In this document: positions 1 through 64,000 of the stretch, piece after piece
How positions within the stretch are numbered: position 1 is the first letter of the stretch
How the letters are laid out: each line of letters opens with the position of its first letter
Program-made: the position numbers and the translations under genes
Source of the DNA: Clostridia bacterium
GTDB lineage: Bacteria > Bacillota > Clostridia > Christensenellales > Christensenellaceae
DNA: 64,000 nt
Direction: 5' to 3'
NCBI GenBank assembly: GCA_014805015.1
Contig: JAAUYQ010000093.1
Span: 62,001 to 126,000, forward strand
The notes under the pieces: generated by a model
Seen by the model: only the letters and a program-made list of their open reading frames with translations
The model's database searches: none
Told to the model about the DNA's origin: nothing

Positions 1-113
1 TCTCCGAAGGTGAACAGAGGACTGTCCGAACCGGCCGCTTTCTCCACTGCGGAGACAGCCCGCCTGACGCCGAAGCAGAAGCCGGCCGTAGAAGCAGTGC
101 GAATCTCTTTCAT
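1..113 (-). CDS. ispH: 4-hydroxy-3-methylbut-2-enyl diphosphate reductase, N-terminal part
   Basis: Only the first 37 or so codons are inside the window; the gene runs off its low-coordinate edge. The translation begins MKEIRTASTAGFCFGVRRAV. GFCFGV is the IspH/LytB signature carrying the first cysteine ligand of the [4Fe-4S] cluster. The enzyme makes IPP and DMAPP in the last step of the MEP isoprenoid pathway, in the cytosol. The ATG at 113 overlaps the plsC stop (ATGA), so the two are translationally coupled, and the cmk-plsC-ispH order is common in Clostridia. Isoprenoid synthesis also appears nearby as ispA. Whether the rest of the gene is intact, or fused to an S1 domain as in some Clostridia, cannot be seen. 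Confidence 0.93.
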   Translation of the reverse strand, partial: MKEIRTASTAGFCFGVRRAVSAVEKAAGSDSPLFTFG

Positions 114-700
114 GGCCGGCCTGCCAGATCCTGCATAGCCTTGTAGAGAACCTCGGTTGCTTTTTCCACCTGGACAGAATTGACCCGGCCCGGGAACATT
201 TCTGTAAGGTTCACCGGGGAACCGTAGGTAATGCTGACCCGATGCCAAAGCTTGTACTTTCCCCGGATGTAGGCCGGCACGACCGGCACCCCGCTCCGCA
301 GTGCCAGCAGTGCGGCACCTGCTTCGAACGGCTGCAGGCCCTCGTCCCGGGTGCGGGTGCCTTCCGGGAACATGCCCAGAATCTTACCCTCCCTGAGAGC
401 CTTGATCGCAGTTTTTACGGCACCGATGTCGCCGCTGCCGCGGGAAATCGGAATAGCGTGCAGACGGGTCAGGAAAAAACGGGCCAGCGGATGCCGGAAC
501 AGTTCTTCTTTGGCCAGATACCAGACCGGCCGGCCGCGGACACTCATTCCGAGCACAATTGGATCCCAGTTGCTGCGATGATTGCAGACAATCAGAAAGC
601 CGCCCTTGATCCGCCGGCAGTTATCCGCCCCGCGGATCTTCAGGAAAAAGCTGAATTTCAGCACCAGGACAGCCAGCAGCCACGTAAAAGCGTAGATCAT
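110..700 (-). CDS. plsC: 1-acyl-sn-glycerol-3-phosphate acyltransferase (PlsC family)
   Basis: This 196-residue protein transfers an acyl group to lysophosphatidic acid to make phosphatidic acid for membrane lipids. A hydrophobic N-terminal segment (residues 3-20) suggests membrane anchoring. The HX4D catalytic motif is NHRSNWD at 40-46, and the glycerol-phosphate-binding motif FPEGTR is at 111-116, followed by a VPVVPAYI strand near 138-145. Length is normal for short bacterial PlsC. The start overlaps the cmk stop by four bases (ATGA) and the stop overlaps the ispH start, so cmk-plsC-ispH is one tightly coupled unit. Family assignment is secure; preferred acyl donor and substrate are not visible. 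Confidence 0.95.
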   Translation of the reverse strand: MIYAFTWLLAVLVLKFSFFLKIRGADNCRRIKGGFLIVCNHRSNWDPIVLGMSVRGRPVWYLAKEELFRHPLARFFLTRLHAIPISRGSGDIGAVKTAIKALREGKILGMFPEGTRTRDEGLQPFEAGAALLALRSGVPVVPAYIRGKYKLWHRVSITYGSPVNLTEMFPGRVNSVQVEKATEVLYKAMQDLAGRP

Positions 701-1356
701 GCTTGCCCCCGTACGATGCGCAGGATCTCTGCAGCAGCCTCCTGCTGAGACATGGCGGTCGTGTCGATCAGCACCTGATCCGGAGCCTGTCTGAGCGGTG
801 CATACTCCCGGTGCATATCCTGCGCATCCCGGCGGCGGATCTCCGCTTCGATTTCCTCTTCGCTCACGTCCTGTCCAAGGCGCAGCAGATCACGCCGCCG
901 GCGCTCCGCGCGGGCCCGCGGCGAAGCCGTCAGGTAAAACTTGTAGTCCGCGTCAGGCAGGACGTACGAACCAATATCGCGGCCGTCCATAATGATGTCG
1001 TAGCCGGCCGCCGTGCGCCGCTGCAGCTCAACAAGTTTATCGCGGACGCCTGGAAAGGCGGCGACGCTGCTTGCCTGCATCGCCGCCTCCGGTGAGCGGA
1101 TCCTGCCGGTCATATCCTGACCGTTGACGCAGACTTTCTGCGAGTCACCGTCGAATTCCACTTTCATCTCCACGGAAGGCAGAGCATCCGTGACCGCCGC
1201 CCCGTCTGCTGTGTCAATGCCGGCATCCGCAAGGGCGACACCAATTGCCCGGTACATGGCTCCCGTGTCGAGGTACTTGAAACCAAGCTGCGCTGCCACC
1301 TCCCTGGCCACCGTGCTCTTCCCCGCGCCGGCGGGTCCGTCGATCGCAATCTGCAT
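697..1356 (-). CDS. cmk: Cytidylate kinase
   Basis: 219 residues. It phosphorylates CMP and dCMP using ATP. The P-loop is GPAGAGKST at 7-15. DTGAMYRA near 30-37 is the CMP-binding signature, and DGRDIGSYVLPDADYKFYL in the second half is the conserved NMP-binding and LID-proximal block with the arginine-rich segment after it. Length fits the bacterial Cmk family (about 220). The gene starts 4 bases after the ispA stop and overlaps plsC. In many Clostridia cmk is followed by plsC and ispH, exactly as here. Confidence 0.97.
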   Translation of the reverse strand: MQIAIDGPAGAGKSTVAREVAAQLGFKYLDTGAMYRAIGVALADAGIDTADGAAVTDALPSVEMKVEFDGDSQKVCVNGQDMTGRIRSPEAAMQASSVAAFPGVRDKLVELQRRTAAGYDIIMDGRDIGSYVLPDADYKFYLTASPRARAERRRRDLLRLGQDVSEEEIEAEIRRRDAQDMHREYAPLRQAPDQVLIDTTAMSQQEAAAEILRIVRGQA

Positions 1357-1360
1357 GACT

Positions 1361-2236
1361 TTACGTGTTCCTCCTCAGCATCCTCAGTGCGAGTTCCCGA
1401 AGCGGTCCGCCAGCCTCGCCGAGAGGCCGCAGGGCGTCCACTGCCTGCTGCGTGTTCTCTTCAGCCATCCGCCGTGACGCCTCCACTCCGAACAGCCGTG
1501 GAAAAGTGTATTTCTGGTCGCGCTCGTCCTTGCCCGGTGTTTTCCCCAGCTCTTCGCTGCTTCCCTCCACATCGAGAATGTCGTCTACAATCTGGAAAGC
1601 CACGCCGATATGCTCTCCAAAAGCGCGCACCATGTCAATATCTGTCCCTTTGGCACCTGCCAGCTCCGCACCCGAAACCAGGGAGGCCGTGATCATGTCG
1701 CCCGTCTTATGAGTGTGGATAAACCGCAGTTCATGCTCAGTGAGTTCGCGGCCATCGCTTTCGATGTCTGCCGACTGACCCGCCAGCATGCCCTGCACTC
1801 CGGCTCCTCTGGCTACGGTCCGCATGGCCCGCAGATGACGTTCTGCGTTATCCACATAACGCAGAGCATTGTCAATCATCACTGCATAAGCGGCACCCTG
1901 CAGTCCGTCGCCGGCCAGCACAGCAAAAGCCTCTCCGAACATGACATGACTCGTCGGACGTCCCCGGCGCAGCTCATCGTTGTCCATGGCGGGCAGGTCG
2001 TCATGAATCAGGGAATAGGTGTGGATCATCTCAATGGCACAGGCCACGTCGAGGCACTCTTCCAGGCTGCCGCCGAACATGGCATTGGCCATCAGATTCA
2101 TCACCGGCCGCAGTCGTTTGCCACCGGCAGCTATGCTGTAGTGCATTGCCTCTTTCAGGGCCGGATATGCTATGTCCTGTGAGAGCAGCTCTTCGAGCCG
2201 GGCGTTGACAAGTTCCCGGTAATCTTCAGTCGTCAT
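1361..2236 (-). CDS. ispA: Polyprenyl (farnesyl/geranyl) diphosphate synthase
   Basis: 291 residues, a short-chain trans-prenyltransferase that condenses IPP with allylic diphosphates. Both aspartate-rich Mg-binding motifs are present: DDLPAMD at 79-85 and DDILD at 218-222. GGKRLRP near 38-44 is the IPP-binding motif. The gene follows xseA-xseB, a standard firmicute order, although dxs, often next, is absent. Product chain length (C10 or C15) cannot be fixed here; FPP is the usual role. The start codon ATGACG is preceded by a hairpin placed between an AAAGGAG and the ATG (see the repeat at 2237-2280), so its initiation region is unusual. Confidence 0.94.
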   Translation of the reverse strand: MTTEDYRELVNARLEELLSQDIAYPALKEAMHYSIAAGGKRLRPVMNLMANAMFGGSLEECLDVACAIEMIHTYSLIHDDLPAMDNDELRRGRPTSHVMFGEAFAVLAGDGLQGAAYAVMIDNALRYVDNAERHLRAMRTVARGAGVQGMLAGQSADIESDGRELTEHELRFIHTHKTGDMITASLVSGAELAGAKGTDIDMVRAFGEHIGVAFQIVDDILDVEGSSEELGKTPGKDERDQKYTFPRLFGVEASRRMAEENTQQAVDALRPLGEAGGPLRELALRMLRRNT

Positions 2237-2280
2237 AAAAATGCGGCTCCCGGCCGAAGCCTGGTTGCCGCGCTCCTTTC
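2237..2280 (-). repeat. Hairpin between ribosome-binding site and ispA start (weak member of the IscB-end family)
   Basis: Read on the minus strand: AAAGGAG, one base, GCGGC, an inner loop with a TTCG-capped stem, GCCGC, six bases (ATTTTT), then the ispA ATGA. The outer arms are 2267-2271 and 2243-2247. The geometry equals that of the three clearer copies in front of the M24 peptidase, hslV and gatA: SD plus one base, GCGG-type outer stem, exactly six bases, ATGA. The inner sequence is shorter and lacks the TTCCTCC-like stretch, so common descent is inferred from layout rather than sequence. It could be an unrelated leader hairpin. Confidence 0.5.
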
Positions 2281-2297
2281 TGTGCTGCCGCGAAACG

Positions 2298-2489
2298 TCA
2301 GTCTGCCGTTTCGATTATTTCTATCTGCTGCTGGTACTGCTCGAGCATCTTTTCTGCTTCCCGTACCAGGCTGACTCCCTTCTCATACAACTTGAGAGCC
2401 TCGTTCATGCGGATATTCTCCTGCGTCATTTCCTCATTGATGTGCCGCAGTTCCTCGAGATAGCTCTCAATGCTTCTCTGTTCTTCCAT
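2298..2489 (-). CDS. xseB: Exodeoxyribonuclease VII small subunit
   Basis: 63 residues beginning MEEQRSIESYLEEL, an all-helical subunit that binds several-to-one along XseA to form exonuclease VII, which degrades single-stranded DNA to oligonucleotides. KLYEKGVSLVREAEKML is the family core. An open frame continues upstream to 2612, but the ATG at 2489 is preferred because GGAGG lies nine bases before it and the usual XseB length (60-80) is restored. The start lies inside the last codons of xseA (overlap 23 bases), the common arrangement for this pair. Confidence 0.92.
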   Translation of the reverse strand: MEEQRSIESYLEELRHINEEMTQENIRMNEALKLYEKGVSLVREAEKMLEQYQQQIEIIETAD

Positions 2490-3684
2490 CAGGCGCATCC
2501 TCCAGTATTCGGGCAGACCGGTGTCCGTCTGCAAAAAGCAGCTGCACATGATCGTCCGGTCTGAGCTGCGCGGCGCTGTGTATCCGGCGGCCGTCCCGCA
2601 CCACGACGGCATAGCCGCTCCTGAGGATGCGTCCCGGATTCAGGTCTTCCAGCCGGCTAAGCTGCGCACGCAGCTCACTTTTGCGCCGCTCCAGCAGATG
2701 CTGCAGTTGCTGAAGTCCTGAACGCACAAAAAAACGCAGCTGGCCGCGCACGATATCCAGCTTCTGCGTGACCGCAAGTGAACGCAGTGCCCGGCTTTCC
2801 GCCTGGAGCTGCGAATGCCTTTTCGCCAGCACCTGCTGCATCGCGATCCCGAGACCGCGCCTGAACGTGCGCAGCTGCTCCATGATCTGGTCCCGGTCCG
2901 GAACGGCAATCTCCGCTGCCGCGGAAGGCGTCGGTGCCCGTCTGTCTGCAACCAGATCGCAGAGCGATACGTCTGTCTCATGGCCGACAGCGCTCACAAC
3001 CGGAATCCTCGAAGCGGCGACCGCTTCCACCACTCCCTCGTCATTGAAAGCACTCAGGTCACCTGCGCTGCCGCCGCCACGCGCCACAATCAGGATGTCC
3101 GCGCGTGCGTCCGCACTCGCCCGGCTTATCGCCCGCACCAGCGAAGCCGGAGCCCGTTCTCCCTGTACAAGGGCCGGGTACACGTCAATGGCCACGCCGG
3201 GATTGCGACGTCCCGCCACCTGCAGAATATCCTGCAGCGCAGCCCCCTCGCGGGAGGTGACAACAGCAATCCGTCTTGGCAGGGCCGGCAGCGGACGCTT
3301 CCGCCGCACGTCGAACAATCCTCTTGCTTCCAGCCGGTTTTTAAGCTCGAGCAGCCGCAGAAAGATCTCGCCGACGCCCGCCAGCTGCATCTTCCTGACC
3401 TGTACGCGGAAACGGCCGGTGCGGCGGTACAGGCTCATCACGCCCTGGACTTTCACCCGCTGACCGTTCATCAGCATGCTTTCCATACGGCTGAGGTCAT
3501 CGCGGAAGATCAGACAGTCGACGCTCGCCTCCTCATCCACCAGGGCAAAGTAGGCGATACCGTGGCGAACCGCCGGCTTTTCTATCTCTCCCTCGATCCA
3601 TGCATCACGCAGAAAGGCGTCCTGAGCAAGCCGGGAGCCGACATACCCATTCAGCTGCGCGACAGAGATTGTGAAATCACTCAA
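2467..3684 (-). CDS. xseA: Exodeoxyribonuclease VII large subunit
   Basis: 405 residues. The N-terminal OB-fold (about 5-100, with YFALVDEEASVDCLIF) binds single-stranded DNA. The catalytic domain follows, with RRIAVVTSREGAALQDIL and ARGGGSAGDLSAFNDE, both strongly conserved in the family, then a coiled-coil segment that recruits XseB. Length is normal for the shorter firmicute form. The start overlaps the folD stop (ATGA) and the 3' end overlaps xseB. Role: processing of single-stranded DNA in repair. Confidence 0.96.
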   Translation of the reverse strand: MSDFTISVAQLNGYVGSRLAQDAFLRDAWIEGEIEKPAVRHGIAYFALVDEEASVDCLIFRDDLSRMESMLMNGQRVKVQGVMSLYRRTGRFRVQVRKMQLAGVGEIFLRLLELKNRLEARGLFDVRRKRPLPALPRRIAVVTSREGAALQDILQVAGRRNPGVAIDVYPALVQGERAPASLVRAISRASADARADILIVARGGGSAGDLSAFNDEGVVEAVAASRIPVVSAVGHETDVSLCDLVADRRAPTPSAAAEIAVPDRDQIMEQLRTFRRGLGIAMQQVLAKRHSQLQAESRALRSLAVTQKLDIVRGQLRFFVRSGLQQLQHLLERRKSELRAQLSRLEDLNPGRILRSGYAVVVRDGRRIHSAAQLRPDDHVQLLFADGHRSARILEDAPDGRTEKH

Positions 3685-4526
3685 TGGCCCCGCTCGTAGC
3701 TGTCCACCGTGTTGGCGAGCAGCATCGCAATCGTCATCGGTCCGACGCCGCCGGGCACCGGCGTGATATAGCCGGCCTTCTCGCTCACGGCCTCAAAATC
3801 AACGTCGCCGACAAGGCTGTCGCCGACCCGGTTGGTGCCGACGTCGATGACCACTGCGCCCTCCTTTACATGGTCCGCACCGATCAGTTCCGGCTGACCG
3901 GTTGCAACAACCAGAATATCCGCATCCGCGCATTTGTCAGCCAGATCTGGTGTGCGTGAGTGGCAGATCGTTACCGTTGCATTGTTCTCGAGCAGCATCA
4001 TGGCGACCGGCTTGCCGACAATGGTGCTGCGGCCGACCACGACAGCATGCTTGCCTTCTATCTCTGTGCCGGTGCTGCGGATCAGCTCGATGATCCCCTG
4101 CGGCGTGCACGAGAGCACCCCGCTGCGGCCGCTGAACAGCGCACCCTCGTTGAGAAGATGGAATCCGTCCACATCCTTGCGCGGATCAATGGCATTCTGG
4201 ATCTGCTCTTCCGATATCTGCTCCGGCAGCGGCAGCTGCACCAGGATACCGTCCACTTCCGGATCATTATTGTAGCCTTCTATGATGCTGACGAGAGCAC
4301 CCTGCGTGACCGTCTCGGGCAGCTGGTGCACCCGCGAGCTGATTCCGACTTCCTCGCAGGCCCGCTTCTTGTTGCGGACATAGATCTGCGACGCCGGATC
4401 GTTTCCAACCAGGATGACGACAATCCCCGGAGTCCGCCCCCGGGTCTTTTTCAGTTCTTCGATCCGCTGCTTCAGCGAGGAGCGGATGTCCGCCGCAATT
4501 TTCTTTCCATCAATGATCTCTGCCAT
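3681..4526 (-). CDS. folD: Bifunctional methylenetetrahydrofolate dehydrogenase/cyclohydrolase
   Basis: 281 residues. It interconverts 5,10-methylene-, 5,10-methenyl- and 10-formyl-THF. The conserved Tyr and Lys of the active site are in IYVRNKKRACEEVG (about 48-62), VDGFHLLNEG is the folate-binding block, GRSTIVGKPVAMML is the NADP Rossmann loop, and PVPGGVGPMTIAML near the C terminus is the family signature. 10-Formyl-THF made here feeds Fmt, encoded in this window, and methylene-THF feeds TrmFO. The gene lies between nusB and xseA, a widespread firmicute order. An AGGAGGACGCATC leader gives a good ribosome-binding site. Confidence 0.97.
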   Translation of the reverse strand: MAEIIDGKKIAADIRSSLKQRIEELKKTRGRTPGIVVILVGNDPASQIYVRNKKRACEEVGISSRVHQLPETVTQGALVSIIEGYNNDPEVDGILVQLPLPEQISEEQIQNAIDPRKDVDGFHLLNEGALFSGRSGVLSCTPQGIIELIRSTGTEIEGKHAVVVGRSTIVGKPVAMMLLENNATVTICHSRTPDLADKCADADILVVATGQPELIGADHVKEGAVVIDVGTNRVGDSLVGDVDFEAVSEKAGYITPVPGGVGPMTIAMLLANTVDSYERGH

Positions 4527-4562
4527 GATGCGTCCTCCTGCAATCTGTCTTTATATACGAAA

Positions 4563-4586
4563 GAACCGATGCGGGTGCACCGGTCC
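4563..4586 (-). other. Intergenic hairpin between nusB and folD
   Basis: A 10-bp stem (two G-T pairs) with a four-base loop lies about 15 bases after the nusB stop. On the minus strand it is followed by TTTCGTATATAAAG. The T-run is only three bases, so it is a weak or partial terminator at best; the TATATA that follows could be a -10 element for folD, but no convincing -35 is visible. It may also be a transcript-processing or stabilising stem. Confidence 0.4.
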
Positions 4587-4601
4587 TTCTTGTTCCCGCG
4601 T

Positions 4602-5009
4602 CTATCTGCTGTTCAGGTAGCCGCCTAACAGCCCGTTCACGAACTTATACGCTTTGTCAGTAGAATACTTCTTTGCAAGCTCTACGGCTTCATTGACCGC
4701 CAGCTTAGGCGGAACCTCAAGATACATGATCTCCAGCAGCGCCAGCCGCAGAATGGCCAGATCCACCTTCGAAATTCTCTCGAAACGCCAGTTCTTTGAA
4801 TTGGCTTCGATCACTTCGTCCACTTTCCCGAGAGATTCCGGCAGCAGCTGCGAGATCCTGTCGAGGTACTCCCGGTCCGCATCGCCCAGGGTGCGGACAT
4901 CCACAACATGCGGCGCGTCTTCCTCAAAGATCACCTGACCGTCCGATCCGTGCATGTCGTAGTCGTAGAGCATACGCATGGCTGCCTCACGGGCGTTGCG
5001 TCTTACCAT
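4602..5009 (-). CDS. nusB: Transcription antitermination factor NusB
   Basis: 135 residues, all-helical, beginning VRRNAREAAMRMLYDYDMHG, the NusB N-terminal signature. The C-terminal part has LRLALLEIMYLEVPPKLAVNEAVELAKKY split over two helices, conserved through the family. NusB with S10 (NusE) binds boxA RNA in rRNA leaders to suppress termination. It sits one base downstream of the DUF2273 gene, and the block asp23-amaP-DUF2273-nusB is typical of Clostridia. Confidence 0.96.
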   Translation of the reverse strand: MVRRNAREAAMRMLYDYDMHGSDGQVIFEEDAPHVVDVRTLGDADREYLDRISQLLPESLGKVDEVIEANSKNWRFERISKVDLAILRLALLEIMYLEVPPKLAVNEAVELAKKYSTDKAYKFVNGLLGGYLNSR

Positions 5010-5010
5010 A

Positions 5011-5232
5011 CTACTGTTCTCCCGGCTTCGTAAACAGACGTCTGAAGAAGTCAGGGATGCGCTCCGTCACTTCCGGATGCGCTCCGAGGTAAGCTCCCAC
5101 ACCGGTGCAGACCACAATCAGCAATGTGGCCCAGAAACCGATCGTCAGAAAGAGGATTGCGACTGCCAGACCGCACACGAGCCCGATGAACCGTCCGCGG
5201 TTCTGCGAAATCCATTCAAGGATCCACTTCAT
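5011..5232 (-). CDS. DUF2273 small membrane protein
   Basis: 73 residues with two hydrophobic segments in tandem (about 15-31 and 33-48) and a charged C-terminal tail, matching DUF2273. It is almost always encoded between amaP and nusB in Firmicutes, as here. Function is unproven; co-occurrence with Asp23 and AmaP suggests a part in the envelope-stress scaffold at the membrane. It ends one base before nusB, so the two are probably translated together. Confidence 0.88.
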   Translation of the reverse strand: MKWILEWISQNRGRFIGLVCGLAVAILFLTIGFWATLLIVVCTGVGAYLGAHPEVTERIPDFFRRLFTKPGEQ

Positions 5233-5244
5233 GTCGGCCTCCCG

Positions 5245-5811
5245 TCAGGAAACGCGGGGGGCGGTCATGCCGCTCTTGCTGTCCTCCACATCCGCCACGG
5301 TGATTTTCATATCGCGGATGTGCACGCCGGTCTGCGACTGAATCTCATTCTCCAGTTTCGCCTGCAGCGCCTTGGTAACGTCCGGGATATTCTCGTTCGG
5401 CAGCACCGACAGATTCGTGGAAACGTCTACATAATCACCGTGCGACACCACCCGCGTATGCGCAGCTTTGATCTCCCGCGTATTGGTGATCTCTCTCTGG
5501 ATCAGCTCTTCGATCGCCTTCACGGTGATCACGATCGAGCCGCCGTTGAAGTCAGCCACCTGAGCAACGGCCGCCGGACGCTTATGCATACCGAAGAACA
5601 TGATGATAAACGCTATGACGATCAGAACCACACATACGGCTGCATAGAGGAACTTATACCAGAAACCGCCGTGCAGTGCCGTTGCCGCCACGCTCTCAAG
5701 CGGCCCTGAGCTCACAAACCCGAACATGGATATCAGAATGAAGATAAGGGAGCCGATAATCACCGCCAGAAAGATGGTGAGCAGCACTCTCATGCCAACG
5801 CTCATTCTCAT
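5245..5811 (-). CDS. amaP: Alkaline shock response membrane anchor protein AmaP
   Basis: 188 residues. Two transmembrane segments (about 7-29 and 54-74) are followed by a soluble region of Asp23-like fold (about 88-180). In Staphylococcus AmaP anchors Asp23 at the membrane; the same role is inferred here because asp23 lies immediately upstream. The ribosome-binding site TAGGAGG precedes ATGAGA by six bases. A small CCCGGT/ACCGGG hairpin lies in the short gap after asp23, without a T-run. Confidence 0.9.
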   Translation of the reverse strand: MRMSVGMRVLLTIFLAVIIGSLIFILISMFGFVSSGPLESVAATALHGGFWYKFLYAAVCVVLIVIAFIIMFFGMHKRPAAVAQVADFNGGSIVITVKAIEELIQREITNTREIKAAHTRVVSHGDYVDVSTNLSVLPNENIPDVTKALQAKLENEIQSQTGVHIRDMKITVADVEDSKSGMTAPRVS

Positions 5812-5862
5812 GGTCTGCCTCCTAGCAACCTGCCCGGTTCGGACCGGGGAGAAACCTCTGTC

Positions 5863-6324
5863 TTATTTGACGCGCGGGGCTGCCGGCTCCGGCTTCTGTT
5901 CTTCCTGCGTCTCCGCTGCAGCGGCCGGCTGCTGCGGCTGCTGTTCCTTGAAGCGGATGCCCTGAACAGCAACATTCACTTCGACAACTTTCAGACCGGT
6001 CATGGTCTCAATCGCCTTCTTGACGCTGCTCTGAATCTGCTCAGCAACCTGGGTGATCGGGCGGCCATATTCAGCCACAATAGCGATATCCACCGCAACT
6101 TCCTCCTGACCGACCTCAACCTTGATGCCCTTGGAAAGATTCTTGCGTCCGATCAGCTCGCCCATTCCGTCCGCGATGCCGCCGCTCATACCGGCCACGC
6201 CCGGAATATCCGCCGCTGCCAGACCGGCGATTGTGGCGATTACTTCGCTCGCAAAAGTGACGGTACCATTGCTTTCCTTCTTGACCGCAGTGTTGTCATG
6301 TGTGCTCAAGCTTGTGTCTGCCAT
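5863..6324 (-). CDS. Asp23/Gls24 family envelope stress response protein
   Basis: 153 residues. The core (about 20-125) has the family pattern GTVTFASEVIATIAGLAAADIPGV (split), then KVEVGQEEVAVDIAIVAEYG and the C-terminal VVEVNVAVQGIRF strand. A tail of about 28 residues rich in Gln, Pro, Ala and Glu follows and is probably disordered. The partner AmaP is encoded directly downstream. The leader contains a strong hairpin with an 8-base T-run, so expression may be set by read-through from efp or by an internal promoter. Confidence 0.93.
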   Translation of the reverse strand: MADTSLSTHDNTAVKKESNGTVTFASEVIATIAGLAAADIPGVAGMSGGIADGMGELIGRKNLSKGIKVEVGQEEVAVDIAIVAEYGRPITQVAEQIQSSVKKAIETMTGLKVVEVNVAVQGIRFKEQQPQQPAAAAETQEEQKPEPAAPRVK

Positions 6325-6347
6325 AGCTTCCTTGCCTCCATTGTCTG

Positions 6348-6384
6348 AAAAAAAATTGTGGACAGCCAGCCAGGCCCGCTGTCC
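6348..6384 (-). terminator. Terminator or attenuator between efp and asp23
   Basis: On the minus strand the stem GGACAGC/GCTGTCC (outer arms 6378-6384 and 6360-6366) is followed by ACAA and eight T (6348-6355). A second GGACAGCC just upstream (6385-6392) can pair with the same 3' arm, giving two mutually exclusive folds. A TATTAT at 6419-6424 could be a -10 element, which would place the hairpin in the asp23 leader rather than only at the efp end. The hairpin itself is clear; the switching idea is inference. Confidence 0.7.
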
Positions 6385-6456
6385 GGCTGTCCCCTGCGAG
6401 ACGGCCGCTTCCTAACTCATAATACCGCGTGCGCACAGCGCCTAAACGGCGAAGCG

Positions 6457-7014
6457 TCAGACGCGTTCCATATACTCCCCGGTACGGGTGTCGATGCGGA
6501 TACGGTCGCCGGTGCTGATAAACAGCGGCACCATAATCTTGGCTCCGGTCTCCATAATCGCCGGTTTGTTGCCGGCTGTGGCTGTGTCCCCCTTGAAGCC
6601 GGGCTCTGTCTCTGTCACCTCAAGCTCAACAAAGTTGGGCGCTTCCACCGAGAAGGGCTCACCCTTGAAGAAGCGAATCGTCACGTTCATGTTTTCTTTG
6701 ATGTACGGCAGCGCATCCTCGACCTGGGTGCGGTTCAGCGGCAGCTGTTCGTACGTTTCCGTATCCATGAAGTGGAAAATGTCTCCATCCGAGTAGAGAT
6801 ATTCCATGTCCTTCTTTTCCACATGGGCTTTGGGAAATTTCTCTGTCGGATTGAAGGTGCGCTCAAGCACGTTGCCGTTGACGACATTCTTGATTTTTGT
6901 GCGCACAAAAGCGGCTCCCTTGCCGGGCTTGACATGCTGAAAATCCACAATCTGCCAGACACCACCATCGATTTCCACGGTCATGCCTTTTCTGAACTCA
7001 CCTGCTGAAACCAT
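6457..7014 (-). CDS. efp: Elongation factor P
   Basis: 185 residues, three beta-barrel domains. It relieves ribosome stalling at polyproline stretches. The modifiable tip residue is Lys32 in PGKGAAF (30-36). [11 protein letters not shown] and the C-terminal [17 protein letters not shown] are the conserved domain III blocks. GGAGGACCAA gives a strong ribosome-binding site before ATG 7014. It follows the M24 peptidase gene by 19 bases, the pepP-efp order common in Firmicutes. No modification enzyme is encoded in the window. Confidence 0.97.
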
Positions 7015-7033
7015 TTGGTCCTCCTTAGGAAAC

Positions 7034-8086
7034 TCACAAAACGATCAGGTCTTTGGGGAACGTGTAGAGACTGCCGATTCCGGCCACGCACGTATCTTCA
7101 ATACGGACGCCGCCAAGGCCTTCCACATAGATGCCCGGTTCGATTGTGAACACGTTTCCCTCTGCGATCACAGCCTTGGAGGCGGCACTGATCAGCGGCA
7201 GCTCATGGATCTGCAGGCCAACGCCGTGTCCGGTCGCGTGCCCGAAGTTCTCCGCATACCCTTTTTTCTGGATGAACCGGCGGGCCGCGCTGTCAACCTT
7301 GGCAGCGCTGATTCCGATCTCAGCCGTGTCCAAAGCCCGTTTCTGCGCTTGTTCCACTATATCATAGATGGTTTTCAATTTAGCGTCAACGCGGCCGATT
7401 GCAAAGGTCCGCGTGATATCACTGCAGTAGCCCTGGAAGCGGCAGCCGAAATCGAGAGTCAGCATATCGCCCTCCTGCAGCTTATACGACGTGGTTGTCG
7501 CGTGCGGGATGGCACTGTTCGGTCCGCCGGCCACTATCGGTTCGAAGGCGCTGTCCATGCCCCGGATGCTCATTTCATAGTAGAGACGGGCGCGGATATC
7601 GAATTCGGAGACTCCGGTGCCGATATGCGGCAGCACAGCCTCGAGAACCTCTTCTGTTGCCCTGCAGGCTGTAGCAATCAGGTCGATCTCTTGCTGCGTC
7701 TTGACAGATCGCAGCTCAAGCAGCATTTCCGAGATATCCACGAAGCTGTGCACGCCGAGCTCATTTTTGAGACGGCCGAAATCAGCGACTGTGATGTAGT
7801 CTTCCTCGATCCCGAGCAGAACAGGCCGGTCGGCATACAGCGCATCCCGGATGGCTGGATAGCGTTCTTCCCTTGTCGTCACCTGCACGGCAACGTCGGG
7901 GCCGACGTCTTTTTTCGCCTGCTCTGCGTAGCGCGAATCTGTGAAAAGCTGTGCGCCGCGGGCAGTCACAAGCACCTGGGAATCGTGACCGCTGAAACCG
8001 GTCACATAGCGCACGTTGTCAGGTGAGCAGATCAGATAGTCTTCCGCCGTTCCCTGCGCCAGGATATTTGACACCACTGCGTTCAT
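7034..8086 (-). CDS. M24 family metallopeptidase (Xaa-Pro aminopeptidase-like)
   Basis: About 350 residues. An N-terminal creatinase-like domain (1-120) precedes the pita-bread domain with all metal ligands visible: the two Asp in [18 protein letters not shown], the His in [14 protein letters not shown] and the two Glu in [11 protein letters not shown] and GGVRIEDT. It cleaves N-terminal residues before proline and sits upstream of efp as in many Firmicutes. The ATG at 8086 is chosen; a TTG one codon earlier is also in frame. Its start codon is the ATGA at the edge of an IscB-type element scar, so the native ribosome-binding site has been replaced. Confidence 0.92.
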
Positions 8087-8240
8087 CAACTCGCGGCAAG
8101 GAGACTCCCGCCTCCTTAAGGCGGGGGAGGAATTGCCGCCTGCCTCCTTATGTCAGAGCAGTCTCCATCCTCCAGTATGAACGACGTTCCGCAGCTTGGA
8201 GACAGCATTGCTCCTGCCGCCCGGTTCGCGCGGTTGTCCA
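8087..8240 (-). mobile_element. IscB/HEARO-type element 3'-end remnant upstream of the M24 peptidase gene
   Basis: Minus strand: AAGGAGG (8143-8149), three bases, GCGGCAA, inner hairpin CCCGCCT/AGGCGGG, TTGCCGC (outer arms 8133-8139 and 8093-8099), six bases, ATGA. Upstream, about 90 bases can be read in broken frames as the end of an IscB-type protein: RNVVHTGGWRLL resembles the family's C-terminal RLLQ-ADGY-Y block, and RQFLPRLKEAGVSLPR follows through the hairpin. No N-terminal part or RNA scaffold is recognisable. Identity rests on the shared end structure with the better preserved copy at 14985-15493. Confidence 0.65.
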
Positions 8241-8509
8241 GGTAGTCGACACGACTGCAGCGGACATGTACCTGGCGCCGTCCGCCGGTCTGTTCGGGCG
8301 TTGCGGCGCCCGCTGGAAATCCGCGGCCGCACGCGTCCCCGCATGACGTCAGCTCCGGACGGTGCACCCGTTTCGCGGCCCGCCGGAATAGCTGCTGCCC
8401 GTGGAAAAGCTCCTGAACTGCCTGGGGCCGAAATGAACCATTCTGTCCGCATTGTGGAAAACACTTGCTCCGGTCCCAGGTCCGCGGGCGGTGGATAACC
8501 CGCGCACAG
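8241..8509. other. Non-coding gap between the U32 peptidase gene and the element remnant; DnaA-box-like motifs
   Basis: About 270 bases with no credible gene; the open frames here are short, Arg/Gly/Pro-rich GC artefacts. Three motifs close to the DnaA box (TTWTNCACA) lie on the minus strand: TTTTCCACG (8400-8408), TTTTCCACA (8453-8461, full match) and TTATCCACC (8490-8498). The stretch may also hold decayed sequence of the adjacent mobile element. Binding is unproven. Confidence 0.4.
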
Positions 8510-9712
8510 TCAGCTGTCCCGCCGGCGGAGCAGATCGCCCGCCGAGAGCGGCAGCGGGCAGGCAAGGCGCAGCAGCTCCTGCGGGTGCGGCGCCTCGCTT
8601 CTCATCCCGCCGTCCAGTGTGCAGATTTCCCCCACCTCAAAAGAAGCGCCCTGCAGGTTCGGGCTCAGCACTTCCAGACGGTCGCCGCGCACAAATTTGT
8701 TGCGTTGCTCCACGGTCACATAGCCGCTGCCCGGATTCTCCACAACTCTGCCCACGAATGTGTACTGCCGCGGGAGCTCCGTGCGTTTCGGATCCTGCTG
8801 CTGCTTTCTTCCAAAAAAGAAGCCGGTGCCCGTCTGTCGGGAAGAGGAGGCCAGCAGCTCGCTGCGCAGCGCCTCAAGATCTGCCGGCACACCCTGCTCC
8901 ATCGCGTCAAGTGCCCGGCGGTAGGCGCTGACCACCGATGCGACATAGTAGGCTGATTTGTTGCGGCCCTCAATTTTCAGGCTGTCCACCCCCGCAAGGC
9001 GCAGCTCCGCAAGATGATCGATCATCATCAGGTCCTTGGAGTTGAGCACGAAAGTGCCCTGCTGATTCTCGGTAAGCGGAAACCGGCGACCATCTCCTCC
9101 CACTTCTGAGATCTCATAGCTCCAGCGGCAAGGCTGGGCACAGCGTCCGTCATTGCCGCTGCGCCCGGTCAGCGCTGTGCTGAGCAGACAGCGGCCGCTG
9201 TAAGCAACGCACATGGCTCCATGCACAAACACTTCCAGCTGCAGCCCGTCCGGAACGCCACGGCGCAGCACAGCAATCTGCTCCAGGCTCAGTTCTCGCG
9301 CCAGAATGATGCGCTTCACGCCGTTTTCCATCCAGAACCGGCACGACTCTTCATTCATCGTCGAGGCCTGCGTGCTCAGATGCAGCGGCATGTCGAGCCG
9401 TGCCGAACGGGCAGTCATCAGTACGGCAGGGTCAGCAAAGATGACAGCATCCGGTCCGATCTCCGCGAGGTCCGCAAGAACGTCCCGCAGTGCGGGCAGA
9501 TCTTCCGGGCCAAGCAGCGCATTGAGCGCCACATAGACCCGTCTGCCCTGGGAATGAGCCAGTCTCACTCCGTCCCGCAGCTGCTCCGGTGTGAAATTCT
9601 CCGCAAAAGCCCGCAGCCCGAACCGTTCGAGTCCGACATAAACAGCATCCGCCCCAAAGTAAAGCGCTGTCCTCAGACACTCCGGGCTTCCAGCCGGTGC
9701 GAGCAGTTCCAT
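8510..9712 (-). CDS. U32 family peptidase-like protein (RlhA/TrhP type)
   Basis: 400 residues beginning MELLAPAGSPE, the standard U32 N terminus. The signature VFVHGAMCVAYSGRC and following GRCAQPC supply four cysteines (168, 175, 191, 195), the likely [4Fe-4S] ligands. Characterised members of this family are RNA hydroxylation factors acting on rRNA or tRNA rather than true collagenases, so peptidase activity should not be assumed. The frame is open to 9760, but ATG 9712, two bases after the mltG stop, restores the family start. The mltG neighbourhood is the usual one, though the O-methyltransferase often found between them is missing. Confidence 0.93.
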   Translation of the reverse strand: MELLAPAGSPECLRTALYFGADAVYVGLERFGLRAFAENFTPEQLRDGVRLAHSQGRRVYVALNALLGPEDLPALRDVLADLAEIGPDAVIFADPAVLMTARSARLDMPLHLSTQASTMNEESCRFWMENGVKRIILARELSLEQIAVLRRGVPDGLQLEVFVHGAMCVAYSGRCLLSTALTGRSGNDGRCAQPCRWSYEISEVGGDGRRFPLTENQQGTFVLNSKDLMMIDHLAELRLAGVDSLKIEGRNKSAYYVASVVSAYRRALDAMEQGVPADLEALRSELLASSSRQTGTGFFFGRKQQQDPKRTELPRQYTFVGRVVENPGSGYVTVEQRNKFVRGDRLEVLSPNLQGASFEVGEICTLDGGMRSEAPHPQELLRLACPLPLSAGDLLRRRDS

Positions 9713-9714
9713 CG

Positions 9715-10926
9715 TCACTGGGCGTTCTCCGCGTCCCAGGCCGTCCATGCCGGCCGCCACTGCTCAACAAGAGCCTCATGCTCTTCGAATGTGCGGCTGA
9801 ACGCGAGCGTTCCTTCCTCCGGATCCGTCAGCGTGAAGTACAGGTATCCCTCATCGAGGAAGTCCTCGTCCGGGTAGAGCGCCGCCACGATGGCCGCCCG
9901 TCCCGGGTTGCAGATCGGACCGGCCGGCAGTCCGGTCCGGACATGTGTATTGTACGGATTCTCTGCCTGCAGTTCATCGCTCGTCAGGTTGATGCGGTTT
10001 GTTATTCCCAGCCCGTAGCTCACTGTCGCATCGGACTGCAGCGGCATGTCTTCGGCAAGACGGTTGTGGAAGACTGCGGAGACCTGGGCAAACTGCTCGG
10101 TCTTGGCCTCCTTTTCAATGATGCTGGCCAGCGTGATCACCTCATCCTGCGTCATATGGAGCTCGGCGGCCCGCTGCTGCAGATCCTCGGTGAAAATCTC
10201 GTCAAACCGTGCCAGCTGTCTTCTGACAACCTCAGCCGGATCCGAAGATGTGTAGAACTCGTAGGTGTCAGGAAACAGGTACCCTTCAAGCAGATAGGCA
10301 CGTCCTGACGTATCCAGGTCCGGGTCAAGCAGCGCGGCAGGCAGCGTCACGCCTTTGCCCGTCACGCACACCTCCTGGTAGCCGCCGCTGCCGTCAATCA
10401 CACCGTTGTCGCTGAGAATAGTGCCGAAGGCGTTGATTGTCAGGCCTTCAGGCAGCGTAACCTTGGCCGTCGGCGCCGCATCCGTGCTCTGCCGCAGGGT
10501 GTAGATAATGTCATCAAAATCCATCCCCTTGGTCAGGGTGTAGGTGCCGGCCTTCAGTTTTGAGGCGTTGTCGGTAAAGTCGGTATAAAACTTGAAGACC
10601 TGCTTGTTGCGGATCAGATTGTTTTCGTAGAGAATTTCCGAAATATCCGACAGGGACGACCCTTTGGGTATGGTTACCTCCACTCCCGCCAGGCTTCCGG
10701 GCTCCACCGGCTCCAGGTACCGCTCACGCACGTCGCGGTACAGGTAGAAGGCAGCACCGCCCACAATCGCCAGCGCAATCACCGCAATCACAATCGGACG
10801 GAAAAAACCCCACGAACTGCTGCGCTTCTTCTGTTCCTCCGGCTCAGGCACCGGCTGCGGGACCGGGATCTGACCGGGTCGGTCATCAAGGCGCCGCCGC
10901 TCGCTTCTTTCCTGCTGCTCCGCCAA
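9715..10926 (-). CDS. mltG: Endolytic peptidoglycan transglycosylase MltG (YceG-like)
   Basis: About 403 residues. A charged, Pro-rich cytoplasmic N terminus is followed by one transmembrane segment (about residues 40-60) and an extracytoplasmic YceG domain. Catalytic-region motifs are visible: ASIIEKEAK with the active glutamate, QSDATVSYGLG, and NPYNTHVRTGLPAGPICNPG. MltG cuts nascent glycan strands and sets their length. The TTG at 10926 is chosen because GGAGGAG lies seven bases upstream; an ATG at 10968 overlaps ylbF and adds a non-conserved extension. It is placed just after the ylbF stop. Confidence 0.93.
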   Translation of the reverse strand: MAEQQERSERRRLDDRPGQIPVPQPVPEPEEQKKRSSSWGFFRPIVIAVIALAIVGGAAFYLYRDVRERYLEPVEPGSLAGVEVTIPKGSSLSDISEILYENNLIRNKQVFKFYTDFTDNASKLKAGTYTLTKGMDFDDIIYTLRQSTDAAPTAKVTLPEGLTINAFGTILSDNGVIDGSGGYQEVCVTGKGVTLPAALLDPDLDTSGRAYLLEGYLFPDTYEFYTSSDPAEVVRRQLARFDEIFTEDLQQRAAELHMTQDEVITLASIIEKEAKTEQFAQVSAVFHNRLAEDMPLQSDATVSYGLGITNRINLTSDELQAENPYNTHVRTGLPAGPICNPGRAAIVAALYPDEDFLDEGYLYFTLTDPEEGTLAFSRTFEEHEALVEQWRPAWTAWDAENAQ

Positions 10927-10930
10927 AGGC

Positions 10931-11278
10931 TCACTCCTCCAACCAGTTGTCTTCCAGACCGCAGGCATCTGCGATGATCTTCAGCATGTCATGGGCCAGC
11001 ATGCGCATGTTATACTCAGCGGCGAAGAACTCTGTCACCTTTGGATTAAAGTTGAGCACTTCGCCCATCTTGGTCAGCTTGTCCATCAGCTCAGGCTGCG
11101 GCTCCTGGCCCGCCATCATCTGTTTCTGAGCCTCAAACTGCATTTCCTTGTAGTGTTCAATGAGCTTCTTGTTGCCAGGATCTTTCATGACCTCATCCCT
11201 GAGTCTCTGGTAGGTCTGTACCTGGTCGCTCTCGTGGATCTGTTCGGCCAGCCTGGCCGCTTCCTCGTAGATGTCCAT
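10931..11278 (-). CDS. YlbF family protein
   Basis: 115 residues, predicted all-helical, with the family pattern DIYEEAARLAEQIHES at the start and a long helix-turn-helix core. In Bacillus, YlbF forms a complex with YmcA and YaaT that carries iron-sulfur clusters and adjusts RNase Y activity. The neighbouring RNase J gene, 17 bases upstream, fits an RNA-turnover role. Whether this copy works alone or with a YmcA-like partner cannot be seen. Confidence 0.85.
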   Translation of the reverse strand: MDIYEEAARLAEQIHESDQVQTYQRLRDEVMKDPGNKKLIEHYKEMQFEAQKQMMAGQEPQPELMDKLTKMGEVLNFNPKVTEFFAAEYNMRMLAHDMLKIIADACGLEDNWLEE

Positions 11279-11295
11279 GACACTTGCTCTCCGTC

Positions 11296-13050
11296 TTAAA
11301 CTTCTATGATAATTGGCAGGATCATCGGGTTCCGGTTTGTTTTCTCATACAGAAAATCTGACAGCTCCCGGCGGATCTGGCTCTTCAGGGCCGACTGATC
11401 GCACGAACGATCCCGGCAGTTCCCGCTGACAATGTCCTCCACCAGCCGGCGCGATTCGTCCATCAGCTCCTCCGACTCTCTCATGTACACAAATCCGCGG
11501 GAAACGACGTCCGGCGTCGTCACCAGCTCCTGCCCTTTGCGAGAGAGTGTCACCACGACGATAAAGAGCCCGTCTGAAGCGAGCTTCTTCCGGTCGCGCA
11601 GAACCACATTGCCGACGTCTCCCACGCCGAGTCCGTCGACAAGAACACTGCCGGAAGGCACGGTGCCTTTCTGCGTCGCGGACTTCTTGTTGACGTGAAT
11701 GACCGTGCCCGTCTCCGGTATAAAAATATTTTCCGGCCGGATACCGATTTTCTCCGCCAGTGCCGCGTGCTTGTACAGATGACGGTATTCGCCGTGAACC
11801 GGAATGAAATAGCGTGGTTTGACGAGCGTCATCATCAGCTTCAGTTCTTCCTGGCAGGCGTGTCCGGAGACATGTACCATGTCGGTGGCATCGTTGATCA
11901 CGCTTGCCCCTTTGCGGTACAGGAGATTGATCATGTCCGAGATACCGCGCTCGTTGCCCGGAATCGGGGAGGCAGAGATGATCACGAGATCCCCTTCCTT
12001 GATGCTGAGCTTCGGATGCTCACCGGAGGCCATACGCGACAGACCGGACATGGCTTCTCCCTGCGACCCTGTCGTGAGAACCACGACAGCCTTGTCCGGC
12101 AGCTTCGGCAGTTCGTCGAATTCCACGAAAGCGTCCGGATCCGCCTTGAGATAGCCGAGCTCGAGGGCCGAGGCGACCACATTGATCATACTCCGCCCGC
12201 TCAGGCAGATCTTGCGCCCATAGATGCGTGCCACATCGATCACCTGCTGGATGCGGTGGATGTTGGAGGCAAAGGAAGCCACGATGATCCGGCCCTTTGC
12301 CTGACGGAAGTAGTTGACAAACGTTTCCCCGACTTCGCTCTCCGACATGGTGAAACCGGGGCGCTCTGCATTCGTGCTGTCTGATAGCAGTGCTAGCACG
12401 CCCTGCTTGCCGAGCTCAGCAAAACGGTTAAGGTCCATGATCTTGCCGCCCACCGGCGTCAGATCCAGTTTGAAGTCTCCGGTATGCACCACTGTTCCAA
12501 TCGGCGTTTTGATAGCCAGTCCCACCGCATCGTCGATACTGTGGCTCACCTTGAGGAATTCCACTTCGAACCTGCCGGCCTTGACCGTCTGTCCGGCCTT
12601 GACCGGTATGAAGTCGTACTCAACGTCCGGATGCTCGGACAGGCGTGCCTCCGCGAGTGCGAGCGTCAGCACGGTGCCGTAGACCGGGACACCCAGTTTC
12701 GGGATCACGTACGGCAGAGCGCCGATATGGTCTTCGTGTCCATGCGTCAGGAAGATTCCGCGGATCTTGTCCCGGTGCTTTTCCAGGAAAGAAATATCTG
12801 GTATGACATAGTCGACACCCAGCAGTTCCTCCCGCGGAAACATGAGACCGGCATCCACGATGATGATATCGTCCCCGTACATGAAGGCCGTCATGTTCTT
12901 GCCGATCTCCCCGATGCCCCCGAGCGGGATAATGTCAAGGGATGGAGAGCGGCGCGCACCTTCCCCTTCCCGGCGCCGTCCTTTCATTTTCCTGACTTCG
13001 CCGCGCGACTTGCGGACCGACCGGGTCCGTTTCGCTTCCACTGTCTCCAA
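11296..13050 (-). CDS. rnj: Ribonuclease J
   Basis: About 584 residues: a metallo-beta-lactamase/beta-CASP nuclease with 5'-3' exo- and endoribonuclease activity in mRNA decay and rRNA maturation. The zinc motif is THGHEDHIGALPYV; PLGGIGEIGKNM begins the core, and HVSGHACQEELKLMM and IPVHGEYRHLYKH are conserved beta-CASP motifs. TTG 13050 is favoured because GAGGAG lies seven bases upstream; it gives a basic leader of about 30 residues. ATG 12987 is the alternative (563 residues). The frame open to 13281 overlaps hslU and is not used. Position directly after hslU is not the usual firmicute order. Confidence 0.92.
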   Translation of the reverse strand: METVEAKRTRSVRKSRGEVRKMKGRRREGEGARRSPSLDIIPLGGIGEIGKNMTAFMYGDDIIIVDAGLMFPREELLGVDYVIPDISFLEKHRDKIRGIFLTHGHEDHIGALPYVIPKLGVPVYGTVLTLALAEARLSEHPDVEYDFIPVKAGQTVKAGRFEVEFLKVSHSIDDAVGLAIKTPIGTVVHTGDFKLDLTPVGGKIMDLNRFAELGKQGVLALLSDSTNAERPGFTMSESEVGETFVNYFRQAKGRIIVASFASNIHRIQQVIDVARIYGRKICLSGRSMINVVASALELGYLKADPDAFVEFDELPKLPDKAVVVLTTGSQGEAMSGLSRMASGEHPKLSIKEGDLVIISASPIPGNERGISDMINLLYRKGASVINDATDMVHVSGHACQEELKLMMTLVKPRYFIPVHGEYRHLYKHAALAEKIGIRPENIFIPETGTVIHVNKKSATQKGTVPSGSVLVDGLGVGDVGNVVLRDRKKLASDGLFIVVVTLSRKGQELVTTPDVVSRGFVYMRESEELMDESRRLVEDIVSGNCRDRSCDQSALKSQIRRELSDFLYEKTNRNPMILPIIIEV

Positions 13051-13072
13051 ATCTGCTCTCCTCTTTGCTGCT

Positions 13073-14449
13073 CTAGAGAATATATTTCTGCATATTGTGT
13101 TCGGTTTCCTCTTTCTGGAGGTGCCTGGAAACGTACTCGGCATCGATGACGAGTCTGTCCTGCTCCTGCGTACCGTCCGCCTCGAAGAAGACCTCCTCGA
13201 GCAGGTTTTCCACGACCGAATGCAGGCGGCGGGCACCGATATTCTCCGTGTTCTCATTGACCAGCTGGGCAATCTCGGCAATGCGCCCGAGCGCGTCTTC
13301 GGTAAACTCGATCTCGAGGCCCTCTGTACTGAGCAGAGCCCGGTACTGTTTGGTCAGCGCATTCTTGGGCTGCGTCAGGATGCGCTCGAAATCTGCCTTC
13401 GAGAGCGAGTCAAGCTCCACGCGGATCGGAAAGCGGCCCTGCAGCTCCGGAATGAGGTCCGAAACCTTGGCGACGTGAAATGCCCCGGCAGCGATAAACA
13501 GCATGTAGTCTGTCTTGACCGGACCATATTTGGTCACGACTGTGCTGCCTTCCACAATTGGCAGGATGTCCCGCTGCACACCTTCCCGGGACACGTCCGG
13601 GCCGTGCGAGCTGCCTTTGCCGGCAATCTTGTCAATTTCATCGAGGAAGATGATGCCGTCCTGCTCCGCCCGCTCAATGGCCGTCTCGATCACTTCATCC
13701 ATATCGATGAGTTTTTCGGACTCTTCCTGCTCGAGGATCTTGCGCGCTTCGCTTACGGAAACGCGCCGCGTCTTTGTACGCGGCGGCAGGATTCCGCCTA
13801 AGATATCGTTCATGCTCTCGCCGCCGAAGCCCGGCAGCTCCACGTTTCCGCCGGAAGTCACTTCCACCTCCAGCTCGAGCACGACATTCTCGAGCTGGCC
13901 GCTGCGCAGCTGGTCGCGGATTTCTTCCTTGCGCTGCTGCCTCTGGCCCGTCTCTTCCGCACTCTCCTCCGTCTTTTTGGCGCTGCTGTCCATCAGCAGA
14001 GCAAATGGGTTAAAGCCTGTCCGATTTTCCCGCTTCGAAGGCACGAGCAGCTCAATAAGCCGTTCCTCGGCGTTCACGCGCGCCTGCTCACGGACCATCT
14101 CCAGGCGTCTTTTCTTGACCATACGCACCGAGGCCTCGACCAGGTCCCGCACCATGGATTCCACGTCGCGGCCCACGTAGCCGACCTCCGTGAACTTGGT
14201 CGCTTCCACCTTAACGAAAGGCGCGTCCATCAGCCGGGCGATGCGCCTGGCAATCTCCGTCTTCCCGACTCCGGTCGGACCGACCATGATGATATTCTTC
14301 GGGACAATCTCTTCCCGCATCTCGTCCCGAAGCTGACTGCGGCGGTAGCGGTTGCGCAGGGCAATGGCCACGGTGCGTTTGGCCTTGTCCTGCCCGATAA
14401 TATATTTGTCCAGTTCTTCCACAATCTGCCTGGGCGTGAGATAGGACAT
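13073..14449 (-). CDS. hslU: ATP-dependent protease ATPase subunit HslU
   Basis: 458 residues, AAA+ unfoldase that feeds substrates to HslV. Walker A is [13 protein letters not shown], Walker B is [10 protein letters not shown], and the N terminus [20 protein letters not shown] is characteristic. The insertion (I) domain lies between, with a long charged helix. C-terminal residues NMQKYIL supply the tail that docks into HslV. The start at 14449 follows the hslV stop by one base; an upstream in-frame start at 14533 would overlap hslV and is rejected. Confidence 0.97.
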
Positions 14450-14450
14450 G

Positions 14451-14984
14451 TCAGACCTCCTCCAGGATGATGTTGTCGTTCGTGAACACACAGATCTCGC
14501 TTGCAATCTCGAGTCCTTTGCGAGCAATCTCACGAGCCGGCAGGTCTGTGTTCTTGACCAGCGCCCTCGCCGCAGCCAGAGCGTAGGTTCCGCCGGATCC
14601 GATCGCGCAGACGCCGTCTTCCGGCTCTATGATCTCCCCGGTTCCGGACACAATCAGCAGGTTGTCCGCATCCGCCGCGATCAGCATTGCTTCCAGGCGG
14701 CGCATGGCTTTGTCCATCCGCCACTGCTGCACCAGCTCCACCGTAGCCCGCAAAAGGCTGCCGCCAAATTCCTCGAGCTTTTCCTCTAGGCGCTCCGAGA
14801 GAGCAAACGCATCGGCAACGGAACCGGCAAATCCGATCACGACAGTATCATTATATATCCGCCGGACTTTGTGTGCGTTCGCTTTCATGATGGTCTGTTC
14901 CCCGAGCGTGACCTGCCCGTCCCCGGCAATCACGCACTGCCCGTCCCGGCGCACAGCGAGTATGGTTGTTCCTTTCAGCTTCAT
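14451..14984 (-). CDS. hslV: ATP-dependent protease proteolytic subunit HslV
   Basis: 177 residues, proteasome-beta-like. The catalytic threonine would be exposed by removing MKLKG to leave TTILAV, and [23 protein letters not shown] is the family block. [16 protein letters not shown] is a second conserved stretch. It forms the HslUV protease with the gene directly downstream. The start codon ATGAAG directly abuts an IscB-type element end: AAAGGAGG lies upstream of a hairpin and only six bases separate hairpin and ATG, so initiation probably depends on that structure. Confidence 0.96.
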
Positions 14985-14990
14985 TTGCTT

Positions 14991-15040
14991 GCGGGATGGA
15001 TACTCGTGACTTCAGTCATGAGAGGAAATCCCGCACCTCC
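14991..15040 (-). repeat. Terminal hairpin of the IscB-type element, copy at hslV
   Basis: Outer stem GCGGGAT/ATCCCGC (15028-15034 and 14991-14997) encloses an eight-bp inner stem with a four-base loop (15003-15022). GGAGG (15036-15040), preceded by AAA, sits one base before the outer stem; six bases separate the stem from ATGA at 14984. The same plan occurs at 8093-8149, 41014-41068 and 15500-15546, with different inner loops but compensating arms. Confidence 0.8.
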
Positions 15041-15240
15041 TTTGCTTGCAGATATCCTCTTGGTTCCTCCAGGAGTCTGAGCTTCTTGCACATGACACCA
15101 TCTGTGACTTTCTTCCACTAGAATGCCTTCAGAGCGAATGAGCCTGTCGTGCGCCGCCCCGAAGCATTCTTCCGACCTTCCCGTACCGTTCTGTCGGTAT
15201 GAGAGGCTTTCCGTCTTTGTTCAGTACATAGACCAGGTAA
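15036..15240 (-). pseudogene. iscB/isrB-like remnant (N- and C-terminal fragments joined by a deletion)
   Basis: One frame reads VYVLNKDGKPLIPTERYGKV then GRMLRGG before a stop at about 15125. This matches the N terminus of IscB/IsrB proteins, whose PLMP domain has the form YVLN-DGKPLMPT---KVRRLL. The start codon appears mutated (CTG in place of ATG). About ten bases later another frame reads CKKLRLLEEPRGYLQ then EVRDFLS, resembling the family C terminus just before the end hairpin. The RuvC and HNH regions between are gone, so IscB and IsrB cannot be told apart. Confidence 0.7.
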
Positions 15241-15493
15241 GTAAGTCTCCTCGCGGAGTAGCGCAGCCATCGCCAGGGATGTTCCGGGGCTTAGTGCATA
15301 CAGCACTGTCCCTACCCATCAGGACTGTTTAACCATATGCCGCAGAGCTCCGGACTCGGCTGCAGATCCAAAGATGCCTGTTTCCCGGATGACGACGCAG
15401 CCATCTCTGCCCCGACCAATCACGTACCGGCTGACTGAGGCTCGTCAAGTACGGGCTTTTTCAAGCCCGTGACTTCAGATGTGGGTGCTTGAC
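15241..15493 (-). ncRNA. HEARO/omegaRNA-like structured RNA region
   Basis: The 250 bases directly upstream of the IscB-like start have no ORF with protein-like features and several nested helices. GTCAAG/CTTGAC (15488-15493 with 15444-15449) encloses ACGGGCT/AGCCCGT (15464-15470 with 15451-15457). Further in, CAGCC can pair with GGCTG around a purine-rich loop that includes GTGATTGGTCGGGGC. Location, size and this motif-rich purine segment are as expected for HEARO, the guide-RNA scaffold of IscB systems. Assignment is by position and memory of the class; no covariance search was run. In a decayed element it may no longer be expressed. Confidence 0.6.
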
Positions 15494-15604
15494 TCGGATG
15501 CGGCCTCGGGACTCCCGCATCCGGCGGGTGAGGAAACCGCTCCTCCTCACGTTTGTCTGGCTCCATCCGCCTTCAGGCGGATTCCTTTGCGTCGGCCTGC
15601 CTGC
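15494..15604 (-). mobile_element. Older IscB-type 3'-end remnant directly after trmFO
   Basis: Minus strand, starting at the trmFO stop: a frame reading KGIRLKADGARQT resembles the RLLQKADGYGYT C-terminal block of IscB-type proteins. Then come GAGGAGG, one base, GCGG, an inner CCCGC/GCGGG hairpin, CCGC (outer arms 15537-15540 and 15500-15503), six bases and GTCA, one base from the GTGA alternative target. The next element's RNA-like region starts exactly there. The outer stem is only four bp, so this copy is more decayed. Confidence 0.55.
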
Positions 15605-16942
15605 TCATCCGCAAGTGCTGCCGTCCGCCTGCCAGAGCGGACTGCCGGCCCGCAGCGCACAGATATTGTCGAGAGCCCGGCGGGCCAGCTGCTCGGACCG
15701 CTCACGTTTGTTTCTGATTCTCACAGCCAGCGGCTGCATCAGGCCGAAATTGATGTTCATCGGCTGGTAATCGGCGGACGCACCGTTGGTGATGTGGGCG
15801 ATCAGGCCGCCCAGCGCCGTCGTATTATCGAACTGCGGCTGCGGCAGCCTGAGCAGACGCGCAGCCAGGAAGACGCCGGCCAGAAATCCACTTGCTGCAC
15901 TCTCGATGTAGCCCTCAACGCCGGTGATCTGCCCAGCAAACTGCACGTGCGGCTCCCTGCGGAGCGTGAAGGTTCCGTCTAGCAGCCGGGGCGCATCGAT
16001 ATACGTGTTGCGGTGCATAACCCCGTAGCGCAGAAACTCCGCGTTTTCCAGTCCGGGGATCATGCCGAACACACGCCGCTGCTCTGAAAAACGCAGATGG
16101 GTCTGGAATCCCACCAGATTGAGCATAGTGCCGCCGGCGTTCTCGCGCCGCAGCTGCACCAGCGCGTAGCAGGGCCGGCCTGTGACGGGATGCACAATGC
16201 CGGCCGGCTTGAGTGGACCGAACCGCATCGTGTCCAGGCCGCGGTCCGCCATCTCTTCGATGGGCATGCAGCCCTCAAAGACGCGGCCGGTCTCGAAACC
16301 CTTCACCGGAACGCGCTCTGCTTTGACCAGTGCCGCGTGGAACCTTTCATATTCTTCCCTGTTCATCGGACAGTTGAGGTAGTCACTGCCGTGCTCATAG
16401 CGGCTCGCCCAGAATACTTTCGACCTGTCCACTGTCTCCGCATCCACGATCGGCGCCACGGCATCGTAGAACGACAGATATGCAGCGCCTGTCAGTTCAG
16501 CCACTGCGCCAGACAGGGCGTCGGAACAAAGCGGCCCTGGCGCGAGGATGACCGGGCCGTCGGGCACCTCAGTCACTTCCCCGCGGACAACCCTGATCCG
16601 CGGATGCGATTCCACCAGGCCGGTGATCCGCTCCGAAAAGACACTGCGGTCCACAGCCAGCGCCGTGCCGGCCGGCACGCTGCTCTCCCGCGCAGCGCGC
16701 ATGACGAGCGAACCAAGCGTTTCCAGTTCTGCCTTCAGCAATCCGGCGGCATTGCGGATGTCGTCGCTCCGCAGCGAGTTGCTGCAGACAAGCTCGGCCA
16801 GTCCGTCTGAACGGTGAGCATCTGAACGCCGCACCGGTTTCATCTCCCGCAGCGTCACCTCAATACCGCGCTCCGCAAGCTGCCAGGCAGCCTCGCAGCC
16901 GGCCAGACCGCCGCCAACGACCTCAGCTCTCGGCGGCTTCAT
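15605..16942 (-). CDS. trmFO: Methylenetetrahydrofolate-tRNA-(uracil-54-C5)-methyltransferase
   Basis: 445 residues. It uses methylene-THF and FADH2 to make ribothymidine at position 54 in the T-loop of tRNAs. The FAD-binding loop is VVGGGLAGCEAAW at 8-20. Two conserved cysteines are in LVCSNSLRSD (Cys53) and EGCMPIEEMADRG, and RPCYALVQLRREN is another family block. The start overlaps topA by 20 bases, as topA-trmFO often do in Firmicutes. FolD encoded in this window supplies its folate pool. Its stop directly borders mobile-element debris. Confidence 0.96.
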   Translation of the reverse strand: MKPPRAEVVGGGLAGCEAAWQLAERGIEVTLREMKPVRRSDAHRSDGLAELVCSNSLRSDDIRNAAGLLKAELETLGSLVMRAARESSVPAGTALAVDRSVFSERITGLVESHPRIRVVRGEVTEVPDGPVILAPGPLCSDALSGAVAELTGAAYLSFYDAVAPIVDAETVDRSKVFWASRYEHGSDYLNCPMNREEYERFHAALVKAERVPVKGFETGRVFEGCMPIEEMADRGLDTMRFGPLKPAGIVHPVTGRPCYALVQLRRENAGGTMLNLVGFQTHLRFSEQRRVFGMIPGLENAEFLRYGVMHRNTYIDAPRLLDGTFTLRREPHVQFAGQITGVEGYIESAASGFLAGVFLAARLLRLPQPQFDNTTALGGLIAHITNGASADYQPMNINFGLMQPLAVRIRNKRERSEQLARRALDNICALRAGSPLWQADGSTCG

Positions 16943-19175
16943 CTTTCTTGCTCTTTTTGTTTGTCAGGCAATCCGGATTGGAGCACTTCTTTCCGCCATT
17001 GCGGCCGCGGGTTTTTACCATATAGGCGCCGCACTCCGGACACGATTCGTCAAGCGGCAGATCCCAGGAGACGAAATCGCACTCCGGGTAGTTAGCACAC
17101 CCGTAGAACAGCCGGCCTTTCTTGGACTTGCGTTCCACGACTTTGCCGCCGCACTTCGGGCATGAACTCGAAGTTTCCTTCATGACCGGCTTGGTGTTCT
17201 TGCATTCCGGATAATTCGGGCAGGCCAGAAACTCGCCGTAGCGGCCGATCTTGTAGACCATGTTAGCACCGCACTTCTCGCAGATCACATCGCTGACGCG
17301 GTCCTCGAGCTTGACGCGCTCCACCGTTTTGTCCGCTGTCTCGAGATCCTTCTCGAACGGCGGATAGAAGTCCGCCAGGATGCGGTGCCAGTCGATGCCG
17401 TCCTCTTCCACCTGATCGAGCTTCTCTTCCATACCGGCCGTGAACTGCACGTCCACAATCTCGCCGAAATTGTTCAGCATCAGGTCTGTGACCACTTCCC
17501 CAAGCTCCGTGGGTTTCAGCGACCGACCGTCCTTTTCCACATAGTTGCGGTCCTGGATCGTGGAAATGATCGTCGCATACGTGCTGGGCCGGCCGATTCC
17601 CTGCTCTTCCAGGAATTTCACCAGGGATGCTTCCGTGTACCGCGCCGGCGGCTGGGTGAAACTCTGCTTTGGATCCAGCTTCACAAGCTTCAGCACCGTG
17701 CCCTCCCCGAGCATCGGCAGCATGTTCTCCTCATTCTTTTCCGACTCGTAAGCAGCCAGATGGCCGCTGAACTCAAGGGCCGAGCCGGCCGCCTTGAACG
17801 TCTGCCCGCCGGCATCAATCACGTAGGCGAGCGTCTTATAGCGGGCTTCGCTCATCTGACTGGCCAGGAAGCGGTTGTAAATCATCGTATAGAGCTTGTG
17901 CTGATCCGGCGTCAGAAAAGCACGGACCCTATCGGGCGTGTTCGCGACGGACGTCGGCCGGATCGCCTCGTGCGCATCCTGGGCGTTCTTCTTGGCCCGG
18001 TACGTATTCGGCTTTTCCGGTACATAGTCGTCTCCGAAACGTTCGCGGATAAAACTGCGCGCCTCCTCCTGCGCCTCGCTGGAAATGCGCGTTGAGTCCG
18101 TTCTCATGTACGTGATCAGGCCGCTGCTGACCCCGCCTTCGAGCGGCAGTCCCTCATAGAGTCTCTGGGCCAGCATCATGGTCTTCTTGGCTGTAAAACC
18201 CAGCTTGGCGCCGGCAGCCTGCTGCAGATAGCTGGTCGTAAACGGCGGCAGAGCGTGTTTCCGCCGCTGACCGACCTTCACGTCCTTGATGCGGAACTGT
18301 GCATCGCGCACTGCGTCCACGACGGCAGCTGCCTCCTGCTCATTATGCAGGGCCGCTTTCTTGCCCCCGGGACCGTGGTACCTGGCGTCAAACGTATGTT
18401 CGCCGTCAGAAAGTGACGCAGTGATCGTCCAGTACTCCTCCGGGACGAAGGCCTGGATCTCCCGCTCCCGTTCGACAATGATCCGCACAGCGACACTCTG
18501 CACGCGTCCGGCGGAAAGACCCCGCCGCACTTTCTTCCACAGCAGTGGACTCAGCTTGTAGCCGACCACCCGGTCAAGTACGCGCCTCGCCTGCTGTGCA
18601 TCCACCCGCTGCATGTCGATTGCCCGTGGATGATCGATCGCCTGCGTCACCGCACTCTTGGTAATCTCGTTGAATTCCACCCGGCAGTGCTCAGACGGAT
18701 CGATGCCGAGCAGGTTGGCAATATGCCAGCTGATGGCCTCACCCTCGCGGTCCGGGTCCGTCGCCAGATAGACTTTCTTGGCCTTCTTGGCCTCATTTTT
18801 CAGCGTACGGATAATGGACGCCTTGCCCCGGATCGTCAGATAGTCCGGTTCAAAGTTGTTGTCCACATCCACACCGAACTTGCTTTTCGGCAGATCGCGC
18901 AGATGCCCGTTCGACGCCTGGACAGAGAAATCCCTGCCGAGAAACTTCTCAATGGTCTTCGCCTTCGCCGGCGACTCTACGATCACCAGATTCTTGCCCG
19001 TCCCAGCCGCTGCAGCTGTCTTCCTGGCAGCTGTGCTCCGCGAGGCAGACGCTTTCTTGGCGGGCGTCTTCTTCGCTGCTGTTTTCTTGGTCTGAGCCGC
19101 GCCCGTCTTCTTGGCAGCAGTTTTCTTGGCTGCCGCAGCTGTCCCTTTGGCCGCAGTCTTTTTCGTGGCTACCAT
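16923..19175 (-). CDS. topA: DNA topoisomerase I
   Basis: 750 residues, type IA enzyme that relaxes negative supercoils. After a 58-residue leader of Lys, Ala and Thr repeats, the TOPRIM domain starts at NLVIVESPAKAKTIEKFLG (62-80) and includes DPDREGEA (140-147). The nicking tyrosine is Tyr356 in ITYMRTDSTR. Three C-terminal zinc-ribbon units follow: CEKC...CPNYPEC, CPKC...CANYPEC and CPEC...CSNPDC, all with four cysteines. The leader resembles histone H1-like tails and is absent from typical firmicute TopA; it probably adds non-specific DNA binding. Translation starts at ATG 19175. Confidence 0.97.
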   Translation of the reverse strand: MVATKKTAAKGTAAAAKKTAAKKTGAAQTKKTAAKKTPAKKASASRSTAARKTAAAAGTGKNLVIVESPAKAKTIEKFLGRDFSVQASNGHLRDLPKSKFGVDVDNNFEPDYLTIRGKASIIRTLKNEAKKAKKVYLATDPDREGEAISWHIANLLGIDPSEHCRVEFNEITKSAVTQAIDHPRAIDMQRVDAQQARRVLDRVVGYKLSPLLWKKVRRGLSAGRVQSVAVRIIVEREREIQAFVPEEYWTITASLSDGEHTFDARYHGPGGKKAALHNEQEAAAVVDAVRDAQFRIKDVKVGQRRKHALPPFTTSYLQQAAGAKLGFTAKKTMMLAQRLYEGLPLEGGVSSGLITYMRTDSTRISSEAQEEARSFIRERFGDDYVPEKPNTYRAKKNAQDAHEAIRPTSVANTPDRVRAFLTPDQHKLYTMIYNRFLASQMSEARYKTLAYVIDAGGQTFKAAGSALEFSGHLAAYESEKNEENMLPMLGEGTVLKLVKLDPKQSFTQPPARYTEASLVKFLEEQGIGRPSTYATIISTIQDRNYVEKDGRSLKPTELGEVVTDLMLNNFGEIVDVQFTAGMEEKLDQVEEDGIDWHRILADFYPPFEKDLETADKTVERVKLEDRVSDVICEKCGANMVYKIGRYGEFLACPNYPECKNTKPVMKETSSSCPKCGGKVVERKSKKGRLFYGCANYPECDFVSWDLPLDESCPECGAYMVKTRGRNGGKKCSNPDCLTNKKSKKDEAAES

Positions 19176-19219
19176 TCAACCCTCCCGGTTCTGATTCTCC
19201 GCCGTCTTGTTCTCTTCAT

Positions 19220-19225
19220 ATTATA
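19220..19225 (-). promoter_or_regulatory. Candidate -10 element for topA
   Basis: TATAAT lies 45 bases upstream of the topA ATG in an AT-richer patch. No good -35 is found at 16-18 bases; a TTCACA is 21 bases away. Position just after the intergenic hairpin of the upstream gene supports a promoter here. Confidence 0.4.
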
Positions 19226-19268
19226 GAAGGATTCTTAGCTCATCATTGTGAATTCTCTGCAACAATTT

Positions 19269-19289
19269 GGCGGACCCCGGGGGCCCGCC
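19269..19289 (-). terminator. Strong hairpin after the mannosyltransferase-like gene
   Basis: Stem GGCGGGCC with GGTCCGCC (eight bp, one G-T) and a short C/G loop lies about 50 bases after the stop of the 1055-residue gene. The 3' flank is AAATTGTTGC, a poor T-run, so termination may be partial or rely on Rho. Confidence 0.5.
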
Positions 19290-19337
19290 AGAAACGACAT
19301 ACAGCATACAGAACGGCTCGGCCGCCTGTCAACGGCA

Positions 19338-22300
19338 TCAATAGAACGGCCAGGAGGTCAGCCAGCGGATGCCGTTGATGTAGTCCCGCGGTGCCGGAAC
19401 CCCGGTTATGACTGGGTAGAATGCCGCAAAAAAGCCCATGCAGATCCCCACAATCCAGTATCCGAACGTCCGGCCCCACCGGTAGCGCTCCTCAATATCC
19501 TTGAGCCACAGCACGATGAGCAGCACCAGAAACGGTACCACAGCGAAGTAATGGTAGATGAAGACTTCACGCGTGATGAACCACCAGGGCGCATACTCAG
19601 CCAGGGCGCCGATGCCCAGGAAGAACAGCACGAAGGTCCGCTCGCGGCGGGACCGCAGTGCCCAGAGCAAGAGCGAGACGACCGCCGCAATACCGACCCA
19701 CCACAGAAACGGATTCCCCATCGTGGAGAGCGTCGCGATCGTGTCATCGGTCTGATTGCTGAAGAAGAGAACCGGACGCACGTCAGCCGGCCAGGTGTAC
19801 CACTTGGACGCAAACGGGTGCACGTGATCCGGATTCAGGTAGGCATGGTAGTTGAGCATGTAGCTCTGGTTGCCGAGAATGGCCGCGAAGTCATACGCGC
19901 CGCCGTCTGTGACCAGCATGTACGGAGTGTACGATGCAATATAGATCGCAGCCGGGATCAGAATAAAGAAAAGGACGCTCCACAGCAGCGTGGCGGTCAT
20001 CTTCCGCCGGTAACCCTCCACGATTTCCGGGTATGTTTCCGTGTCCCGCGCGTAGACGTATTCCTGGTGCCGGCGCACCATAAGAAAGACATAGATCACC
20101 AGCAGTCCAAAGCCCGCATACAGACAGAGCCATTTGGTCGCCGCGCCAATACCGAAGAACAGGCCGCACCAGAACAGCGGCACAAGCGTCCGGCGTAGCG
20201 GCTGCCGGTTGAAATCCGTCATCGCGTAGCGGTACATGAACAGATACATCAGCATGATCCAGAGAATGCTGTAGCTGTCCACCGTACCGATCCGCGTCTG
20301 CGCATAGTGCATTCCGTCCACGGCCAGCAAAGTCGCCGCATAGACAGCATACTTGCGTTTCCTGAACAGCATTCGTGCCAGTACGTACATGACCGGCAGC
20401 ATCAGAACGCCGGCCAGCGTGCCCATGATGCGCCAGCCGATCGAGTTCATGCCGAAGATCTGGATTCCCAGGGCAATGATGATCTTGCCGAGCGGCGGAT
20501 GCGTGATCTCATAGGGCGTGATGCCGTGGATGTTCTCATAGGCCGTGCGCACATGATAGATTTCGTCGAAATAGAAATCCGTCAGATACGTGGGCTCATA
20601 CGGTACCATCGTCTGCTCATCTGTCCATGCTGTCACGGCCTCCCCGGCCATCATCACCTGGGAAGGCACGATCTGATTGCCCTCCGGTCCGAAGAACCCG
20701 ACCTCCAGTATCGGCAGATCCTGGCCGACGCTGACGAGCTTTATGCTGCGCGCCTCAATATCCAGGGTGTAGACCTGCCACTTGTACAGATTGCCGAGCT
20801 GATGAACAATCTCAAAACCCTGGAAGTCCGAAGCGGTCATATCGGCATACTCGTAGTTCTGTCCATCCTCCGAGTAAAGAACGTCAAAAGCGCCTTCACC
20901 GTAGCCGGCGTAATATTTGAACGTTGTGATATGCTCCGGCTCCGGAAACTCGATCACTGCCTCGTCCGCAATGACAGCCGAGGTCTGCGGGATGTCGAAG
21001 GTTCCCAGATTGGTGAAGGCAACCACTGCATAGAGTGCACTGATGACTGCCATGATGAGCACATCCTTGCGGTCGCACTTCTGACAGCCGAGCGGCCGTT
21101 CAAGCCTGGCCGCAACCCGCTCACTGCGCTCCGGAGCCGGCGTCTCGTCCCGCTCCGGCAGCGGCTGCTTCTGAGGTCCGCGCACAGCAACAGAGGTCAG
21201 CACATAGGCAGTATAGCCGAAGAAAGCAACACTGAGTGCCGAGCATGTTGTGATCAGCGGTGCCGGGATCCACTGCCCATAGTAGTAGAGCGACAGGGCC
21301 TCGCCGAGCATCACAGTCACAAAGCTGAGCACGCTGCAGTCAAGCAGGCGCCGGTCGCGGCACAGGATGTAAGCCATCAGCAGCAGGAACGGTACCGGAT
21401 ATACGTACCGTTCGTGCATGCCGTGTGTCAGGATGTAAACGGCATAGACGAGTCCGCCGCCGATCGCAAAGAGGAACCAGCCGCTCGGACGCTTCCAGAA
21501 CAGATAGACCGCCCACGCGCAGCTCAGTCCGACAAAAACATAGCCCCAGACAGGAAGAGGCATCCCCAGGAAAGAATACTCAGCTGCATCCAGGAAGTTC
21601 AGACCGAACAGCGAGTAGACGTTGAGCGCATTCAGAGAAGCCTGGGCATATTCCCCGATTGTCGTCATATAGCGCTCGGCGAGCCACATCGGATCGCGGC
21701 CGATGCCGAAAGGCAGCGGCACAATGAACCACATCGCGATCATCAGGGCACAGGCAGCCGCAATCCGCCCGGCTGTTCTCAGCTTCTCCGAACTCTTGAC
21801 AAGCTCGTAGACATACACAAACAGCAGCAGCGGTGCAATCATGACAGCCTGCGGCTTCAGCAGGAAAGACAGCATGAACAGGGCGGAAGCGGCCACAATG
21901 CGCCTGCGGTACAGAAGCCAGACGACCCCGATCAGCATCAGCGTGGCCAGGGAATCGATCTGCCCCCAGACTGACGAATTGAGCATGACAGCCGGGTTGA
22001 GCAGAATCAGGGATCCCAGGACCAGTGCTGTGCTCCGGCTGCCGCGCTTCTCGGTCAGATGATAGACAATCCAGGCCATCACGACTTCTGCGATGATGCT
22101 TGGCAGACGCAGAATGACAGCATAGCTGCCGCCCATGATGTCGAGCCCGGCAGCGCTCTGGATCCAGCCGAAGAAGTACAGGACGTAAACGTACAGCGGC
22201 GGATAATCGGCGAAAAAATCGCCGTCATAGAAGTGGTCAAGTCCCCCCGCATAAGCGTCGCGCGCCCACGCCCGGAAACAGTCCATATCAGATTGGTAGC

Positions 22301-22505
22301 CGGGCATATTGTAGGCAAGCACAAAGCGGACCGCCACTCCGACCGTGGCGATGGCAATAAACGCGATCAGGCTGTTGTCCTTTGTCAGCGATCGGGCATC
22401 CTGTCGCTGCGTCAGCTGCAGATACCACAGCGCAGCAAGGACAATCAGACCGCAGATCACCATCAGCAGCACGATTTCATTTTGCTGTTGCAGAAGTTCT
22501 TCCAT
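19338..22505 (-). CDS. Large membrane glycosyltransferase-like protein with C-terminal PMT domain
   Basis: 1055 residues with many transmembrane segments in two blocks. Residues 1-440 resemble GT-C polytopic mannosyltransferases of the GT87/PIG-M kind. A soluble middle (about 490-640) looks like a discoidin/F5-8C-type beta-sandwich (EFPEPEHITTFKYYAGYGEG, YEYADM). Residues 640-1055 match protein O-mannosyltransferases: FDEIYHVRTAYENIHG carries the acidic catalytic motif, and THPPLGKIIIALGIQIFG is a PMT signature. Presumed role: transfer of mannose-like sugar from a lipid carrier to surface proteins. Substrate and donor are unknown. It lies alone between rnhB and topA. Confidence 0.85.
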   Translation of the reverse strand: MEELLQQQNEIVLLMVICGLIVLAALWYLQLTQRQDARSLTKDNSLIAFIAIATVGVAVRFVLAYNMPGYQSDMDCFRAWARDAYAGGLDHFYDGDFFADYPPLYVYVLYFFGWIQSAAGLDIMGGSYAVILRLPSIIAEVVMAWIVYHLTEKRGSRSTALVLGSLILLNPAVMLNSSVWGQIDSLATLMLIGVVWLLYRRRIVAASALFMLSFLLKPQAVMIAPLLLFVYVYELVKSSEKLRTAGRIAAACALMIAMWFIVPLPFGIGRDPMWLAERYMTTIGEYAQASLNALNVYSLFGLNFLDAAEYSFLGMPLPVWGYVFVGLSCAWAVYLFWKRPSGWFLFAIGGGLVYAVYILTHGMHERYVYPVPFLLLMAYILCRDRRLLDCSVLSFVTVMLGEALSLYYYGQWIPAPLITTCSALSVAFFGYTAYVLTSVAVRGPQKQPLPERDETPAPERSERVAARLERPLGCQKCDRKDVLIMAVISALYAVVAFTNLGTFDIPQTSAVIADEAVIEFPEPEHITTFKYYAGYGEGAFDVLYSEDGQNYEYADMTASDFQGFEIVHQLGNLYKWQVYTLDIEARSIKLVSVGQDLPILEVGFFGPEGNQIVPSQVMMAGEAVTAWTDEQTMVPYEPTYLTDFYFDEIYHVRTAYENIHGITPYEITHPPLGKIIIALGIQIFGMNSIGWRIMGTLAGVLMLPVMYVLARMLFRKRKYAVYAATLLAVDGMHYAQTRIGTVDSYSILWIMLMYLFMYRYAMTDFNRQPLRRTLVPLFWCGLFFGIGAATKWLCLYAGFGLLVIYVFLMVRRHQEYVYARDTETYPEIVEGYRRKMTATLLWSVLFFILIPAAIYIASYTPYMLVTDGGAYDFAAILGNQSYMLNYHAYLNPDHVHPFASKWYTWPADVRPVLFFSNQTDDTIATLSTMGNPFLWWVGIAAVVSLLLWALRSRRERTFVLFFLGIGALAEYAPWWFITREVFIYHYFAVVPFLVLLIVLWLKDIEERYRWGRTFGYWIVGICMGFFAAFYPVITGVPAPRDYINGIRWLTSWPFY

Positions 22506-22525
22506 ATGACTCTCTCGTCTGGCTT

Positions 22526-23158
22526 CTATTCGGCCAGGATCTTTCTGAGAAAACTCTTTCTGTGGGCAGGGCAGGGACCCAGGCGCTGGATGGCCTGACG
22601 GTGTGCCTCGGTTCCGTAGCCTTTATGGCGGGCAAAACCGTACTGCGGATAGGCAGCGTCGAGCTCCCGCATGATGCTGTCGCGTGTAGTCTTGGCGATG
22701 ATGGACGCCGCTGCGACCGAATAAACCAGTGTGTCTGCCCGGACGATTGCCTCGTGCGGGCAGTCGCATTCGATGTTCATGGCATCTGTAAATACGTACT
22801 GGGGTCTGAGCGTCAGCTTGTCCAGGCAGATCTGAAAGGCCTGGCGGGCACTCTCCAGTATATTGATCTTCTCAATTGTCTCGACATCGACGATTCCGAC
22901 GCTGATATCGAGCGCCGCCTCCCGGATCCTGGCTGCTGTCTCTTCCCGCCGCTTCTCGCTGAGACGCTTAGAATCGTCCACTCCGAGCGGCAGATTCTCC
23001 GGTGTCATGATCACACAGGCGGCCACGACAGGCCCCGCCAGGGGACCGCGCCCGGCCTCGTCGAGGCCGGCCACGAAACGGACCCCGGAGTTCCACAGTT
23101 CCTGCTCGCGGCCGAGCAGTTCCTGCCGGCGCGCAGCGAGCCGTTCTTCCCGTCTCAT
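22526..23158 (-). CDS. rnhB: Ribonuclease HII
   Basis: 210 residues. It removes RNA from RNA-DNA hybrids and single ribonucleotides from DNA. The catalytic acidic residues begin in VAGLDEAGRGPLAGPVVAA, and a further aspartate is in VFTDAMN. SIIAKTTRDSIMRELDAAYPQYGFARHKGYGT is conserved but split over two motifs. The start overlaps the rbgA stop (ATGA). Following rbgA is the standard Firmicutes order rplS-rbgA-rnhB. Confidence 0.96.
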   Translation of the reverse strand: MRREERLAARRQELLGREQELWNSGVRFVAGLDEAGRGPLAGPVVAACVIMTPENLPLGVDDSKRLSEKRREETAARIREAALDISVGIVDVETIEKINILESARQAFQICLDKLTLRPQYVFTDAMNIECDCPHEAIVRADTLVYSVAAASIIAKTTRDSIMRELDAAYPQYGFARHKGYGTEAHRQAIQRLGPCPAHRKSFLRKILAE

Positions 23159-23997
23159 CGCGGCGGTTTCTCCAGGGAGACACGGCCCAGTTTGCCGCTG
23201 CGGAATTCATCAAGAAGCGTCCTTGCGCCTCTTTCTGTGTCGGCGTCCCCGCCGCGCAGCAGAAAGCCGCGCCGGCGGCTGATTGCTTCCAGAATCTCGT
23301 AGGGTTCGCCTTCCAGATCTGTAATGCCGTAGCGCCCGGTCAGGGCGTCCGGGTCTGTTCCTTTCAGAAGACGGATCAGATAACAGGCTAGTTCCTCTTC
23401 GTCCAGGATTTCGCGGCGCACGCTGCCGAGCAGCGCCAGTACAGCGCCCACTTTTTCGTCCTCGAATTTCGGCCACAGCAGTCCGGGAGAATCCAGAATT
23501 TCCAGGTAGGGATCGATCTTCGCCCACTGCAGTGAGCGCGTCACGCCCGGCCTGTTCCCCTCTTCCATGCGCCTGGTGCCGAGCAGCCGGTTCAGAATGG
23601 CCGACTTGCCGACATTCGGCACGCCTGCCACCAGGCCGCGCAGTATCTTGCGCACCCCTTTCTCCTCGTAACGGACCAGCAGCGGCTCGGAGATATGTAC
23701 GATCTCCTCCTTCAGGAGCTTGGCCTTGTCGTGCGGGACAGAATAAGGGATGGCCGCCTCGTCGCGTTCCGCGAAATAGCGGATCCACTGGGCTGTGATC
23801 TGCGGATCCGCCAGATCGGCCTTGTTGAGGACATGCAGCACCTTCTTGCCGGAGACCAGCTGCTGAAGGTCTGGATTGGAGGAAGCGGCGGGCGCGCGGG
23901 CGTCCAGCACATCGATGACGATCTGCACCTGGCCGAGCCTGTCCTCGAGCTGCCGCCGTGTTTTGGTCATATGACCGGGATACCACTGAACCTGCAT
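23155..23997 (-). CDS. rbgA: Ribosome biogenesis GTPase RbgA (YlqF)
   Basis: 280 residues, a circularly permuted GTPase needed for late 50S assembly. The permuted order is visible: NKADL (G4) comes before GVPNVGKS (G1), and DSPGLL (G3) follows. WYPGHMTKTRR at the N terminus is the family signature. ATG 23997 is chosen over the longer frame to 24039 because it gives exactly this start; GGGAG lies seven bases upstream. Between rplS and this gene is a nine-bp hairpin. The C terminus overlaps rnhB. Confidence 0.95.
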   Translation of the reverse strand: MQVQWYPGHMTKTRRQLEDRLGQVQIVIDVLDARAPAASSNPDLQQLVSGKKVLHVLNKADLADPQITAQWIRYFAERDEAAIPYSVPHDKAKLLKEEIVHISEPLLVRYEEKGVRKILRGLVAGVPNVGKSAILNRLLGTRRMEEGNRPGVTRSLQWAKIDPYLEILDSPGLLWPKFEDEKVGAVLALLGSVRREILDEEELACYLIRLLKGTDPDALTGRYGITDLEGEPYEILEAISRRRGFLLRGGDADTERGARTLLDEFRSGKLGRVSLEKPPR

Positions 23998-24018
23998 AGA
24001 CAACTCCCATAAACAGCG

Positions 24019-24039
24019 ATGCAGCCGGAGCGGCTGCAT
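24019..24039 (-). other. Hairpin between rplS and rbgA
   Basis: A perfect nine-bp stem (ATGCAGCCG with CGGCTGCAT) and three-base loop fills the short gap. It has no T-run downstream, so it is not a canonical terminator. It may protect the rplS 3' end or uncouple L19 and RbgA levels. Confidence 0.5.
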
Positions 24040-24048
24040 ACAGGCTGA

Positions 24049-24390
24049 TTATTTCTCGCGGATCTTGGCCGCTTTGCCCATGCGGTCCCGCAGGTAGTAG
24101 AGTTTGGCGCGGCGCACCCTGCCGTGCCGGAGCACTTCGATGGAGGCGATCCGGGGTGAGTGCACCGGGAACGTACGCTCCACGCCAATCCCGTAGGAGA
24201 CGCGACGCACCGTGATCGTCTCGGAAAGACCGCCGCCCTTGATCGCGATCAGGTAGCCCTCAAACGCCTGGATACGCTCACGCGATCCCTCAACAACCTT
24301 AACGTTCACCCGCACGGTGTCTCCGACCTGCAGTTCCGGCAGATCGCGCCTGAGCTGTTCCGCCTCGAGTGCCTTGATTACATTGCTCAT
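24049..24390 (-). CDS. rplS: 50S ribosomal protein L19
   Basis: 113 residues, full length. Conserved blocks: [30 protein letters not shown] and [18 protein letters not shown], then the basic [18 protein letters not shown] tail. It lies at the 30S-50S interface and binds 23S rRNA. The start overlaps the trmD stop (ATGA), the conserved rpsP-rimM-trmD-rplS order. Confidence 0.97.
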
Positions 24391-25127
24391 GTGCCAGCCT
24401 CCTTTATTTTCTCTATCAGTTCCTGGTCTTCCCGGCTCAGATGCCGGCCTGCTAGAAGGTCCGGGCGCCGCTCAAGCGTCCGCAGAAGTGCCTGCTGATG
24501 TTTCCATTTTTCGATTCTTGCGTGATCGCCGCTCAGCAGAACCTCCGGAACCGGCTGGCCGCGGAAGTTGCTTGGGCGGGTGTACTGCGGATATTCGAGC
24601 AGACCGTCGCTCATGGACTCCGCCCGCAGAGAGTCATCGTTGCCGACAAAGCCCGGCAGCAGCCGCATACAGGCATCCATCAGCACCATGGCCGGCAGCT
24701 CGCCGCCGGTCAGCACATAGTCGCCGATCGAGATCTCTTCATCAATGAACGTGTCAATCACCCGCTGGTCCACTCCCTCGTAGCGGCCGCACAGAATATC
24801 GATTGTATCATACTCTGCGGCCAGACGCCGGGCATCTGCCTGGGAGAAAGGTTTTCCCGCGGGCGACATGTAGATCCGCCGCACACGGCCCGTCTCGCGG
24901 GATTCAAGATCCGCGAAGCAGTCGAACAGCGGCTGCGGCATGAGCAGCATACCGGGTCCGCCGCTGAAAGGATAGTCATCGACACGGCGGTGCCTGTCCG
25001 TTGTGTGCTCCCGGAAATTGATCAGCTCCACCCGGACAAGCCCGGCCTGCACGGCCCGTGCAGCAAGCCCCGTCTGCATAAAACCGGAAAACTGCTCCGG
25101 AAACAGTGTGAGACAGTTAAAGGTCAT
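24387..25127 (-). CDS. trmD: tRNA (guanine-37-N1)-methyltransferase
   Basis: 246 residues, SPOUT enzyme forming m1G37 next to the anticodon, which prevents frameshifting. [27 protein letters not shown] and [20 protein letters not shown] (in part) are the SAM-binding knot motifs. ATG 25127 gives the family start [11 protein letters not shown]; the longer frame to 25196 lies over rimM and is rejected. It overlaps the rimM stop by 11 bases. Confidence 0.97.
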
Positions 25128-25638
25128 AGATGCCGATCTCTTCAAGGCGGTCCGCGTTGAGCACAATCCGCCGCCCGGCAATATCCCGTTCGGCAAACAC
25201 GTCTTCGACAGCCGGAAACATCAGCCGTCCGCCGTCCTCAAGCTCCACAACATAGATGTCCTTGGTGCCCGTCTGCAGAATCTCGCCCAGGGATCCGAGC
25301 TGCCTGCCGTCCAGAAAGACCGGCAGGCCGACGAGATCACTGATATAGTAGGCGCCCTCCGGCAGCGGGGCCGCATGGGCACGGTCGATGAAGAAAGTGC
25401 GTCCGCGCAGCTTTTCGGCCTGATCGCGGTCGTGAACACCCTCCAGAAACAGGAAGCCGCAGCGGCCGTCTGTGCGGGCCCGCCTGACGGCGACTGGTAC
25501 GTAGGCGCCGTCTTCCTCAAAATAGACAGCCTCAAGATCCGACACGCGGCCGGGATCATCCGTATAAAGTTCGGCCTTGATCTCTCCTTTGATACCCTGC
25601 GGCTTTAAGACCCGTCCCAGCTCGAAAAACTCCGTCAT
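25117..25638 (-). CDS. rimM: Ribosome maturation factor RimM
   Basis: 173 residues. The N-terminal beta-barrel starts [15 protein letters not shown] and the C-terminal PRC domain includes [12 protein letters not shown] and [14 protein letters not shown]. RimM assists assembly of the 30S head around S19. It overlaps khpA by four bases at its start and trmD at its end, so it is within the rpsP operon. Confidence 0.95.
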
Positions 25639-25862
25639 ACGATCTCAACGATATACTTCTTTGGAGATCTCAGCGAGCCGGCCTTGACGAGCGTGCGGAT
25701 GGCCTTGGCAATCCGGCCCTGTCTGCCGATAATCCTGCCCATATCGTCAGGTGCCACTGTCACTTCCAGCAGGAGCACATCGTCCTCGTCCTTCTCCGTG
25801 ACACGAACCTGGTCGGGATCGTCCACCAGATGCCTGGCGATGTATTCCACGAGCTCACGCAT
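25635..25862 (-). CDS. khpA: KH domain RNA-binding protein KhpA (YlqC)
   Basis: 75 residues with one KH domain. The GXXG loop is in MGRIIGRQGRIAKAIRTLVKA (GRQG). In other Firmicutes KhpA works with KhpB in RNA binding tied to cell elongation and division. Gene order rpsP-khpA-rimM is conserved. Confidence 0.93.
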   Translation of the reverse strand: MRELVEYIARHLVDDPDQVRVTEKDEDDVLLLEVTVAPDDMGRIIGRQGRIAKAIRTLVKAGSLRSPKKYIVEIV

Positions 25863-25873
25863 TGAACGTTCTC

Positions 25874-26113
25874 CTAGTCAATTGCACCGCTTTTTTTGAG
25901 CAGCTGTCTGGCTGTGTCCGTCGGCTGGGCCCCTTTGCTGAGCCAGTCCCGGGCGCGCTCATTATCCAGTTTGAGATCCTTGCTGAGCGGGTTGTAATAA
26001 CCAAGCTCCTCGATGTTCCTGCCGTCACGCGGGGCCCGCTCGTCTGCAACCACCATCCGGTAGAACGGATCCTTCTTCCTGCCCATGCGCTTCAGTCTGA
26101 TCTTGACAGCCAT
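25874..26113 (-). CDS. rpsP: 30S ribosomal protein S16
   Basis: 79 residues beginning [20 protein letters not shown], the S16 signature. Conserved [18 protein letters not shown] follows. It binds 16S rRNA early in 30S assembly. It lies 28 bases after ffh and 11 bases before khpA, in the usual ylxM-ffh-rpsP order. Confidence 0.97.
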
Positions 26114-26141
26114 TTTCTCCTCCTTAACGTCCTGCCGCCTC

Positions 26142-27458
26142 CTAGAACGGGAGACGGATCCTGCCCCGGCGTCTCGCGCCCTTCCCGGTAAACTGCTTCA
26201 GCATCTTTTTCATCTGTCCGAACTGCGTCAGCAGCCGGTTGACATCCTGAATGCTCATACCGGATCCTGCCGCAATGCGGCGGCGCCGCGAACCATTGAT
26301 GATCTGCGGATTGCGGCGCTCCTCCACGGTCATGGAGCGCACGATCGCCTTTGTCCGCTCAAGCTGCCGCTCGTCCACAGTCAGGCCCTTCAGCTTCGCG
26401 CCGCCCGGGATCATCCCCAGAATGTCCTGCATTGACCCCATCTCAGAAATCTGTTCCATCTGGTCGAGGAAGTCCTCAAGCGTCAGCTGCTCGCGGGAGA
26501 TCTTTTTCTGCAGCTCAAGCGCTTTCTTTTCCTCAAAAGCGTCTTCAGCCTTCTCAATCAGTGTGAGCACATCGCCCATACCGAGAATCCGTGAGGCCAT
26601 GCGGTCCGGATAGAACGGCTCCATATCGGTCAGTTTCTCGCCGGTCCCCACAAACTTGATTGGTTTGCCGGTCACGGCGCGCACCGACATGGCGGCACCC
26701 CCACGGGTGTCACCGTCGATTTTCGTCAGGATCACCCCGTCAATGCCGACCTGCTGGTCAAAAGCCGAGGCAGCATTCACGGCATCCTGCCCGGTCATGG
26801 AGTCGAGCACCAGCAGCGTCTCAGTGGGATGCGCATCTGCCTTGAGCTCCACAAGTTCCTGCATCATGCCGTCATCGACGTGCAGACGACCGGCTGTATC
26901 CACGATGATGACATCGTTCGCGTGGCGGGCGGCGTATTCCGTCGCCTCATGATAGATCCGCCGCGGGTCATCCTGTCCGAGGTCGAACACATCCACGCCG
27001 GCCTGCTCGCCGACCACATGCAGCTGCCTGACAGCAGCCGGGCGGTAGACGTCGCAGGCAACAAGGAGCGGCGAGCGGCCCTGCTTTTTGAACTGGCTGG
27101 CCAGCTTACCGCAGAACGTCGTCTTGCCGGCACCCTGCAGGCCCATCATCATGATGACCGTCGGACTTGCATTGCGCAGGCCGGTCTGATGACCGCCGAG
27201 CAGCTCTGTCATTTCGTCACGGACAATCTTGATTACCTGCTGGCCGGGCGTCAGGGACTCCAGTACCTTCTCGCCCATAGCCTCCTCGGAGACTTTCTTG
27301 ACGAAATCCTTGACGACTGCATAGTTGACGTCCGCTTCCAGCAGCACCAGTTTGACTTCGCGCATGGCCGCCTTGACATCTGCCTTGGACAGCTTGCCGC
27401 GTGAAGTCAGCTTGCCGAATACGTTCTGCAGTTTTTCCGCGATTCCTTCAAAGGCCAT
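26142..27458 (-). CDS. ffh: Signal recognition particle protein Ffh
   Basis: 438 residues. The NG GTPase has [15 protein letters not shown] (G1), [10 protein letters not shown] (G3) and [12 protein letters not shown] (G4). The C-terminal M domain (about 300-430), with [18 protein letters not shown] and Met-rich helices, binds SRP RNA and signal sequences. It targets membrane and secreted proteins co-translationally. It overlaps ylxM by 11 bases. The SRP RNA gene is not in this window. Confidence 0.97.
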
Positions 27459-27702
27459 CTGCTTCCCCTCTCACCAGTCCCAGGCCGTTCTCGCACTGCA
27501 TAAGCCGGCGGCGCGCCCGGCCGAGTGTGTCTGCCACGGCCTGCCGCGTCGTGTTGGAGAGCGCCGCTATCTCACCCAGGGAAAGATCCTCGTGATAGTA
27601 GAGATCAAAAACCTCGGACTGCCGCGGCGTAAGCATGGCACCGTACGCGTCAAAGTAGAACGTCAGATCGAGGTCCTTCATTCTCCCGCCGCCTTTTTCC
27701 AT
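27448..27702 (-). CDS. ylxM: YlxM family SRP-associated DNA-binding-like protein
   Basis: 84 residues. LTPRQSEVFDLYYHEDLSLGEIA then TTRQAVADTLGRARRRL form a sigma-70 region 4-like helix-turn-helix. YlxM is nearly always encoded before ffh; in streptococci it stimulates SRP GTPase activity. ATG 27702 is preferred because GGAGG lies nine bases upstream; ATG 27681 is a possible internal start. A good promoter and a strong leader hairpin lie just upstream. Confidence 0.92.
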   Translation of the reverse strand: MEKGGGRMKDLDLTFYFDAYGAMLTPRQSEVFDLYYHEDLSLGEIAALSNTTRQAVADTLGRARRRLMQCENGLGLVRGEADGL

Positions 27703-27729
27703 TTTCTGTTTCCTCCGCTTGCAAGCAAA

Positions 27730-27755
27730 GGTGTCAAGGCAGTCCCCTTGACACC
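27730..27755 (-). promoter_or_regulatory. Strong leader hairpin upstream of ylxM-ffh
   Basis: A perfect ten-bp stem GGTGTCAAGG/CCTTGACACC with a six-base loop starts a few bases after the predicted transcription start and ends about 28 bases before the ylxM ATG region. It is followed by TTTGCTTGC, not a full T-run. It may be an attenuator, an mRNA 5' stabiliser or a protein-binding stem. Confidence 0.6.
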
Positions 27756-27761
27756 CGGTCT

Positions 27762-27790
27762 ATTATACGGATCAGAAGACGGGTTTGCAA
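27762..27790 (-). promoter_or_regulatory. Promoter of the ylxM-ffh-rpsP operon
   Basis: -35 TTGCAA (27785-27790), 17-base spacer, -10 TATAAT (27762-27767). The -35 lies inside an inverted repeat CGGGTT-GCA-AACCCG just past the rlmN stop, which might be the end of the rlmN transcript or an operator. Confidence 0.7.
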
Positions 27791-27798
27791 CCCGGTTT

Positions 27799-28821
27799 TC
27801 AGTCCTGGGCGAGACGCCGCTGGCGAAGCTGGCCGCAGGCTCCCTCGATATCGCTTCCCATCGAACGGCGCACGGTGGCACTGATGCCCCTCCTTCCGAG
27901 CGCTTCAGCAAACGCATAGACGCGGCGCTTCGACGGAGCTGCGAGCGAACCGGACGCGTTCAGCGGGATGATATTGACATGGCACGGGAAACCGCCAAGC
28001 AGATCCGTGAGCGCATCGAGGTCGGCATCTGTGTCGTTGACGCCGTCAATCAGGGCATACTCGAACGTGACGCGCCGTCCCGTTTTCTCAAAATACTCGC
28101 GCGCTGCCTGAATAAGCTCCGGAAGCGGATTTGCACGCGCCGACGGCATCAGTTTCTCCCGTTCGTCCTGCCGCGCCGAATGCAGTGAGACGGCCAGTGT
28201 GATCTGCAGATCTTCCTCGGCAAGCCTGCGTATGGCCGGGATGAGTCCGCAGGTCGAGACGGTGAGAGCCCGCTGCGAGATTCCCAGCCCCTCCGGTGAG
28301 GAGGCGAGTCGCACAAACCGCACCAGGTTTTCCTCGTTGGCGAGCGGCTCTCCCATTCCCATGACCACCACGTTGCCGATACGACCCGCGTCGCGCTGGT
28401 CAGCAGCCACGGCCGTAATCTGGGCGAGCATCTCGCCGGCACTCAGGTTTCGCACCAGCCCGTCTTTCGTGGAGGCGCAGAATCGGCAGCCCATGGCGCA
28501 GCCCACCTGGCTTGAGACGCAGACAGAATTGCCGTATTCCTTCGGCAGGAATACCGTTTCGACAGTATTGCCGTCCGGCAGCTCAAACAGATACTTGGTC
28601 GTGCCGTCCGCCGCTGTACGCTTTTCCAGCATCTTCAGGTAGCCTTCGCTGGTCTCACGGCGTAGTTTTTCCCGCAGGGAAGCCGGCAGATCCGACATAC
28701 TCTCGAACGGCACGTTCTGGTAGAGCCATTTGGAAAGCTGTCCCGCCCGGTAGCCCGGCTCCCCCATCTGCGTCAGCGATTCTTTAAGTTCCTGCGGATT
28801 TTTTCCCAGCAGTGTCTGCAT
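27799..28821 (-). CDS. rlmN: Dual-specificity RNA methyltransferase RlmN
   Basis: 340 residues, radical-SAM enzyme methylating C2 of A2503 in 23S rRNA and A37 in some tRNAs. The cluster motif is CAMGCRFCAS (CX3CX2C), and VVMGMGEPLANEENL is the SAM-binding GEP block. STCGLIPAIRRLA and SLHSARQDEREKLMP are family stretches. The start lies 38 bases inside the end of rsmB, suggesting coupling. Confidence 0.96.
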   Translation of the reverse strand: MQTLLGKNPQELKESLTQMGEPGYRAGQLSKWLYQNVPFESMSDLPASLREKLRRETSEGYLKMLEKRTAADGTTKYLFELPDGNTVETVFLPKEYGNSVCVSSQVGCAMGCRFCASTKDGLVRNLSAGEMLAQITAVAADQRDAGRIGNVVVMGMGEPLANEENLVRFVRLASSPEGLGISQRALTVSTCGLIPAIRRLAEEDLQITLAVSLHSARQDEREKLMPSARANPLPELIQAAREYFEKTGRRVTFEYALIDGVNDTDADLDALTDLLGGFPCHVNIIPLNASGSLAAPSKRRVYAFAEALGRRGISATVRRSMGSDIEGACGQLRQRRLAQD

Positions 28822-30100
28822 GTTTCACGAACCTCGCGATAAAGAACCCGTCGACGTTGTCGATAGGAGGCAGCAGCTGCACCCATCCCGGAATGCCCCG
28901 TTCCCCGATTCTGCCTGGCAGCAGGTCTGCCAGGCTGGACTGACTGAATTCCGGATGCGTGCGGGCAAACCAGAGCGCATTCTCCTGGTTTTCCATATCG
29001 TCCATCGTGCAGGTTGAATAAATGAGAACGCCGCCCGGCGCCACGCATCCGGCAGCGCTTTTCAGGATCCGGCGCTGAATCTCAGCCAGTTCTTCCAGGT
29101 CTTTCTGCTTCTTGAAGATCTTCAGATCCGGCTTGCGGTACAGCAGCCCCAGCGCGCTGCAGGGCGCGTCGACGAGCACAACGTCAAAGACCTCCTGCCA
29201 CTCCGGATGCGGCGCTCCCGCATCCGTGCACAGCGTGCGCACATTGCTGAGACCAAGCCTGGCTGCTGTTTCCTCGATGAGACTGACCCGGTGCTCGTGC
29301 AGGTCGCAGGCTGTGACCTGCCCGGGGAACGCGAGCTGTGCGGCATAGGCTGTCTTGCCGCCGGGAGCCGCGCACAGATCGAGAACCCGGTCTCCGGGCC
29401 TGATGCCGGCTGCCCGCACACACATCATCGAAGACTCGCTCTGTGCTGTGATCTCACCGTTCTTAAATGCCGGCATCCGGTCGAGCCGTTCGGCGCCGCG
29501 AATGTAAGCGGCATCGTCAAGGTAGATACCCGGCTCGTAGGGCACCGGTCCCTGCGGCGGGTGGACGAGCCGGATGCCGGTGAGATCATGACTGCGGTGG
29601 TACGACAGCAGCTTTTCCGTCAGGTCCGGGCCGTACTGGCGCAGGAAATACCGGCAGATCCACAGCGGGTAGCTGTAGCGCACGTGCAGGTAGCGGGTGA
29701 AGTCGGCGCGGGCGTCCGGGTAGCGGACATCGTCTTTTGTGCGTACCACGTTGCGCAGCACAGCATTGACAAAATTCCTGGCGCGGGGCTGGATCGCAGC
29801 TGCCAGCTTCACGCTTTCGTTGACCGCCGCATGATCAGCGACGCCGTTCATTTCCAGGATCTGAGCCGCGCCTATGCGCAGCACTGTCAGGAGCTCCGGA
29901 TCCGTTCTGTCCGGTTTGATGAAGCGGCCCAGAACATAATTGATCTTGTAGTAGTTCTCCAGTACTGCACTGACGAGTGCCGTCACGAAGCGCTGCTTCT
30001 GCGGTTCGTCAAAATGGTATTTCTTGAGCGCCAGATGCAGATACTCGTGTCTTTCTGTCACGGAAAACAGTATCCGGAAGGCCGCCTGCCGTGCGTTCAT
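28784..30100 (-). CDS. rsmB: 16S rRNA (cytosine-967-C5)-methyltransferase
   Basis: 438 residues. A NusB-like RNA-binding domain (about 1-140) precedes the Rossmann methyltransferase. DLCAAPGGKTAYAAQ binds SAM, DAPCSALG carries one active cysteine and STCTMDDMENQENA carries the catalytic cysteine. The start overlaps the fmt stop (ATGA), the common def-fmt-rsmB-rlmN series. Confidence 0.95.
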   Translation of the reverse strand: MNARQAAFRILFSVTERHEYLHLALKKYHFDEPQKQRFVTALVSAVLENYYKINYVLGRFIKPDRTDPELLTVLRIGAAQILEMNGVADHAAVNESVKLAAAIQPRARNFVNAVLRNVVRTKDDVRYPDARADFTRYLHVRYSYPLWICRYFLRQYGPDLTEKLLSYHRSHDLTGIRLVHPPQGPVPYEPGIYLDDAAYIRGAERLDRMPAFKNGEITAQSESSMMCVRAAGIRPGDRVLDLCAAPGGKTAYAAQLAFPGQVTACDLHEHRVSLIEETAARLGLSNVRTLCTDAGAPHPEWQEVFDVVLVDAPCSALGLLYRKPDLKIFKKQKDLEELAEIQRRILKSAAGCVAPGGVLIYSTCTMDDMENQENALWFARTHPEFSQSSLADLLPGRIGERGIPGWVQLLPPIDNVDGFFIARFVKHADTAGKKSAGT

Positions 30101-31050
30101 ACGCGCGCCTCCCGCACCCGATCCGCTCCGATCCCGCGGCCGCGCAGCGAGTCCGCTGCTCTCATCCTTCTCGAGCCGGGCCGCTTTATCTCATCCAGCG
30201 ATACCAGCCCGTCACGGGCCGCAATCACGAGCCCCTGTTTCGGATCCCGGAAGACAATCTCGCCCGGTTTTCCCTGCCCTTCCCGCCGCGACGCCGCAAA
30301 AACGCGGATCCGTTCACCTTCGGGCAGCACGATGTATGCACCCGGAGACGGCGCGAGCGCCCGGATGAAATTGAGGACTTCTCTGGTGGAATGATTCCAG
30401 TCGATCTCTCCGAATCCTTTCGGCAGCACTGGATAGTAGGACGCCTCCGCTTCTGCCTGCGGGTGGTCGCTGAGCGTGCCCTCAAGCAGTTTCACCAGCG
30501 TGCGCTCAAGCGTCTTCGCGCCAAGCTGACTCAGCCTGCTCATGAGCTCCCCGCCTGTCATGTCCGGCCCGACAGAAACGCTGTCCTGCTCAAGCACAGG
30601 TCCGGCATCCAGAGCCTCTACGGTACGCATAGTCGATACGCCGGCGGTCTCTTCCCCGTTTATGAGGCTCCACACGACCGGAGAAGCGCCCCGGTAGGCG
30701 GGCAGAAGGGAAGCATGCACATTGATGCATCCGAGCGCCGGAATATCCAGGATCTCCTGCGAGAGAATCTGCCCGTAGGCAGCCGTGATCATCAGATTAC
30801 AGCCCAGAGCGCGCAGGCGGGAGGTATTTTCCTCGCTCCTCAGCTTTTCCGGCTGCCAGACGGGCACGCCGTGCTCCAGCGCCCAGGTCTTGACTGGCGG
30901 CGGGCTCAGCCGGTGACCGCGGCCGGCCGGCCTGTCAGGCTGCGTGATCACCTGGATAAGTCCAAAGTCCTCCTCAAAGAGCATGCTGAGGGACGGCAGG
31001 GCAAATTCCGGCGTCCCCAGAAAGGCAATTCGCAGGTCACTCCGCCTCAT
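30097..31050 (-). CDS. fmt: Methionyl-tRNA formyltransferase
   Basis: 317 residues. It formylates initiator Met-tRNA with 10-formyl-THF. The catalytic Asn and His are in INVHASLLPAYRGASP, and the conserved Asp is in DAGPVLEQ. The C-terminal domain (about 210-317) binds tRNA. ATG 31050 gives the family start RRSDLRIAFLGTPEFALP; the longer frame overlaps def further. Formyl groups are later removed by the deformylases encoded immediately upstream. Confidence 0.96.
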   Translation of the reverse strand: MRRSDLRIAFLGTPEFALPSLSMLFEEDFGLIQVITQPDRPAGRGHRLSPPPVKTWALEHGVPVWQPEKLRSEENTSRLRALGCNLMITAAYGQILSQEILDIPALGCINVHASLLPAYRGASPVVWSLINGEETAGVSTMRTVEALDAGPVLEQDSVSVGPDMTGGELMSRLSQLGAKTLERTLVKLLEGTLSDHPQAEAEASYYPVLPKGFGEIDWNHSTREVLNFIRALAPSPGAYIVLPEGERIRVFAASRREGQGKPGEIVFRDPKQGLVIAARDGLVSLDEIKRPGSRRMRAADSLRGRGIGADRVREARV

Positions 31051-31510
31051 CTGCCGGCTCATCCTCCACCCACTCAACTACCTTGTCGACGAACAGTACG
31101 CCATCGAGGTGATCGATCTCGTGCGCGAGCACGCGGGCCAGCAGGCCGGTCCCCACGTACTCTTTTTCCTGGCCGTTGCGGTCAAGAGCCCGCACCACAA
31201 TCTTTTCCGGCCGCAGCACGTAACCGCGCTCGTCCCCAAACGAGAGGCAGCCTTCCTTTTCCCGCTGCTGTCCCTCCTGGCTGACAATGACCGGATTGAT
31301 CAGTTCCATGATGCCGTCTCCGACGTCCAGAACCACGATACGCCGGAAAACGCCGATCTGCGGAGCGGCCAGACCGACGCCGCGCTCTTCGTACATCGTC
31401 TGGCCCATGTCATCAAGCACATCCAGGATGTGCTGATTGATCTTTCGCACCGGCCGCGACGTCGACCGCAGACGCGGGTTGGTTCCTTCCAGTATTGTCT
31501 TATGCGCCAC
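31037..31510 (-). CDS. def: Peptide deformylase, second tandem copy
   Basis: 157 residues with all three iron-site motifs: GVGLAAPQIG, EGCLSFGDERG and HEIDHLDG. It removes N-formyl from new proteins. GTG 31510 is chosen: AGAGGAAA precedes it, and it follows the family start AHKTILEGTNPRLR. The frame open to 31681 overlaps the first deformylase gene and is not used. It overlaps that gene by 11 bases and fmt by 14. About half of the visible residues match the upstream copy, so this is an old tandem duplication. Confidence 0.94.
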   Translation of the reverse strand: MAHKTILEGTNPRLRSTSRPVRKINQHILDVLDDMGQTMYEERGVGLAAPQIGVFRRIVVLDVGDGIMELINPVIVSQEGQQREKEGCLSFGDERGYVLRPEKIVVRALDRNGQEKEYVGTGLLARVLAHEIDHLDGVLFVDKVVEWVEDEPADEAE

Positions 31511-32009
31511 TGCCGTTTTCCTCTTCCGGAGCGTCCGGTTCGCCGTCAGGTTCCTCATCGGAACGCCAGCGCACGACCTTATCGATAAACAGAATGCCGT
31601 CCAGATGATCCAGTTCATGCGCAAAGGCCTGGGCGAGCAGTCCCTCACCCTCATAGGTACGCTCTTCGCCGCTGCGGTCAAGAGCGCGTACAGTCACCCG
31701 CGTGGGGCGGATCACATCGCCGACCTGTCCGGGAAAAGACAGGCAGCCTTCGACGCGCTGCTCCTCGCCTTCCTGGGAGATGATCTCGGGGTTGATCAGC
31801 TCAAGCGGATCCTGATCCTCGATCTCAATCACCACCAGACGGCGGTTGACGCCTACCTGGGGCGCCGCCAGTCCAACGCCCTCGGCGCTGCGCAGCGTTT
31901 CGAGCATATCATCCAGAATCTCCAGTACGTGCGGCGTAATCTCCCGCACCGGCTTGGCAGTCATGCGCAGCCGGGGATTCGAACCCTGAAAAATATTCCT
32001 GATTGCCAA
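31500..32009 (-). CDS. def: Peptide deformylase, first tandem copy
   Basis: 169 residues with GVGLAAPQVG, EGCLSFPGQVG and HELDHLDGILF, so the metal site is complete. The start is TTG 32009, with AGGAG eight bases upstream, in LAIRNIFQGSNPRLR. The C-terminal tail (RWRSDEEPDGEPDAPEEENG) is acidic and unlike the downstream copy. It sits between priA and the second def. Which copy is the main deformylase cannot be told. Confidence 0.94.
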   Translation of the reverse strand: MAIRNIFQGSNPRLRMTAKPVREITPHVLEILDDMLETLRSAEGVGLAAPQVGVNRRLVVIEIEDQDPLELINPEIISQEGEEQRVEGCLSFPGQVGDVIRPTRVTVRALDRSGEERTYEGEGLLAQAFAHELDHLDGILFIDKVVRWRSDEEPDGEPDAPEEENGSGA

Positions 32010-32044
32010 AGTTGTTGCTCCTAAGTACTCTCTCGCCCGACCGG

Positions 32045-34258
32045 TCAGGACATAGATGCCGGATCGATATCCACGCCGACCAGCACGTTCGGGTAGCGTG
32101 CCTGGCCTGCCAGATCCAGCACCGTGCCGGCCGCAGGCGTTCCCTCCGACCGCAGATGCACCAGAATCTGGTAGCGGTACTGTTCTTTCAGGCGCCGGAT
32201 CGGAGATTCTGACGCCCGCACCTTGATTATATCATCGAGCTCGCCTGCCAGTGCGGTCCGCATTCGGCCGAGAAAATCCCGGGCAGCAAGCGCTGCATCC
32301 TCCTGTCGCGCCGATTGGAACCGGATGAGCAGATACGATCCGTACGGCGGCAGAAACATGCTGCGCCGGTAAGCGCTCTCTTCCTCAAAGAAGGCCGTAT
32401 AATCGTGTCTTGCCGCTGCCTGCACCGCATAATTTCCGGGGCTGTAGGTCTGCACAAGCACACGGCCCTCTCCCTGCCGACCGGCGCGGCCGGCGAGCTG
32501 CGTGATCTGATCAAACGTGCGTTCGGCGCTGCGGAAATCCGGCATGTGCAGCATCGCGTCCACGCCGAGAATCGCAGCCACCGTCACGTGCTCAAAATCA
32601 AAACCCTTCGCAATCATCTGGGTGCCGATCAGGATGTCCGCCTCCCCGTCCCGGAACTGCTCATACGCCCGCAGATGGGCATCGCGCCCGCTCATCGTGT
32701 CGGTGTCCATCCTCAGAATGCGGGCCTGCGGATACAGATGCCGCAGTTCTTCCTCAAGCTGCTGGGTACCGACCCCGAGCCGGGTCAGCCGCGCTGCTCC
32801 GCAGCCCGGACACACGGCCGGAAGCTCCTTGCGTGCTCCGCAGTAGTGGCACTTGAGCATGCCTTCACTCTTGTGGTAGGTCATGGCGACGTCGCAGCTG
32901 TCGCACTGCACTGCCTCACCGCAGGACGGACACATCATCACCGAAGAATAGCCCCGCCGGTTGAGCATGATCATGATCTGCTCGCGCCGGGCGAGGGCTC
33001 CGCGGACCGCCTCATCGAGAGCTGCGGAAATAATGCCGCTGTTGCCGGCACGGTACTCCTCCCGCATGTCGACAATCTCTACCGGGGGCAGCGGCAGGCC
33101 GAACAGCCGGTGCGGCATCTCAAGCAGCGTGTATTTCCCTTCCAGTGCTTCCTTGTAGGTGCGCAGACTCGGCGTGGCACTGCCGGCTATCAGGGCCGCC
33201 CCGCTCAGCGTGCACCGCAGCTCCGCAATTTCCCTGGCCGTGTAGCAGGGATAGCGGTCCGATTTGTAGCTGCTCTCGTGCTCCTCGTCGAGGATGATGA
33301 CGCCAAGATTGTCGAGCGGCGCGAAAACCGCACTGCGCGGCCCGATCACCACCGGCGAAAGACCGCGGCGGACCCGCAGCCACTGTTCGTAACGCTCCGC
33401 GTCCGTGAGCCGCGAGTGAAAAAGGGCGACATCGACGTCCAGACGCCGGCGGATATAGTCATAGGTCTGCGGCGTCAGGGAGATTTCGGGCACCAGCAGA
33501 ATGGCCGTGCGGCCCTGCTCAAGCATACTGCGGATAATGCGGATATAGACTTCTGTCTTGCCGCTGCCGGTAACGCCGTGCAGAAGAAACTTCTGCCGGT
33601 CGGAGTGCAGGATCGTATACAGGGTCGCTTTCTGCTCCCCGCTCAGTTCCCGGGGCTTCTCCGGCGCCGCGGGGGCAGCGCGGCGCTCCAGCAGCTTGGA
33701 AACAGTGTCTTCCCGCATGCGGACGTACTTTTTCTTCAGCAGGGTTTTGACGCTCGAGGCCGGGAGGTCGGCAAGGCGGATTCCCCGGGGCGCCAGCCTG
33801 AGCCGTTCGAGCACCTCGAGCTGCTTGGGGTAGCGCGGCGATCCGTCTTTTTTCAGAAGTGTGCCCACCGCCTGCTCATACTCGGATCCGTGCACGGCCA
33901 GCTCCACGAAGTTCTCGGTCCGTATGGTAGAACGGCCGCCCCGGAGGCGGGACGGCAGAAGCAGGCGCAGTGCCTGCGCCATCGTCGTATGATACGTGGC
34001 AGCCAGATACTCCGCAATGCGGAAATCCTCCGGCCGCAGGGCCGGCATGGCATCGAGCCGCCTGAGGACCGGCCGCAGTTTCCCGGCCGGCACCTCGGTC
34101 GTCTCGCTGAGCGAGACGATCAGTCCCTCTTTCTTCTGCCGGCCGAACGGAACGGCAACACGGCATCCGGCTTCGAGTTCCATCCCCTCCGGCACCAGAT
34201 AATCGAAGACTCGGTCCACGTCCGGATGAGCGATGTCGACAATAACTCGTGCATACAA
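32045..34258 (-). CDS. priA: Primosomal protein N' (replication restart helicase PriA)
   Basis: 737 residues. N-terminal DNA-binding domain, then helicase core with Walker A GVTGSGKTEVYIR and the DEEH box ILDEEHESSYKSD. Paired zinc-binding motifs follow (CPSCGEAVQCDSC, CHYCGARKELPAVCPGC). RMDTDTM and GTQMIAKGFDFEHVT are helicase motifs. It reloads DnaB at stalled forks. The start is TTG 34258, with AAAGGG eight bases upstream; no ATG is in frame near. It follows coaBC by two bases, the usual gmk-rpoZ-coaBC-priA order. Confidence 0.96.
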   Translation of the reverse strand: MYARVIVDIAHPDVDRVFDYLVPEGMELEAGCRVAVPFGRQKKEGLIVSLSETTEVPAGKLRPVLRRLDAMPALRPEDFRIAEYLAATYHTTMAQALRLLLPSRLRGGRSTIRTENFVELAVHGSEYEQAVGTLLKKDGSPRYPKQLEVLERLRLAPRGIRLADLPASSVKTLLKKKYVRMREDTVSKLLERRAAPAAPEKPRELSGEQKATLYTILHSDRQKFLLHGVTGSGKTEVYIRIIRSMLEQGRTAILLVPEISLTPQTYDYIRRRLDVDVALFHSRLTDAERYEQWLRVRRGLSPVVIGPRSAVFAPLDNLGVIILDEEHESSYKSDRYPCYTAREIAELRCTLSGAALIAGSATPSLRTYKEALEGKYTLLEMPHRLFGLPLPPVEIVDMREEYRAGNSGIISAALDEAVRGALARREQIMIMLNRRGYSSVMMCPSCGEAVQCDSCDVAMTYHKSEGMLKCHYCGARKELPAVCPGCGAARLTRLGVGTQQLEEELRHLYPQARILRMDTDTMSGRDAHLRAYEQFRDGEADILIGTQMIAKGFDFEHVTVAAILGVDAMLHMPDFRSAERTFDQITQLAGRAGRQGEGRVLVQTYSPGNYAVQAAARHDYTAFFEEESAYRRSMFLPPYGSYLLIRFQSARQEDAALAARDFLGRMRTALAGELDDIIKVRASESPIRRLKEQYRYQILVHLRSEGTPAAGTVLDLAGQARYPNVLVGVDIDPASMS

Positions 34259-34260
34259 GT

Positions 34261-35439
34261 TCAGTTCCCTTTGTCTAGTGCGGCCGCAATCAAACGGATC
34301 AGCTGCGAGGCGATCTCCCGTTTCGGCGCCCGTTCAAGCTCCGTCTGCGTGCCGTCAGCCTGCAGGACTGTTACAGCGTTCTCGCTGCTCTCAAAGCCGA
34401 TACCAGCCTTAGAGACGTCATTGGCCACAATCATATCCAGATTCTTAGCCTGCAGCTTACGCCGCGCCGATGCGAGCATATCCTGCGTCTCCGCAGCAAA
34501 GCCAATCAGATAGAACTGCTTGTTCCGGCCGAGTTCCGCCAGGATGTCCGGCGTCCGCTCCAGGATCAGCGTCAGGCGCTCATCCGTCTTGTGGATCTTC
34601 GCAAGCGCCGTCTCGACCGGCCGATAATCGCTCACCGCCGCACAGGCAATCACGATATCCTGCCTCGCGGCACGCTCCATAACCGCATCCCGCATCTGCT
34701 GCGCCGTACGCACGTACGTGACGTCAGCACCAGCCGGCGGACTGATCTCAACGGGACCGCTGATCAGGCTGACGTCCGCGCCGGCGCGAAGCGCAGCCTC
34801 GGCGAGCGCGTACCCCATGCGTCCAGAGCTCCTATTGGTGATCGAGCGCACGGGGTCGATCGGCTCACTGGTCGGGCCGGCCGTCACCAGGACTCTCTTT
34901 CCGGTCAGGACGCCCTCATCCGCCAGCAGAAAGCGGACAATCTCCTCCGGTTCCGGCAGCCGTCCCCTGCCGGTCTCGCCACAGGCCAGATGTCCCGACG
35001 CTGGCTCCAGAATGCATGCGCCTCTCTGCTTCAGAAGACGCAGGTTTTCCCGCACCGCCTCCTTGCCGAGCATATGCGGGTTCATCGCCGGCGCAATGTA
35101 GAGGGGCGCTTCGCAGGCCAGAAACATCGTCGTCAGCATGTTGTCGGCGATGCCGAGCGCCAGCTTGCCGACAGTGTTGGCTGTTGCCGGGGCCACCAGG
35201 GCCCGCTCGGCCCACTCTGCCCAGCTGATGTGACGCACCTCGCCCGGATCATCCTCCTGAAAAAGATCCACAGCCACATGATTGCCGCTGATCGTGCGGA
35301 ACGTGGCGGGATCAACAAGCCGGCAGGCTGCCGGCGTCATCGTGACCCTGACATCATGACCGCGGCGGCGCAGCATACTGATGACCGGCAGGGCCTTGTA
35401 CGCCGCAATTCCGCCGGTCACTCCAAGCAGGATATTCAT
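34261..35439 (-). CDS. coaBC: Bifunctional phosphopantothenoylcysteine decarboxylase/phosphopantothenate-cysteine ligase
   Basis: 392 residues catalysing two steps of coenzyme A synthesis. N-terminal flavin-dependent decarboxylase (1-180): VTGGIAAYKA, the active His in HISWAEWAE, PAMNPHM and the cysteine in ACGETGRGR. C-terminal ligase: LVTAGPTSEPIDPVRSITN and SGRMGYALAEAAL. It follows rpoZ by five bases. Confidence 0.96.
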   Translation of the reverse strand: MNILLGVTGGIAAYKALPVISMLRRRGHDVRVTMTPAACRLVDPATFRTISGNHVAVDLFQEDDPGEVRHISWAEWAERALVAPATANTVGKLALGIADNMLTTMFLACEAPLYIAPAMNPHMLGKEAVRENLRLLKQRGACILEPASGHLACGETGRGRLPEPEEIVRFLLADEGVLTGKRVLVTAGPTSEPIDPVRSITNRSSGRMGYALAEAALRAGADVSLISGPVEISPPAGADVTYVRTAQQMRDAVMERAARQDIVIACAAVSDYRPVETALAKIHKTDERLTLILERTPDILAELGRNKQFYLIGFAAETQDMLASARRKLQAKNLDMIVANDVSKAGIGFESSENAVTVLQADGTQTELERAPKREIASQLIRLIAAALDKGN

Positions 35440-35444
35440 TCGGC

Positions 35445-35651
35445 CTATTTGATGCCATCCGCAACGCGGATGTATGTGATCTTGTCGTCGAGAATCTCGT
35501 TCACGGCCTGCGAGACTGGGTTTGAGTCGACCGTCTCGGTAAGCGGCTGGGCGCCATCGATCAGCTGCCGGGCGCGCTTGGCAGTTTCAACAACCAGCGT
35601 ATAGCGGCAGTCCGCCTTGCTGAGCAGATCAGTGATTTCCAGATGCAGCAT
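35445..35651 (-). CDS. rpoZ: DNA-directed RNA polymerase omega subunit
   Basis: 68 residues with the omega pattern: LLSKADCRYTLVVETAKRARQL, then PVSQAVNEILDDKITY. Omega assists folding and assembly of the beta-prime subunit. It overlaps the gmk 3' end by 23 bases; gmk-rpoZ coupling is standard. Confidence 0.93.
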   Translation of the reverse strand: MLHLEITDLLSKADCRYTLVVETAKRARQLIDGAQPLTETVDSNPVSQAVNEILDDKITYIRVADGIK

Positions 35652-36219
35652 GCGTTTCTTCCTTTCCGTCGTCCATCAGGGCTTCAATTGTACTGACCGT
35701 CTGATCCAGGTCGTCATTGACGACCGTATGAGCGAAGTTCGGGGCCTGGGCCATCTCCTCGCGCGAGCGTGCCAGGCGTTCGCGCACCTGCTCTTCCGTC
35801 TCTGTACCGCGGCCGCGCAGTCTGCCGGCCAGAACCTCATCTGAGGGCGGCATCAGGAAGATGAGCTCAGCGTCCGGGTAGTTTTCCCTGATCTGCCGGG
35901 CCCCTTCCACATCAATCTCGAGCAGGACGTCCTGTCCGGACTCCAGCCGGTCAAGAACCTGCTCCCGGGGCGTGCCGTAGTGATGGCCGAAAATGCCGGC
36001 TGTCTCCAGAAAGCCGCCTTCCTGCTGACGCCGCGCAAACTCTTCCTCTGACAGGAAGAAGTAATCACGTCCGTCCTGCTCACCTGGGCGGGGTTCGCGG
36101 GTTGTGCAGGAGATGGACAGTGCAAACGGCCGCCGCCGGCGCAGCTCTGCCACCACCGTACCTTTACCGGCCCCCGAAGGTCCGGAAACAACATACAGTT
36201 TGCCCTTTTTCTCAGCCAT
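35629..36219 (-). CDS. gmk: Guanylate kinase
   Basis: 196 residues. P-loop SGPSGAGKGTVV; GMP-binding SCTTREPRPGEQDGRDYFFL (in part) and EIDVEGARQI follow. It converts GMP to GDP. ATG 36219 is chosen, with AGGAGG four bases upstream. The extra codons to 36240 are not conserved. It follows yicC by 20 bases, the conserved yicC-gmk-rpoZ order. Confidence 0.96.
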   Translation of the reverse strand: MAEKKGKLYVVSGPSGAGKGTVVAELRRRRPFALSISCTTREPRPGEQDGRDYFFLSEEEFARRQQEGGFLETAGIFGHHYGTPREQVLDRLESGQDVLLEIDVEGARQIRENYPDAELIFLMPPSDEVLAGRLRGRGTETEEQVRERLARSREEMAQAPNFAHTVVNDDLDQTVSTIEALMDDGKEETHAASGNH

Positions 36220-36239
36220 GGTTCCTCCTGACGCAGACA

Positions 36240-37112
36240 CTATTCCACGTTCTGAATCTGTTCACGGATCTTTTCAATCTCCGCCTTCGCCTCGATCACG
36301 GCCGCGGACATGGTGCTGTCCTGACATTTTGAGCCGATGGTGTTGAATTCTCGGTTCAGTTCCTGCACCACAAAATCCAGGTGTTTGCCGACAGGACCGC
36401 TCTGCGCCGCCCGCGTCCGGAACTGCGACAGATGCGAGCTGATCCGCACCAGTTCTTCGGTGATGTCGCAGCGGTCTGCAAACAGGGCAGTCTCCTGGGC
36501 CAGCCGGTCCGGGTCGGGAACCGGACCGTTCATCAGGATTCGCACCCGCCCTTCCAGACGCCGCCTGTAGGCGTCGATCACCTGCTCGGTCCGGCTGCGC
36601 AGCACGTGCGCCAGATTCTCGAGCGCGCTGATGCGGCTGAGCATATCTTCCTCGAGGCCCCGGCCCTCTTCCCGCCGTGCCTGTATCAGCTCACTCAGCG
36701 CTTCGGCCGCAGCTTCCTCAAGCAGCCGGCCTATCTGCGCCTCCTGCTCCTCGCCCGGCTCTGTCACAATCATTTCCGGCACCATGAGCAGCGAGGCAGC
36801 GGAAAGATCCGCGGCCACACCAAACTGTTCCCCCGCCTCTCTGGCTGCCTTGGCATACGCGGAAGCAAGAGCCCTGTTCAGCCGGGCACCGCTGCTCTCC
36901 GCCTCCATTTCAGCATCCACAAAAATCTCCAGACGTCCGCGGGAGACGCTTTGGCCAATCTGGCGCCGCAGCGCAGCTTCATGCTGCAGCATGTACTGCG
37001 GCATGCGGATACTGAGGTCCAGATATCGGTGGTTGACTGCCCGGATCGTGACGCGGATCAGGCCGCCGCGGGCAGAAGCCTCACCTCTGCCGAAACCTGT
37101 CATACTGTTCAT
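36240..37112 (-). CDS. YicC family endoribonuclease-like protein
   Basis: 290 residues, starting MNSMTGFGRGEA, the family hallmark. Conserved NHRYLDLSIRMP and the C-terminal GKHLDFVVQELNREFNTIGSK block (in part) are present. YicC of E. coli and B. subtilis YloC are reported endoribonucleases. Its start overlaps the AIR-synthase-like gene (ATGA). Confidence 0.92.
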   Translation of the reverse strand: MNSMTGFGRGEASARGGLIRVTIRAVNHRYLDLSIRMPQYMLQHEAALRRQIGQSVSRGRLEIFVDAEMEAESSGARLNRALASAYAKAAREAGEQFGVAADLSAASLLMVPEMIVTEPGEEQEAQIGRLLEEAAAEALSELIQARREEGRGLEEDMLSRISALENLAHVLRSRTEQVIDAYRRRLEGRVRILMNGPVPDPDRLAQETALFADRCDITEELVRISSHLSQFRTRAAQSGPVGKHLDFVVQELNREFNTIGSKCQDSTMSAAVIEAKAEIEKIREQIQNVE

Positions 37113-38110
37113 GCCTGCAATGGCTCCCCGCCCTGGATCACGCGGTACAGCTCGTCCTGCGGCCGGAACACCAGCTCTTCGCCGTTCTGCGCGTCTTTCA
37201 GTCCTTTTTCCTCCGTGACATGTCCGATGACGGTGGCCGGAATACCCTGATCAGCCAGCGCACCGAGAATGTTCGTCTGCTCGGAAGCCGTAATCAGCAT
37301 GCTGCCGCTTGAGATCAGCCGCAGCGGATCAATGCGGAAAAAGTCGCAGATCTTTCGCGTGACCGGCATAATGGGCACTTTGCCGGTATCAATTCTCATG
37401 CCCAGGCCGGCTGCCGCTCCCATCTCCCAGGCAGCGCCGATCAGGCCGCCCTCGGTGATGTCATGCATGGCGGAAACCTTGGGATCAGACGCCCCGGTGC
37501 GGCCTTCCGGCAGCACACTCAGACAGCCGCGCAGATACTCAATCTGCTCGCGGTCCGTCGCGTCCAGGATGCGCTCCAGCTCCCGGCTGCGATCATGTGC
37601 CAGGATCAGCGTACCTTCGATGCCGGCGTACTTCGACATGATGACCGCATCTCCGGGGCGCATGTCCGCCGTCGCGAGAAACCGGCCCGGCACAACCGGC
37701 CGCCCGATCATCGTCAGGGAGATCACCAGCCGTCGCACCGCCGTCGTGATTTCTGTATGTCCGCCAATAATTTCCACGCCGAGTTCCCGGCCAGCCTCAT
37801 TGAGCTGCCGCGATACTTCTTCGATCTGCTCCCGGCTGACGGCCGGCGGTACCAGGATCGTGGCGAGCGCAGCAAACGGAATCGCGCCGGCCGCCGCCAC
37901 GTCATTGGCGTTGATGTGCATCGCAAGCAGTCCGGCGTTGGCATCCACGGCTGTGATCGGATCCGTCGTCAGGATCACCAGTCCGCCCGTATCCACAGCA
38001 GCACAGTCCTCCCCGATGCCTGGTCCCTGCACCACCTCCGGGCTGCGGCTTCCAAGGCGGCTGAGGATCAGTGTGCGCAGGTCATCGTTTGTGAGCTTGC
38101 CCTGCTCCAT
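37109..38110 (-). CDS. AIR synthase-related protein
   Basis: 333 residues with the AIRS fold: N-terminal GPGIGEDCAAVD is the ATP-binding glycine-aspartate motif, DPITAVDANAGLLAMHINAND and GGHTEITTAV are core strands, and DITEGGLIGAAWEM opens the C-terminal AIRS_C domain. Related to HypE, ThiL and PurM but not clearly any of them. No hydrogenase or thiamine genes are near, so the substrate is unknown. It sits between gatB and yicC. Confidence 0.85.
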   Translation of the reverse strand: MEQGKLTNDDLRTLILSRLGSRSPEVVQGPGIGEDCAAVDTGGLVILTTDPITAVDANAGLLAMHINANDVAAAGAIPFAALATILVPPAVSREQIEEVSRQLNEAGRELGVEIIGGHTEITTAVRRLVISLTMIGRPVVPGRFLATADMRPGDAVIMSKYAGIEGTLILAHDRSRELERILDATDREQIEYLRGCLSVLPEGRTGASDPKVSAMHDITEGGLIGAAWEMGAAAGLGMRIDTGKVPIMPVTRKICDFFRIDPLRLISSGSMLITASEQTNILGALADQGIPATVIGHVTEEKGLKDAQNGEELVFRPQDELYRVIQGGEPLQA

Positions 38111-38113
38111 AGA

Positions 38114-39535
38114 CTACTCCAGTTCCTTCCTGACGAGCTCATTGACCGTCTGCGGGTTGGCCTTGCCCTTCATCGCCTTCATGACGCGGCCGACGAAAAA
38201 GGTCAGCGCTTTCTTATTGCCGTTTCGGTAGTCCTCGGCAGGCTTGGGATTCTCGGCTACGAGCTGCCGCACCACGGCTTCAATGGCACCGGCATCGTCG
38301 ACCTGCTCAAGGCCCTTCTCTTTTACAATCTGCTCCGGATCTCCGCCGCTGCGGAAGACCTCCTCGAACACCTGCTTGCCGACGCTGGAATTGATCTTGC
38401 CGTCAGCGACCAGTCTGAGTACGGACGCGAGCTGTTCGGGCCTTACCGGATTGTCTGCCGGTTCAAGTCCCGCATCTTTCAGCAGACGCGGCAGTTCCAC
38501 CATCACATAATTGCTGACCTGCTTGGCCGGTGCTCCGAGCGCCACTGTGTCCTCAAAGAACCGGGCTGTATCTTTTGAGGCTGTCAGCAGCCGGGCATCA
38601 TACTCGGGCAGTCCTAGTTCCTCCGTGTAGCGCCGTCGCTTGGCAGCCGGCAGTTCCGGCAGGGAATCCCGGATCTGAGCGATCCGCTCATCGCTCAGAT
38701 ACACAGGGACCAGGTCAGGGTCCGGGAAGTAACGGTAGTCGTGGGCCTCTTCCTTGTCACGCATCGCGCTGGTAACGCCTTTGTCGTCATCCCAGCGCCG
38801 CGTTTCCTGGATGACCTCACCGCCATCCTCCAGGACCTCAATCTGACGCCGGCGTTCATACTCGATCGCCCGCGCCGCCGCACTGATACTGTTGATGTTC
38901 TTCAGTTCTGTGCGGGTACCGAGCTTATCCTGGCCTTCCGGCCGCACTGAGATGTTCACATCGCAGCGCATGGACCCCTCTTCCATCTTGCAGTCCGAGA
39001 CGCCGATATACTCCATGTTGCTGCGGAGGGTCTCCAGAAAGGCACGGACCTGGTCTGCATTTTCAAAGTCCGGTTCCGTGACGATCTCCATCAGGGGCAC
39101 GCCGCCGCGATTGTAGTCCACAAAACTTTCCCCGGCCTCATGCACCAGCTTGCCGGCATCTTCCTCAATATGGATGCGCGTGATGCCGATCGTGTGCGGG
39201 CCGGCATCCGTGAAGACTTCCACGCTGCCTTCGGCGCAGAGCGGATAGTCATACTGCGAGATCTGGTATGCCTTGGCAAGATCGGGATAGAAGTAGCCCT
39301 TGCGGTCAAGCTTCGAGTAGTTCGGAATCCGGCAGTTGAGGGCCAGGCCGGCCCGCACGCCGTATTCCACCGCTTTCTCATTCAGAACCGGCAGCGTGCC
39401 CGGCATCGACAGGCATACCGGACAGACATTCGTGTTGGGAGCATCTCCAAACTCGTTGCGGCAGCCGCAGAAAATCTTCGTCTCGGTATCCATTTCCACG
39501 TGGACCTCGAGACCAATAACGGTTTCGTATTTCAC
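38114..39535 (-). CDS. gatB: Asp-tRNA(Asn)/Glu-tRNA(Gln) amidotransferase subunit B
   Basis: 473 residues. GLEVHVEMDTETKIFCGC and FGDAPNTNVCPVCLSMPG carry the zinc ligands and phosphorylation site region. The C-terminal GatB/Yqey helical domain (about 325-473) binds tRNA. With GatA and GatC it converts Glu-tRNA(Gln) to Gln-tRNA(Gln). Its start overlaps gatA by four bases. Confidence 0.97.
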   Translation of the reverse strand: MKYETVIGLEVHVEMDTETKIFCGCRNEFGDAPNTNVCPVCLSMPGTLPVLNEKAVEYGVRAGLALNCRIPNYSKLDRKGYFYPDLAKAYQISQYDYPLCAEGSVEVFTDAGPHTIGITRIHIEEDAGKLVHEAGESFVDYNRGGVPLMEIVTEPDFENADQVRAFLETLRSNMEYIGVSDCKMEEGSMRCDVNISVRPEGQDKLGTRTELKNINSISAAARAIEYERRRQIEVLEDGGEVIQETRRWDDDKGVTSAMRDKEEAHDYRYFPDPDLVPVYLSDERIAQIRDSLPELPAAKRRRYTEELGLPEYDARLLTASKDTARFFEDTVALGAPAKQVSNYVMVELPRLLKDAGLEPADNPVRPEQLASVLRLVADGKINSSVGKQVFEEVFRSGGDPEQIVKEKGLEQVDDAGAIEAVVRQLVAENPKPAEDYRNGNKKALTFFVGRVMKAMKGKANPQTVNELVRKELE

Positions 39536-41007
39536 TGAGCCTCCTCCTTCCCGGTGCCCAGGGCAGGTCTGGCAGAAAACCCAAGCGCGCGCTCCAGATT
39601 CCAGGCTGCCCGCAGCAGTGTGTTTTCCGCAAAAGCATCGGAAATCAGCTGCACGGAAAGCGGCAGCCCGTCGTCTGTGACACCGCTCGGCAGCGTAAGT
39701 GCACAGTTGCCGGCAATATTGACCGGCACGGTGAACAGATCGTTCACATACATCTCCAGCGGCGTCGCCTTCGCCCCGAGCCGGAAGGCCGGCGTCGGCG
39801 CTGCCGGGGAAAGCAGCACGTCGCAGTCGGCGAAGACCCTGGCAAAGTCCCGGCGGATCAGCGTTTTCACGCGGAGCGCCTTCAGATAGTAGGCGTCATA
39901 GTAACCGGCGCTGAGCACGTAGTTGCCGAGCATGATGCGCCGCTTGACCTCGCTGCCAAAGCCTTCAGTGCGTGTGCGCTTGTACATGTCGCGGTATCCT
40001 TCGTAGTCGGACGCACGGAAACCATAGCGGATGCCGTCATACCGGGACAGGTTGGAGGCTGCCTCTGCCGACGCGATGATATAGTAGGCCGAGAGCGCAT
40101 AATCGAAGGTCGGCAGACTCGTCTCCACAATCTGCGCACCCAGTTCCCGGAGAAGTCTGATGGCGTTCTCATAGGAAGCCATGACCTGCGGATCCACGTC
40201 CTGCGACAGGTACTCTTTCGGCAGGCCCACACGCAGGCCCTCGATGCCGTCCTTCATCCCCCGGCCGTAGTCCGGGTATTCCGTGATCGCGGACGTGGAA
40301 TCGCGCGGATCGTGGCCCGCAATGACGCTCAGCACCTCAGCCGCATCCTCCACCGTCTTGGTCAGCGGCCCGATCTGATCAAGTGAGGAAGCAAACGCCA
40401 TCAGGCCGTAGCGGGAAACGGTGCCGTAAGTCGGTTTGAGTCCCACAACTCCGCAGAAGGCGGCCGGCTGCCGTACAGATCCGCCGGTATCCGAACCCAG
40501 GGCAAAGATGCCTTCGTCCGCTGCAACCGCGGCAGCGCTGCCGCCGGAGCTGCCGCCGGAGACGCACTCCGGATTCCAGGGGTTCCGAGCGGTGCCGTAG
40601 TAGGATGTTTCGGTGGATGAGCCCATGGCAAATTCATCCATGTTGGCCTTACCCACGATCACGGCGCCCTCAGCCTTCAGACGCTCCACCACGGTCGCAT
40701 CGTACACCGGTGTGTAATTGCTGAGCATCTTCGATGCAGCTGTCGAGAGCACACCGCGCGTGCAGATATTGTCTTTTATCACGACCGGAATGCCGAGCAG
40801 TCTCTTGTCCGAACCCTGCCGGCGCTGTTCATCTGCCCGGCGCGCCTCTTCGAGCGCCTGGTCGGCGCAGATGGTCACCAGGGCATTCAGCTGCCCTTCG
40901 GCGGCGGCTGCCTGGTCGAGACAGGCCTGCGTCAGCTCCACAGCAGATACTTCTCCCTCGGCAAGCGCCTGCTGCGCCTGTTTCAGGTTCATCGCGTTTG
41001 GCTTCAT
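39532..41007 (-). CDS. gatA: Asp-tRNA(Asn)/Glu-tRNA(Gln) amidotransferase subunit A
   Basis: 491 residues, amidase-signature enzyme supplying ammonia from glutamine. The triad is Lys in VVIKDNICTRG, and two Ser in CVSGGSSGGSAAAV and GSDTGGSVRQPAAF. ATG 41007 (ATGAAG) is used; an ATG five codons in is also in frame. The start codon abuts the terminal hairpin of an element remnant that separates gatA from gatC, so its original ribosome-binding site is displaced. Confidence 0.96.
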   Translation of the reverse strand: MKPNAMNLKQAQQALAEGEVSAVELTQACLDQAAAAEGQLNALVTICADQALEEARRADEQRRQGSDKRLLGIPVVIKDNICTRGVLSTAASKMLSNYTPVYDATVVERLKAEGAVIVGKANMDEFAMGSSTETSYYGTARNPWNPECVSGGSSGGSAAAVAADEGIFALGSDTGGSVRQPAAFCGVVGLKPTYGTVSRYGLMAFASSLDQIGPLTKTVEDAAEVLSVIAGHDPRDSTSAITEYPDYGRGMKDGIEGLRVGLPKEYLSQDVDPQVMASYENAIRLLRELGAQIVETSLPTFDYALSAYYIIASAEAASNLSRYDGIRYGFRASDYEGYRDMYKRTRTEGFGSEVKRRIMLGNYVLSAGYYDAYYLKALRVKTLIRRDFARVFADCDVLLSPAAPTPAFRLGAKATPLEMYVNDLFTVPVNIAGNCALTLPSGVTDDGLPLSVQLISDAFAENTLLRAAWNLERALGFSARPALGTGKEEAQ

Positions 41008-41134
41008 CCACTTGCGGCAAAGAGACGACCGCCTGAAGATGGCGGGGGAGGATCCTTGCCGCCCCTCCTTTGTCTATCCTGTCTGCGAGTCCGCTGCGGC
41101 TAAGCGCGGACGCCTCCCTGTGCGTGACGGCTGT
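41008..41134 (-). mobile_element. IscB-type 3'-end remnant between gatC and gatA
   Basis: The 127-base gap splits the gatC-gatA pair. Minus strand: AAAGGAGG, one base, GCGGCAA, inner CCGCC/GGCGG hairpin, TTGCCGC (outer arms 41056-41062 and 41014-41020), six bases, ATGA of gatA. Upstream, RPRLAAADSQTG can be read in one frame, recalling the RLLQ-ADGY-Y end of IscB-type proteins. Outer stem GCGGCAA/TTGCCGC is identical to the copy at 8093-8139. Most of the element is gone. Confidence 0.6.
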
Positions 41135-41422
41135 CTATTCCACCACTTTCGGTACAGCGAAATAACCGTCTTCTTTCTCCGGCGCATTTTCAAGCATTTC
41201 TTTCTGCGTCCAGCGCGGTCCGTCCACATCGGCTCTGAGCACATTTTGCTGCTCCAGTATATAACTGGTCGGTTCCACCCCGTCCGTGTTGACCTCATTG
41301 AGTCGTTCCACGTGCGTGAGCACGGCATTCAGATCCTCCTGGATCGCTGCCTTGGCTTCATCATCAAAAAGAAGCATCGACAGCGAGGCCACGCGGTCCA
41401 CGTCTTCGCGGGTAACTTTCAT
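41135..41422 (-). CDS. gatC: Asp-tRNA(Asn)/Glu-tRNA(Gln) amidotransferase subunit C
   Basis: 95 residues, small helical subunit that wraps GatA and GatB. VDRVASLSMLLFDDEAKAAIQEDLNAVL and PTSYILEQQNVLRAD follow the family pattern. The 92-base gap before it (41423-41514) has AAGGAGA, then a GGCGG/CCGCC stem and nine bases before ATGA, loosely like the element ends but not convincing. No other feature is seen there. Confidence 0.93.
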   Translation of the reverse strand: MKVTREDVDRVASLSMLLFDDEAKAAIQEDLNAVLTHVERLNEVNTDGVEPTSYILEQQNVLRADVDGPRWTQKEMLENAPEKEDGYFAVPKVVE

Positions 41423-41514
41423 GCTGTTCTCGGCGGCTGCTTTTCCGCCTGTCTCCTTCCTTTGCGGACCTCACATGCAGCGGGCCCGCCTCCTCTTCCC
41501 CGAGCCGCTGACGA

Positions 41515-43506
41515 CTATACTGCCGGCCCGTCTCCGCCCAAGGCACTGCCGGCCATCTCAAGCAGCTCTCTGCCGCTGATGACCGGAATGCCAAGCGTTT
41601 CCGCCTTGGCAAGCTTGCTTCCGGCTTTCTCTCCGGCCACCACATAGTCTGTACGTGCCGAGACCGCAGAGGCGACACGGCCCCCAGCCCGCTCGATCAG
41701 TGCCTGCGCTTCCCGGCGCGGCATTTCTTCCAGCGTCCCCGTCAGCACGATTGTCCTGCCGCTGAGCGGTCCCTTCTGTTCACTCAGCTCCTCAGGCAGC
41801 GGCTCCACACCGGCAGCCAGCAGCCGGTCGATGACATCTGCGTACTGTTTCCTGTCAAAAAAGGCGCGGATCGCCTCCGCTGTGGCCGGTCCGACATCCT
41901 CCACCTGCTCAAGTTCCTCTTTGGTCGCGCTGCACACCGCATCAAAGGTCTTGAAGTGCGAAGAGAGAGATCCGGCGGTGCGGAGCCCCACACCGGGAAT
42001 GCCGAGCGCGTAGAGAAAATTCCGCAGAGGCCGTTTCTTGCTGCCCTCAATGGATTCCATCAGCTTGGCGGCCCGTTTCGGCCCAAACCGCTCCAGCTTG
42101 AGCAGGTCGTCCTCGCTGAGGGTATAAATGTCGGCAAGCTCCTGGATATCGAGGGCGTCGAAGACCTGCTCGAGCGTTTTTTCGCTGAGCCCGTCGATGT
42201 CCATCGCTTCCCGGGCAGCGTAGTGGTCCAGGCGGCCGATCAGCTGTGGACGGCAGGTGAGTGAATTGGGACAGAACAGGGTCGGCCCCTCCTCCACCAC
42301 CGGAGTGCCGCAGGAAGGACAGACCTGCGGCGGCACGATATCCGTGAGCGGCCCTTCCTGCTCCGGTACCGGTCCGATGATTTCCGGAATGACGTCATTG
42401 GCCCGCCGAACGAAGACGCGGCTCCCAAGCTTCACTTTTTTGCGCTCGATATCCCGGTAGTTATTCAGCGTCGCCCGCTTTACCGTGGCCCCGCCGACAT
42501 CCACGGGCTCAAGCTCCGCGGTCGGCGTCAGACGCCCGCTCCGGCCCACTTCCCAGACAACGTCCTCAATGACCGTCGTCATCTCTTCGGCCGGAAACTT
42601 GTAGGCAATAGCCCAGCGGGGGTGCTTGTGCGTATAGCCCAGGATCTCCCGCGCGGCAAAATCTGCGATCTTGATAACCATACCGTCGATCGCAAAATCC
42701 AGCTGTCCGCGCGTCCGCTCCACTTCGTCGATGGCTTCCTTGATCGCCTCCATGCTGGTGAAGATCTTCTCATAGGGGCTGACCCGGAAACGGTTCTCGC
42801 GCAGAAAGTCGATCATCTGCGTCTGGTCTTCGAGCACCTTGCCCTCTATGTAGCCGACATTATAAATGAAGGCCTCGAGCTGGCGGCTCGCTGTCACCTG
42901 CGGATCTGTGTTGCGCAGGGCACCGGCAGCGGCATTGCGGGCGTTCTTGAGCGGCTCTTTTGCCTTCGCGTTGTAGGCGCGCAGACGCGAGAGCAGCATG
43001 ACCGCCTCGCCCTGCACTTCCATGCGGCCCTCAAAGTCGATGCGGACCGGGATCGAGCGGATCGTCTTGATCTGGCGCAGGATCTCCTCTCCGACTTCCC
43101 CGTTGCCGCGGGAAGCAGCTCCGACAAGGAGGCCGTCCTCGTAGGTGAGATTGATTGTCAGTCCGTCGAACTTGTATTCCAGCGAATAGTGCGGCCGGGG
43201 AAATCCGGCGGCCTCAAGCGTGCGGTTCGTGCGCTCCTGCCAGCGGATCAGCTGCTCCATATTCTGCGCCTTGTCGAGGCTCCAGAGTGGCGCCAGGTGC
43301 CGGTGTTTCTCGAAGCCGTCGAGCAGCGCGTCTCCGATCCGCTGGGTCGGCGAGTCCGGCTCGGCCCAGCCCGCTTCCTGTTCGAGCGCAGCCAGCCGAT
43401 CATAGAGACGGTCATACTCAGCATCCGCCACCAGCGGCGCGTCCAGCACATAGTAGTGGTACGCGTAGTTGTTCAGCTCATCGATCAGACGCCGCATCTC
43501 GTTCAT
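41515..43506 (-). CDS. ligA: NAD-dependent DNA ligase
   Basis: 663 residues. It seals nicks in replication and repair using NAD. The adenylated Lys is in LEYKFDGLTIN (a KFDG form of the usual KIDG). Ia domain: YHYYVLDAPLVADAEYDRL. The four-Cys zinc finger is CPSCGTPVV...CPNSLTC, then HhH motifs, and the BRCT domain (about 590-663) ends the protein. It follows pcrA by nine bases, as in many Firmicutes. Confidence 0.97.
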   Translation of the reverse strand: MNEMRRLIDELNNYAYHYYVLDAPLVADAEYDRLYDRLAALEQEAGWAEPDSPTQRIGDALLDGFEKHRHLAPLWSLDKAQNMEQLIRWQERTNRTLEAAGFPRPHYSLEYKFDGLTINLTYEDGLLVGAASRGNGEVGEEILRQIKTIRSIPVRIDFEGRMEVQGEAVMLLSRLRAYNAKAKEPLKNARNAAAGALRNTDPQVTASRQLEAFIYNVGYIEGKVLEDQTQMIDFLRENRFRVSPYEKIFTSMEAIKEAIDEVERTRGQLDFAIDGMVIKIADFAAREILGYTHKHPRWAIAYKFPAEEMTTVIEDVVWEVGRSGRLTPTAELEPVDVGGATVKRATLNNYRDIERKKVKLGSRVFVRRANDVIPEIIGPVPEQEGPLTDIVPPQVCPSCGTPVVEEGPTLFCPNSLTCRPQLIGRLDHYAAREAMDIDGLSEKTLEQVFDALDIQELADIYTLSEDDLLKLERFGPKRAAKLMESIEGSKKRPLRNFLYALGIPGVGLRTAGSLSSHFKTFDAVCSATKEELEQVEDVGPATAEAIRAFFDRKQYADVIDRLLAAGVEPLPEELSEQKGPLSGRTIVLTGTLEEMPRREAQALIERAGGRVASAVSARTDYVVAGEKAGSKLAKAETLGIPVISGRELLEMAGSALGGDGPAV

Positions 43507-43515
43507 GGGCGGCGG

Positions 43516-45726
43516 CTACTCCACGATCTCCAGTGCCGCGTAGGCCAGAAGCATCTGCTTTGCCCCCGCATTCTCATAGTCGATGAAGGCAGCCCGGCCA
43601 AGCTTCGTTTCTGCCAGGCGCGTGATCACACCTTCGCCAAACAGCGAATGACGTACCCGCACGCCCACCTGGAAGCCTTCGGTCGCGGATTCCGGCTTTG
43701 CCTTCGGCGCGACGAGACGGCCGCCGGTGAAAAACTGCGGCTCCGGACGCGCTTTGCGCGAAGAACTCGTCGAGCTCATAAACCGCTTCGGGGCCGCCTG
43801 CTGCTTCTCCTGGGCCTCCTGCACCGGATCAACCAGCCTGATCAGACTGTCCGGAATCTCTTTCAGGAACCGCGAAAGCTCACTCGGCTGCGGCCTCCCG
43901 TACGCCCGGCGCGAGTGGGTGCTGATCATGGCGAGACGTTTTTTCGCACGCGTTACCGCAACATAGCACAGCCGGCGTTCCTCCTCGATTTCACCGGCCT
44001 CTACCGCCCGCTGCAGCGGGAAGATGTTTTCGACCATGCCGGCCAGGTACACAGAGTCGAATTCAAGACCCTTGGCCGCGTGCATCGTCATCAGCGTGAC
44101 CGCTTCCCCGTCGCCGCCGCCGTCTGTGTCCGTCATCAGCGTCAGCTGCTGCAGATAGTCAGCAAACGTGCCTTCCCCAGTCTCATCAAATTCCATGGCG
44201 CCGCGGATGAGCTCCTCGATATTCTCCATCCGGTGCCTGCTCTCGAGGGTCTTTTCCTCGCTGAGCATCTTGTGGTAACCGGTCCGCTCATAGACTCTCG
44301 CCACAATCTCATGCACCGGAAGTGATTCATGATTGAGCGAAATATCATGATACATCGAGGCAAACTCCGCCGCTTTTTTGCTCAGGACTTTGTCAGTGAT
44401 GTAATCGGACTGATTGAGGAGCGCATCCATGTAGGAAATGCCCTGCTCATCGACGATCCGCTTGAGCTGCTGGAGCTTCATCTCCCCGATGCCGCGCTTG
44501 GGAGTATTGATCACCCGCAGCAGATGCACATCTGACTGCGGCGAGACAATCAGGCTGAGATAGGCGACCAGATCCTTGATTTCCTTACGTTCATAGAAAC
44601 TCTGGCCGCCGTAGACACGGTAGCGGATGCCGTTGTTGTTCAGCTTCTCCTCGAGGATACGGGAGATGTTGCGCGTGCGGTAGAGTACGGCCATCTCCGA
44701 GTAGGGCATACCTTCCTCGTGCAGACGCCGCATGTCCTGGCAGATGTAGGAAGCTTCTTCCCGCTCGTCTTTGGCGTTGTAGACGAGGGGCACCTCACCG
44801 CTCTCGTCGGCACTCCACAGCGTCTTGCCCCGGCGCGAGGCATTTTCGCTGATGATCGCATTGGCCACTTCAAGGATCTTCTGCGTACTGCGGTAGTTCT
44901 GCTCGAGACGGATCACCTTGGCACCCGGGAAATCCTCCTCAAATTCCAGAATGTTGCGCAGTGTGGCACCCCGGAACGCGTAGATGGACTGATCGTCATC
45001 GCCGACGGCAAACAGATTGCCCCAGCCGCCTGAGAGCAGCTTGGCGATCTCGTACTGCACCGGATTCGTATCCTGATACTCGTCGATCATGACGTAGCGG
45101 AACTTCTTCTGGAAATGCTCGCGCGGGTCCTCTTCCTGCTCAAGCAGCAGACGCGTGTTGTGCAGCAGATCATCAAAATCCATGGCGTTCTGCTCACGCA
45201 TGCGCACCTCGTACGTTTCGTACAGACGTTCTGCCTCATCGGCGCTGATATCCATACGCTCTTCGGCGTACCTGCCGAAGCTCTCCTTCTTGGCTGCGTT
45301 CTTGTAAGCCGAGATGCAGCTCACCAGTTCCTTTTCCGAAAGCTCGCCTTTGCGGCCCACATCCTCGAGAATGCCGCGCATCAGGCGCTCGGCATCACTG
45401 CTGTCATAGATGACAAAATTGGACGTGTAGCCGAGATAGTCCGCATAGGTGCGCAGAATCCGCACGCACATCGAATGGAACGTGCTGATCCACATGCCCT
45501 TGGTGTCAAAATCCACCCGGGCAGCGATCCGCTCGCGCATCTCCGCGGCAGCCTTGTTGGTGAAGGTGATCGCCAGGATCTCCCACGGCTGCGCCTTGCC
45601 GCTGCTCACCAGATGTGCCACCCGCTCAGTGAGCACTCTTGTCTTGCCGCTGCCGGCTCCGGCCAGGACCAGGACCGGGCCTTCGGTCGTCTCTACGGCT
45701 TCCTTCTGTCTGTCATTCAGCTCCAT
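43516..45726 (-). CDS. pcrA: ATP-dependent DNA helicase PcrA/UvrD
   Basis: 736 residues, superfamily 1A 3'-5' helicase. Walker A: LAGAGSGKTRVLTERVAHL; motif II: MIDEYQDTNPVQYEIAKLL; motif III: AVGDDDQSIYAFRGA; motif VI: RLCYVAVTRAKKRL. The C-terminal segment (GVRVRHSLFGEGVI) is the PcrA-type tail that contacts RNA polymerase. It acts in repair and fork clearance. It overlaps yerC by 14 bases. Confidence 0.97.
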   Translation of the reverse strand: MELNDRQKEAVETTEGPVLVLAGAGSGKTRVLTERVAHLVSSGKAQPWEILAITFTNKAAAEMRERIAARVDFDTKGMWISTFHSMCVRILRTYADYLGYTSNFVIYDSSDAERLMRGILEDVGRKGELSEKELVSCISAYKNAAKKESFGRYAEERMDISADEAERLYETYEVRMREQNAMDFDDLLHNTRLLLEQEEDPREHFQKKFRYVMIDEYQDTNPVQYEIAKLLSGGWGNLFAVGDDDQSIYAFRGATLRNILEFEEDFPGAKVIRLEQNYRSTQKILEVANAIISENASRRGKTLWSADESGEVPLVYNAKDEREEASYICQDMRRLHEEGMPYSEMAVLYRTRNISRILEEKLNNNGIRYRVYGGQSFYERKEIKDLVAYLSLIVSPQSDVHLLRVINTPKRGIGEMKLQQLKRIVDEQGISYMDALLNQSDYITDKVLSKKAAEFASMYHDISLNHESLPVHEIVARVYERTGYHKMLSEEKTLESRHRMENIEELIRGAMEFDETGEGTFADYLQQLTLMTDTDGGGDGEAVTLMTMHAAKGLEFDSVYLAGMVENIFPLQRAVEAGEIEEERRLCYVAVTRAKKRLAMISTHSRRAYGRPQPSELSRFLKEIPDSLIRLVDPVQEAQEKQQAAPKRFMSSTSSSRKARPEPQFFTGGRLVAPKAKPESATEGFQVGVRVRHSLFGEGVITRLAETKLGRAAFIDYENAGAKQMLLAYAALEIVE

Positions 45727-46027
45727 CTGTTCTCTCCACCCTTTCCCTGCGGTCCATCACCAGTGCGTAGCCGCCGGCACCGTGGCGCAGGCAGCGGCTC
45801 ACCCGGGCCACCGTCGCTGTTGAGCTTCCGGTCTGCTCGACGATCTGCTGATGGGTTGCCTTGTTCCGCAGCATGACGGCGAGCCGGAACCGCTGCGCCA
45901 TAGCGGACAGTTCGGCCGCTGTGCAGAGATCCTCAAACAGCCGGTACGCCTCCTCCCGGGTTTCCAGCGTCACGACCGCGTCCAGCAGGCTGTCAAGATC
46001 CGCATTCCTGATTTTGCAATCTGTCAT
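45713..46027 (-). CDS. yerC: YerC/YecD family TrpR-like regulator
   Basis: 104 residues. AMAQRFRLAVMLRNKATHQQI and TGSSTATVARVSRCLRHGAGGY form a TrpR-like helix-turn-helix. YerC-PcrA-LigA order is conserved in Firmicutes; the target regulon is unknown. The leader has a seven-bp hairpin (46040-46062) just before the ribosome-binding site GAGGG, which could be an autoregulatory operator. Confidence 0.9.
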   Translation of the reverse strand: MTDCKIRNADLDSLLDAVVTLETREEAYRLFEDLCTAAELSAMAQRFRLAVMLRNKATHQQIVEQTGSSTATVARVSRCLRHGAGGYALVMDRRERVERTDGAE

Positions 46028-46108
46028 ACTACCCTCGGAACGACAAAAAGTTTCCTTGTCGTCTTGTGTGTGCGGGCGGAATGAGATATCCTCATCATGT
46101 CACCAAAA

Positions 46109-46122
46109 GGACGCCTCCGTCC
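46109..46122 (-). other. Second leader hairpin upstream of yerC
   Basis: GGACG/CGTCC with a four-base loop, followed by TTTTGG on the minus strand. Its 5' side overlaps CGCGGAC, which could instead pair with GTCCGCG at the base of the terminator at 46131-46153. Confidence 0.4.
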
Positions 46123-46130
46123 GCGTAAGG

Positions 46131-46153
46131 AAAAACCGCGCAGCACTGCGCGG
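46131..46153 (-). terminator. Intrinsic terminator after the parC-like gene
   Basis: CCGCGCA/TGCGCGG (seven bp, four-base loop) followed by five T (46131-46135), about 38 bases after the stop. A TGGTATAAT (extended -10 at 46162-46167) lies between the stop and the hairpin, so a promoter for yerC may fire straight into it. Confidence 0.8.
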
Positions 46154-46161
46154 ACCAGTTT

Positions 46162-46167
46162 ATTATA
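46162..46167 (-). promoter_or_regulatory. Extended -10 element upstream of yerC
   Basis: TATAAT preceded by TGG, the extended -10 form; no good -35 is seen. Predicted start falls at the base of the following terminator hairpin. Confidence 0.4.
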
Positions 46168-46190
46168 CCACATTTTCGCGACGTCTGCTA

Positions 46191-50705
<4,515 letters not shown>

Positions 50706-50735
50706 ATCAAACAGCAGCCGCTCCGGGCCGCACCC

Positions 50736-50741
50736 ATTATA
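50736..50741 (-). promoter_or_regulatory. Candidate -10 element of parE-parC
   Basis: TATAAT preceded by seven A, about 150 bases before the parE start. A TTGACA is 25 bases upstream, too far for a normal spacer; no other -35 is evident. Confidence 0.35.
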
Positions 50742-50770
50742 TTTTTTTAGCACACGCTCGGCCGGATGTC

Positions 50771-50794
50771 AAAAAAGCCGCCCAAAGGCGGCTC
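50771..50794 (-). terminator. Intrinsic terminator after the purine permease gene
   Basis: GCCGCC/GGCGGC, loop of four, followed by six T (50771-50776) on the minus strand, about 115 bases after the stop codon. Confidence 0.85.
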
Positions 50795-50907
50795 CATTGA
50801 GCTTGCTCTCTGTCTCCTTTTCAGCAGCCTGGTGCAGCCGGTCACGCCGTGGCGTCACGCTCGTCGGCTTTCACGATACAGTCCGGCGCAGGCTGCCCAG
50901 CCTGCCG

Positions 50908-52404
50908 TCAGCCAATCACAATCGCCCGCATGATATAGTAGATGACAAAGAGAATGACGATTCCCCACATGATACCGCCGACCTCACGGGCCTTGCCGCT
51001 GCAGACCTTGCAGATGGCGTACGTTATGAACCCGAATGCGATACCGTCGGTAATGGAGCTCATGAAGCCCATGCACAGGATCGTCATGAAGGCCGGGGCC
51101 GCGGAAGTGAAATCGTTCCAGTTGATCCGCGAAAGTGGTCCCATCATAAGGATACCAACAATCACAAGTGCCGGTGCCGTCGCGGAGTTCGGGACGATGC
51201 CGGCAATCGGGGCAAACAGAAGCGCCAGCGTGAACAGGATGGCAACGACCACACTTGTCAGTCCGGTACGCGACCCTTCGTTGACGCCGCTGACACTCTC
51301 GACAAACGTTGTGACGGTCGATGTTCCGAACAGGGCGCCTGCTGCCGTAGCCAGCGCATCAGCCATCAGGGCATTGTTTGCCCGCGGCAGCTGTCCCCTG
51401 CTGTCGAGATATCCTGCCTTTTCCGCCGTCGCAATAATCGTGCCCATGGTGTCAAACATATCAATCATCAGGAAGGCCAGAATGACCGTGATAAAGGAGA
51501 TCACCTGGACAAAAACCGAAGGCCCGACAAACATGGCGCCGAAATCGAGCTGCATGAATGTCTCTGCCATGCTGATCGTTTCTTCCCCCGTGGCCAGATT
51601 GGCAATCAGCATGGCAACGCAGGCAACCAGGCATGCGCCGGTCAGCCAGCCGAAAATCTTCCTCTCCGAGATTGACCACAGTATGACCATCAGGACCATG
51701 CCGGCAAACGCCACAAACCCGCACACAGCAATCGGTGATACGTCGACGCCTGCAAGACTGGTGACCGTGCCGCCGTTCCCGTCCGGAAACATCAGGCCGA
51801 TGACTGTGGTCGCCACAATGCCGATTAGGATGGCACCCTTGATCCCGAGCACCATCAGCACAATCATGATGATCAGCCCCACGATCGCGAGCTGCATGTT
51901 CGGATCCATCAGGCTGCCGATGTAAAAACCGTCTTCAGAAAGACTCAGCATCGAGCCGTTCTTCAATCCCAGTGAGGCGATAAAAACACCAATTCCCGCA
52001 CCAATCGCGTACTTCATGTCACGCGGCACCGCGTTCAGGATCTTACCTCTGGCGCCGGACAGCGTAATCAGGATAAAGATAACACCGGAGATAAAGACGG
52101 CCGCCAGCGCTCCCTGCCACGTCCAGGCCATGGCGCCGCAGACGGTGTATACAAAAAAAGCATTGAGCCCCATGCCCGGCGCCTGCGCAAACGGATAGTT
52201 GCTCATCAGGCCGATCAGCAGCGTGCCGACCGCAGCCGCCAGACAGGTCGCGACCATGACGCCATTGTAGCCCATCCCAGAGCCGGACAGGATGCCTGGG
52301 TTGACGAAGATAATGTATGCCATCGTAAAAAACGTGACAAAGCCGCCGACCACCTCTGTCCTCAGGGATGTATGATTCTGCTTGAGTTTGAAAAATCGTT
52401 CCAT
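50908..52404 (-). CDS. NCS2 family purine permease (guanine/hypoxanthine type)
   Basis: 498 residues with about 12-14 hydrophobic segments. The N terminus FFKLKQNHTSLRTEVVGGFVTFFTMAYI (in part), APGMGLNAFF and the later DMFDTMGT motif place it in the AzgA/PbuG/PbuO branch of NCS2 proton-coupled nucleobase importers. Exact purine is unknown. It is a single-gene unit with its own promoter, leader hairpin and terminator between ftsZ and parE. No purine riboswitch is recognisable in the short leader. Confidence 0.92.
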   Translation of the reverse strand: MERFFKLKQNHTSLRTEVVGGFVTFFTMAYIIFVNPGILSGSGMGYNGVMVATCLAAAVGTLLIGLMSNYPFAQAPGMGLNAFFVYTVCGAMAWTWQGALAAVFISGVIFILITLSGARGKILNAVPRDMKYAIGAGIGVFIASLGLKNGSMLSLSEDGFYIGSLMDPNMQLAIVGLIIMIVLMVLGIKGAILIGIVATTVIGLMFPDGNGGTVTSLAGVDVSPIAVCGFVAFAGMVLMVILWSISERKIFGWLTGACLVACVAMLIANLATGEETISMAETFMQLDFGAMFVGPSVFVQVISFITVILAFLMIDMFDTMGTIIATAEKAGYLDSRGQLPRANNALMADALATAAGALFGTSTVTTFVESVSGVNEGSRTGLTSVVVAILFTLALLFAPIAGIVPNSATAPALVIVGILMMGPLSRINWNDFTSAAPAFMTILCMGFMSSITDGIAFGFITYAICKVCSGKAREVGGIMWGIVILFVIYYIMRAIVIG

Positions 52405-52418
52405 AGATACCTCCAGAC

Positions 52419-52440
52419 CGGCCAGCTCTCCCGCTGGCCG
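52419..52440 (-). promoter_or_regulatory. Leader hairpin of the purine permease gene
   Basis: CGGCCAGC/GCTGGCCG (eight bp, six-base loop) between the predicted transcript start and GGAGG. No T-run. Might modulate translation or be an operator. Confidence 0.5.
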
Positions 52441-52445
52441 TTTCC

Positions 52446-52474
52446 ATCATAAAGGCTGTCTGATTAGGCGTCAA
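52446..52474 (-). promoter_or_regulatory. Promoter of the purine permease gene
   Basis: TTGACG (52469-52474), 17-base spacer, TATGAT (52446-52451), five of six matches to each sigma-A consensus hexamer. Confidence 0.75.
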
Positions 52475-52494
52475 ACCAACTCTGCAGAGGCAAT

Positions 52495-52518
52495 AAAAAA
52501 CCGCAGTCCTGACTGCGG
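52495..52518 (-). terminator. Intrinsic terminator after ftsZ
   Basis: CCGCAGT/ACTGCGG with a four-base loop, followed by six T then ATT, ten bases after the ftsZ stop. It closes the division cluster. Confidence 0.9.
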
Positions 52519-52527
52519 CATATTGTA

Positions 52528-53730
52528 TCAGTAATCGGAACGGTTGCGGCGCGGTTTCTTTTTGAGAAAAGGCGGTATCTCAAGCGCACTGTCGGGGCCA
52601 TAGGCATCTCCGCCGAGTGCGGTCGTATCGTGCACTTCGTGGAAGTCCTGCACGGCCGGCCTCGGAGGCTCCTCACGCCGCTGCGGCTCTGTCTCCGGCG
52701 TATCCTGAAACTCAATAACCTCCTCGAGCTTCTTGCGCCCCTGGCCGGCCGCTTCCCGCGGCTCTTCCGCTGCCGGGGCATCGAATCCCGTGGCAATCAC
52801 CGTGATGCGCACCTCGTCATCCAGCGAGTCATCAATACACACTCCGAAGAACACATCTGCATCAGGATGCGCACCTTCCCGGATGATCTTGGCCGCCTCC
52901 TGGATTTCGTACATGCTGATATTACTGTCGCCGGTCACATTAATGATGATGCCCCGGGCGCCCTCAATCGACGTGTCGAGAATCGGCGAATTGATCGCCA
53001 TCTTGGCTGCATCCACCGTCTTGTTGTCGCCAACGCCGGTGCCGATGCCCATGTGGGCAATGCCGCGCAGCGTCATGACCTTCTTGACGTCCGCAAAGTC
53101 AAGATTGATCAAGGCCGGCTTGCCGATCAGGTCAATAATGCCCTGGATTCCCTGCCTTAGAACATCATCTGCTTCCTTGAAGGCGTCCACGATCGGGGTA
53201 TCCTTGCCGACTGTGGAGAGCAGTTTGTCGTTCGGGATACCGACAATCGTGTCCACCACAGATTTGAGATCCTCAAATCCAGCGGCTGCGACTTTCTCGC
53301 GCGGTTTGCCCTCAAACCAGAACGGACGCGTGGCAAAACCGATCGTCAGCGCGTCATTCTGCTTGGCAAGCTCCGCAACCACTGGAGCGGCGCCGGTTCC
53401 GGTGCCGCCGCCAAGACCGCACGCAACGAAAACAAGATCTGCACCCTTGACCGACTGTTCGAGTTCTTCGCGGCTCTCTTCTGCCGCCCGCCGCCCGATT
53501 GACGGGTCGGCTCCCGATCCCAGACCTTTGGTGAGCTTCTCCCCGATCTGAATCTTCTGGTCCGCTTTGGACAGAAACAGCGCCTGTTTGTCCGTGTTCA
53601 CGGCAATCAGCTCAGCACCCTGGACTCCGAAGTCAATCATCCGGTTGACTGCGTTGTTTCCTGCACCGCCGACTCCGTATACCCGGATCTTCGCAAAATT
53701 CTCGCTGTTATTGTCGAACTCGAGCGCCAT
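52528..53730 (-). CDS. ftsZ: Cell division protein FtsZ
   Basis: 400 residues, tubulin-like GTPase forming the division ring. [16 protein letters not shown] is the tubulin signature, and [17 protein letters not shown] opens the fold. [11 protein letters not shown] is the T7 synergy loop region. A linker rich in Glu, Pro and Arg (about 325-380) leads to the C-terminal peptide [13 protein letters not shown] that binds FtsA. Strong ribosome-binding site GGAGGAG. Confidence 0.97.
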
Positions 53731-53771
53731 CCTAACTCCTCCTCAGCCGTCTTCGTGTTTGCCGCGTACTC

Positions 53772-54944
53772 TCAGTATATTTCTTCCTGCTTGCCGAACA
53801 GGCCGCGCTTTTTCTGCTTCGGCTTGACGCCAAGGTCTCCGTAAGCATACTGCAGCATCGCATACGAGGCGTGCAGATTCGGGTCTGACAGCTTGATGCT
53901 GTTCACATTGATCGGCAGCGGTGTCCGGCCGGACACTGACTTGAAGAAACTGTTTGCGCCCCGCATGAACGATATGCCGCCCCCGGTGAGGAATATATCC
54001 AGCTTCTTTTTCAGGTTGACCTCCGCCGACGTCACAATCTGCATGACAAATTCGACAATCTGTTCGACTCTGGCATCGATGATTCCTTTTACCACATCGT
54101 AAGGGTACTTGCGCAGCTTACCGCCGCTGTCTTTTATGTACATGTACGGAATGCTGCCGTTGGCTGCCAGTCCGAATGAATAGCGGCGCTTGAGCTGTTC
54201 TGCCGTGTCCGCATCTACCTTCATGACATACGCAATGTCGGCGGCGATGTTGGCGCCGCCGAGCGGAATCGTGTCAAAATGCAGAACCGAATCTCCGTAG
54301 ATCACGGAAACATTGGTAGTACTATACCCGATGTCCACTAAAACTGCAAGATCATCACGGTTCTCCTGGGGGACAAGATAGAGCGCCTGCGCGAGCGGCT
54401 CAGCGATAAACGAATTGAGTCTGACTCCCATGTGCCGGAGCAGTCCGGCCACATCGTTCAGAAAAAAACGGTTCGCAAACGTGAAGGAAATCGAGCCGCG
54501 CATCCGCTTCGAGTTGACGCCGGCCGGATCGAGGTAGATGTTCCCGTCATCAAGCAGAAACCAGGAAGGCACCGCCTCGAGCATCACCATGCCCTCCTCG
54601 CTTTCCACCTGCGAGGCCTTGTCCACCAGGTGGTCTATATCCTGTTCACTGACCCGTCCGTTCGTGGAAATCTGGGCGGTGCGGTTGGCTATCTGCAGGA
54701 AGGATCCCGGAATTCCAACATCCACATTGCGCAGCCGGTAGTCTGCCTGATGTTCTGCGGCGGAGAGCGCTTCTTCCAGGGCGTAGTAGACCCGCTCGCT
54801 GTCCACCCAGTTGGAATTCTTGATCCCGGCATAGGGAACCTGGGCGCAACCAAGCACCTCCAGTCCCTTGCGCGGCTTCTGCTCAGCAATCGTGCACGTG
54901 ATCTTGGACGTTCCGAATTCGACAATGGATCTGCAGTCCCTCAT
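53772..54944 (-). CDS. ftsA: Cell division protein FtsA
   Basis: 390 residues, actin-like. VEFGTSKITCTIAEQ is the phosphate-1 loop, LVDIGYSTTNVSVI phosphate-2 and FLTGGGISF the adenosine motif. FtsA tethers FtsZ to the membrane. The C terminus (KKRGLFGKQEEIY) is short and lacks the long amphipathic helix usual in FtsA. AGGAGAG lies 35 bases before the ATG with a small stem between, so no close ribosome-binding site is seen. A candidate promoter lies at 55002-55029. Confidence 0.94.
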   Translation of the reverse strand: MRDCRSIVEFGTSKITCTIAEQKPRKGLEVLGCAQVPYAGIKNSNWVDSERVYYALEEALSAAEHQADYRLRNVDVGIPGSFLQIANRTAQISTNGRVSEQDIDHLVDKASQVESEEGMVMLEAVPSWFLLDDGNIYLDPAGVNSKRMRGSISFTFANRFFLNDVAGLLRHMGVRLNSFIAEPLAQALYLVPQENRDDLAVLVDIGYSTTNVSVIYGDSVLHFDTIPLGGANIAADIAYVMKVDADTAEQLKRRYSFGLAANGSIPYMYIKDSGGKLRKYPYDVVKGIIDARVEQIVEFVMQIVTSAEVNLKKKLDIFLTGGGISFMRGANSFFKSVSGRTPLPINVNSIKLSDPNLHASYAMLQYAYGDLGVKPKQKKRGLFGKQEEIY

Positions 54945-55001
54945 CGCGGCTTGCTCTGTGCAGCGCCTGGCTGCGCTCTCCTAACTAGCATACTTACAGG
55001 T

Positions 55002-55029
55002 ATCTTACCACACCCGGTGCAGTTTCCAA
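55002..55029 (-). promoter_or_regulatory. Candidate internal promoter for ftsA-ftsZ
   Basis: TTGGAA (55024-55029), 16-base spacer, TAAGAT (55002-55007), in the AT-richer gap after ftsQ. The match is moderate. Confidence 0.35.
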
Positions 55030-55035
55030 AAAGCC

Positions 55036-55941
55036 TCAGGTGTCATCGTCCTCATTGCCGATTGTCTCCGACGGCTCCGGCGAAGCCGTCCCCTGCCCTG
55101 TTTCCTCCGGCTCCGGCAACGCAGAAGTGCCTGATGAAGGTGATGACGCAGAAGAGCCCGGTGACGGGGACGGGGACGGACCTGGCCGGGAGGCCTGATC
55201 CTCATCGTACATGGTATACGTTGCAAACGAACCGGAAGAGACATCCAGAAGTCCGTCTGACTCCCCTTCCCGCGCCAGTGCCGGCAGGCGGTTCTGGATC
55301 CACTTGATCTTGTCCCCGATCCGCTCTGCCTGGCCGATGCGGATGGCCAGGCCGTCCCGCGACTCCATGCGGATGTTATTGATGTTGGAAAGATCCACGA
55401 CCGCAATCAGCGGAAAAAGGCTGCGGCTGTCAAGATCAAGCAGAATCTCCTGCATGATCGCTATTTTGAAGGCATCCTCCGTGACGATCTCGCTGCCGAC
55501 TTGCGGATCGGTGACAGAGATTCCCTCCACCAGCGGGCACTCAACGGATTCGTCACTTTCCGTGATCTCAAGAATATCCGTATTGATATCAATCAGCAGA
55601 AACTGGTTTCCGTAAGGCAGGAATGCAGCGGGACGCCGCTCCTCCACTTCAATGATGACGGTGTCCGGCAGCTGGCGCCGCACTGCTGTCACCTGCAGGT
55701 ACGGCTCGACGCTCTGGACGTTGCTGCGCACTCGCTCCTCGTTCACTTCGAGCATATGCGTGCCTTCGGCAATGTCGGCAATGGCACGGATGTAGGCCGA
55801 GGTGAACCGGGCATTTCCCGCCGGAATGACGCTGCGTACCTGGAAATACTCATAGACAAAGTAGCCGAGCCCCGCGATGAGCACAGCCACAATCAGAAGC
55901 AGAGCAATGCGGCGGGCGGGCGAACTTTTGCGGTGGCTCAT
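55036..55941 (-). CDS. ftsQ: Cell division protein FtsQ/DivIB
   Basis: 301 residues. One N-terminal transmembrane helix (about 12-32), then a POTRA domain (about 37-110; VIPAGNARFTSAYIRAIADIAEG in part) and the beta domain. The C-terminal 60 residues are Ser, Pro, Glu and Gly-rich and probably disordered in the wall space. It bridges FtsL/FtsB-type proteins. ATGA overlap with ftsW at its start; murG, usually between them, is absent. Confidence 0.9.
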   Translation of the reverse strand: MSHRKSSPARRIALLLIVAVLIAGLGYFVYEYFQVRSVIPAGNARFTSAYIRAIADIAEGTHMLEVNEERVRSNVQSVEPYLQVTAVRRQLPDTVIIEVEERRPAAFLPYGNQFLLIDINTDILEITESDESVECPLVEGISVTDPQVGSEIVTEDAFKIAIMQEILLDLDSRSLFPLIAVVDLSNINNIRMESRDGLAIRIGQAERIGDKIKWIQNRLPALAREGESDGLLDVSSGSFATYTMYDEDQASRPGPSPSPSPGSSASSPSSGTSALPEPEETGQGTASPEPSETIGNEDDDT

Positions 55942-57101
55942 GAGGACGGGACCGGCGGCGTGTGCTTGCTCGGCACAGCAATGCGGATGCGCTGTGCCTG
56001 CCTGGAGATGTTCAGCATGATGCCGACCATGGCCATAAAGATGACCAGCGAGGAGCTGCCGTAGCTGAAAAAGGGCATCGGCACGCCGGTAACGGGCATC
56101 GAGGCGGTGGCAACGGCGATGTTCATGATCGCCTGGATGCCGATCAGAGAGCTGATGCCGGTGGCAAGCAGGGTCCCGAACAGATCCGGGGCCGAGGCTG
56201 CGATGCGCACGCCCCGGTAGATGAGCAGGACAAAAAGACCGATGAGCAGAACCGAACCAACCAGGCCGACCTCCTCAGCCGTGATGGAGAAAATGAAGTC
56301 CGACTCACCGTACGGGAGCCACAGATATTTCTGGCGGCTGTTGCCGAGGCCGCGGCCGGTAAGGCCGCCTGCTCCGATTCCGTAGAGCGACTGAATGACC
56401 TGCCAGCCGCCGTTCTGGGCGTACTGCCAGGGATCGGCGAATGCCGTCACCCGGCGGGCCCGGTAGTTCGCGACCATCAGCAGTGCAAAGCCGAGCGTGC
56501 CGCCGACCGCGGCGAGCAGGCCGAGCTGTGCACCCTTGGCGCCACCCACGTACATCATGATGAAGACCAGCAGGCAGAGCAGAATGACGGAGGAGAAATT
56601 CGGCTGAAAGAAAAGCAGCAGGCACATCAGGAGCAGTACCAGCAGGTTCGGCAGAATGCCATAGCGGAAACTGTCCATGCGGTTGCGGTTCACATAGATC
56701 GTGGCCGCCGTAAAGATCACCATCGCCAGCTTGGCGATCTCGGCCGGCTGAAAGGCGGGCAGCGGCCCGAGCTTGATCCAGCGCGAGGAACCGTTCAGAT
56801 TGACGCCGATGCCGGGAATGAAGACCACAACCAGCAGAATCAGGGAGATAATCAGGATCACATACTTGAAACGGATCAGGCTGCGGTAGTCAATGAACGC
56901 CAGCAGCAGCATTGCTGCACAGCCGATGACAGCACCGGCGGCCTGCCGCTTGAACAGATAGAAGCCGTCATAGTCATAGAGCGCAGACGCCTGCGCCTTG
57001 TAGTAGCTGGCACTGAAGACCATGATGAGTCCATAAACCACGATGACCAGGGTCACGATCATCAGGACGTAGTCCAGATGCCGGCGAGACTTCTCCTTCA
57101 T
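55938..57101 (-). CDS. ftsW: SEDS peptidoglycan glycosyltransferase FtsW
   Basis: 387 residues, about ten transmembrane segments. GVNLNGSSRWIKLG and FQPAEIAKLAMVIF are SEDS motifs; the catalytic Asp is in LPYGESDFIFSITAEE, and GVPMPFFSYGSSSL is the C-terminal signature. It polymerises lipid II at the septum with a class B PBP. ATG 57101 with AGGAGG is used; the open frame to 57389 overlaps murD. Its likely PBP partner, encoded at 61013-63193, lacks catalytic residues. Confidence 0.95.
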   Translation of the reverse strand: MKEKSRRHLDYVLMIVTLVIVVYGLIMVFSASYYKAQASALYDYDGFYLFKRQAAGAVIGCAAMLLLAFIDYRSLIRFKYVILIISLILLVVVFIPGIGVNLNGSSRWIKLGPLPAFQPAEIAKLAMVIFTAATIYVNRNRMDSFRYGILPNLLVLLLMCLLLFFQPNFSSVILLCLLVFIMMYVGGAKGAQLGLLAAVGGTLGFALLMVANYRARRVTAFADPWQYAQNGGWQVIQSLYGIGAGGLTGRGLGNSRQKYLWLPYGESDFIFSITAEEVGLVGSVLLIGLFVLLIYRGVRIAASAPDLFGTLLATGISSLIGIQAIMNIAVATASMPVTGVPMPFFSYGSSSLVIFMAMVGIMLNISRQAQRIRIAVPSKHTPPVPSS

Positions 57102-57114
57102 CCTGCCTCCTCTT

Positions 57115-58503
57115 CTACAGTGCCATGACCAGTGACTTAAAGTGCCGCCCGCGTTCCTCGAAGCTGGCGTACATGTCCCAGCTGGCGCAGGCCGGTGAGA
57201 GCAGGACGGCATCGCCCGGCTCGGCGATGCGGGCGGCCTCGCGGACGGCTTCCTCCAGATCGGCGACTGGCTGCACCGCGCTGAAGCCGGCAGCGGCAGC
57301 TGCCTCCAGAATTTTCTCCTTGGTCTCGCCCAGAACCAGAATCTGCCTGACCGTACGGAAAGATGCAAACAGCTCAGCAAAATCCGCATGTTTGTCGAAG
57401 CCGCCCAGAATGAGAACGGTCGGCTGCGTCACAGCCTCAACGGCCTTGATCGTGGCGTCCGGATTCGTGCCCTTGCTGTCGTTGATGTAGATCACACCGT
57501 TCCTGGTCGCGACAGTTTCGAGCCGGTGCTCCACGCCCGCAAAAGTGGCAAGCACTTCGGCCACCCTGGAGGCCGGAATCCCGTATTCCAGTGCCAGTCC
57601 GGCTGCAAAGAGGGCGTTCTGCAGATTGTGCCGTCCGGGAAGGCATACATCGGCAGCACGCATGACGCGCTGCGCATCGCCTCCCCGCCGCCAGACGATC
57701 CAGCCGTCCGCAATGGACATGCCGTCCCGCTCTCCGGGCCCGAGCGTCACCAGCCCCGTATGCAGTCCGATCCGCATCCTCGCATAATCAGCAAGCTGCC
57801 TTGAGACCGGATCCTCGCCGTTAATCAGGGTATAGTCAAGACCGCCCTGGTTCTCGAGAATGCGTCTCTTGGCCGCTGTATAGTTCTCCATTGTGCCGTA
57901 GCGGTCAAGGTGGTCCGGGGTCACATTGAGCACTGCGCTGCCAAACGGATGGAACCGGTCAATGGTGTCAAGCTGCAGCGCTGCTGTCTCCAGCACGACA
58001 ACATCGCCAATCTCCGTTTCCAGCGCATGCGCGCTGAGCGGGTCGCCGATATTGCCGAGTACGTACGTGTTTTCGCCGCCAGCCTTGAAGATTTCTCCGG
58101 TGAGAGCCGTCGTGGTCGTCTTGCCGTTGGTGCCGGTGATGGCAATGAAGTCCGCCGCGGACAGCTGGTAGCCGAGCTCAATTTCGCCCACGATGGGCAG
58201 CCGGCGCCGGCGTGCCTGCTCAAGATACGGCAGACTGAGCGGCAGACCCGGGCTCACGACCAGCACGTCTGCCCCGTCCAGGGCCTCTTCCGGGCTGCGG
58301 CCCAGATAGTCCGCATAGCGCAGTGCGTGGAGAGCTTCCTGCGTGCTCTGCGGCAGTTCTGCCGGTGTGCGGCGGTCATGCAGCAGAAGTTCCGCTCCCA
58401 GCCGGGAGAGGGTCTGTGCCGCCGCGACGCCGCTCCGGGCCATACCGCATATCAGAACTCTGCTCTTCGTCCAGTCCCGGGACCACCGTCTGTCGTCTGT
58501 CAC
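57115..58503 (-). CDS. murD: UDP-N-acetylmuramoylalanine-D-glutamate ligase
   Basis: 462 residues. It adds D-Glu to UDP-MurNAc-L-Ala. VLICGMARSGVAAAQTL is the nucleotide-binding N-terminal fold, ITGTNGKTTTTALTG the ATP P-loop, NVTPDHLDRYG the central motif and YINDSKGTNPDATIKAVE the C-terminal block. GTG 58503, ten bases after the mraY stop and with GAGG eight bases upstream, is chosen over an in-frame ATG at 58539 that overlaps mraY. Confidence 0.95.
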   Translation of the reverse strand: MTDDRRWSRDWTKSRVLICGMARSGVAAAQTLSRLGAELLLHDRRTPAELPQSTQEALHALRYADYLGRSPEEALDGADVLVVSPGLPLSLPYLEQARRRRLPIVGEIELGYQLSAADFIAITGTNGKTTTTALTGEIFKAGGENTYVLGNIGDPLSAHALETEIGDVVVLETAALQLDTIDRFHPFGSAVLNVTPDHLDRYGTMENYTAAKRRILENQGGLDYTLINGEDPVSRQLADYARMRIGLHTGLVTLGPGERDGMSIADGWIVWRRGGDAQRVMRAADVCLPGRHNLQNALFAAGLALEYGIPASRVAEVLATFAGVEHRLETVATRNGVIYINDSKGTNPDATIKAVEAVTQPTVLILGGFDKHADFAELFASFRTVRQILVLGETKEKILEAAAAAGFSAVQPVADLEEAVREAARIAEPGDAVLLSPACASWDMYASFEERGRHFKSLVMAL

Positions 58504-58513
58504 TTCTCCCACC

Positions 58514-59542
58514 TCACACAAACGCGCTGAGCACAGCAATCATGCTCAGAACCACCGTTACGATCATATAGCCGCCCACGACCCGTGTTTCCGGTATGCC
58601 CATGAGCTCAAAATGGTGATGCAGCGGCGCCATGCGGAACACCCGCTTGTGGCGCAGCTTGAATGAACCCACCTGGATAATGACAGAAACAGAGCTCATT
58701 ACATACACAAAGCCCATGATCGGCAGCGTCAGCTGCAGTTCCAGTGTCGTGGCTGCTACCGTCAGGGCCGCACCAAGGGCAAAGGAACCCGTATCGCCCA
58801 TGAAAACCTTGGCCGGGTGCCGGTTGAAGCAGAGGAAGCCCAGGCAGGCTCCGACCAGTGCCATCAGAAAGATGCCTGTGTCAGCGATGATGCCGTCCGC
58901 GCCGATCAGTGCCTCGCCGCCGGCCAGAAGCAGCGCCGGGTACAAAACCACAACGATCGCAAACAGCGCGGCCCCGTTTATCATAACGCAGCTCGCCGCC
59001 AGACCGTCCAGACCGTCTGTCAGGTTGACGCTGTTCACCATCGCCAGAAAGACGAACATCGTGAAGGGAACGTAGCCGCGGCCGAGGTCCCAGAACTCCC
59101 GCGTAAAAGGGATGAGCTCCTGATGCTGATCCATTCCGGCGTACGAATAGACGGCGACAAACACCGCTGCCGCCAGCTGCAGGACGATCTTCTGCCAGGC
59201 ACGCAGCCCCAGGCTCCGCCGCCGGATCAGCTTGATGAAATCATCCAGGAATCCGATCAGGGTGAAGGCAAGCGTGCCGCAGACAAGGAAGAACACAGCG
59301 CCGGCGGAGCGGGCATCTGAATAGAATGAAAGCAGCAGCACCGCGCAGAGCAGCCCCATCACAATCATGATGCCGCCCATGGTCGGCGTACCTTCCTTGG
59401 AAAGATGCGACTTGGGACCGTCCTCCCGCACGTGCTGCTCCAGCTTCCGGCGGCGCAGCACCGGGATCAGCAGAGCCGAAGCTGCCGCAGTGACCGCCAG
59501 TGCCACGCACAGCGCCAGCAGCGCCCGGATACCAAAATTCAT
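58514..59542 (-). CDS. mraY: Phospho-N-acetylmuramoyl-pentapeptide-transferase
   Basis: 342 residues, ten transmembrane segments. It makes lipid I. GPKSHLSKEGTPTMGG near the N terminus, VNLTDGLDGLA (catalytic Asp) and FMGDTGSFALGAAL are the family motifs; APLHHHFELMGIPE contains the HHH motif. ATG 59542 is chosen; a GTG three codons upstream is also possible. It directly follows murE, where murF normally lies between. Confidence 0.96.
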   Translation of the reverse strand: MNFGIRALLALCVALAVTAAASALLIPVLRRRKLEQHVREDGPKSHLSKEGTPTMGGIMIVMGLLCAVLLLSFYSDARSAGAVFFLVCGTLAFTLIGFLDDFIKLIRRRSLGLRAWQKIVLQLAAAVFVAVYSYAGMDQHQELIPFTREFWDLGRGYVPFTMFVFLAMVNSVNLTDGLDGLAASCVMINGAALFAIVVVLYPALLLAGGEALIGADGIIADTGIFLMALVGACLGFLCFNRHPAKVFMGDTGSFALGAALTVAATTLELQLTLPIMGFVYVMSSVSVIIQVGSFKLRHKRVFRMAPLHHHFELMGIPETRVVGGYMIVTVVLSMIAVLSAFV

Positions 59543-59559
59543 AGGCCGCACCTCACCTC

Positions 59560-61002
59560 TCAGAAGCCCAGTTCGTCCAGAAGTTCCGCCACCACAATCT
59601 TCTCGTCAAACGGATATTTGACGCCCTTGATTTCCTGGTAGTCCTCGTGTCCTTTTCCGGCGAGTACGATGACATCGCCCGGACGAGCCCTGAGCAGGGC
59701 TGCCCGGATTGCCTCCCGGCGATTCTCGATAGTCTCCCTGACCGTGCCTTCCGGGACGCCGGCCTCAATGTCCGCAATAATAGCCATCGGATCCTCGAAG
59801 CGGGGATTGTCTGAGGTGACAAAAAGCCTGTCCGCCCCCCGTGCCGCAATTCCCCCCATCTGCGGCCGTTTGCCGGCATCCCGGTTGCCGCCGCAGCCGA
59901 ACACGACCATCACTTCGCCCGCTGCGAAATCGCGCACCGTACGCAGAACGTTCTCGAGACTGTCCGGCGTGTGTGCGTAGTCGAGGACGACCGAGAAACC
60001 CCCGCCCCTTGTGTCGAGCGGTTCCACGCGCCCGGCCACGGGCGGCATTTCCCGGAAAGCAGCCCGCAGATCGTCCGGCTGCAATCCCAGTTCGAGTGCT
60101 GCGGCCGCCGCTGCCATGCTGTTGTAGACGGTGAAACGGCCTGGAATACCAACCTCAATCGGGATCTCCCGGCCGGCTGCCCTGAGAATGTAACGGACCC
60201 CGGCAGGATCCATGTGAATGTCGCAGGCGCGCACGTCGCCCTCACGCAGTCCGTACGTGACGCAGCGGCCGGAAGCGGACGCAAGCATCCGCTGGGCGGC
60301 CGCATCGTCCAAATTGATCAGGCTGACGCTGCTCGCCGCAAACAAGCGCTCTTTGGCCGCCGCGTAGTGCTCAAACGTACCGTGAAAATCGAGATGGTCC
60401 TGCGTCAGGTTGGAAAAAATCCCGACGTCAAAGTGCATGCCGTGAACGCGGTCAAGCGCCAGGGCGTGGGAGGAAACTTCCATAACCACGAGGTCGCACC
60501 CGGCGTCTGCCATCTGCTCAAGCAGAGCCTGCAGGTCCGGCGACTCAGGCGTAGTACGCTCCGTGTGCAGCTTCTCGCTTCCGATCATGTTGCAGATCGT
60601 GCCGATCAGTCCGACCCGCAGTCCGGCTTTTTCCGCAAGGCGCTTGATCATGTACGTCGTTGTGGTCTTGCCGTTGGTGCCGGTGATACCGACCATCCGC
60701 ATCCGCCGTGACGGATGACCATGGAAAGCACAGGCCGCCTCAGCCATCGCCTGCCGGTCATCTTCCACCTGGACGACCGCCGCATCCACTTCCGTATGCG
60801 GCTCCCTGCTCATCACGGCCGCGGCCCCGCGTCCGCAGGCATCCGCAGCGAACCGGTTGCCGTCCGCTGCGAGTCCACGGATGCAGAAGAAAAGATCGCC
60901 GGGCTTCACCAGGCGCGAATCATACGCCAGACCGGTGATCTCCGTGTCAGGATCCCCGGTAAGCTGCACCCGGCTTAGGTCAAACAAATCTCTGAGTCTC
61001 AA
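59560..61002 (-). CDS. murE: UDP-MurNAc-tripeptide synthetase (meso-DAP type)
   Basis: 480 residues. ITGTNGKTTTTYMIKRL is the ATP loop, NLTQDHLDFHGTFEHY the central motif, and SDNPRFEDP carries DNPR, the mark of meso-diaminopimelate-adding MurE. It thus predicts DAP-type peptidoglycan. Start is TTG 61002 with GAGAGGG five bases upstream. It follows the penicillin-binding-protein gene by ten bases. Confidence 0.95.
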   Translation of the reverse strand: MRLRDLFDLSRVQLTGDPDTEITGLAYDSRLVKPGDLFFCIRGLAADGNRFAADACGRGAAAVMSREPHTEVDAAVVQVEDDRQAMAEAACAFHGHPSRRMRMVGITGTNGKTTTTYMIKRLAEKAGLRVGLIGTICNMIGSEKLHTERTTPESPDLQALLEQMADAGCDLVVMEVSSHALALDRVHGMHFDVGIFSNLTQDHLDFHGTFEHYAAAKERLFAASSVSLINLDDAAAQRMLASASGRCVTYGLREGDVRACDIHMDPAGVRYILRAAGREIPIEVGIPGRFTVYNSMAAAAAALELGLQPDDLRAAFREMPPVAGRVEPLDTRGGGFSVVLDYAHTPDSLENVLRTVRDFAAGEVMVVFGCGGNRDAGKRPQMGGIAARGADRLFVTSDNPRFEDPMAIIADIEAGVPEGTVRETIENRREAIRAALLRARPGDVIVLAGKGHEDYQEIKGVKYPFDEKIVVAELLDELGF

Positions 61003-61012
61003 GCTGTCCCTC

Positions 61013-63193
61013 TCAGTTCACGTCTATGCGGAAAGTCACTGTCACCGTCGCTCCCCTCTCCACCGCGGCTCCGGCTACCGGCGACTGCGTCACAGCAGTG
61101 CCGGTACCCTGTGCAAGGAATGTGAGGCCGGCCCGCCTCGCTGTCTCCATCGCCTCATCAAAGTCCATGCCGATGAAATTCGGCACTGTTGTCTGGCCGC
61201 CAGGCAGCGTTGTCTCTGCGTCCTGCGAACTTGAGCGCACACTCATTTCGAGCTGCACAGTGCTGCCCCGTTCCACTTCAGTCCCCGCATACGGATACTG
61301 CCCGTTCACAGTACCCGTACCGTCTGCCTTCACTTCGAGCCCCTGCTCGGCAGCGGCCTCAAGCGCGGAACGCAGATCAAGACCGACCAGTCTCGGGACC
61401 GGCACCATACTCGGCAGCGAACTCGGCTCAGCTCCGTTTTCATCTGCCGACGGCTGCGAAGCCGGTTCCGACGGCTGCACGCCTGAATACAGCAGTGTGT
61501 CACGCAGCACCGACTGTACATACTCCTCAAGGGCCGTTTCACTGTTCACCGCATCCGCAGGGCCCTGAGCCGTCATGAAAACCAGGAACCGGGGATCGTC
61601 AGCCGGCGAAAATGCAGCACACATGCTGACGCACTGGCTGCCCGAGTTTTCCAGACTGTCCTGCGGCTGCAGCGCCGCAGCCGTGAGAACGCCCGCCGTG
61701 TAGCCGCTCAGGAAACTGCCCTCAAGCGCCTGCTCATCCGTAATGATCGTCTGAATCCGGTCCGCAGTCGCTGCGCTGACGGCGGTCGATACCATCTCTG
61801 TATGATATGTCTCCGTTGTCTGGCCGCTGGTGTCTTCCAGTTCGAGAACAAGCTGCGGGGTCTTGAGCGTTCCCGCATCCAGCAGCGCCGCGATCGCATC
61901 GATCAGCTGCATCTGCGTCACTTTCAGCGAGACACCGCCGCCCATACGCGCCACTTCCGCTTCGGTCGCGTACTTCATTTCCATCAGAGAGCCCGCGTTG
62001 TCTGCCGTAACCTCAATTCCGGTCGGGCTGCCGAAGCCGAAATCTCCGAGGTAGGAATAGAAATCCTGCAGACCGATGTCCGTGGCCATATATCCGGCAG
62101 CAACCACGCACTGGTTCGCGACAGCCTCATCAAAAGTCTGGGTGCCGTGCACATCCGGACAGGCTAGCTCCACACCGTCGATCGTGGCTGCGCCGTTGCA
62201 GACATATGAGCTGCGCAGATTGTCCGAGTCATACGCAGCCGCAGCTGTAAAGACGGAAAAGATCGCGCCCGGCTCAAAAGCCCGGGCAGTTACGATGTTC
62301 GTGCCTTCACGGAGCAGCTGCTCAGAATCGCTGCGGGGCGGATCGTTGAGGTCGAAGGAAGGGGCGTTCGCCATAGCCAGGATCTCACGCGTTGCCACAT
62401 CCATAATCGTTCCCTGGATGCTGTCAGCTCCGAGGGACTCGAGTGCCTCCTGGCAGGATTCCTCAAGGAAACTCTGGATGACTTCGTTGATGGTCAGAAC
62501 CACGTTCTGTCCGTCCACCGGCTCAATGATCATTTCATCCCCATTGGGGATGTCATTGTTGAGACGGTCTGTTTCCGCTATTGTTCTCCCCTGCCGGCCC
62601 TCGAGCACAGAGTTGAAACGCCGCTCAATGCCGGTCTGGCCATCGCCGTCCATCGAGGTGTAGCCAACGACCTGGGAAGCAAGCGACCTGTTCGGATAGT
62701 AGCGCTGGATATCCGCAATCAGCTTGACGCCGTCAAGGTTCAGTTCCTCGATGGCCGCGCTCTGCTCCGCTGTGATCTGGCGCTTGATCCAGACTTCGTA
62801 GATGTCGTGCTCCGTACCGTCGCTGTCGGTCCGCGTCTTGGTCGAGGCCTTGGTCAGCAGGTCAGCACGATCAAGATCGAGGATCTCAGCGAGCTCACTC
62901 GCAACAGTCTCCGGCTCCTCGACCTCCTGCGGCAGCAGCACGACCGTATCCGCACCGGCGCTCTGCGCGAGCACATTGCCGCTGCGGTCGAGGATAGAGC
63001 CGCGGTGGGCGCTGACCACGGTATCAGAGATCCACTGGTTCTGGGCCTCCCGTTCCAGATCCTCACCCCTGATGAGTCCCCAGTAGGCGATTCTCGCGAT
63101 AAGGAGCACGAAAACAGAAGTCAGCACAATGAAGATTACCGACAGACGTGTCCTGCTCGTCAGGATTTTTCCCTGAACTTTGCTTTCCACCAC
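61013..63193 (-). CDS. FtsI/SpoVD-type penicillin-binding protein with degenerate active site and two PASTA domains
   Basis: 726 residues: transmembrane helix (about 15-37), dimerisation domain with RGSILDRSGNVLA, a transpeptidase fold, then two PASTA repeats (about 585-650 and 655-726). The fold aligns well around the catalytic sites, but each motif is changed: EPGSTFK is EPGAIFS (Ser and Lys lost), the SXN site reads ANQCVVA, and KTGTA reads VLTAA. It should neither cross-link nor bind beta-lactam covalently. The frame is intact and sits at the ftsI position, so it is probably a structural partner of FtsW. Start is GTG. Confidence 0.88.
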   Translation of the reverse strand: MVESKVQGKILTSRTRLSVIFIVLTSVFVLLIARIAYWGLIRGEDLEREAQNQWISDTVVSAHRGSILDRSGNVLAQSAGADTVVLLPQEVEEPETVASELAEILDLDRADLLTKASTKTRTDSDGTEHDIYEVWIKRQITAEQSAAIEELNLDGVKLIADIQRYYPNRSLASQVVGYTSMDGDGQTGIERRFNSVLEGRQGRTIAETDRLNNDIPNGDEMIIEPVDGQNVVLTINEVIQSFLEESCQEALESLGADSIQGTIMDVATREILAMANAPSFDLNDPPRSDSEQLLREGTNIVTARAFEPGAIFSVFTAAAAYDSDNLRSSYVCNGAATIDGVELACPDVHGTQTFDEAVANQCVVAAGYMATDIGLQDFYSYLGDFGFGSPTGIEVTADNAGSLMEMKYATEAEVARMGGGVSLKVTQMQLIDAIAALLDAGTLKTPQLVLELEDTSGQTTETYHTEMVSTAVSAATADRIQTIITDEQALEGSFLSGYTAGVLTAAALQPQDSLENSGSQCVSMCAAFSPADDPRFLVFMTAQGPADAVNSETALEEYVQSVLRDTLLYSGVQPSEPASQPSADENGAEPSSLPSMVPVPRLVGLDLRSALEAAAEQGLEVKADGTGTVNGQYPYAGTEVERGSTVQLEMSVRSSSQDAETTLPGGQTTVPNFIGMDFDEAMETARRAGLTFLAQGTGTAVTQSPVAGAAVERGATVTVTFRIDVN

Positions 63194-63202
63194 GGGCAGG
63201 CC

Positions 63203-63994
63203 TCAGTCTCCGGAAGCAGCCGCGTCTGCACTGCTCAGTTCCGTCTGCCCACTTTCCAGCATGACCGTGTCAAGCCAGGCAGCGATCGCGCCCAGCAGGC
63301 CGTCCGGTGCACTGCTGCTGCCCTGGCTGAGGGTCAGGGACGGCACAGCTTTCACTTCGTCAGTTGCATCGAGGTCCACATATTCAATCTGCGCATCATC
63401 CGGGTTGCTCAGTCCGAGAGCAGAAGCCCGCTCCTGTATATTGCCCAGATCCTCTTCCAGGGCGATCTGCATTTTCAGCTTGCTGATCCTCTCTTCCATT
63501 TCGGCAATACTGTTTTCCAGGCCCGCGTTCTGCTGCGAGTAGTTAGAGAGGCGGGCTCTGCCCGCCAGCACTCCTGTAAGCAGCACAAAGCAGATCGCGA
63601 TCGTTAGGATTGTGGTGATCACCGAGCTCGCTTTGAGCGGCCGGACGTGCGAATCCGCAGGCGCTGAATCTGTGCCGTACGCCCCCATGTCAAAACCGAC
63701 AACACCGTTTTTCATAAGCGGAGCACCGTTCAGTTTTGTCCGTGGGCGGTCATTGGTTTTGTTCTTGTAGGTGGGCGTAAGTTTCCGCCCGTGTCCGTTG
63801 CCTTTGACGGGATGCTTTTTTGGCTTCTGTTTTTTGGCAGCCGCAACGGCGTTCGGCGTCACAGAGTGGAAATCTGTCACCGTATCCCGCTGTGGGCGGC
63901 CGCTGGGGCGTGCCGCCGGACGCTGCCGTGCGGACTTTACGGCAGCGGGTCGGGCCGCCTGCTGACTTTTGGACTGGGGTTTGCTCGGCTGCAC
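63203..63994 (-). CDS. FtsL-like cell division protein
   Basis: 263 residues from GTG 63994; the window ends six bases beyond, so the true start could lie outside. A basic N-terminal region of about 120 residues rich in Lys, Arg, Pro, Ala and Gln precedes one transmembrane helix (about 124-146). A short leucine-zipper-like coiled coil follows (about 148-185, ENSIAEMEERISKLKMQIAL). Topology and position before the ftsI-like gene match FtsL. The cytoplasmic part is far longer than in typical FtsL (about 100-120 residues in total), and a further C-terminal tail has no known domain. Confidence 0.75.
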   Translation of the reverse strand: MQPSKPQSKSQQAARPAAVKSARQRPAARPSGRPQRDTVTDFHSVTPNAVAAAKKQKPKKHPVKGNGHGRKLTPTYKNKTNDRPRTKLNGAPLMKNGVVGFDMGAYGTDSAPADSHVRPLKASSVITTILTIAICFVLLTGVLAGRARLSNYSQQNAGLENSIAEMEERISKLKMQIALEEDLGNIQERASALGLSNPDDAQIEYVDLDATDEVKAVPSLTLSQGSSSAPDGLLGAIAAWLDTVMLESGQTELSSADAAASGD

Positions 63995-64000
63995 CTGCCC

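Follow-up and report, generated by a model that had tools for sequence, protein, structure and literature searches.

An IscB element that is decayed and internally deleted ends directly in front of the start codon of hslV, and its right end carries a Shine-Dalgarno (SD) sequence and a hairpin that together would provide this gene with a new ribosome-binding site. The reading we favour, at a probability of roughly three in four, is that of a start-codon-docked IscB element with a replacement split ribosome-binding site in its right end, which has been kept by the host. With somewhat less assurance, we think it likely that the ends of a large group of IscB/HEARO elements evolved as portable split ribosome-binding sites, allowing insertion at start codons without silencing, and that bare ends have been kept permanently at dozens of genes, including normally essential ones.

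The element lies on the minus strand of the window, which is the whole 64,000 nt stretch of DNA analysed, and the limits given for it in the original prediction, 15493 to 14985, are exact to the base. It consists, in order, of a HEARO RNA, a remnant of the IscB N-terminus, a remnant of the 3′-end of iscB, a strong hairpin and the spacer AAGCAA, and ATGAAG follows (Table 1). The predicted HEARO RNA was confirmed by a match to RF02033 at 15493-15258 that covers model positions 1-211, the full model, and scores 95.9 bits (E 2.3e-18 over the whole window; gathering score 83 bits). It is the sole gathering-level Rfam match within the 64 kb window. In IscB systems the left flank of the element serves as the guide of the omega RNA. 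By eye, the left flank at 15498-15542 (minus strand) appeared to be an older decayed right end before the hslV start, a candidate that scores only 7.6 bits with the hairpin model described below.

Table 1. Features of the IscB element and its surroundings in the window.
Feature	Position	Strand	Remarks
Left flank	15494..15510	-	Directly 5′ of HEARO; putative omega RNA guide, should transcription of the copy occur
HEARO (omega) RNA	15258..15493	-	Full length, several pairs decayed
iscB 5′-end remnant	15153..15236	-	LVYVLNKDGKPLIPTERYGKV...; ATG changed to CTG
Deletion junction	15153..15163	-	11 nt matching both flanking parts of full-length copies
iscB 3′-end remnant	15035..15162	-	With stop and frame shift
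Shine-Dalgarno	15035..15043	-	AAAGGAGGT; foot of right-end hairpin
Right-end hairpin	14991..15034	-	Outer stem GCGGGAT/ATCCCGC and inner stem
Spacer	14985..14990	-	AAGCAA, 6 nt; element end
hslV	14451..14984	-	Start codon ATGAAG is the right flank of the element
Second IscB-type right end	8093..8139	-	C4 subfamily, with SD; whole feature 8086-8152

The genome (2.70 Mb in 102 contigs) contains 15 HEARO matches and several IscB frames, and a search for the Y1 transposase gave two matches elsewhere in the genome. The full-length IscB copies that had been supposed to exist outside the window are present on contigs C25 and C35, where a HEARO RNA lies directly upstream of an open reading frame with a PLMP-type N-terminus, RRXRR/RuvC and HNH (Pfam RRXRR 3.8e-63 and HNH 1e-07 for the full-length protein). 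The VYVLNKDGKPLIPTERYGKV frame of the window copy is clearly similar to the N-terminus of full-length IscB from the same genome (MVYVLNKDRKPLMPTERHGKV, L029/L030), so that the PLMP-type fragment was correctly recognised. Because the intact relatives carry an HNH domain, which an IsrB nuclease lacks, the element is an IscB, and of the "IscB/IsrB" originally proposed only the first part stands. It shares with the HEARO/IscB elements of the IS200/IS605 superfamily (OMEGA) the HEARO RNA, the PLMP-type N-terminus, the terminal hairpin and the ATGA-type flank, with RRXRR and HNH found in the full-length relatives, but differs from them in having no nuclease core; an N-terminal remnant is all that it retains of the protein.

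Over the 5′ 341 nt, the window copy is 88% identical to the copies in C61 and C35/C25, and its 3′ 185 nt are 94% identical to C25/C35, which identifies the short C-terminal-like frame as the 3′-end of iscB. Approximately 1 kb of iscB is missing between these two parts, the RNA and the ends being kept, and the 11 nt at the join that match both parts are as would be expected if the deletion took place between two short repeats. Since the core is deleted and the start codon lost, the copy was classed, as originally proposed, as a non-autonomous derivative, of a known kind. The CTG start, broken frame and deleted core leave it dead as a gene, and therefore any activity must come in trans; IscB or TnpA would then act in trans on the deleted copies. 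Stand-alone omega RNAs used in trans were reportedly described by Altae-Tran and colleagues in 2021. A further deletion copy of the same design, belonging to the C4-type subfamily, was found at C9:37328-37987. In its internal deletion and the retention of both ends, the window copy resembles MITE-like non-autonomous IS derivatives, from which the family departs in that many other copies retain the right end only.

The predicted terminal hairpin, six bases from an ATGA, was borne out, and it was overlooked that this ATGA is the first codon of hslV, as were the SD at the foot of the hairpin and the recurrence of this layout throughout the family. The ATGAAG of hslV is preceded, in order, by the strong SD AAAGGAGGT, the covarying hairpin and the 6 nt spacer, and both the identity and the start of the gene are supported by the NCBIfam HslV profile (2e-80), with residue 2 aligned to profile position 4. 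The SD and AUG are 51 nt apart in the linear sequence and 7 nt apart with the hairpin looped out. In the flank comparison, each copy shows the hairpin followed by 6 nt and ATGAA, and the genes behind the copies compared are hslV in the window, rapZ in C35, murG in C83 and rplI in C36 (a diverged copy). In the C4 IscB subfamily the stem sequence is different and the layout of the right end is the same. The second right end in the window, with ∼96 nt of the element left, is of this type and stands before a creatinase-type peptidase gene, 6 nt from its ATG at 8086. An earlier reading of the window copy as a lone decayed element was abandoned because right ends recur at gene starts.

A covariance model was built on 21 hairpin cores taken from various genomes and phage contigs; the SD and the start codon were excluded. 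Both stems covary, with 85% of cells paired and 98 double changes compared with 33 in shuffles, though the 21 cores were picked by eye, so that these first counts lean to structure, and the later genome-wide matches were unpicked. No comparable covariation was seen when the alignment was slid out of its true register. The covariation could reflect a DNA hairpin used in transposition rather than a role of the RNA. This hairpin-only model detected 47 right ends in the genome, which fall into three classes. In class A (41 ends) an SD precedes the hairpin and ATGA or GTGA usually follows after 6 nt. In 37 of the 41 the SD motif lies no more than 14 nt from the hairpin (background 2.6% per 14 nt), and [AG]TG[AG] lies 5-9 nt past the stem, nearly always at 6, in 36. 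The distance from SD to start is 49-67 nt in the linear sequence and 5-10 nt when collapsed, within the 5-11 nt taken as the criterion for a hairpin-bridged, or split, ribosome-binding site. Class B, a separate right-end family, comprises five ends (L282, L283, L286, L288 and L291, in contigs C29, C95, C15, C18 and C50) with the sequence tggatcattctataga then GGCGCAATTCC..., which lack an SD and are flanked by GTTGAA or GTGGAA, and is a natural internal control for the SD-bearing ends. The only class C member is a TTCATC-type end near a tnpA/tnpB pair, with neither SD nor ATG. ATGA/GTGA integration sites are said to have been noted by Weinberg and colleagues in 2009, when HEARO was first described. 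Two right ends, L280 (C61:13117) and L285 (C35:5943), appear to abut TTGA start codons, which suggests that the flank is NTGA and not ATGA or GTGA only. The ATGAAG flank also fits the NWRRN-type TAMs of IscBs that have been studied (PMC13180657).

The length of the open reading frame after ATGA proved a weak indicator of a start codon, as 36% of random ATGA sites in this GC-rich genome open frames of at least 80 codons (31% at 60 codons or more for loci outside the genome). Start codons were therefore assigned from protein profiles, with downstream proteins scanned against NCBIfam and Pfam and a gene start accepted where the alignment begins at or near the N-terminus. At least 16 right ends lie at gene starts by this measure, namely those for Pth, RapZ, MurG, HslV, RlmH, ribosomal protein L9 (rplI), Ddl, DeoC, a low-molecular-weight phosphatase (LMW-PTP), a NIF3-like protein, CdsA, an ACT protein, OMP decarboxylase (pyrF), an aldo/keto reductase (AKR), the creatinase-type peptidase and an IMP cyclohydrolase-like protein. 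Several of these genes are normally essential. By comparison, the window has 577 ATGA sites, of which no more than ∼11% would be gene starts even if all of its ∼65 genes began with ATGA. About seven copies in class A lie away from gene starts. Two of these fall inside genes (an araC-like gene, as judged from the frame, and the gene of an aldo/keto reductase), an identical pair precedes a frame of 13 codons, and a few others have no gene behind them. The copies lacking an SD are among those without a gene behind (Fisher p 0.002, on a hand classification with small numbers).

The copies form an erosion series from full length (C25, C35, C4 and C11) through internal deletions (the window copy, C9:37942 and C49:181899) to 19 copies in which only the right end, approximately the last 50-110 nt or less, is recognisable. 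Other subfamilies, and not old C4 copies, may be the source of some of the diverged ends; the argument drawn from these ends depends on the absence of the remaining element and not on age. The spacer varies in sequence among them and is 6 nt long in most. The SD is present in 18 of the 19, though it formed no part of the search model, and this bears on an alternative, that these are ordinary decayed HEARO/IscB copies whose target motif is ATGA by coincidence. Start codons may then be enriched only through the loss or lethality of insertions within genes, and the purine-rich stretch would be element sequence, either iscB or a transposase recognition site, with no part in translation. Such purging is to be expected, two copies do sit inside genes, and in C25/C35 the frame on the iscB strand continues through the purine-rich stretch. 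However, in C4 and C11 the SD is located past the iscB stop, families with other flanks have ends without an SD, and no second SD was found in the 50 nt upstream of the starts of the genes with these ends. Taken with the retention of the SD in the right-end-only copies, this makes the ordinary-copy explanation unlikely.

The frames upstream offer a different explanation, in which ribosomes terminating iscB or an upstream gene close to or at the ATGA would reinitiate at the AUG next to it, with the SD and hairpin secondary. At L029, L030, L059, L064 and L095 the iscB-strand frame stops at a TGA that overlaps or touches the ATGA of the target, and in these cases translation of the host gene may be coupled to that of iscB. 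However, no upstream frame reaches the AUG in the window copy or in the right-end-only copies, and the C4 iscB stops before the hairpin, so that coupling is quite improbable as the general explanation. The C85 copy is an example. Its upstream gene, which from the sequence we take to be uppS, stops 51 nt short of the hairpin, and cdsA begins 6 nt beyond, which leaves cdsA without any other obvious ribosome-binding site.

In several C4-type ends the SD is predicted to pair with a CCTCC within the hairpin, in competition with the outer stem. This pairing would make a translational switch possible, and the hairpins in general might be read mainly as regulatory switches, with the SD paired in one state and free in the other, or as terminator-like elements that control the gene behind them. 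However, the predicted fold of the window copy leaves both the SD and the AUG free (0.92 and 0.90), no T-run follows the hairpin, and the genes concerned share no common pathway. We consider this the least probable of the explanations, by a little.

The same layout was found in other genomes and in phage contigs, using loci from genomes of the phylum, GTDB and IMG/VR; the scan of GTDB was made with one protein and gave five relatives. Among 77 distinct ends outside the genome that are not of the TTCATC type, 55 carry the SD motif and 22 do not, and NTG[AG] is located shortly past the stem in 73. Their mean anti-SD energy is -8.1 kcal/mol, against -5.0 kcal/mol for shuffled flanks. Eight TTCATC ends outside the genome mostly lack both the SD motif and NTG[AG]. 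N-terminal domain matches were obtained for downstream proteins such as threonyl-tRNA synthetase (thrS), an FMN reductase (starting at residue 1) and a Mur ligase interpreted as MurC (murC). The DNA of the window element had no match in 60 relatives, and a search of the genus returned only this genome. For this reason hslV leaders were compared in place of an empty site that shares the left flank, and in several related genera the leader has no insert and in some carries an ordinary SD.

The preferred reading, the docked element with its replacement ribosome-binding site, would operate as follows. IscB elements of this type adjoin NTGA, mostly ATGA or GTGA, and most of the insertions seen are at start codons. 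An element would insert precisely 5′ of a start codon, leaving the interrupted gene with its own, and its right end would bring a split ribosome-binding site, with the SD at the foot of the hairpin and the 3′ foot some 6-9 nt from the AUG. Looping out of the hairpin would place SD and AUG 5-10 nt apart. Because the gene keeps its start codon and gains an SD, the insertion would be nearly harmless. We infer that ribosomes bridging the hairpin make use of the SD and that insertion is tolerated for this reason. The remaining element would then erode, probably leaving the right end as the ribosome-binding site of the gene.

SDs bridged by structure are functional in phage T4 genes 38 and 25, in which destabilising mutations reduce initiation (PMC3014915). 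There, as in the window copy, structure between SD and AUG gives a working spacing, the change being from 22 to 5 nt and from 27 to 11 nt in T4 and from 51 to 7 nt here. However, the T4 sites are fixed leaders of their genes, whereas those of this genome belong to a mobile element whose end recurs before dozens of unrelated genes. IStrons (PMC4227781) are likewise derived from insertion sequences and spare the host gene the harm of their insertion, but they are removed from the RNA by group I intron splicing, whereas here nothing is removed and a ribosome-binding site would be supplied. The right end, with SD and hairpin at a start codon, seems to be the new part of an element that as an object is of a known kind. 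No description of start-codon docking by IscB with a built-in ribosome-binding site was found in the literature searched, though earlier mention in Altae-Tran 2021, Weinberg 2009 or Kapitonov 2016 is possible. If correct, the favoured reading would give a concrete reason for the spread of IscB in small, gene-dense genomes, in that the element enters a gene at the only position at which a short leader can repair the damage, and carries that leader itself. It would be a translational counterpart of IStron splicing, would imply that a transposon end can be the ribosome-binding site of a core gene, and would put portable split ribosome-binding sites on offer.

Two further observations were made on members of the family. 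At the right ends L264, L266, L272, L284 and L294, the outer stem can be replaced by a pairing of the SD within the hairpin, a possible translational switch. In two other genomes of the class, G062 and G172 (L056, L059, L064, L070, L075 and L080), HEARO RNAs likewise outnumber IscB genes, which points to additional non-autonomous copies.

Follow-up and report, generated by a model that had tools for sequence, protein, structure and literature searches.

In the present study, the hairpins that precede the start codons of an M24 peptidase gene, hslV, and gatA in the window (the whole stretch of 64,000 nucleotides that was analysed) were assigned by sequence comparison to the right ends of IscB/HEARO (omegaRNA) transposons or to solo or decayed remnants of these ends. 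We consider it probable that the end of such a transposon re-establishes initiation at whichever start codon the element lands on, and that the host gene then depends on this end. The identity of the element, its position, the lack of a linear Shine-Dalgarno (SD) sequence, and conservation were each established in the present study, kinship with the element being unproven at ispA. We infer from the sequences that translation uses the bridged SD, i.e. the SD brought close to the start codon by the folded hairpin, during initiation.

Geometry of the four sites and identity of the element

The original prediction described one minus-strand geometry at the starts of ispA, the M24 peptidase gene, hslV, and gatA: GGAG(G) is followed, 1-3 nt on, by a GCGG-type stem enclosing an inner hairpin, and exactly 6 nt separate this from ATGA. 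This geometry was present at all four sites, and the distance from the SD to ATG with the hairpin collapsed was measured as 7-9 nt, as had been claimed. The four sites had also been regarded as copies of a single element. We used a covariance model, R1, which was built from the hairpin and spacer only, without the SD and without ATGA (one outer pair was written one column off, with no visible effect). R1 recovered three of the four copies (M24, hslV, and gatA; E 1e-16 to 3e-11), and the claim of a single element holds for these three. The ispA copy gave no R1 match in the window scan even at E 10 with the filters off; therefore, its kinship with the element is unproven, and it may be an analogue or too decayed for kinship to be told. 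The duplex energies of the ispA copy were -7.9 kcal/mol for the bridged SD and -6.6 kcal/mol for the linear SD. The features of the window are as follows.

2237..2276, minus strand: ispA leader with the SD-hairpin-6 nt-ATGA geometry, kinship unproven (GGAG 2276-2273, 1 nt, hairpin 2271-2243, 6 nt, ATGA with ATG 2236-2234; from sequence, no R1 match at E 10)
8087..8139, minus strand: M24 right-end hairpin (8139-8093) and 6-nt spacer, followed by ATGA (ATG 8086-8084) (R1 E 1.4e-16; PF00557)
8143..8147, minus strand: M24 SD GGAGG, 3 nt before the hairpin (sequence; anti-SD duplex scoring)
14985..15034, minus strand: hslV right-end hairpin (15034-14991) and 6-nt spacer, followed by ATGA (ATG 14984-14982) (R1 E 1.1e-12; hairpin identical at rapZ and murG)
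15036..15040, minus strand: hslV SD GGAGG, 1 nt before the hairpin (sequence; anti-SD duplex scoring)
15041..15257, minus strand: iscB remnant, internally deleted, between HEARO and the right end of the hslV element (comparison with the intact iscB of L016)
15258..15493, minus strand: HEARO (omegaRNA), left end of the hslV element (RF02033, 95.9 bits)
15494..15546, minus strand: older hairpin resembling a right end, which has its own GGAGG and abuts the hslV HEARO on its left side (weak R1 match at 15494-15540, E 0.03; sequence)
39532..41007, minus strand: gatA gene (Amidase, PF01425), start ATGA (ATG 41007-41005) (Pfam 1e-162; orthologues with a plain SD)
41008..41062, minus strand: gatA right-end hairpin (41062-41014) of an IscB element and 6-nt spacer (R1 E 3e-11; genome copies)
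41064..41068, minus strand: gatA SD GGAGG, supplied by the element, 1 nt before the hairpin (sequence; anti-SD duplex -12.1 kcal/mol)

The start codon of hslV was probably hit twice by insertions, the older end being that to the left of HEARO. Upstream of the gatA copy, GGGAGG-C-GTCCGC...GCGGAC (41083-41118, minus strand) resembles a still older end by eye; the R1 model did not recognise this candidate hairpin in the window scan.

R1 gave 48 genome matches at E <= 1, and HEARO (RF02033) gave 15-16; the HEARO in the window adjoins the hslV copy directly upstream. A comparison of the HEARO loci revealed the full element: it starts with the HEARO 5' end (GTCAAG...), continues with iscB, and closes with AAGGAGG, the hairpin, and a spacer of about 6 nt, next to which lies NTGA. 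The IscB proteins of L016 and L013 contain PF14239 (RRXRR) and PF01844 (HNH), while the window holds remnants only. R1 matches were common to full elements and to the gatA, M24, and hslV copies; HEARO is joined to the right end in deleted versions at pth (L021) and hslV (L010), and solo copies, such as that at gatA, are without HEARO. Since HEARO and iscB are tied to the same ends in this genome comparison, the M24, hslV, and gatA hairpins represent right ends of IscB elements or solo remnants of these, and the earlier view of them as ends of a mobile element gains a specific identity. The element SD, AAAGGAGG, is located within the 3' end of iscB or just after it. The hairpin of these transposon ends is 42-56 nt long, and the spacer to the start is about 6-9 nt across elements. 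Rfam holds no family for the right-end hairpin itself. Known IscB/HEARO (OMEGA, ISC) transposons are alike in their left-end HEARO omegaRNA, RRXRR-HNH IscB, right-end hairpin, and NTGA beside the right end. HEARO insertion beside ATGA or GTGA was reportedly noted in the original HEARO work.

The right end and HEARO were absent from 17 genomes of the same family belonging to other genera. In related genera, the orthologues of hslV (14) and gatA (11) have ordinary close SDs, mostly GGAGG-like, and no hairpin precedes them; the gap between gatC and gatA is about 10-20 nt in relatives versus 127 nt here. Relatives without the element consequently do not share the hairpins at these two genes, in agreement with the original prediction.

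Other sequences related to these elements were also noted. The genome carries two PF01797 proteins, which are Y1 (IS200-like) transposases (L148 1387-1875 on G000:C14 and L147 1492-1989 on G000:C58); one is divergent and located ~1 kb from the C14 element end. Either of them may mobilise the IscB elements in trans. A second IscB subtype (L024 at about 200-275; G000:C11 near 9900-9975) has AGGAG, a CGGCGC...GCGCCG hairpin, a 10-nt spacer, and ATGG instead of ATGA. Moreover, five related ends are SD-less (L065 348-411, L067, L070, L071, and L073; G000 C29, C95, C18, C15, and C50): their hairpin, GCGCAATTCCTCC..., is preceded by CTATAGAG and followed by TTGA or TGGA, and they are mostly away from gene starts. 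These ends may serve as a natural comparison group for the ends with an SD. In L016/L048, iscB stops at the TGA of ATGA, but this is not taken to be the normal arrangement, since the copy seems to be frameshifted near its 3' end.

Positions of the ends relative to start codons

The counted set of 42 SD-type copies comprised the 48 R1 matches minus the five SD-less ends, one weak intragenic match in the window, and one match at a contig end, plus the ispA copy. The SD-less GCGCAATTCC type (C29:348, C95, C18, C15, and C50) was thus kept out of the counts. ATGA, GTGA, or TTGA came next after nearly all of the 42 copies, and in our own classification 34 of them occupied a gene-start position. The window contains 1484 NTGA sites and 56 crudely called genes, so that gene starts can account for < 4% of NTGA sites. 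The claim that the element lands on start codons is therefore supported by a frequency far above chance. Since 100 codons or more are open at 27% of NTGA sites in this GC-rich genome, the length of an ORF by itself says little about whether a gene starts there, and we relied on Pfam matches from the N-terminus. The downstream genes were mostly confirmed by Pfam, usually from the first residues; they include pth, murG, ddl, cdsA, pyrF, rapZ, rlmH, hslV, and gatA as well as genes for a TtcA-like PP-loop protein, NIF3, DUF1385, an LMW phosphatase, PGM, an FGGY kinase, and others. The exceptions were a doublet before a 13-codon ORF, one copy at no NTGA, and a few copies before short ORFs. The likely start of rimO is 4 nt past ATGA.

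It is very improbable, in our opinion, that the ends lie near genes by coincidence and that the true starts of these genes are other codons served by ordinary ribosome-binding sites. The few copies inside genes or at no gene would be expected by this explanation, and alternative in-frame starts with a linear SD were found for 4 of the 36 genes. However, for 32 of the 36 genes no other start with an SD lies nearby, the spacing and the SD are conserved, and the proportion of gene starts among NTGA sites, about 4% at most, is far from the 34 of 42 observed. The original prediction, which could have failed on alternative starts, stands on this point.

Two copies that appear recent are intragenic: one lies at L034 position 1553 (G000:C9:41280) in an AraC-type gene and the other at L035 position 120 (G000:C10:120) in an aldo/keto reductase gene, at internal ATGA/GTGA. 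Because these two youngest-looking copies are intragenic, the findings suggest that NTGA in general is targeted and that the enrichment at start codons arises at least partly by selection. Simple avoidance of genes cannot alone produce the pattern because landing between an SD and its start should normally be harmful unless the element compensates.

Shine-Dalgarno retention and predicted folds

A bridged SD was scored by a fixed rule that demanded an anti-SD duplex of <= -7 kcal/mol and a stem of >= 5 pairs whose end lies 4-10 nt upstream of the start. By this rule, a bridged SD is present in 33 of the 39 scored element copies and a linear SD in none, in accordance with the earlier claim that the linear SD is too far from the start. 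Among 39 other crudely ORF-called starts of the window, none was bridged and 13 had a linear SD; 40 of 1483 control NTGA sites of the window (2.7%) were bridged. Anti-SD binding of the element copies amounts to 8-13 kcal/mol. In the hairpin, 13 of 16 pairs changed on both sides, a covariation exceeding that in every shuffled and slid control. Such covariation is not in itself proof of a role of the RNA because a DNA hairpin for transposition would covary too.

The SD and hairpin remained in 22 decayed copies in which the former iscB sequence was randomised. The pairwise identity of these old copies upstream of the SD was 0.27, i.e. random, whereas the SD core was kept in all 22 (chance about 0.10). 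Their hairpin arms were about 0.7-0.8 identical, a value biased by detection; the SD is absent from the R1 model, yet it shares its ancestry with the hairpin. Moreover, the SD was kept in 34 of 34 copies at gene starts versus four of eight elsewhere (Fisher p 6e-4).

These results bear on an alternative in which the end, GGAGG included, is only a DNA-level transposition signal and the host gene owes its translation to coupling or reinitiation by ribosomes that have read iscB or an upstream gene and terminate within or close to the hairpin. Stop codons of iscB do occur within or just before the hairpin in many elements, and TTCCTCC and GTNTCC, the internal loops, show more conservation than bridging requires. 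Nevertheless, decayed solo copies keep the SD without any iscB, copies away from genes lose it (the other four of the eight above), and the SD is present where iscB ends before it (L023); we regard this alternative as unlikely. In intact copies, ribosomes that reinitiate after reading iscB or upstream genes could play an additional part.

Structure prediction of the leaders gave a mixed picture of the bridging fold. In most copies, this fold is predicted to lie 0-5 kcal/mol above the minimum, and the SD is predicted to be open at hslV, rapZ, murG, and several others. A competing predicted fold, in which the SD pairs with the element's own CCTCC, occurs in several to many copies. At gatA, this SD-hiding fold is favoured over the bridging fold by a predicted 2.8 kcal/mol, and the gap is larger in a few others; the SD is predicted to be largely paired, with the bridging fold disfavoured, in gatA, rimO, L002, and C6. 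Anti-SD binding could pay for opening the SD-hiding fold. The four leaders with a largely paired SD, the small difference of a few kcal/mol between both folds in many copies, and the retention of CCTC in most decayed copies are also consistent with a regulatory switch, in which the SD is paired with the element CCTCC (off) or bridged (on), perhaps under the control of upstream translation. We consider such a switch improbable: the open leaders named above do not fit it, the ispA copy is without CCTCC, and a conserved ligand site or regulon was not evident.

Proposed mechanism, known systems, and other phyla

We propose that the element inserts immediately 5' of NTGA, which is here nearly always a start codon followed by A, so that the native SD would be separated from this codon. 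At its very end, the element carries a new SD, a covarying hairpin, and about 6-9 nt, and folding of the hairpin would place the new SD 7-9 nt from the start codon. The SD spacing would thereby be restored and, with it, initiation, such that insertions would be tolerated and the host gene may stay switched on. With the native SD displaced, the host gene would come to depend on the SD and hairpin of the element, which outlast the decay of omegaRNA and iscB. That the terminal hairpin restores initiation, as originally proposed, is favoured by the placement and conservation of the SD; bridging itself is deduced, and the competing fold at gatA points the other way. We also lean, with somewhat less confidence than for the window copies, towards a broader reading: IscB transposons as a class may carry a built-in replacement ribosome-binding site, made up of the SD and the bridging hairpin and overlapping iscB at its 3' end, that is matched to start-codon-like NTGA, allowing low-cost occupation even of essential genes, where the ends would become indispensable leaders. 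The OMEGA element might re-cut empty start sites, which fits the NTGA TAM of DtIsrB, a related nickase (PMC9581776).

Bridging of a distant SD is known from T4 genes 38 and 25, in which an intervening structure cuts the linear SD spacing of 22 and 27 nt to 5 and 11 nt, respectively, and is needed for translation (PMC3014915). In those leaders, as in 33 of our 39 scored copies, the SD is too far linearly and near once folded. However, the T4 examples are single phage genes, whereas here the hairpin is the end of a repeated mobile element. IStrons are mobile elements that are harmless to the host gene through their own self-splicing RNA (PMC4227781). They are similar in that the host gene is spared through an RNA function of the mobile element itself; however, IStrons splice their RNA out, while here the leader is retained and initiation is supplied anew. 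The element family and SD bridging are both known, and their combination is the new part within the literature searched. This literature did not link IscB/HEARO ends with an SD or with systematic start-codon placement; the original HEARO, ISC, and OMEGA descriptions were outside the search, and an earlier mention is possible.

The IscB family consists of relatives of the Cas9 ancestor. If the proposed mechanism is true, it would explain the start-codon-like target/TAM of these Cas9-ancestor elements, add a translational route to transposon harmlessness beside the intron splicing of IStrons, and make dozens of naturally occurring structured ribosome-binding sites available on conserved genes. 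Host tolerance of OMEGA elements then becomes a directly testable question.

The same end was found in IscB elements of Bacillota, Pseudomonadota, and Fusobacteriota, including elements from Lachnospiraceae, Erysipelotrichaceae, Sutterella, Duodenibacillus, Parasutterella, and others. The SD-bearing end recurs among IscB elements of several phyla, a wider distribution than the original prediction had supposed. All 10 downstream proteins tested matched Pfam families, nine of them from residue 2-8. In RefSeq, an independent annotation, the ATGA is the annotated gene start in Anoxybacillus (thioredoxin), Cetobacterium (metallophosphoesterase), and Finegoldia plasmids. The SD occurs in differing iscB reading frames (RKE, ERR, and TE) or past the iscB stop (L023), and its presence in different frames argues for a constraint on the nucleic acid rather than on the protein. 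Our impression, formed without formal statistics, is that elements with a weaker SD (some in Solobacterium and Lachnospiraceae) are more often away from clear genes. Where elements of other genomes begin, a native SD can often be seen at the left junction, as at serC in Duodenibacillus (...AAGGGAGAAACCTC, then the element, then ATGAACC); -6 kcal/mol was passed by 9 of 32 left flanks versus 6.9% of control sites.

Follow-up and report, generated by a model that had tools for sequence, protein, structure and literature searches.

Domain structure and gene neighbourhood

The window (the whole stretch of 64,000 nucleotides that was analysed) has a G+C content of 60% and belongs to a 2.70 Mb assembly of 102 contigs that is 97.8% complete. 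The genome appears to represent a sister genus to Christensenella within the Christensenellaceae. A frame of 726 codons opens with GTG at 63193 on the minus strand and runs unbroken to 61013; the plus-strand reading is broken by stops. Pfam recognises in its product a PBP_dimer region (residues 61-215), a Transpeptidase domain (residues 262-547, 111 bits for a cut-off of 22) and two PASTA domains. The top NCBIfam model is SpoVD (TIGR02214), with a score of 398 bits that lies under the equivalog cut-off of 688 bits, and the best PDB match is C. difficile SpoVD (7rcz, E 3e-68). A transmembrane segment, a PBP_dimer region, a transpeptidase fold and PASTA domains, together with a dcw position between an ftsL-like gene and murE, are the marks of SpoVD/FtsI descent. 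No second SpoVD/FtsI-type protein with PASTA domains was found in a whole-genome search of the window genome.

Reading the minus-strand translations gave the gene order ftsL-like gene, PBP gene, murE, mraY, murD, ftsW, ftsQ-like gene, ftsA-like gene and ftsZ (Table 1). The original prediction had described a protein with intact fold, PASTA domains and frame, at the ftsI position upstream of murE, and both the Pfam matches and the gene order agree with this description. An AlphaFold model of the protein, computed from an alignment of only three rows, reached a pLDDT of 46 and a pTM of 0.36 and was discarded. Elsewhere in the window, a 999-aa open frame on the plus strand (48676-51675) lies antisense to a gene of the gyrB/parE type (48628-50589, minus strand) and is probably a shadow frame of G+C-rich DNA.

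Table 1. Features of the dcw region in the window, with the basis of each assignment.
Feature	Position	Strand	Basis
Pseudo-transpeptidase, SpoVD/FtsI-type class B PBP, 726 aa	61013..63193	-	translation, Pfam, NCBIfam, alignment
Single transmembrane segment, about residues 18-38	63080..63142	-	translation reading; position approximate
Pedestal / PBP_dimer region, residues 56-236	62486..63028	-	Pfam, orthologue alignment
Transpeptidase domain, residues 255-552, catalytically dead	61538..62431	-	Pfam, orthologue alignment
PASTA domains (two), about residues 590-726	61016..61426	-	Pfam, orthologue alignment
Former SxxK motif, A310-I-F-S313 (S310A, K313S)	62255..62266	-	alignment with catalytic orthologues
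Former SxN motif, Q361-C-V363 (S361Q, N363V)	62105..62113	-	alignment with catalytic orthologues
Former KTG motif, L503-T504-A505 (K503L, G505A; T504 retained)	61679..61687	-	alignment with catalytic orthologues
FtsL-like single-TM coiled-coil protein, directly upstream of the dead PBP	63203..63994	-	position, sequence reading
murE	59560..61002	-	recognised from translation
mraY	58514..59551	-	recognised from translation
murD	57115..58539	-	recognised from translation
FtsW/SpoVE (SEDS), presumed partner; motif LPYGESDFI..EE intact	55938..57101	-	PF01098 match, alignment
FtsQ/DivIB-like protein	55036..55941	-	position, sequence reading
FtsA-like protein	53772..54944	-	recognised from translation
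ftsZ	52528..53730	-	recognised from translation

Loss of the active site and of sporulation

Alignment with catalytic orthologues confirmed the loss of the active site in the dcw PBP of the window genome. All three transpeptidase motifs are gone, as had been predicted, through the substitutions given in Table 1. The KTG region had been read as VLT: the loss stands, but the register was one residue out, the GKTGT box aligning with V502-L503-T504-A505-A506. Nor do canonical motifs occur elsewhere in the chain. Residues 251-560 contain neither S..K nor K[TS]G, and their sole S.N (S323-D-N) lies at a non-homologous position, leaving the protein without the SxxK, SxN and KTG motifs of an active DD-transpeptidase.

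The catalytic residues are lost in all nine members of the clade (the window genome, two genomes of genus g4 and six Christensenella), with replacements that vary from one to another (GNIFG/HCS, EELLH/GCN and GSIFN/GCS, among others). Dead orthologues thus also occur in cultured Christensenella, including C. minuta and C. massiliensis; we take genomes G004, G008 and G016 to be C. massiliensis, C. minuta DSM 22607 and C. timonensis, respectively. A recent mutation in the window copy was rejected, because the eight other clade members also lack the catalytic residues. An assembly error or a wrongly read frame might be suspected in an assembly of 102 contigs. This is hardly credible, since the single-contig isolate genomes taken as C. 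minuta DSM 22607 and C. massiliensis are likewise dead and the same state is found in seven separate lineages.

Motifs were read in 120 dcw orthologues from one order, counted by genome and excluding two C. tarantellae PBPs; beyond the order, a class-wide search covered the top-scoring matches listed, among which low-scoring and possibly dead orthologues would not figure. At least one motif is lost in 19 genomes from four families of the order (hereafter, dead copies), the SxxK lysine being the only residue lost in G038. The frame is intact in 18 of the 19. The remaining dead orthologue (G003:C9:9555-11911; L018/L041) is split in two frames at about query residue 400, by a frameshift or an assembly error. 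The SpoIVA-negative genome G020 yielded no clear orthologue (E 1e-4).

Motif loss followed the absence of sporulation genes. All 90 SpoIVA-positive genomes keep every motif, whereas at least one is lost in 19 of the 30 SpoIVA-negative genomes (Fisher p 9e-15). Of the 11 SpoIVA-negative genomes with intact motifs, eight carry gpr and are mostly incomplete, so that the missing SpoIVA there probably reflects incomplete assembly. The GPR (spore protease) model misses divergent lineages and therefore served as a second marker only. When either spoIVA or gpr is present, the motifs are kept (98/98); when both are missing, they are lost in 19 of 22 genomes. The three that keep them, G021, G071 and G113, may have lost sporulation recently, may have had spore genes missed, or may put the enzyme to another use. 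Neither spoIVA nor gpr was detected in the 97.8% complete window genome, which does not fit the sporulation role attached to TIGR02214. Cultured Christensenella are non-spore-forming by description (PMC8289216), in agreement with the gene markers.

A tree of 87 orthologues requires seven losses: in the window clade, G006, G001+G011, G038, G117, G157+G061 and G027+G374+G357. The tree, built by a quick search from the PBP sequence, contains some long dead branches. Because motifs lost convergently would tend to pull dead copies together, the count of seven is, if anything, low. Seven independent pairs all matched marker absence, and did so in all, or almost all, random pairings (sign test p ~0.016). 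Independently of the tree, losses are spread over four families, and two of the genera affected include catalytic sister species. The comparison thus supports a catalytic loss that recurred at least seven times, tracking the loss of sporulation.

Two further observations concern family f1. In the SpoVD tree it falls into two widely separated groups (the window genome with g4 and g5, and g2 with g3), which may reflect long branches, gene transfer or taxonomy. Two class A PBPs occur in its SpoIVA-positive genomes but one in its SpoIVA-negative genomes, with none found in G011; the extra PBP gene was apparently lost along with sporulation.

Selection on the dead copies

Between pairs of dead orthologues, dN/dS was 0.05-0.12, values that are approximate because dS is high (saturated). 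They indicate that the dead copies are under strong, long-term purifying selection. Constraint is unevenly spread along the protein. Pedestal pN/pS was about 0.05 in dead pairs versus 0.14-0.29 in catalytic pairs; in the dead pairs, the transpeptidase domain gave 0.12-0.22 and the PASTA domains 0.17-0.36. With the topology fixed, the ratio of summed branch length in dead to kept copies was 0.22 for the pedestal, 0.62 for the transpeptidase domain and 0.28 for PASTA. The median ratio of transpeptidase to pedestal terminal branches was 2.55 in dead versus 1.04 in kept copies (p 8e-9, an optimistic value as the rows are not fully independent). Of the positions with conservation of 90% or more among catalytic orthologues, the window protein retains 27 of 28 in the pedestal, 44 of 80 in the transpeptidase domain and 12 of 13 in PASTA. 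Such a distribution would be expected had the catalytic domain been freed and the domain contacting the SEDS protein held.

The gene could instead have become unneeded after sporulation was lost and be drifting slowly toward disappearance. The faster transpeptidase domain of the dead lineages, the split frame in G003 and the SpoIVA-negative G020 with no clear orthologue would suit such drift. It is nevertheless quite improbable: dN/dS stays far from 1 over saturated synonymous change, nearly all frames are intact, and the pedestal is under tighter constraint than that of catalytic relatives. These same features support selection for a non-enzymatic role, as the original prediction had proposed.

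As for the nature of that role, the protein might be kept as a sensor: its PASTA domains would recognise muropeptides, or septal wall that lacks cross-links, and pass a signal to the divisome. Retention of nearly all conserved PASTA positions in the window protein speaks for this reading. However, in the same dead pairs PASTA is less constrained than the pedestal, and G157 retains fewer than half of the conserved PASTA positions. We consider a PASTA-based sensor rather unlikely, although PASTA may have a supporting role that is compatible with these data. Activation of FtsW fits better, because constraint concentrates in the pedestal and not in PASTA.

The old pocket might also catalyse another reaction, for instance through C362 of the former SxN loop. 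Indeed, this residue stays a cysteine in every dead orthologue, and the transpeptidase fold is still recognised by Pfam. But C362 is the ancestral state, the loop reading SCN in catalytic orthologues; the substituted residues vary among lineages; and, compared with the relatives, no part of the protein is less constrained than the transpeptidase domain. A re-invented enzyme is thus very improbable.

A proposed role with FtsW, and likeness to known systems

Class B PBPs activate their SEDS partners through a pedestal-ECL4 contact (PMC8078798). The dead SpoVD has the sequence features of such an activator: its pedestal is conserved, and the catalytic motif of its presumed SEDS partner is intact. 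This motif (ESDFI..EE) is retained by the dcw FtsW in an alignment of 13 dead genomes; we take it to hold the catalytic aspartate, by comparison with E. coli FtsW D297. In the stretches examined of four genomes, G157 and G374, G357 and G006 (L194, L195 and L196, downstream of the dead SpoVD), FtsW was not found, so that the presumed partner is documented for part of the dead copies.

With SpoVD dead, septal cross-linking would fall to another PBP, as the original prediction had noted, and class B PBPs with intact motifs are indeed present in the window genome. One is a 786-aa lipoprotein of the MecA_N type (motifs GSTFK, SDN and KTG intact), related to the structures of E. faecium PBP5, MecA/PBP2a and PBP3. 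In addition, a 474-aa PBP adjoins a SEDS gene, an MrdA-type PBP lies close to a SEDS gene of the RodA type, and there is a single class A PBP; the remaining PBPs with readable motifs are canonical. MecA_N class B PBPs were found in 17 of the 19 dead genomes, the two misses being 68% and 72% complete. They also occur in catalytic relatives, so the redundancy probably predates the catalytic loss. Separately, G000:C13:31985-32858 (L004, L008) holds a broken second copy of the 474-aa SEDS-linked type, its transpeptidase split by a stop or frame change.

Altogether, we propose, with a probability of roughly 0.7, that after the loss of sporulation SpoVD became a pseudo-transpeptidase kept as an activator of, or scaffold for, FtsW. 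In spore formers the transpeptidase of SpoVD would be required above all for the spore cortex, and cortex demand would keep it catalytic. Once sporulation is lost, only the activator role would be selected and the catalytic residues would decay. The dead SpoVD would be retained since its transmembrane segment and pedestal could activate and position at the septum the SEDS glycan polymerase FtsW, encoded four genes downstream. Septal cross-links would then come from another PBP, for which the MecA_N lipoprotein (PBP2a / B. subtilis PBP3 type) is the best candidate and the SEDS-linked 474-aa PBP or the class A PBP are alternatives. From sequence data, we infer that the dead SpoVD activates FtsW; the septal cross-linker is likewise a presumptive assignment.

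Since the serine that would be acylated is now an alanine, the dead SpoVD should, as predicted, not be acylated by beta-lactams. Whole-cell resistance need not follow, as other PBPs stay targets: C. intestinihominis is reported to be susceptible to penicillin, ampicillin and piperacillin but to resist oxacillin (PMC7937921). The dead SpoVD bears on which targets beta-lactams reach in these gut bacteria.

Whether a division class B PBP is needed mainly as an enzyme or as a SEDS activator has so far been approached with engineered dead alleles. Evolution has run this experiment seven times or more; the trigger was consistently the absence of spore genes, and the pattern consistently a retained pedestal and a lost active site. 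As natural separation-of-function variants, the dead copies lend themselves to mapping pedestal-ECL4 contacts, and cultured species, C. minuta among them, allow the activator role to be tested. In the literature searched, whose coverage was incomplete (few subscription papers or preprints), no natural pseudoenzyme was described among FtsI/SpoVD-type PBPs. What was known before is the engineered allele; what is apparently new is natural, recurrent loss with an evolutionary pattern. We lean towards regarding these proteins as an obligate, repeatedly evolved natural class of pseudo-PBPs, in which several non-sporulating lineages of the order, cultured Christensenella among them, would split septal polymerisation (FtsW switched on by a dead SpoVD/FtsI with no other function) from cross-linking, done entirely by a different PBP.

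Among known systems, SpoVD itself (TIGR02214; 7rcz) shares with the window protein its domain order with C-terminal PASTA and its dcw position beside a SEDS gene; the window protein differs in lacking SxxK, SxN and KTG, in its score under the equivalog cut-off, and in occurring in genomes with neither spoIVA nor gpr. Vegetative division of C. difficile is driven by a class A PBP, the dcw SEDS/bPBP pair being confined to sporulation (PMC10693644). For this reason, we infer a vegetative role in Christensenellaceae from the retained and constrained gene pair. The same study described Firmicutes that lost sporulation as lacking the dcw SEDS gene, whereas non-sporulating genomes that keep one occur here (loci L070-L079, L189-L204), which runs against that generalisation.

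In C. difficile SpoVD S311A, asymmetric division is still supported but the cortex is not, and the SEDS partner SpoVE is required (PMC12713402). Catalysis is thus separable, the cortex needing it and septation only partly; that allele is engineered, and SpoVD there is sporulation-specific. A second bPBP aids the dead SpoVD in C. difficile without its own catalysis (PMC12713402), so that cross-linking by the MecA_N protein is not guaranteed.

The B. subtilis PBP2B S309A mutant divides when PBP3 is present (PMC5656894): a dead division bPBP supports division and a MecA_N/PBP2a-type bPBP cross-links. The same parts are present in the window genome. PBP2B S309A is, however, an engineered point mutant, whereas the loss described here is natural, ancient and repeated, with all three motifs gone in the window protein. 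More generally, pseudoenzymes that act as allosteric activators keep the fold, lose the catalytic residues and take a regulatory role (PMC5106787), as the dead SpoVD appears to do here.
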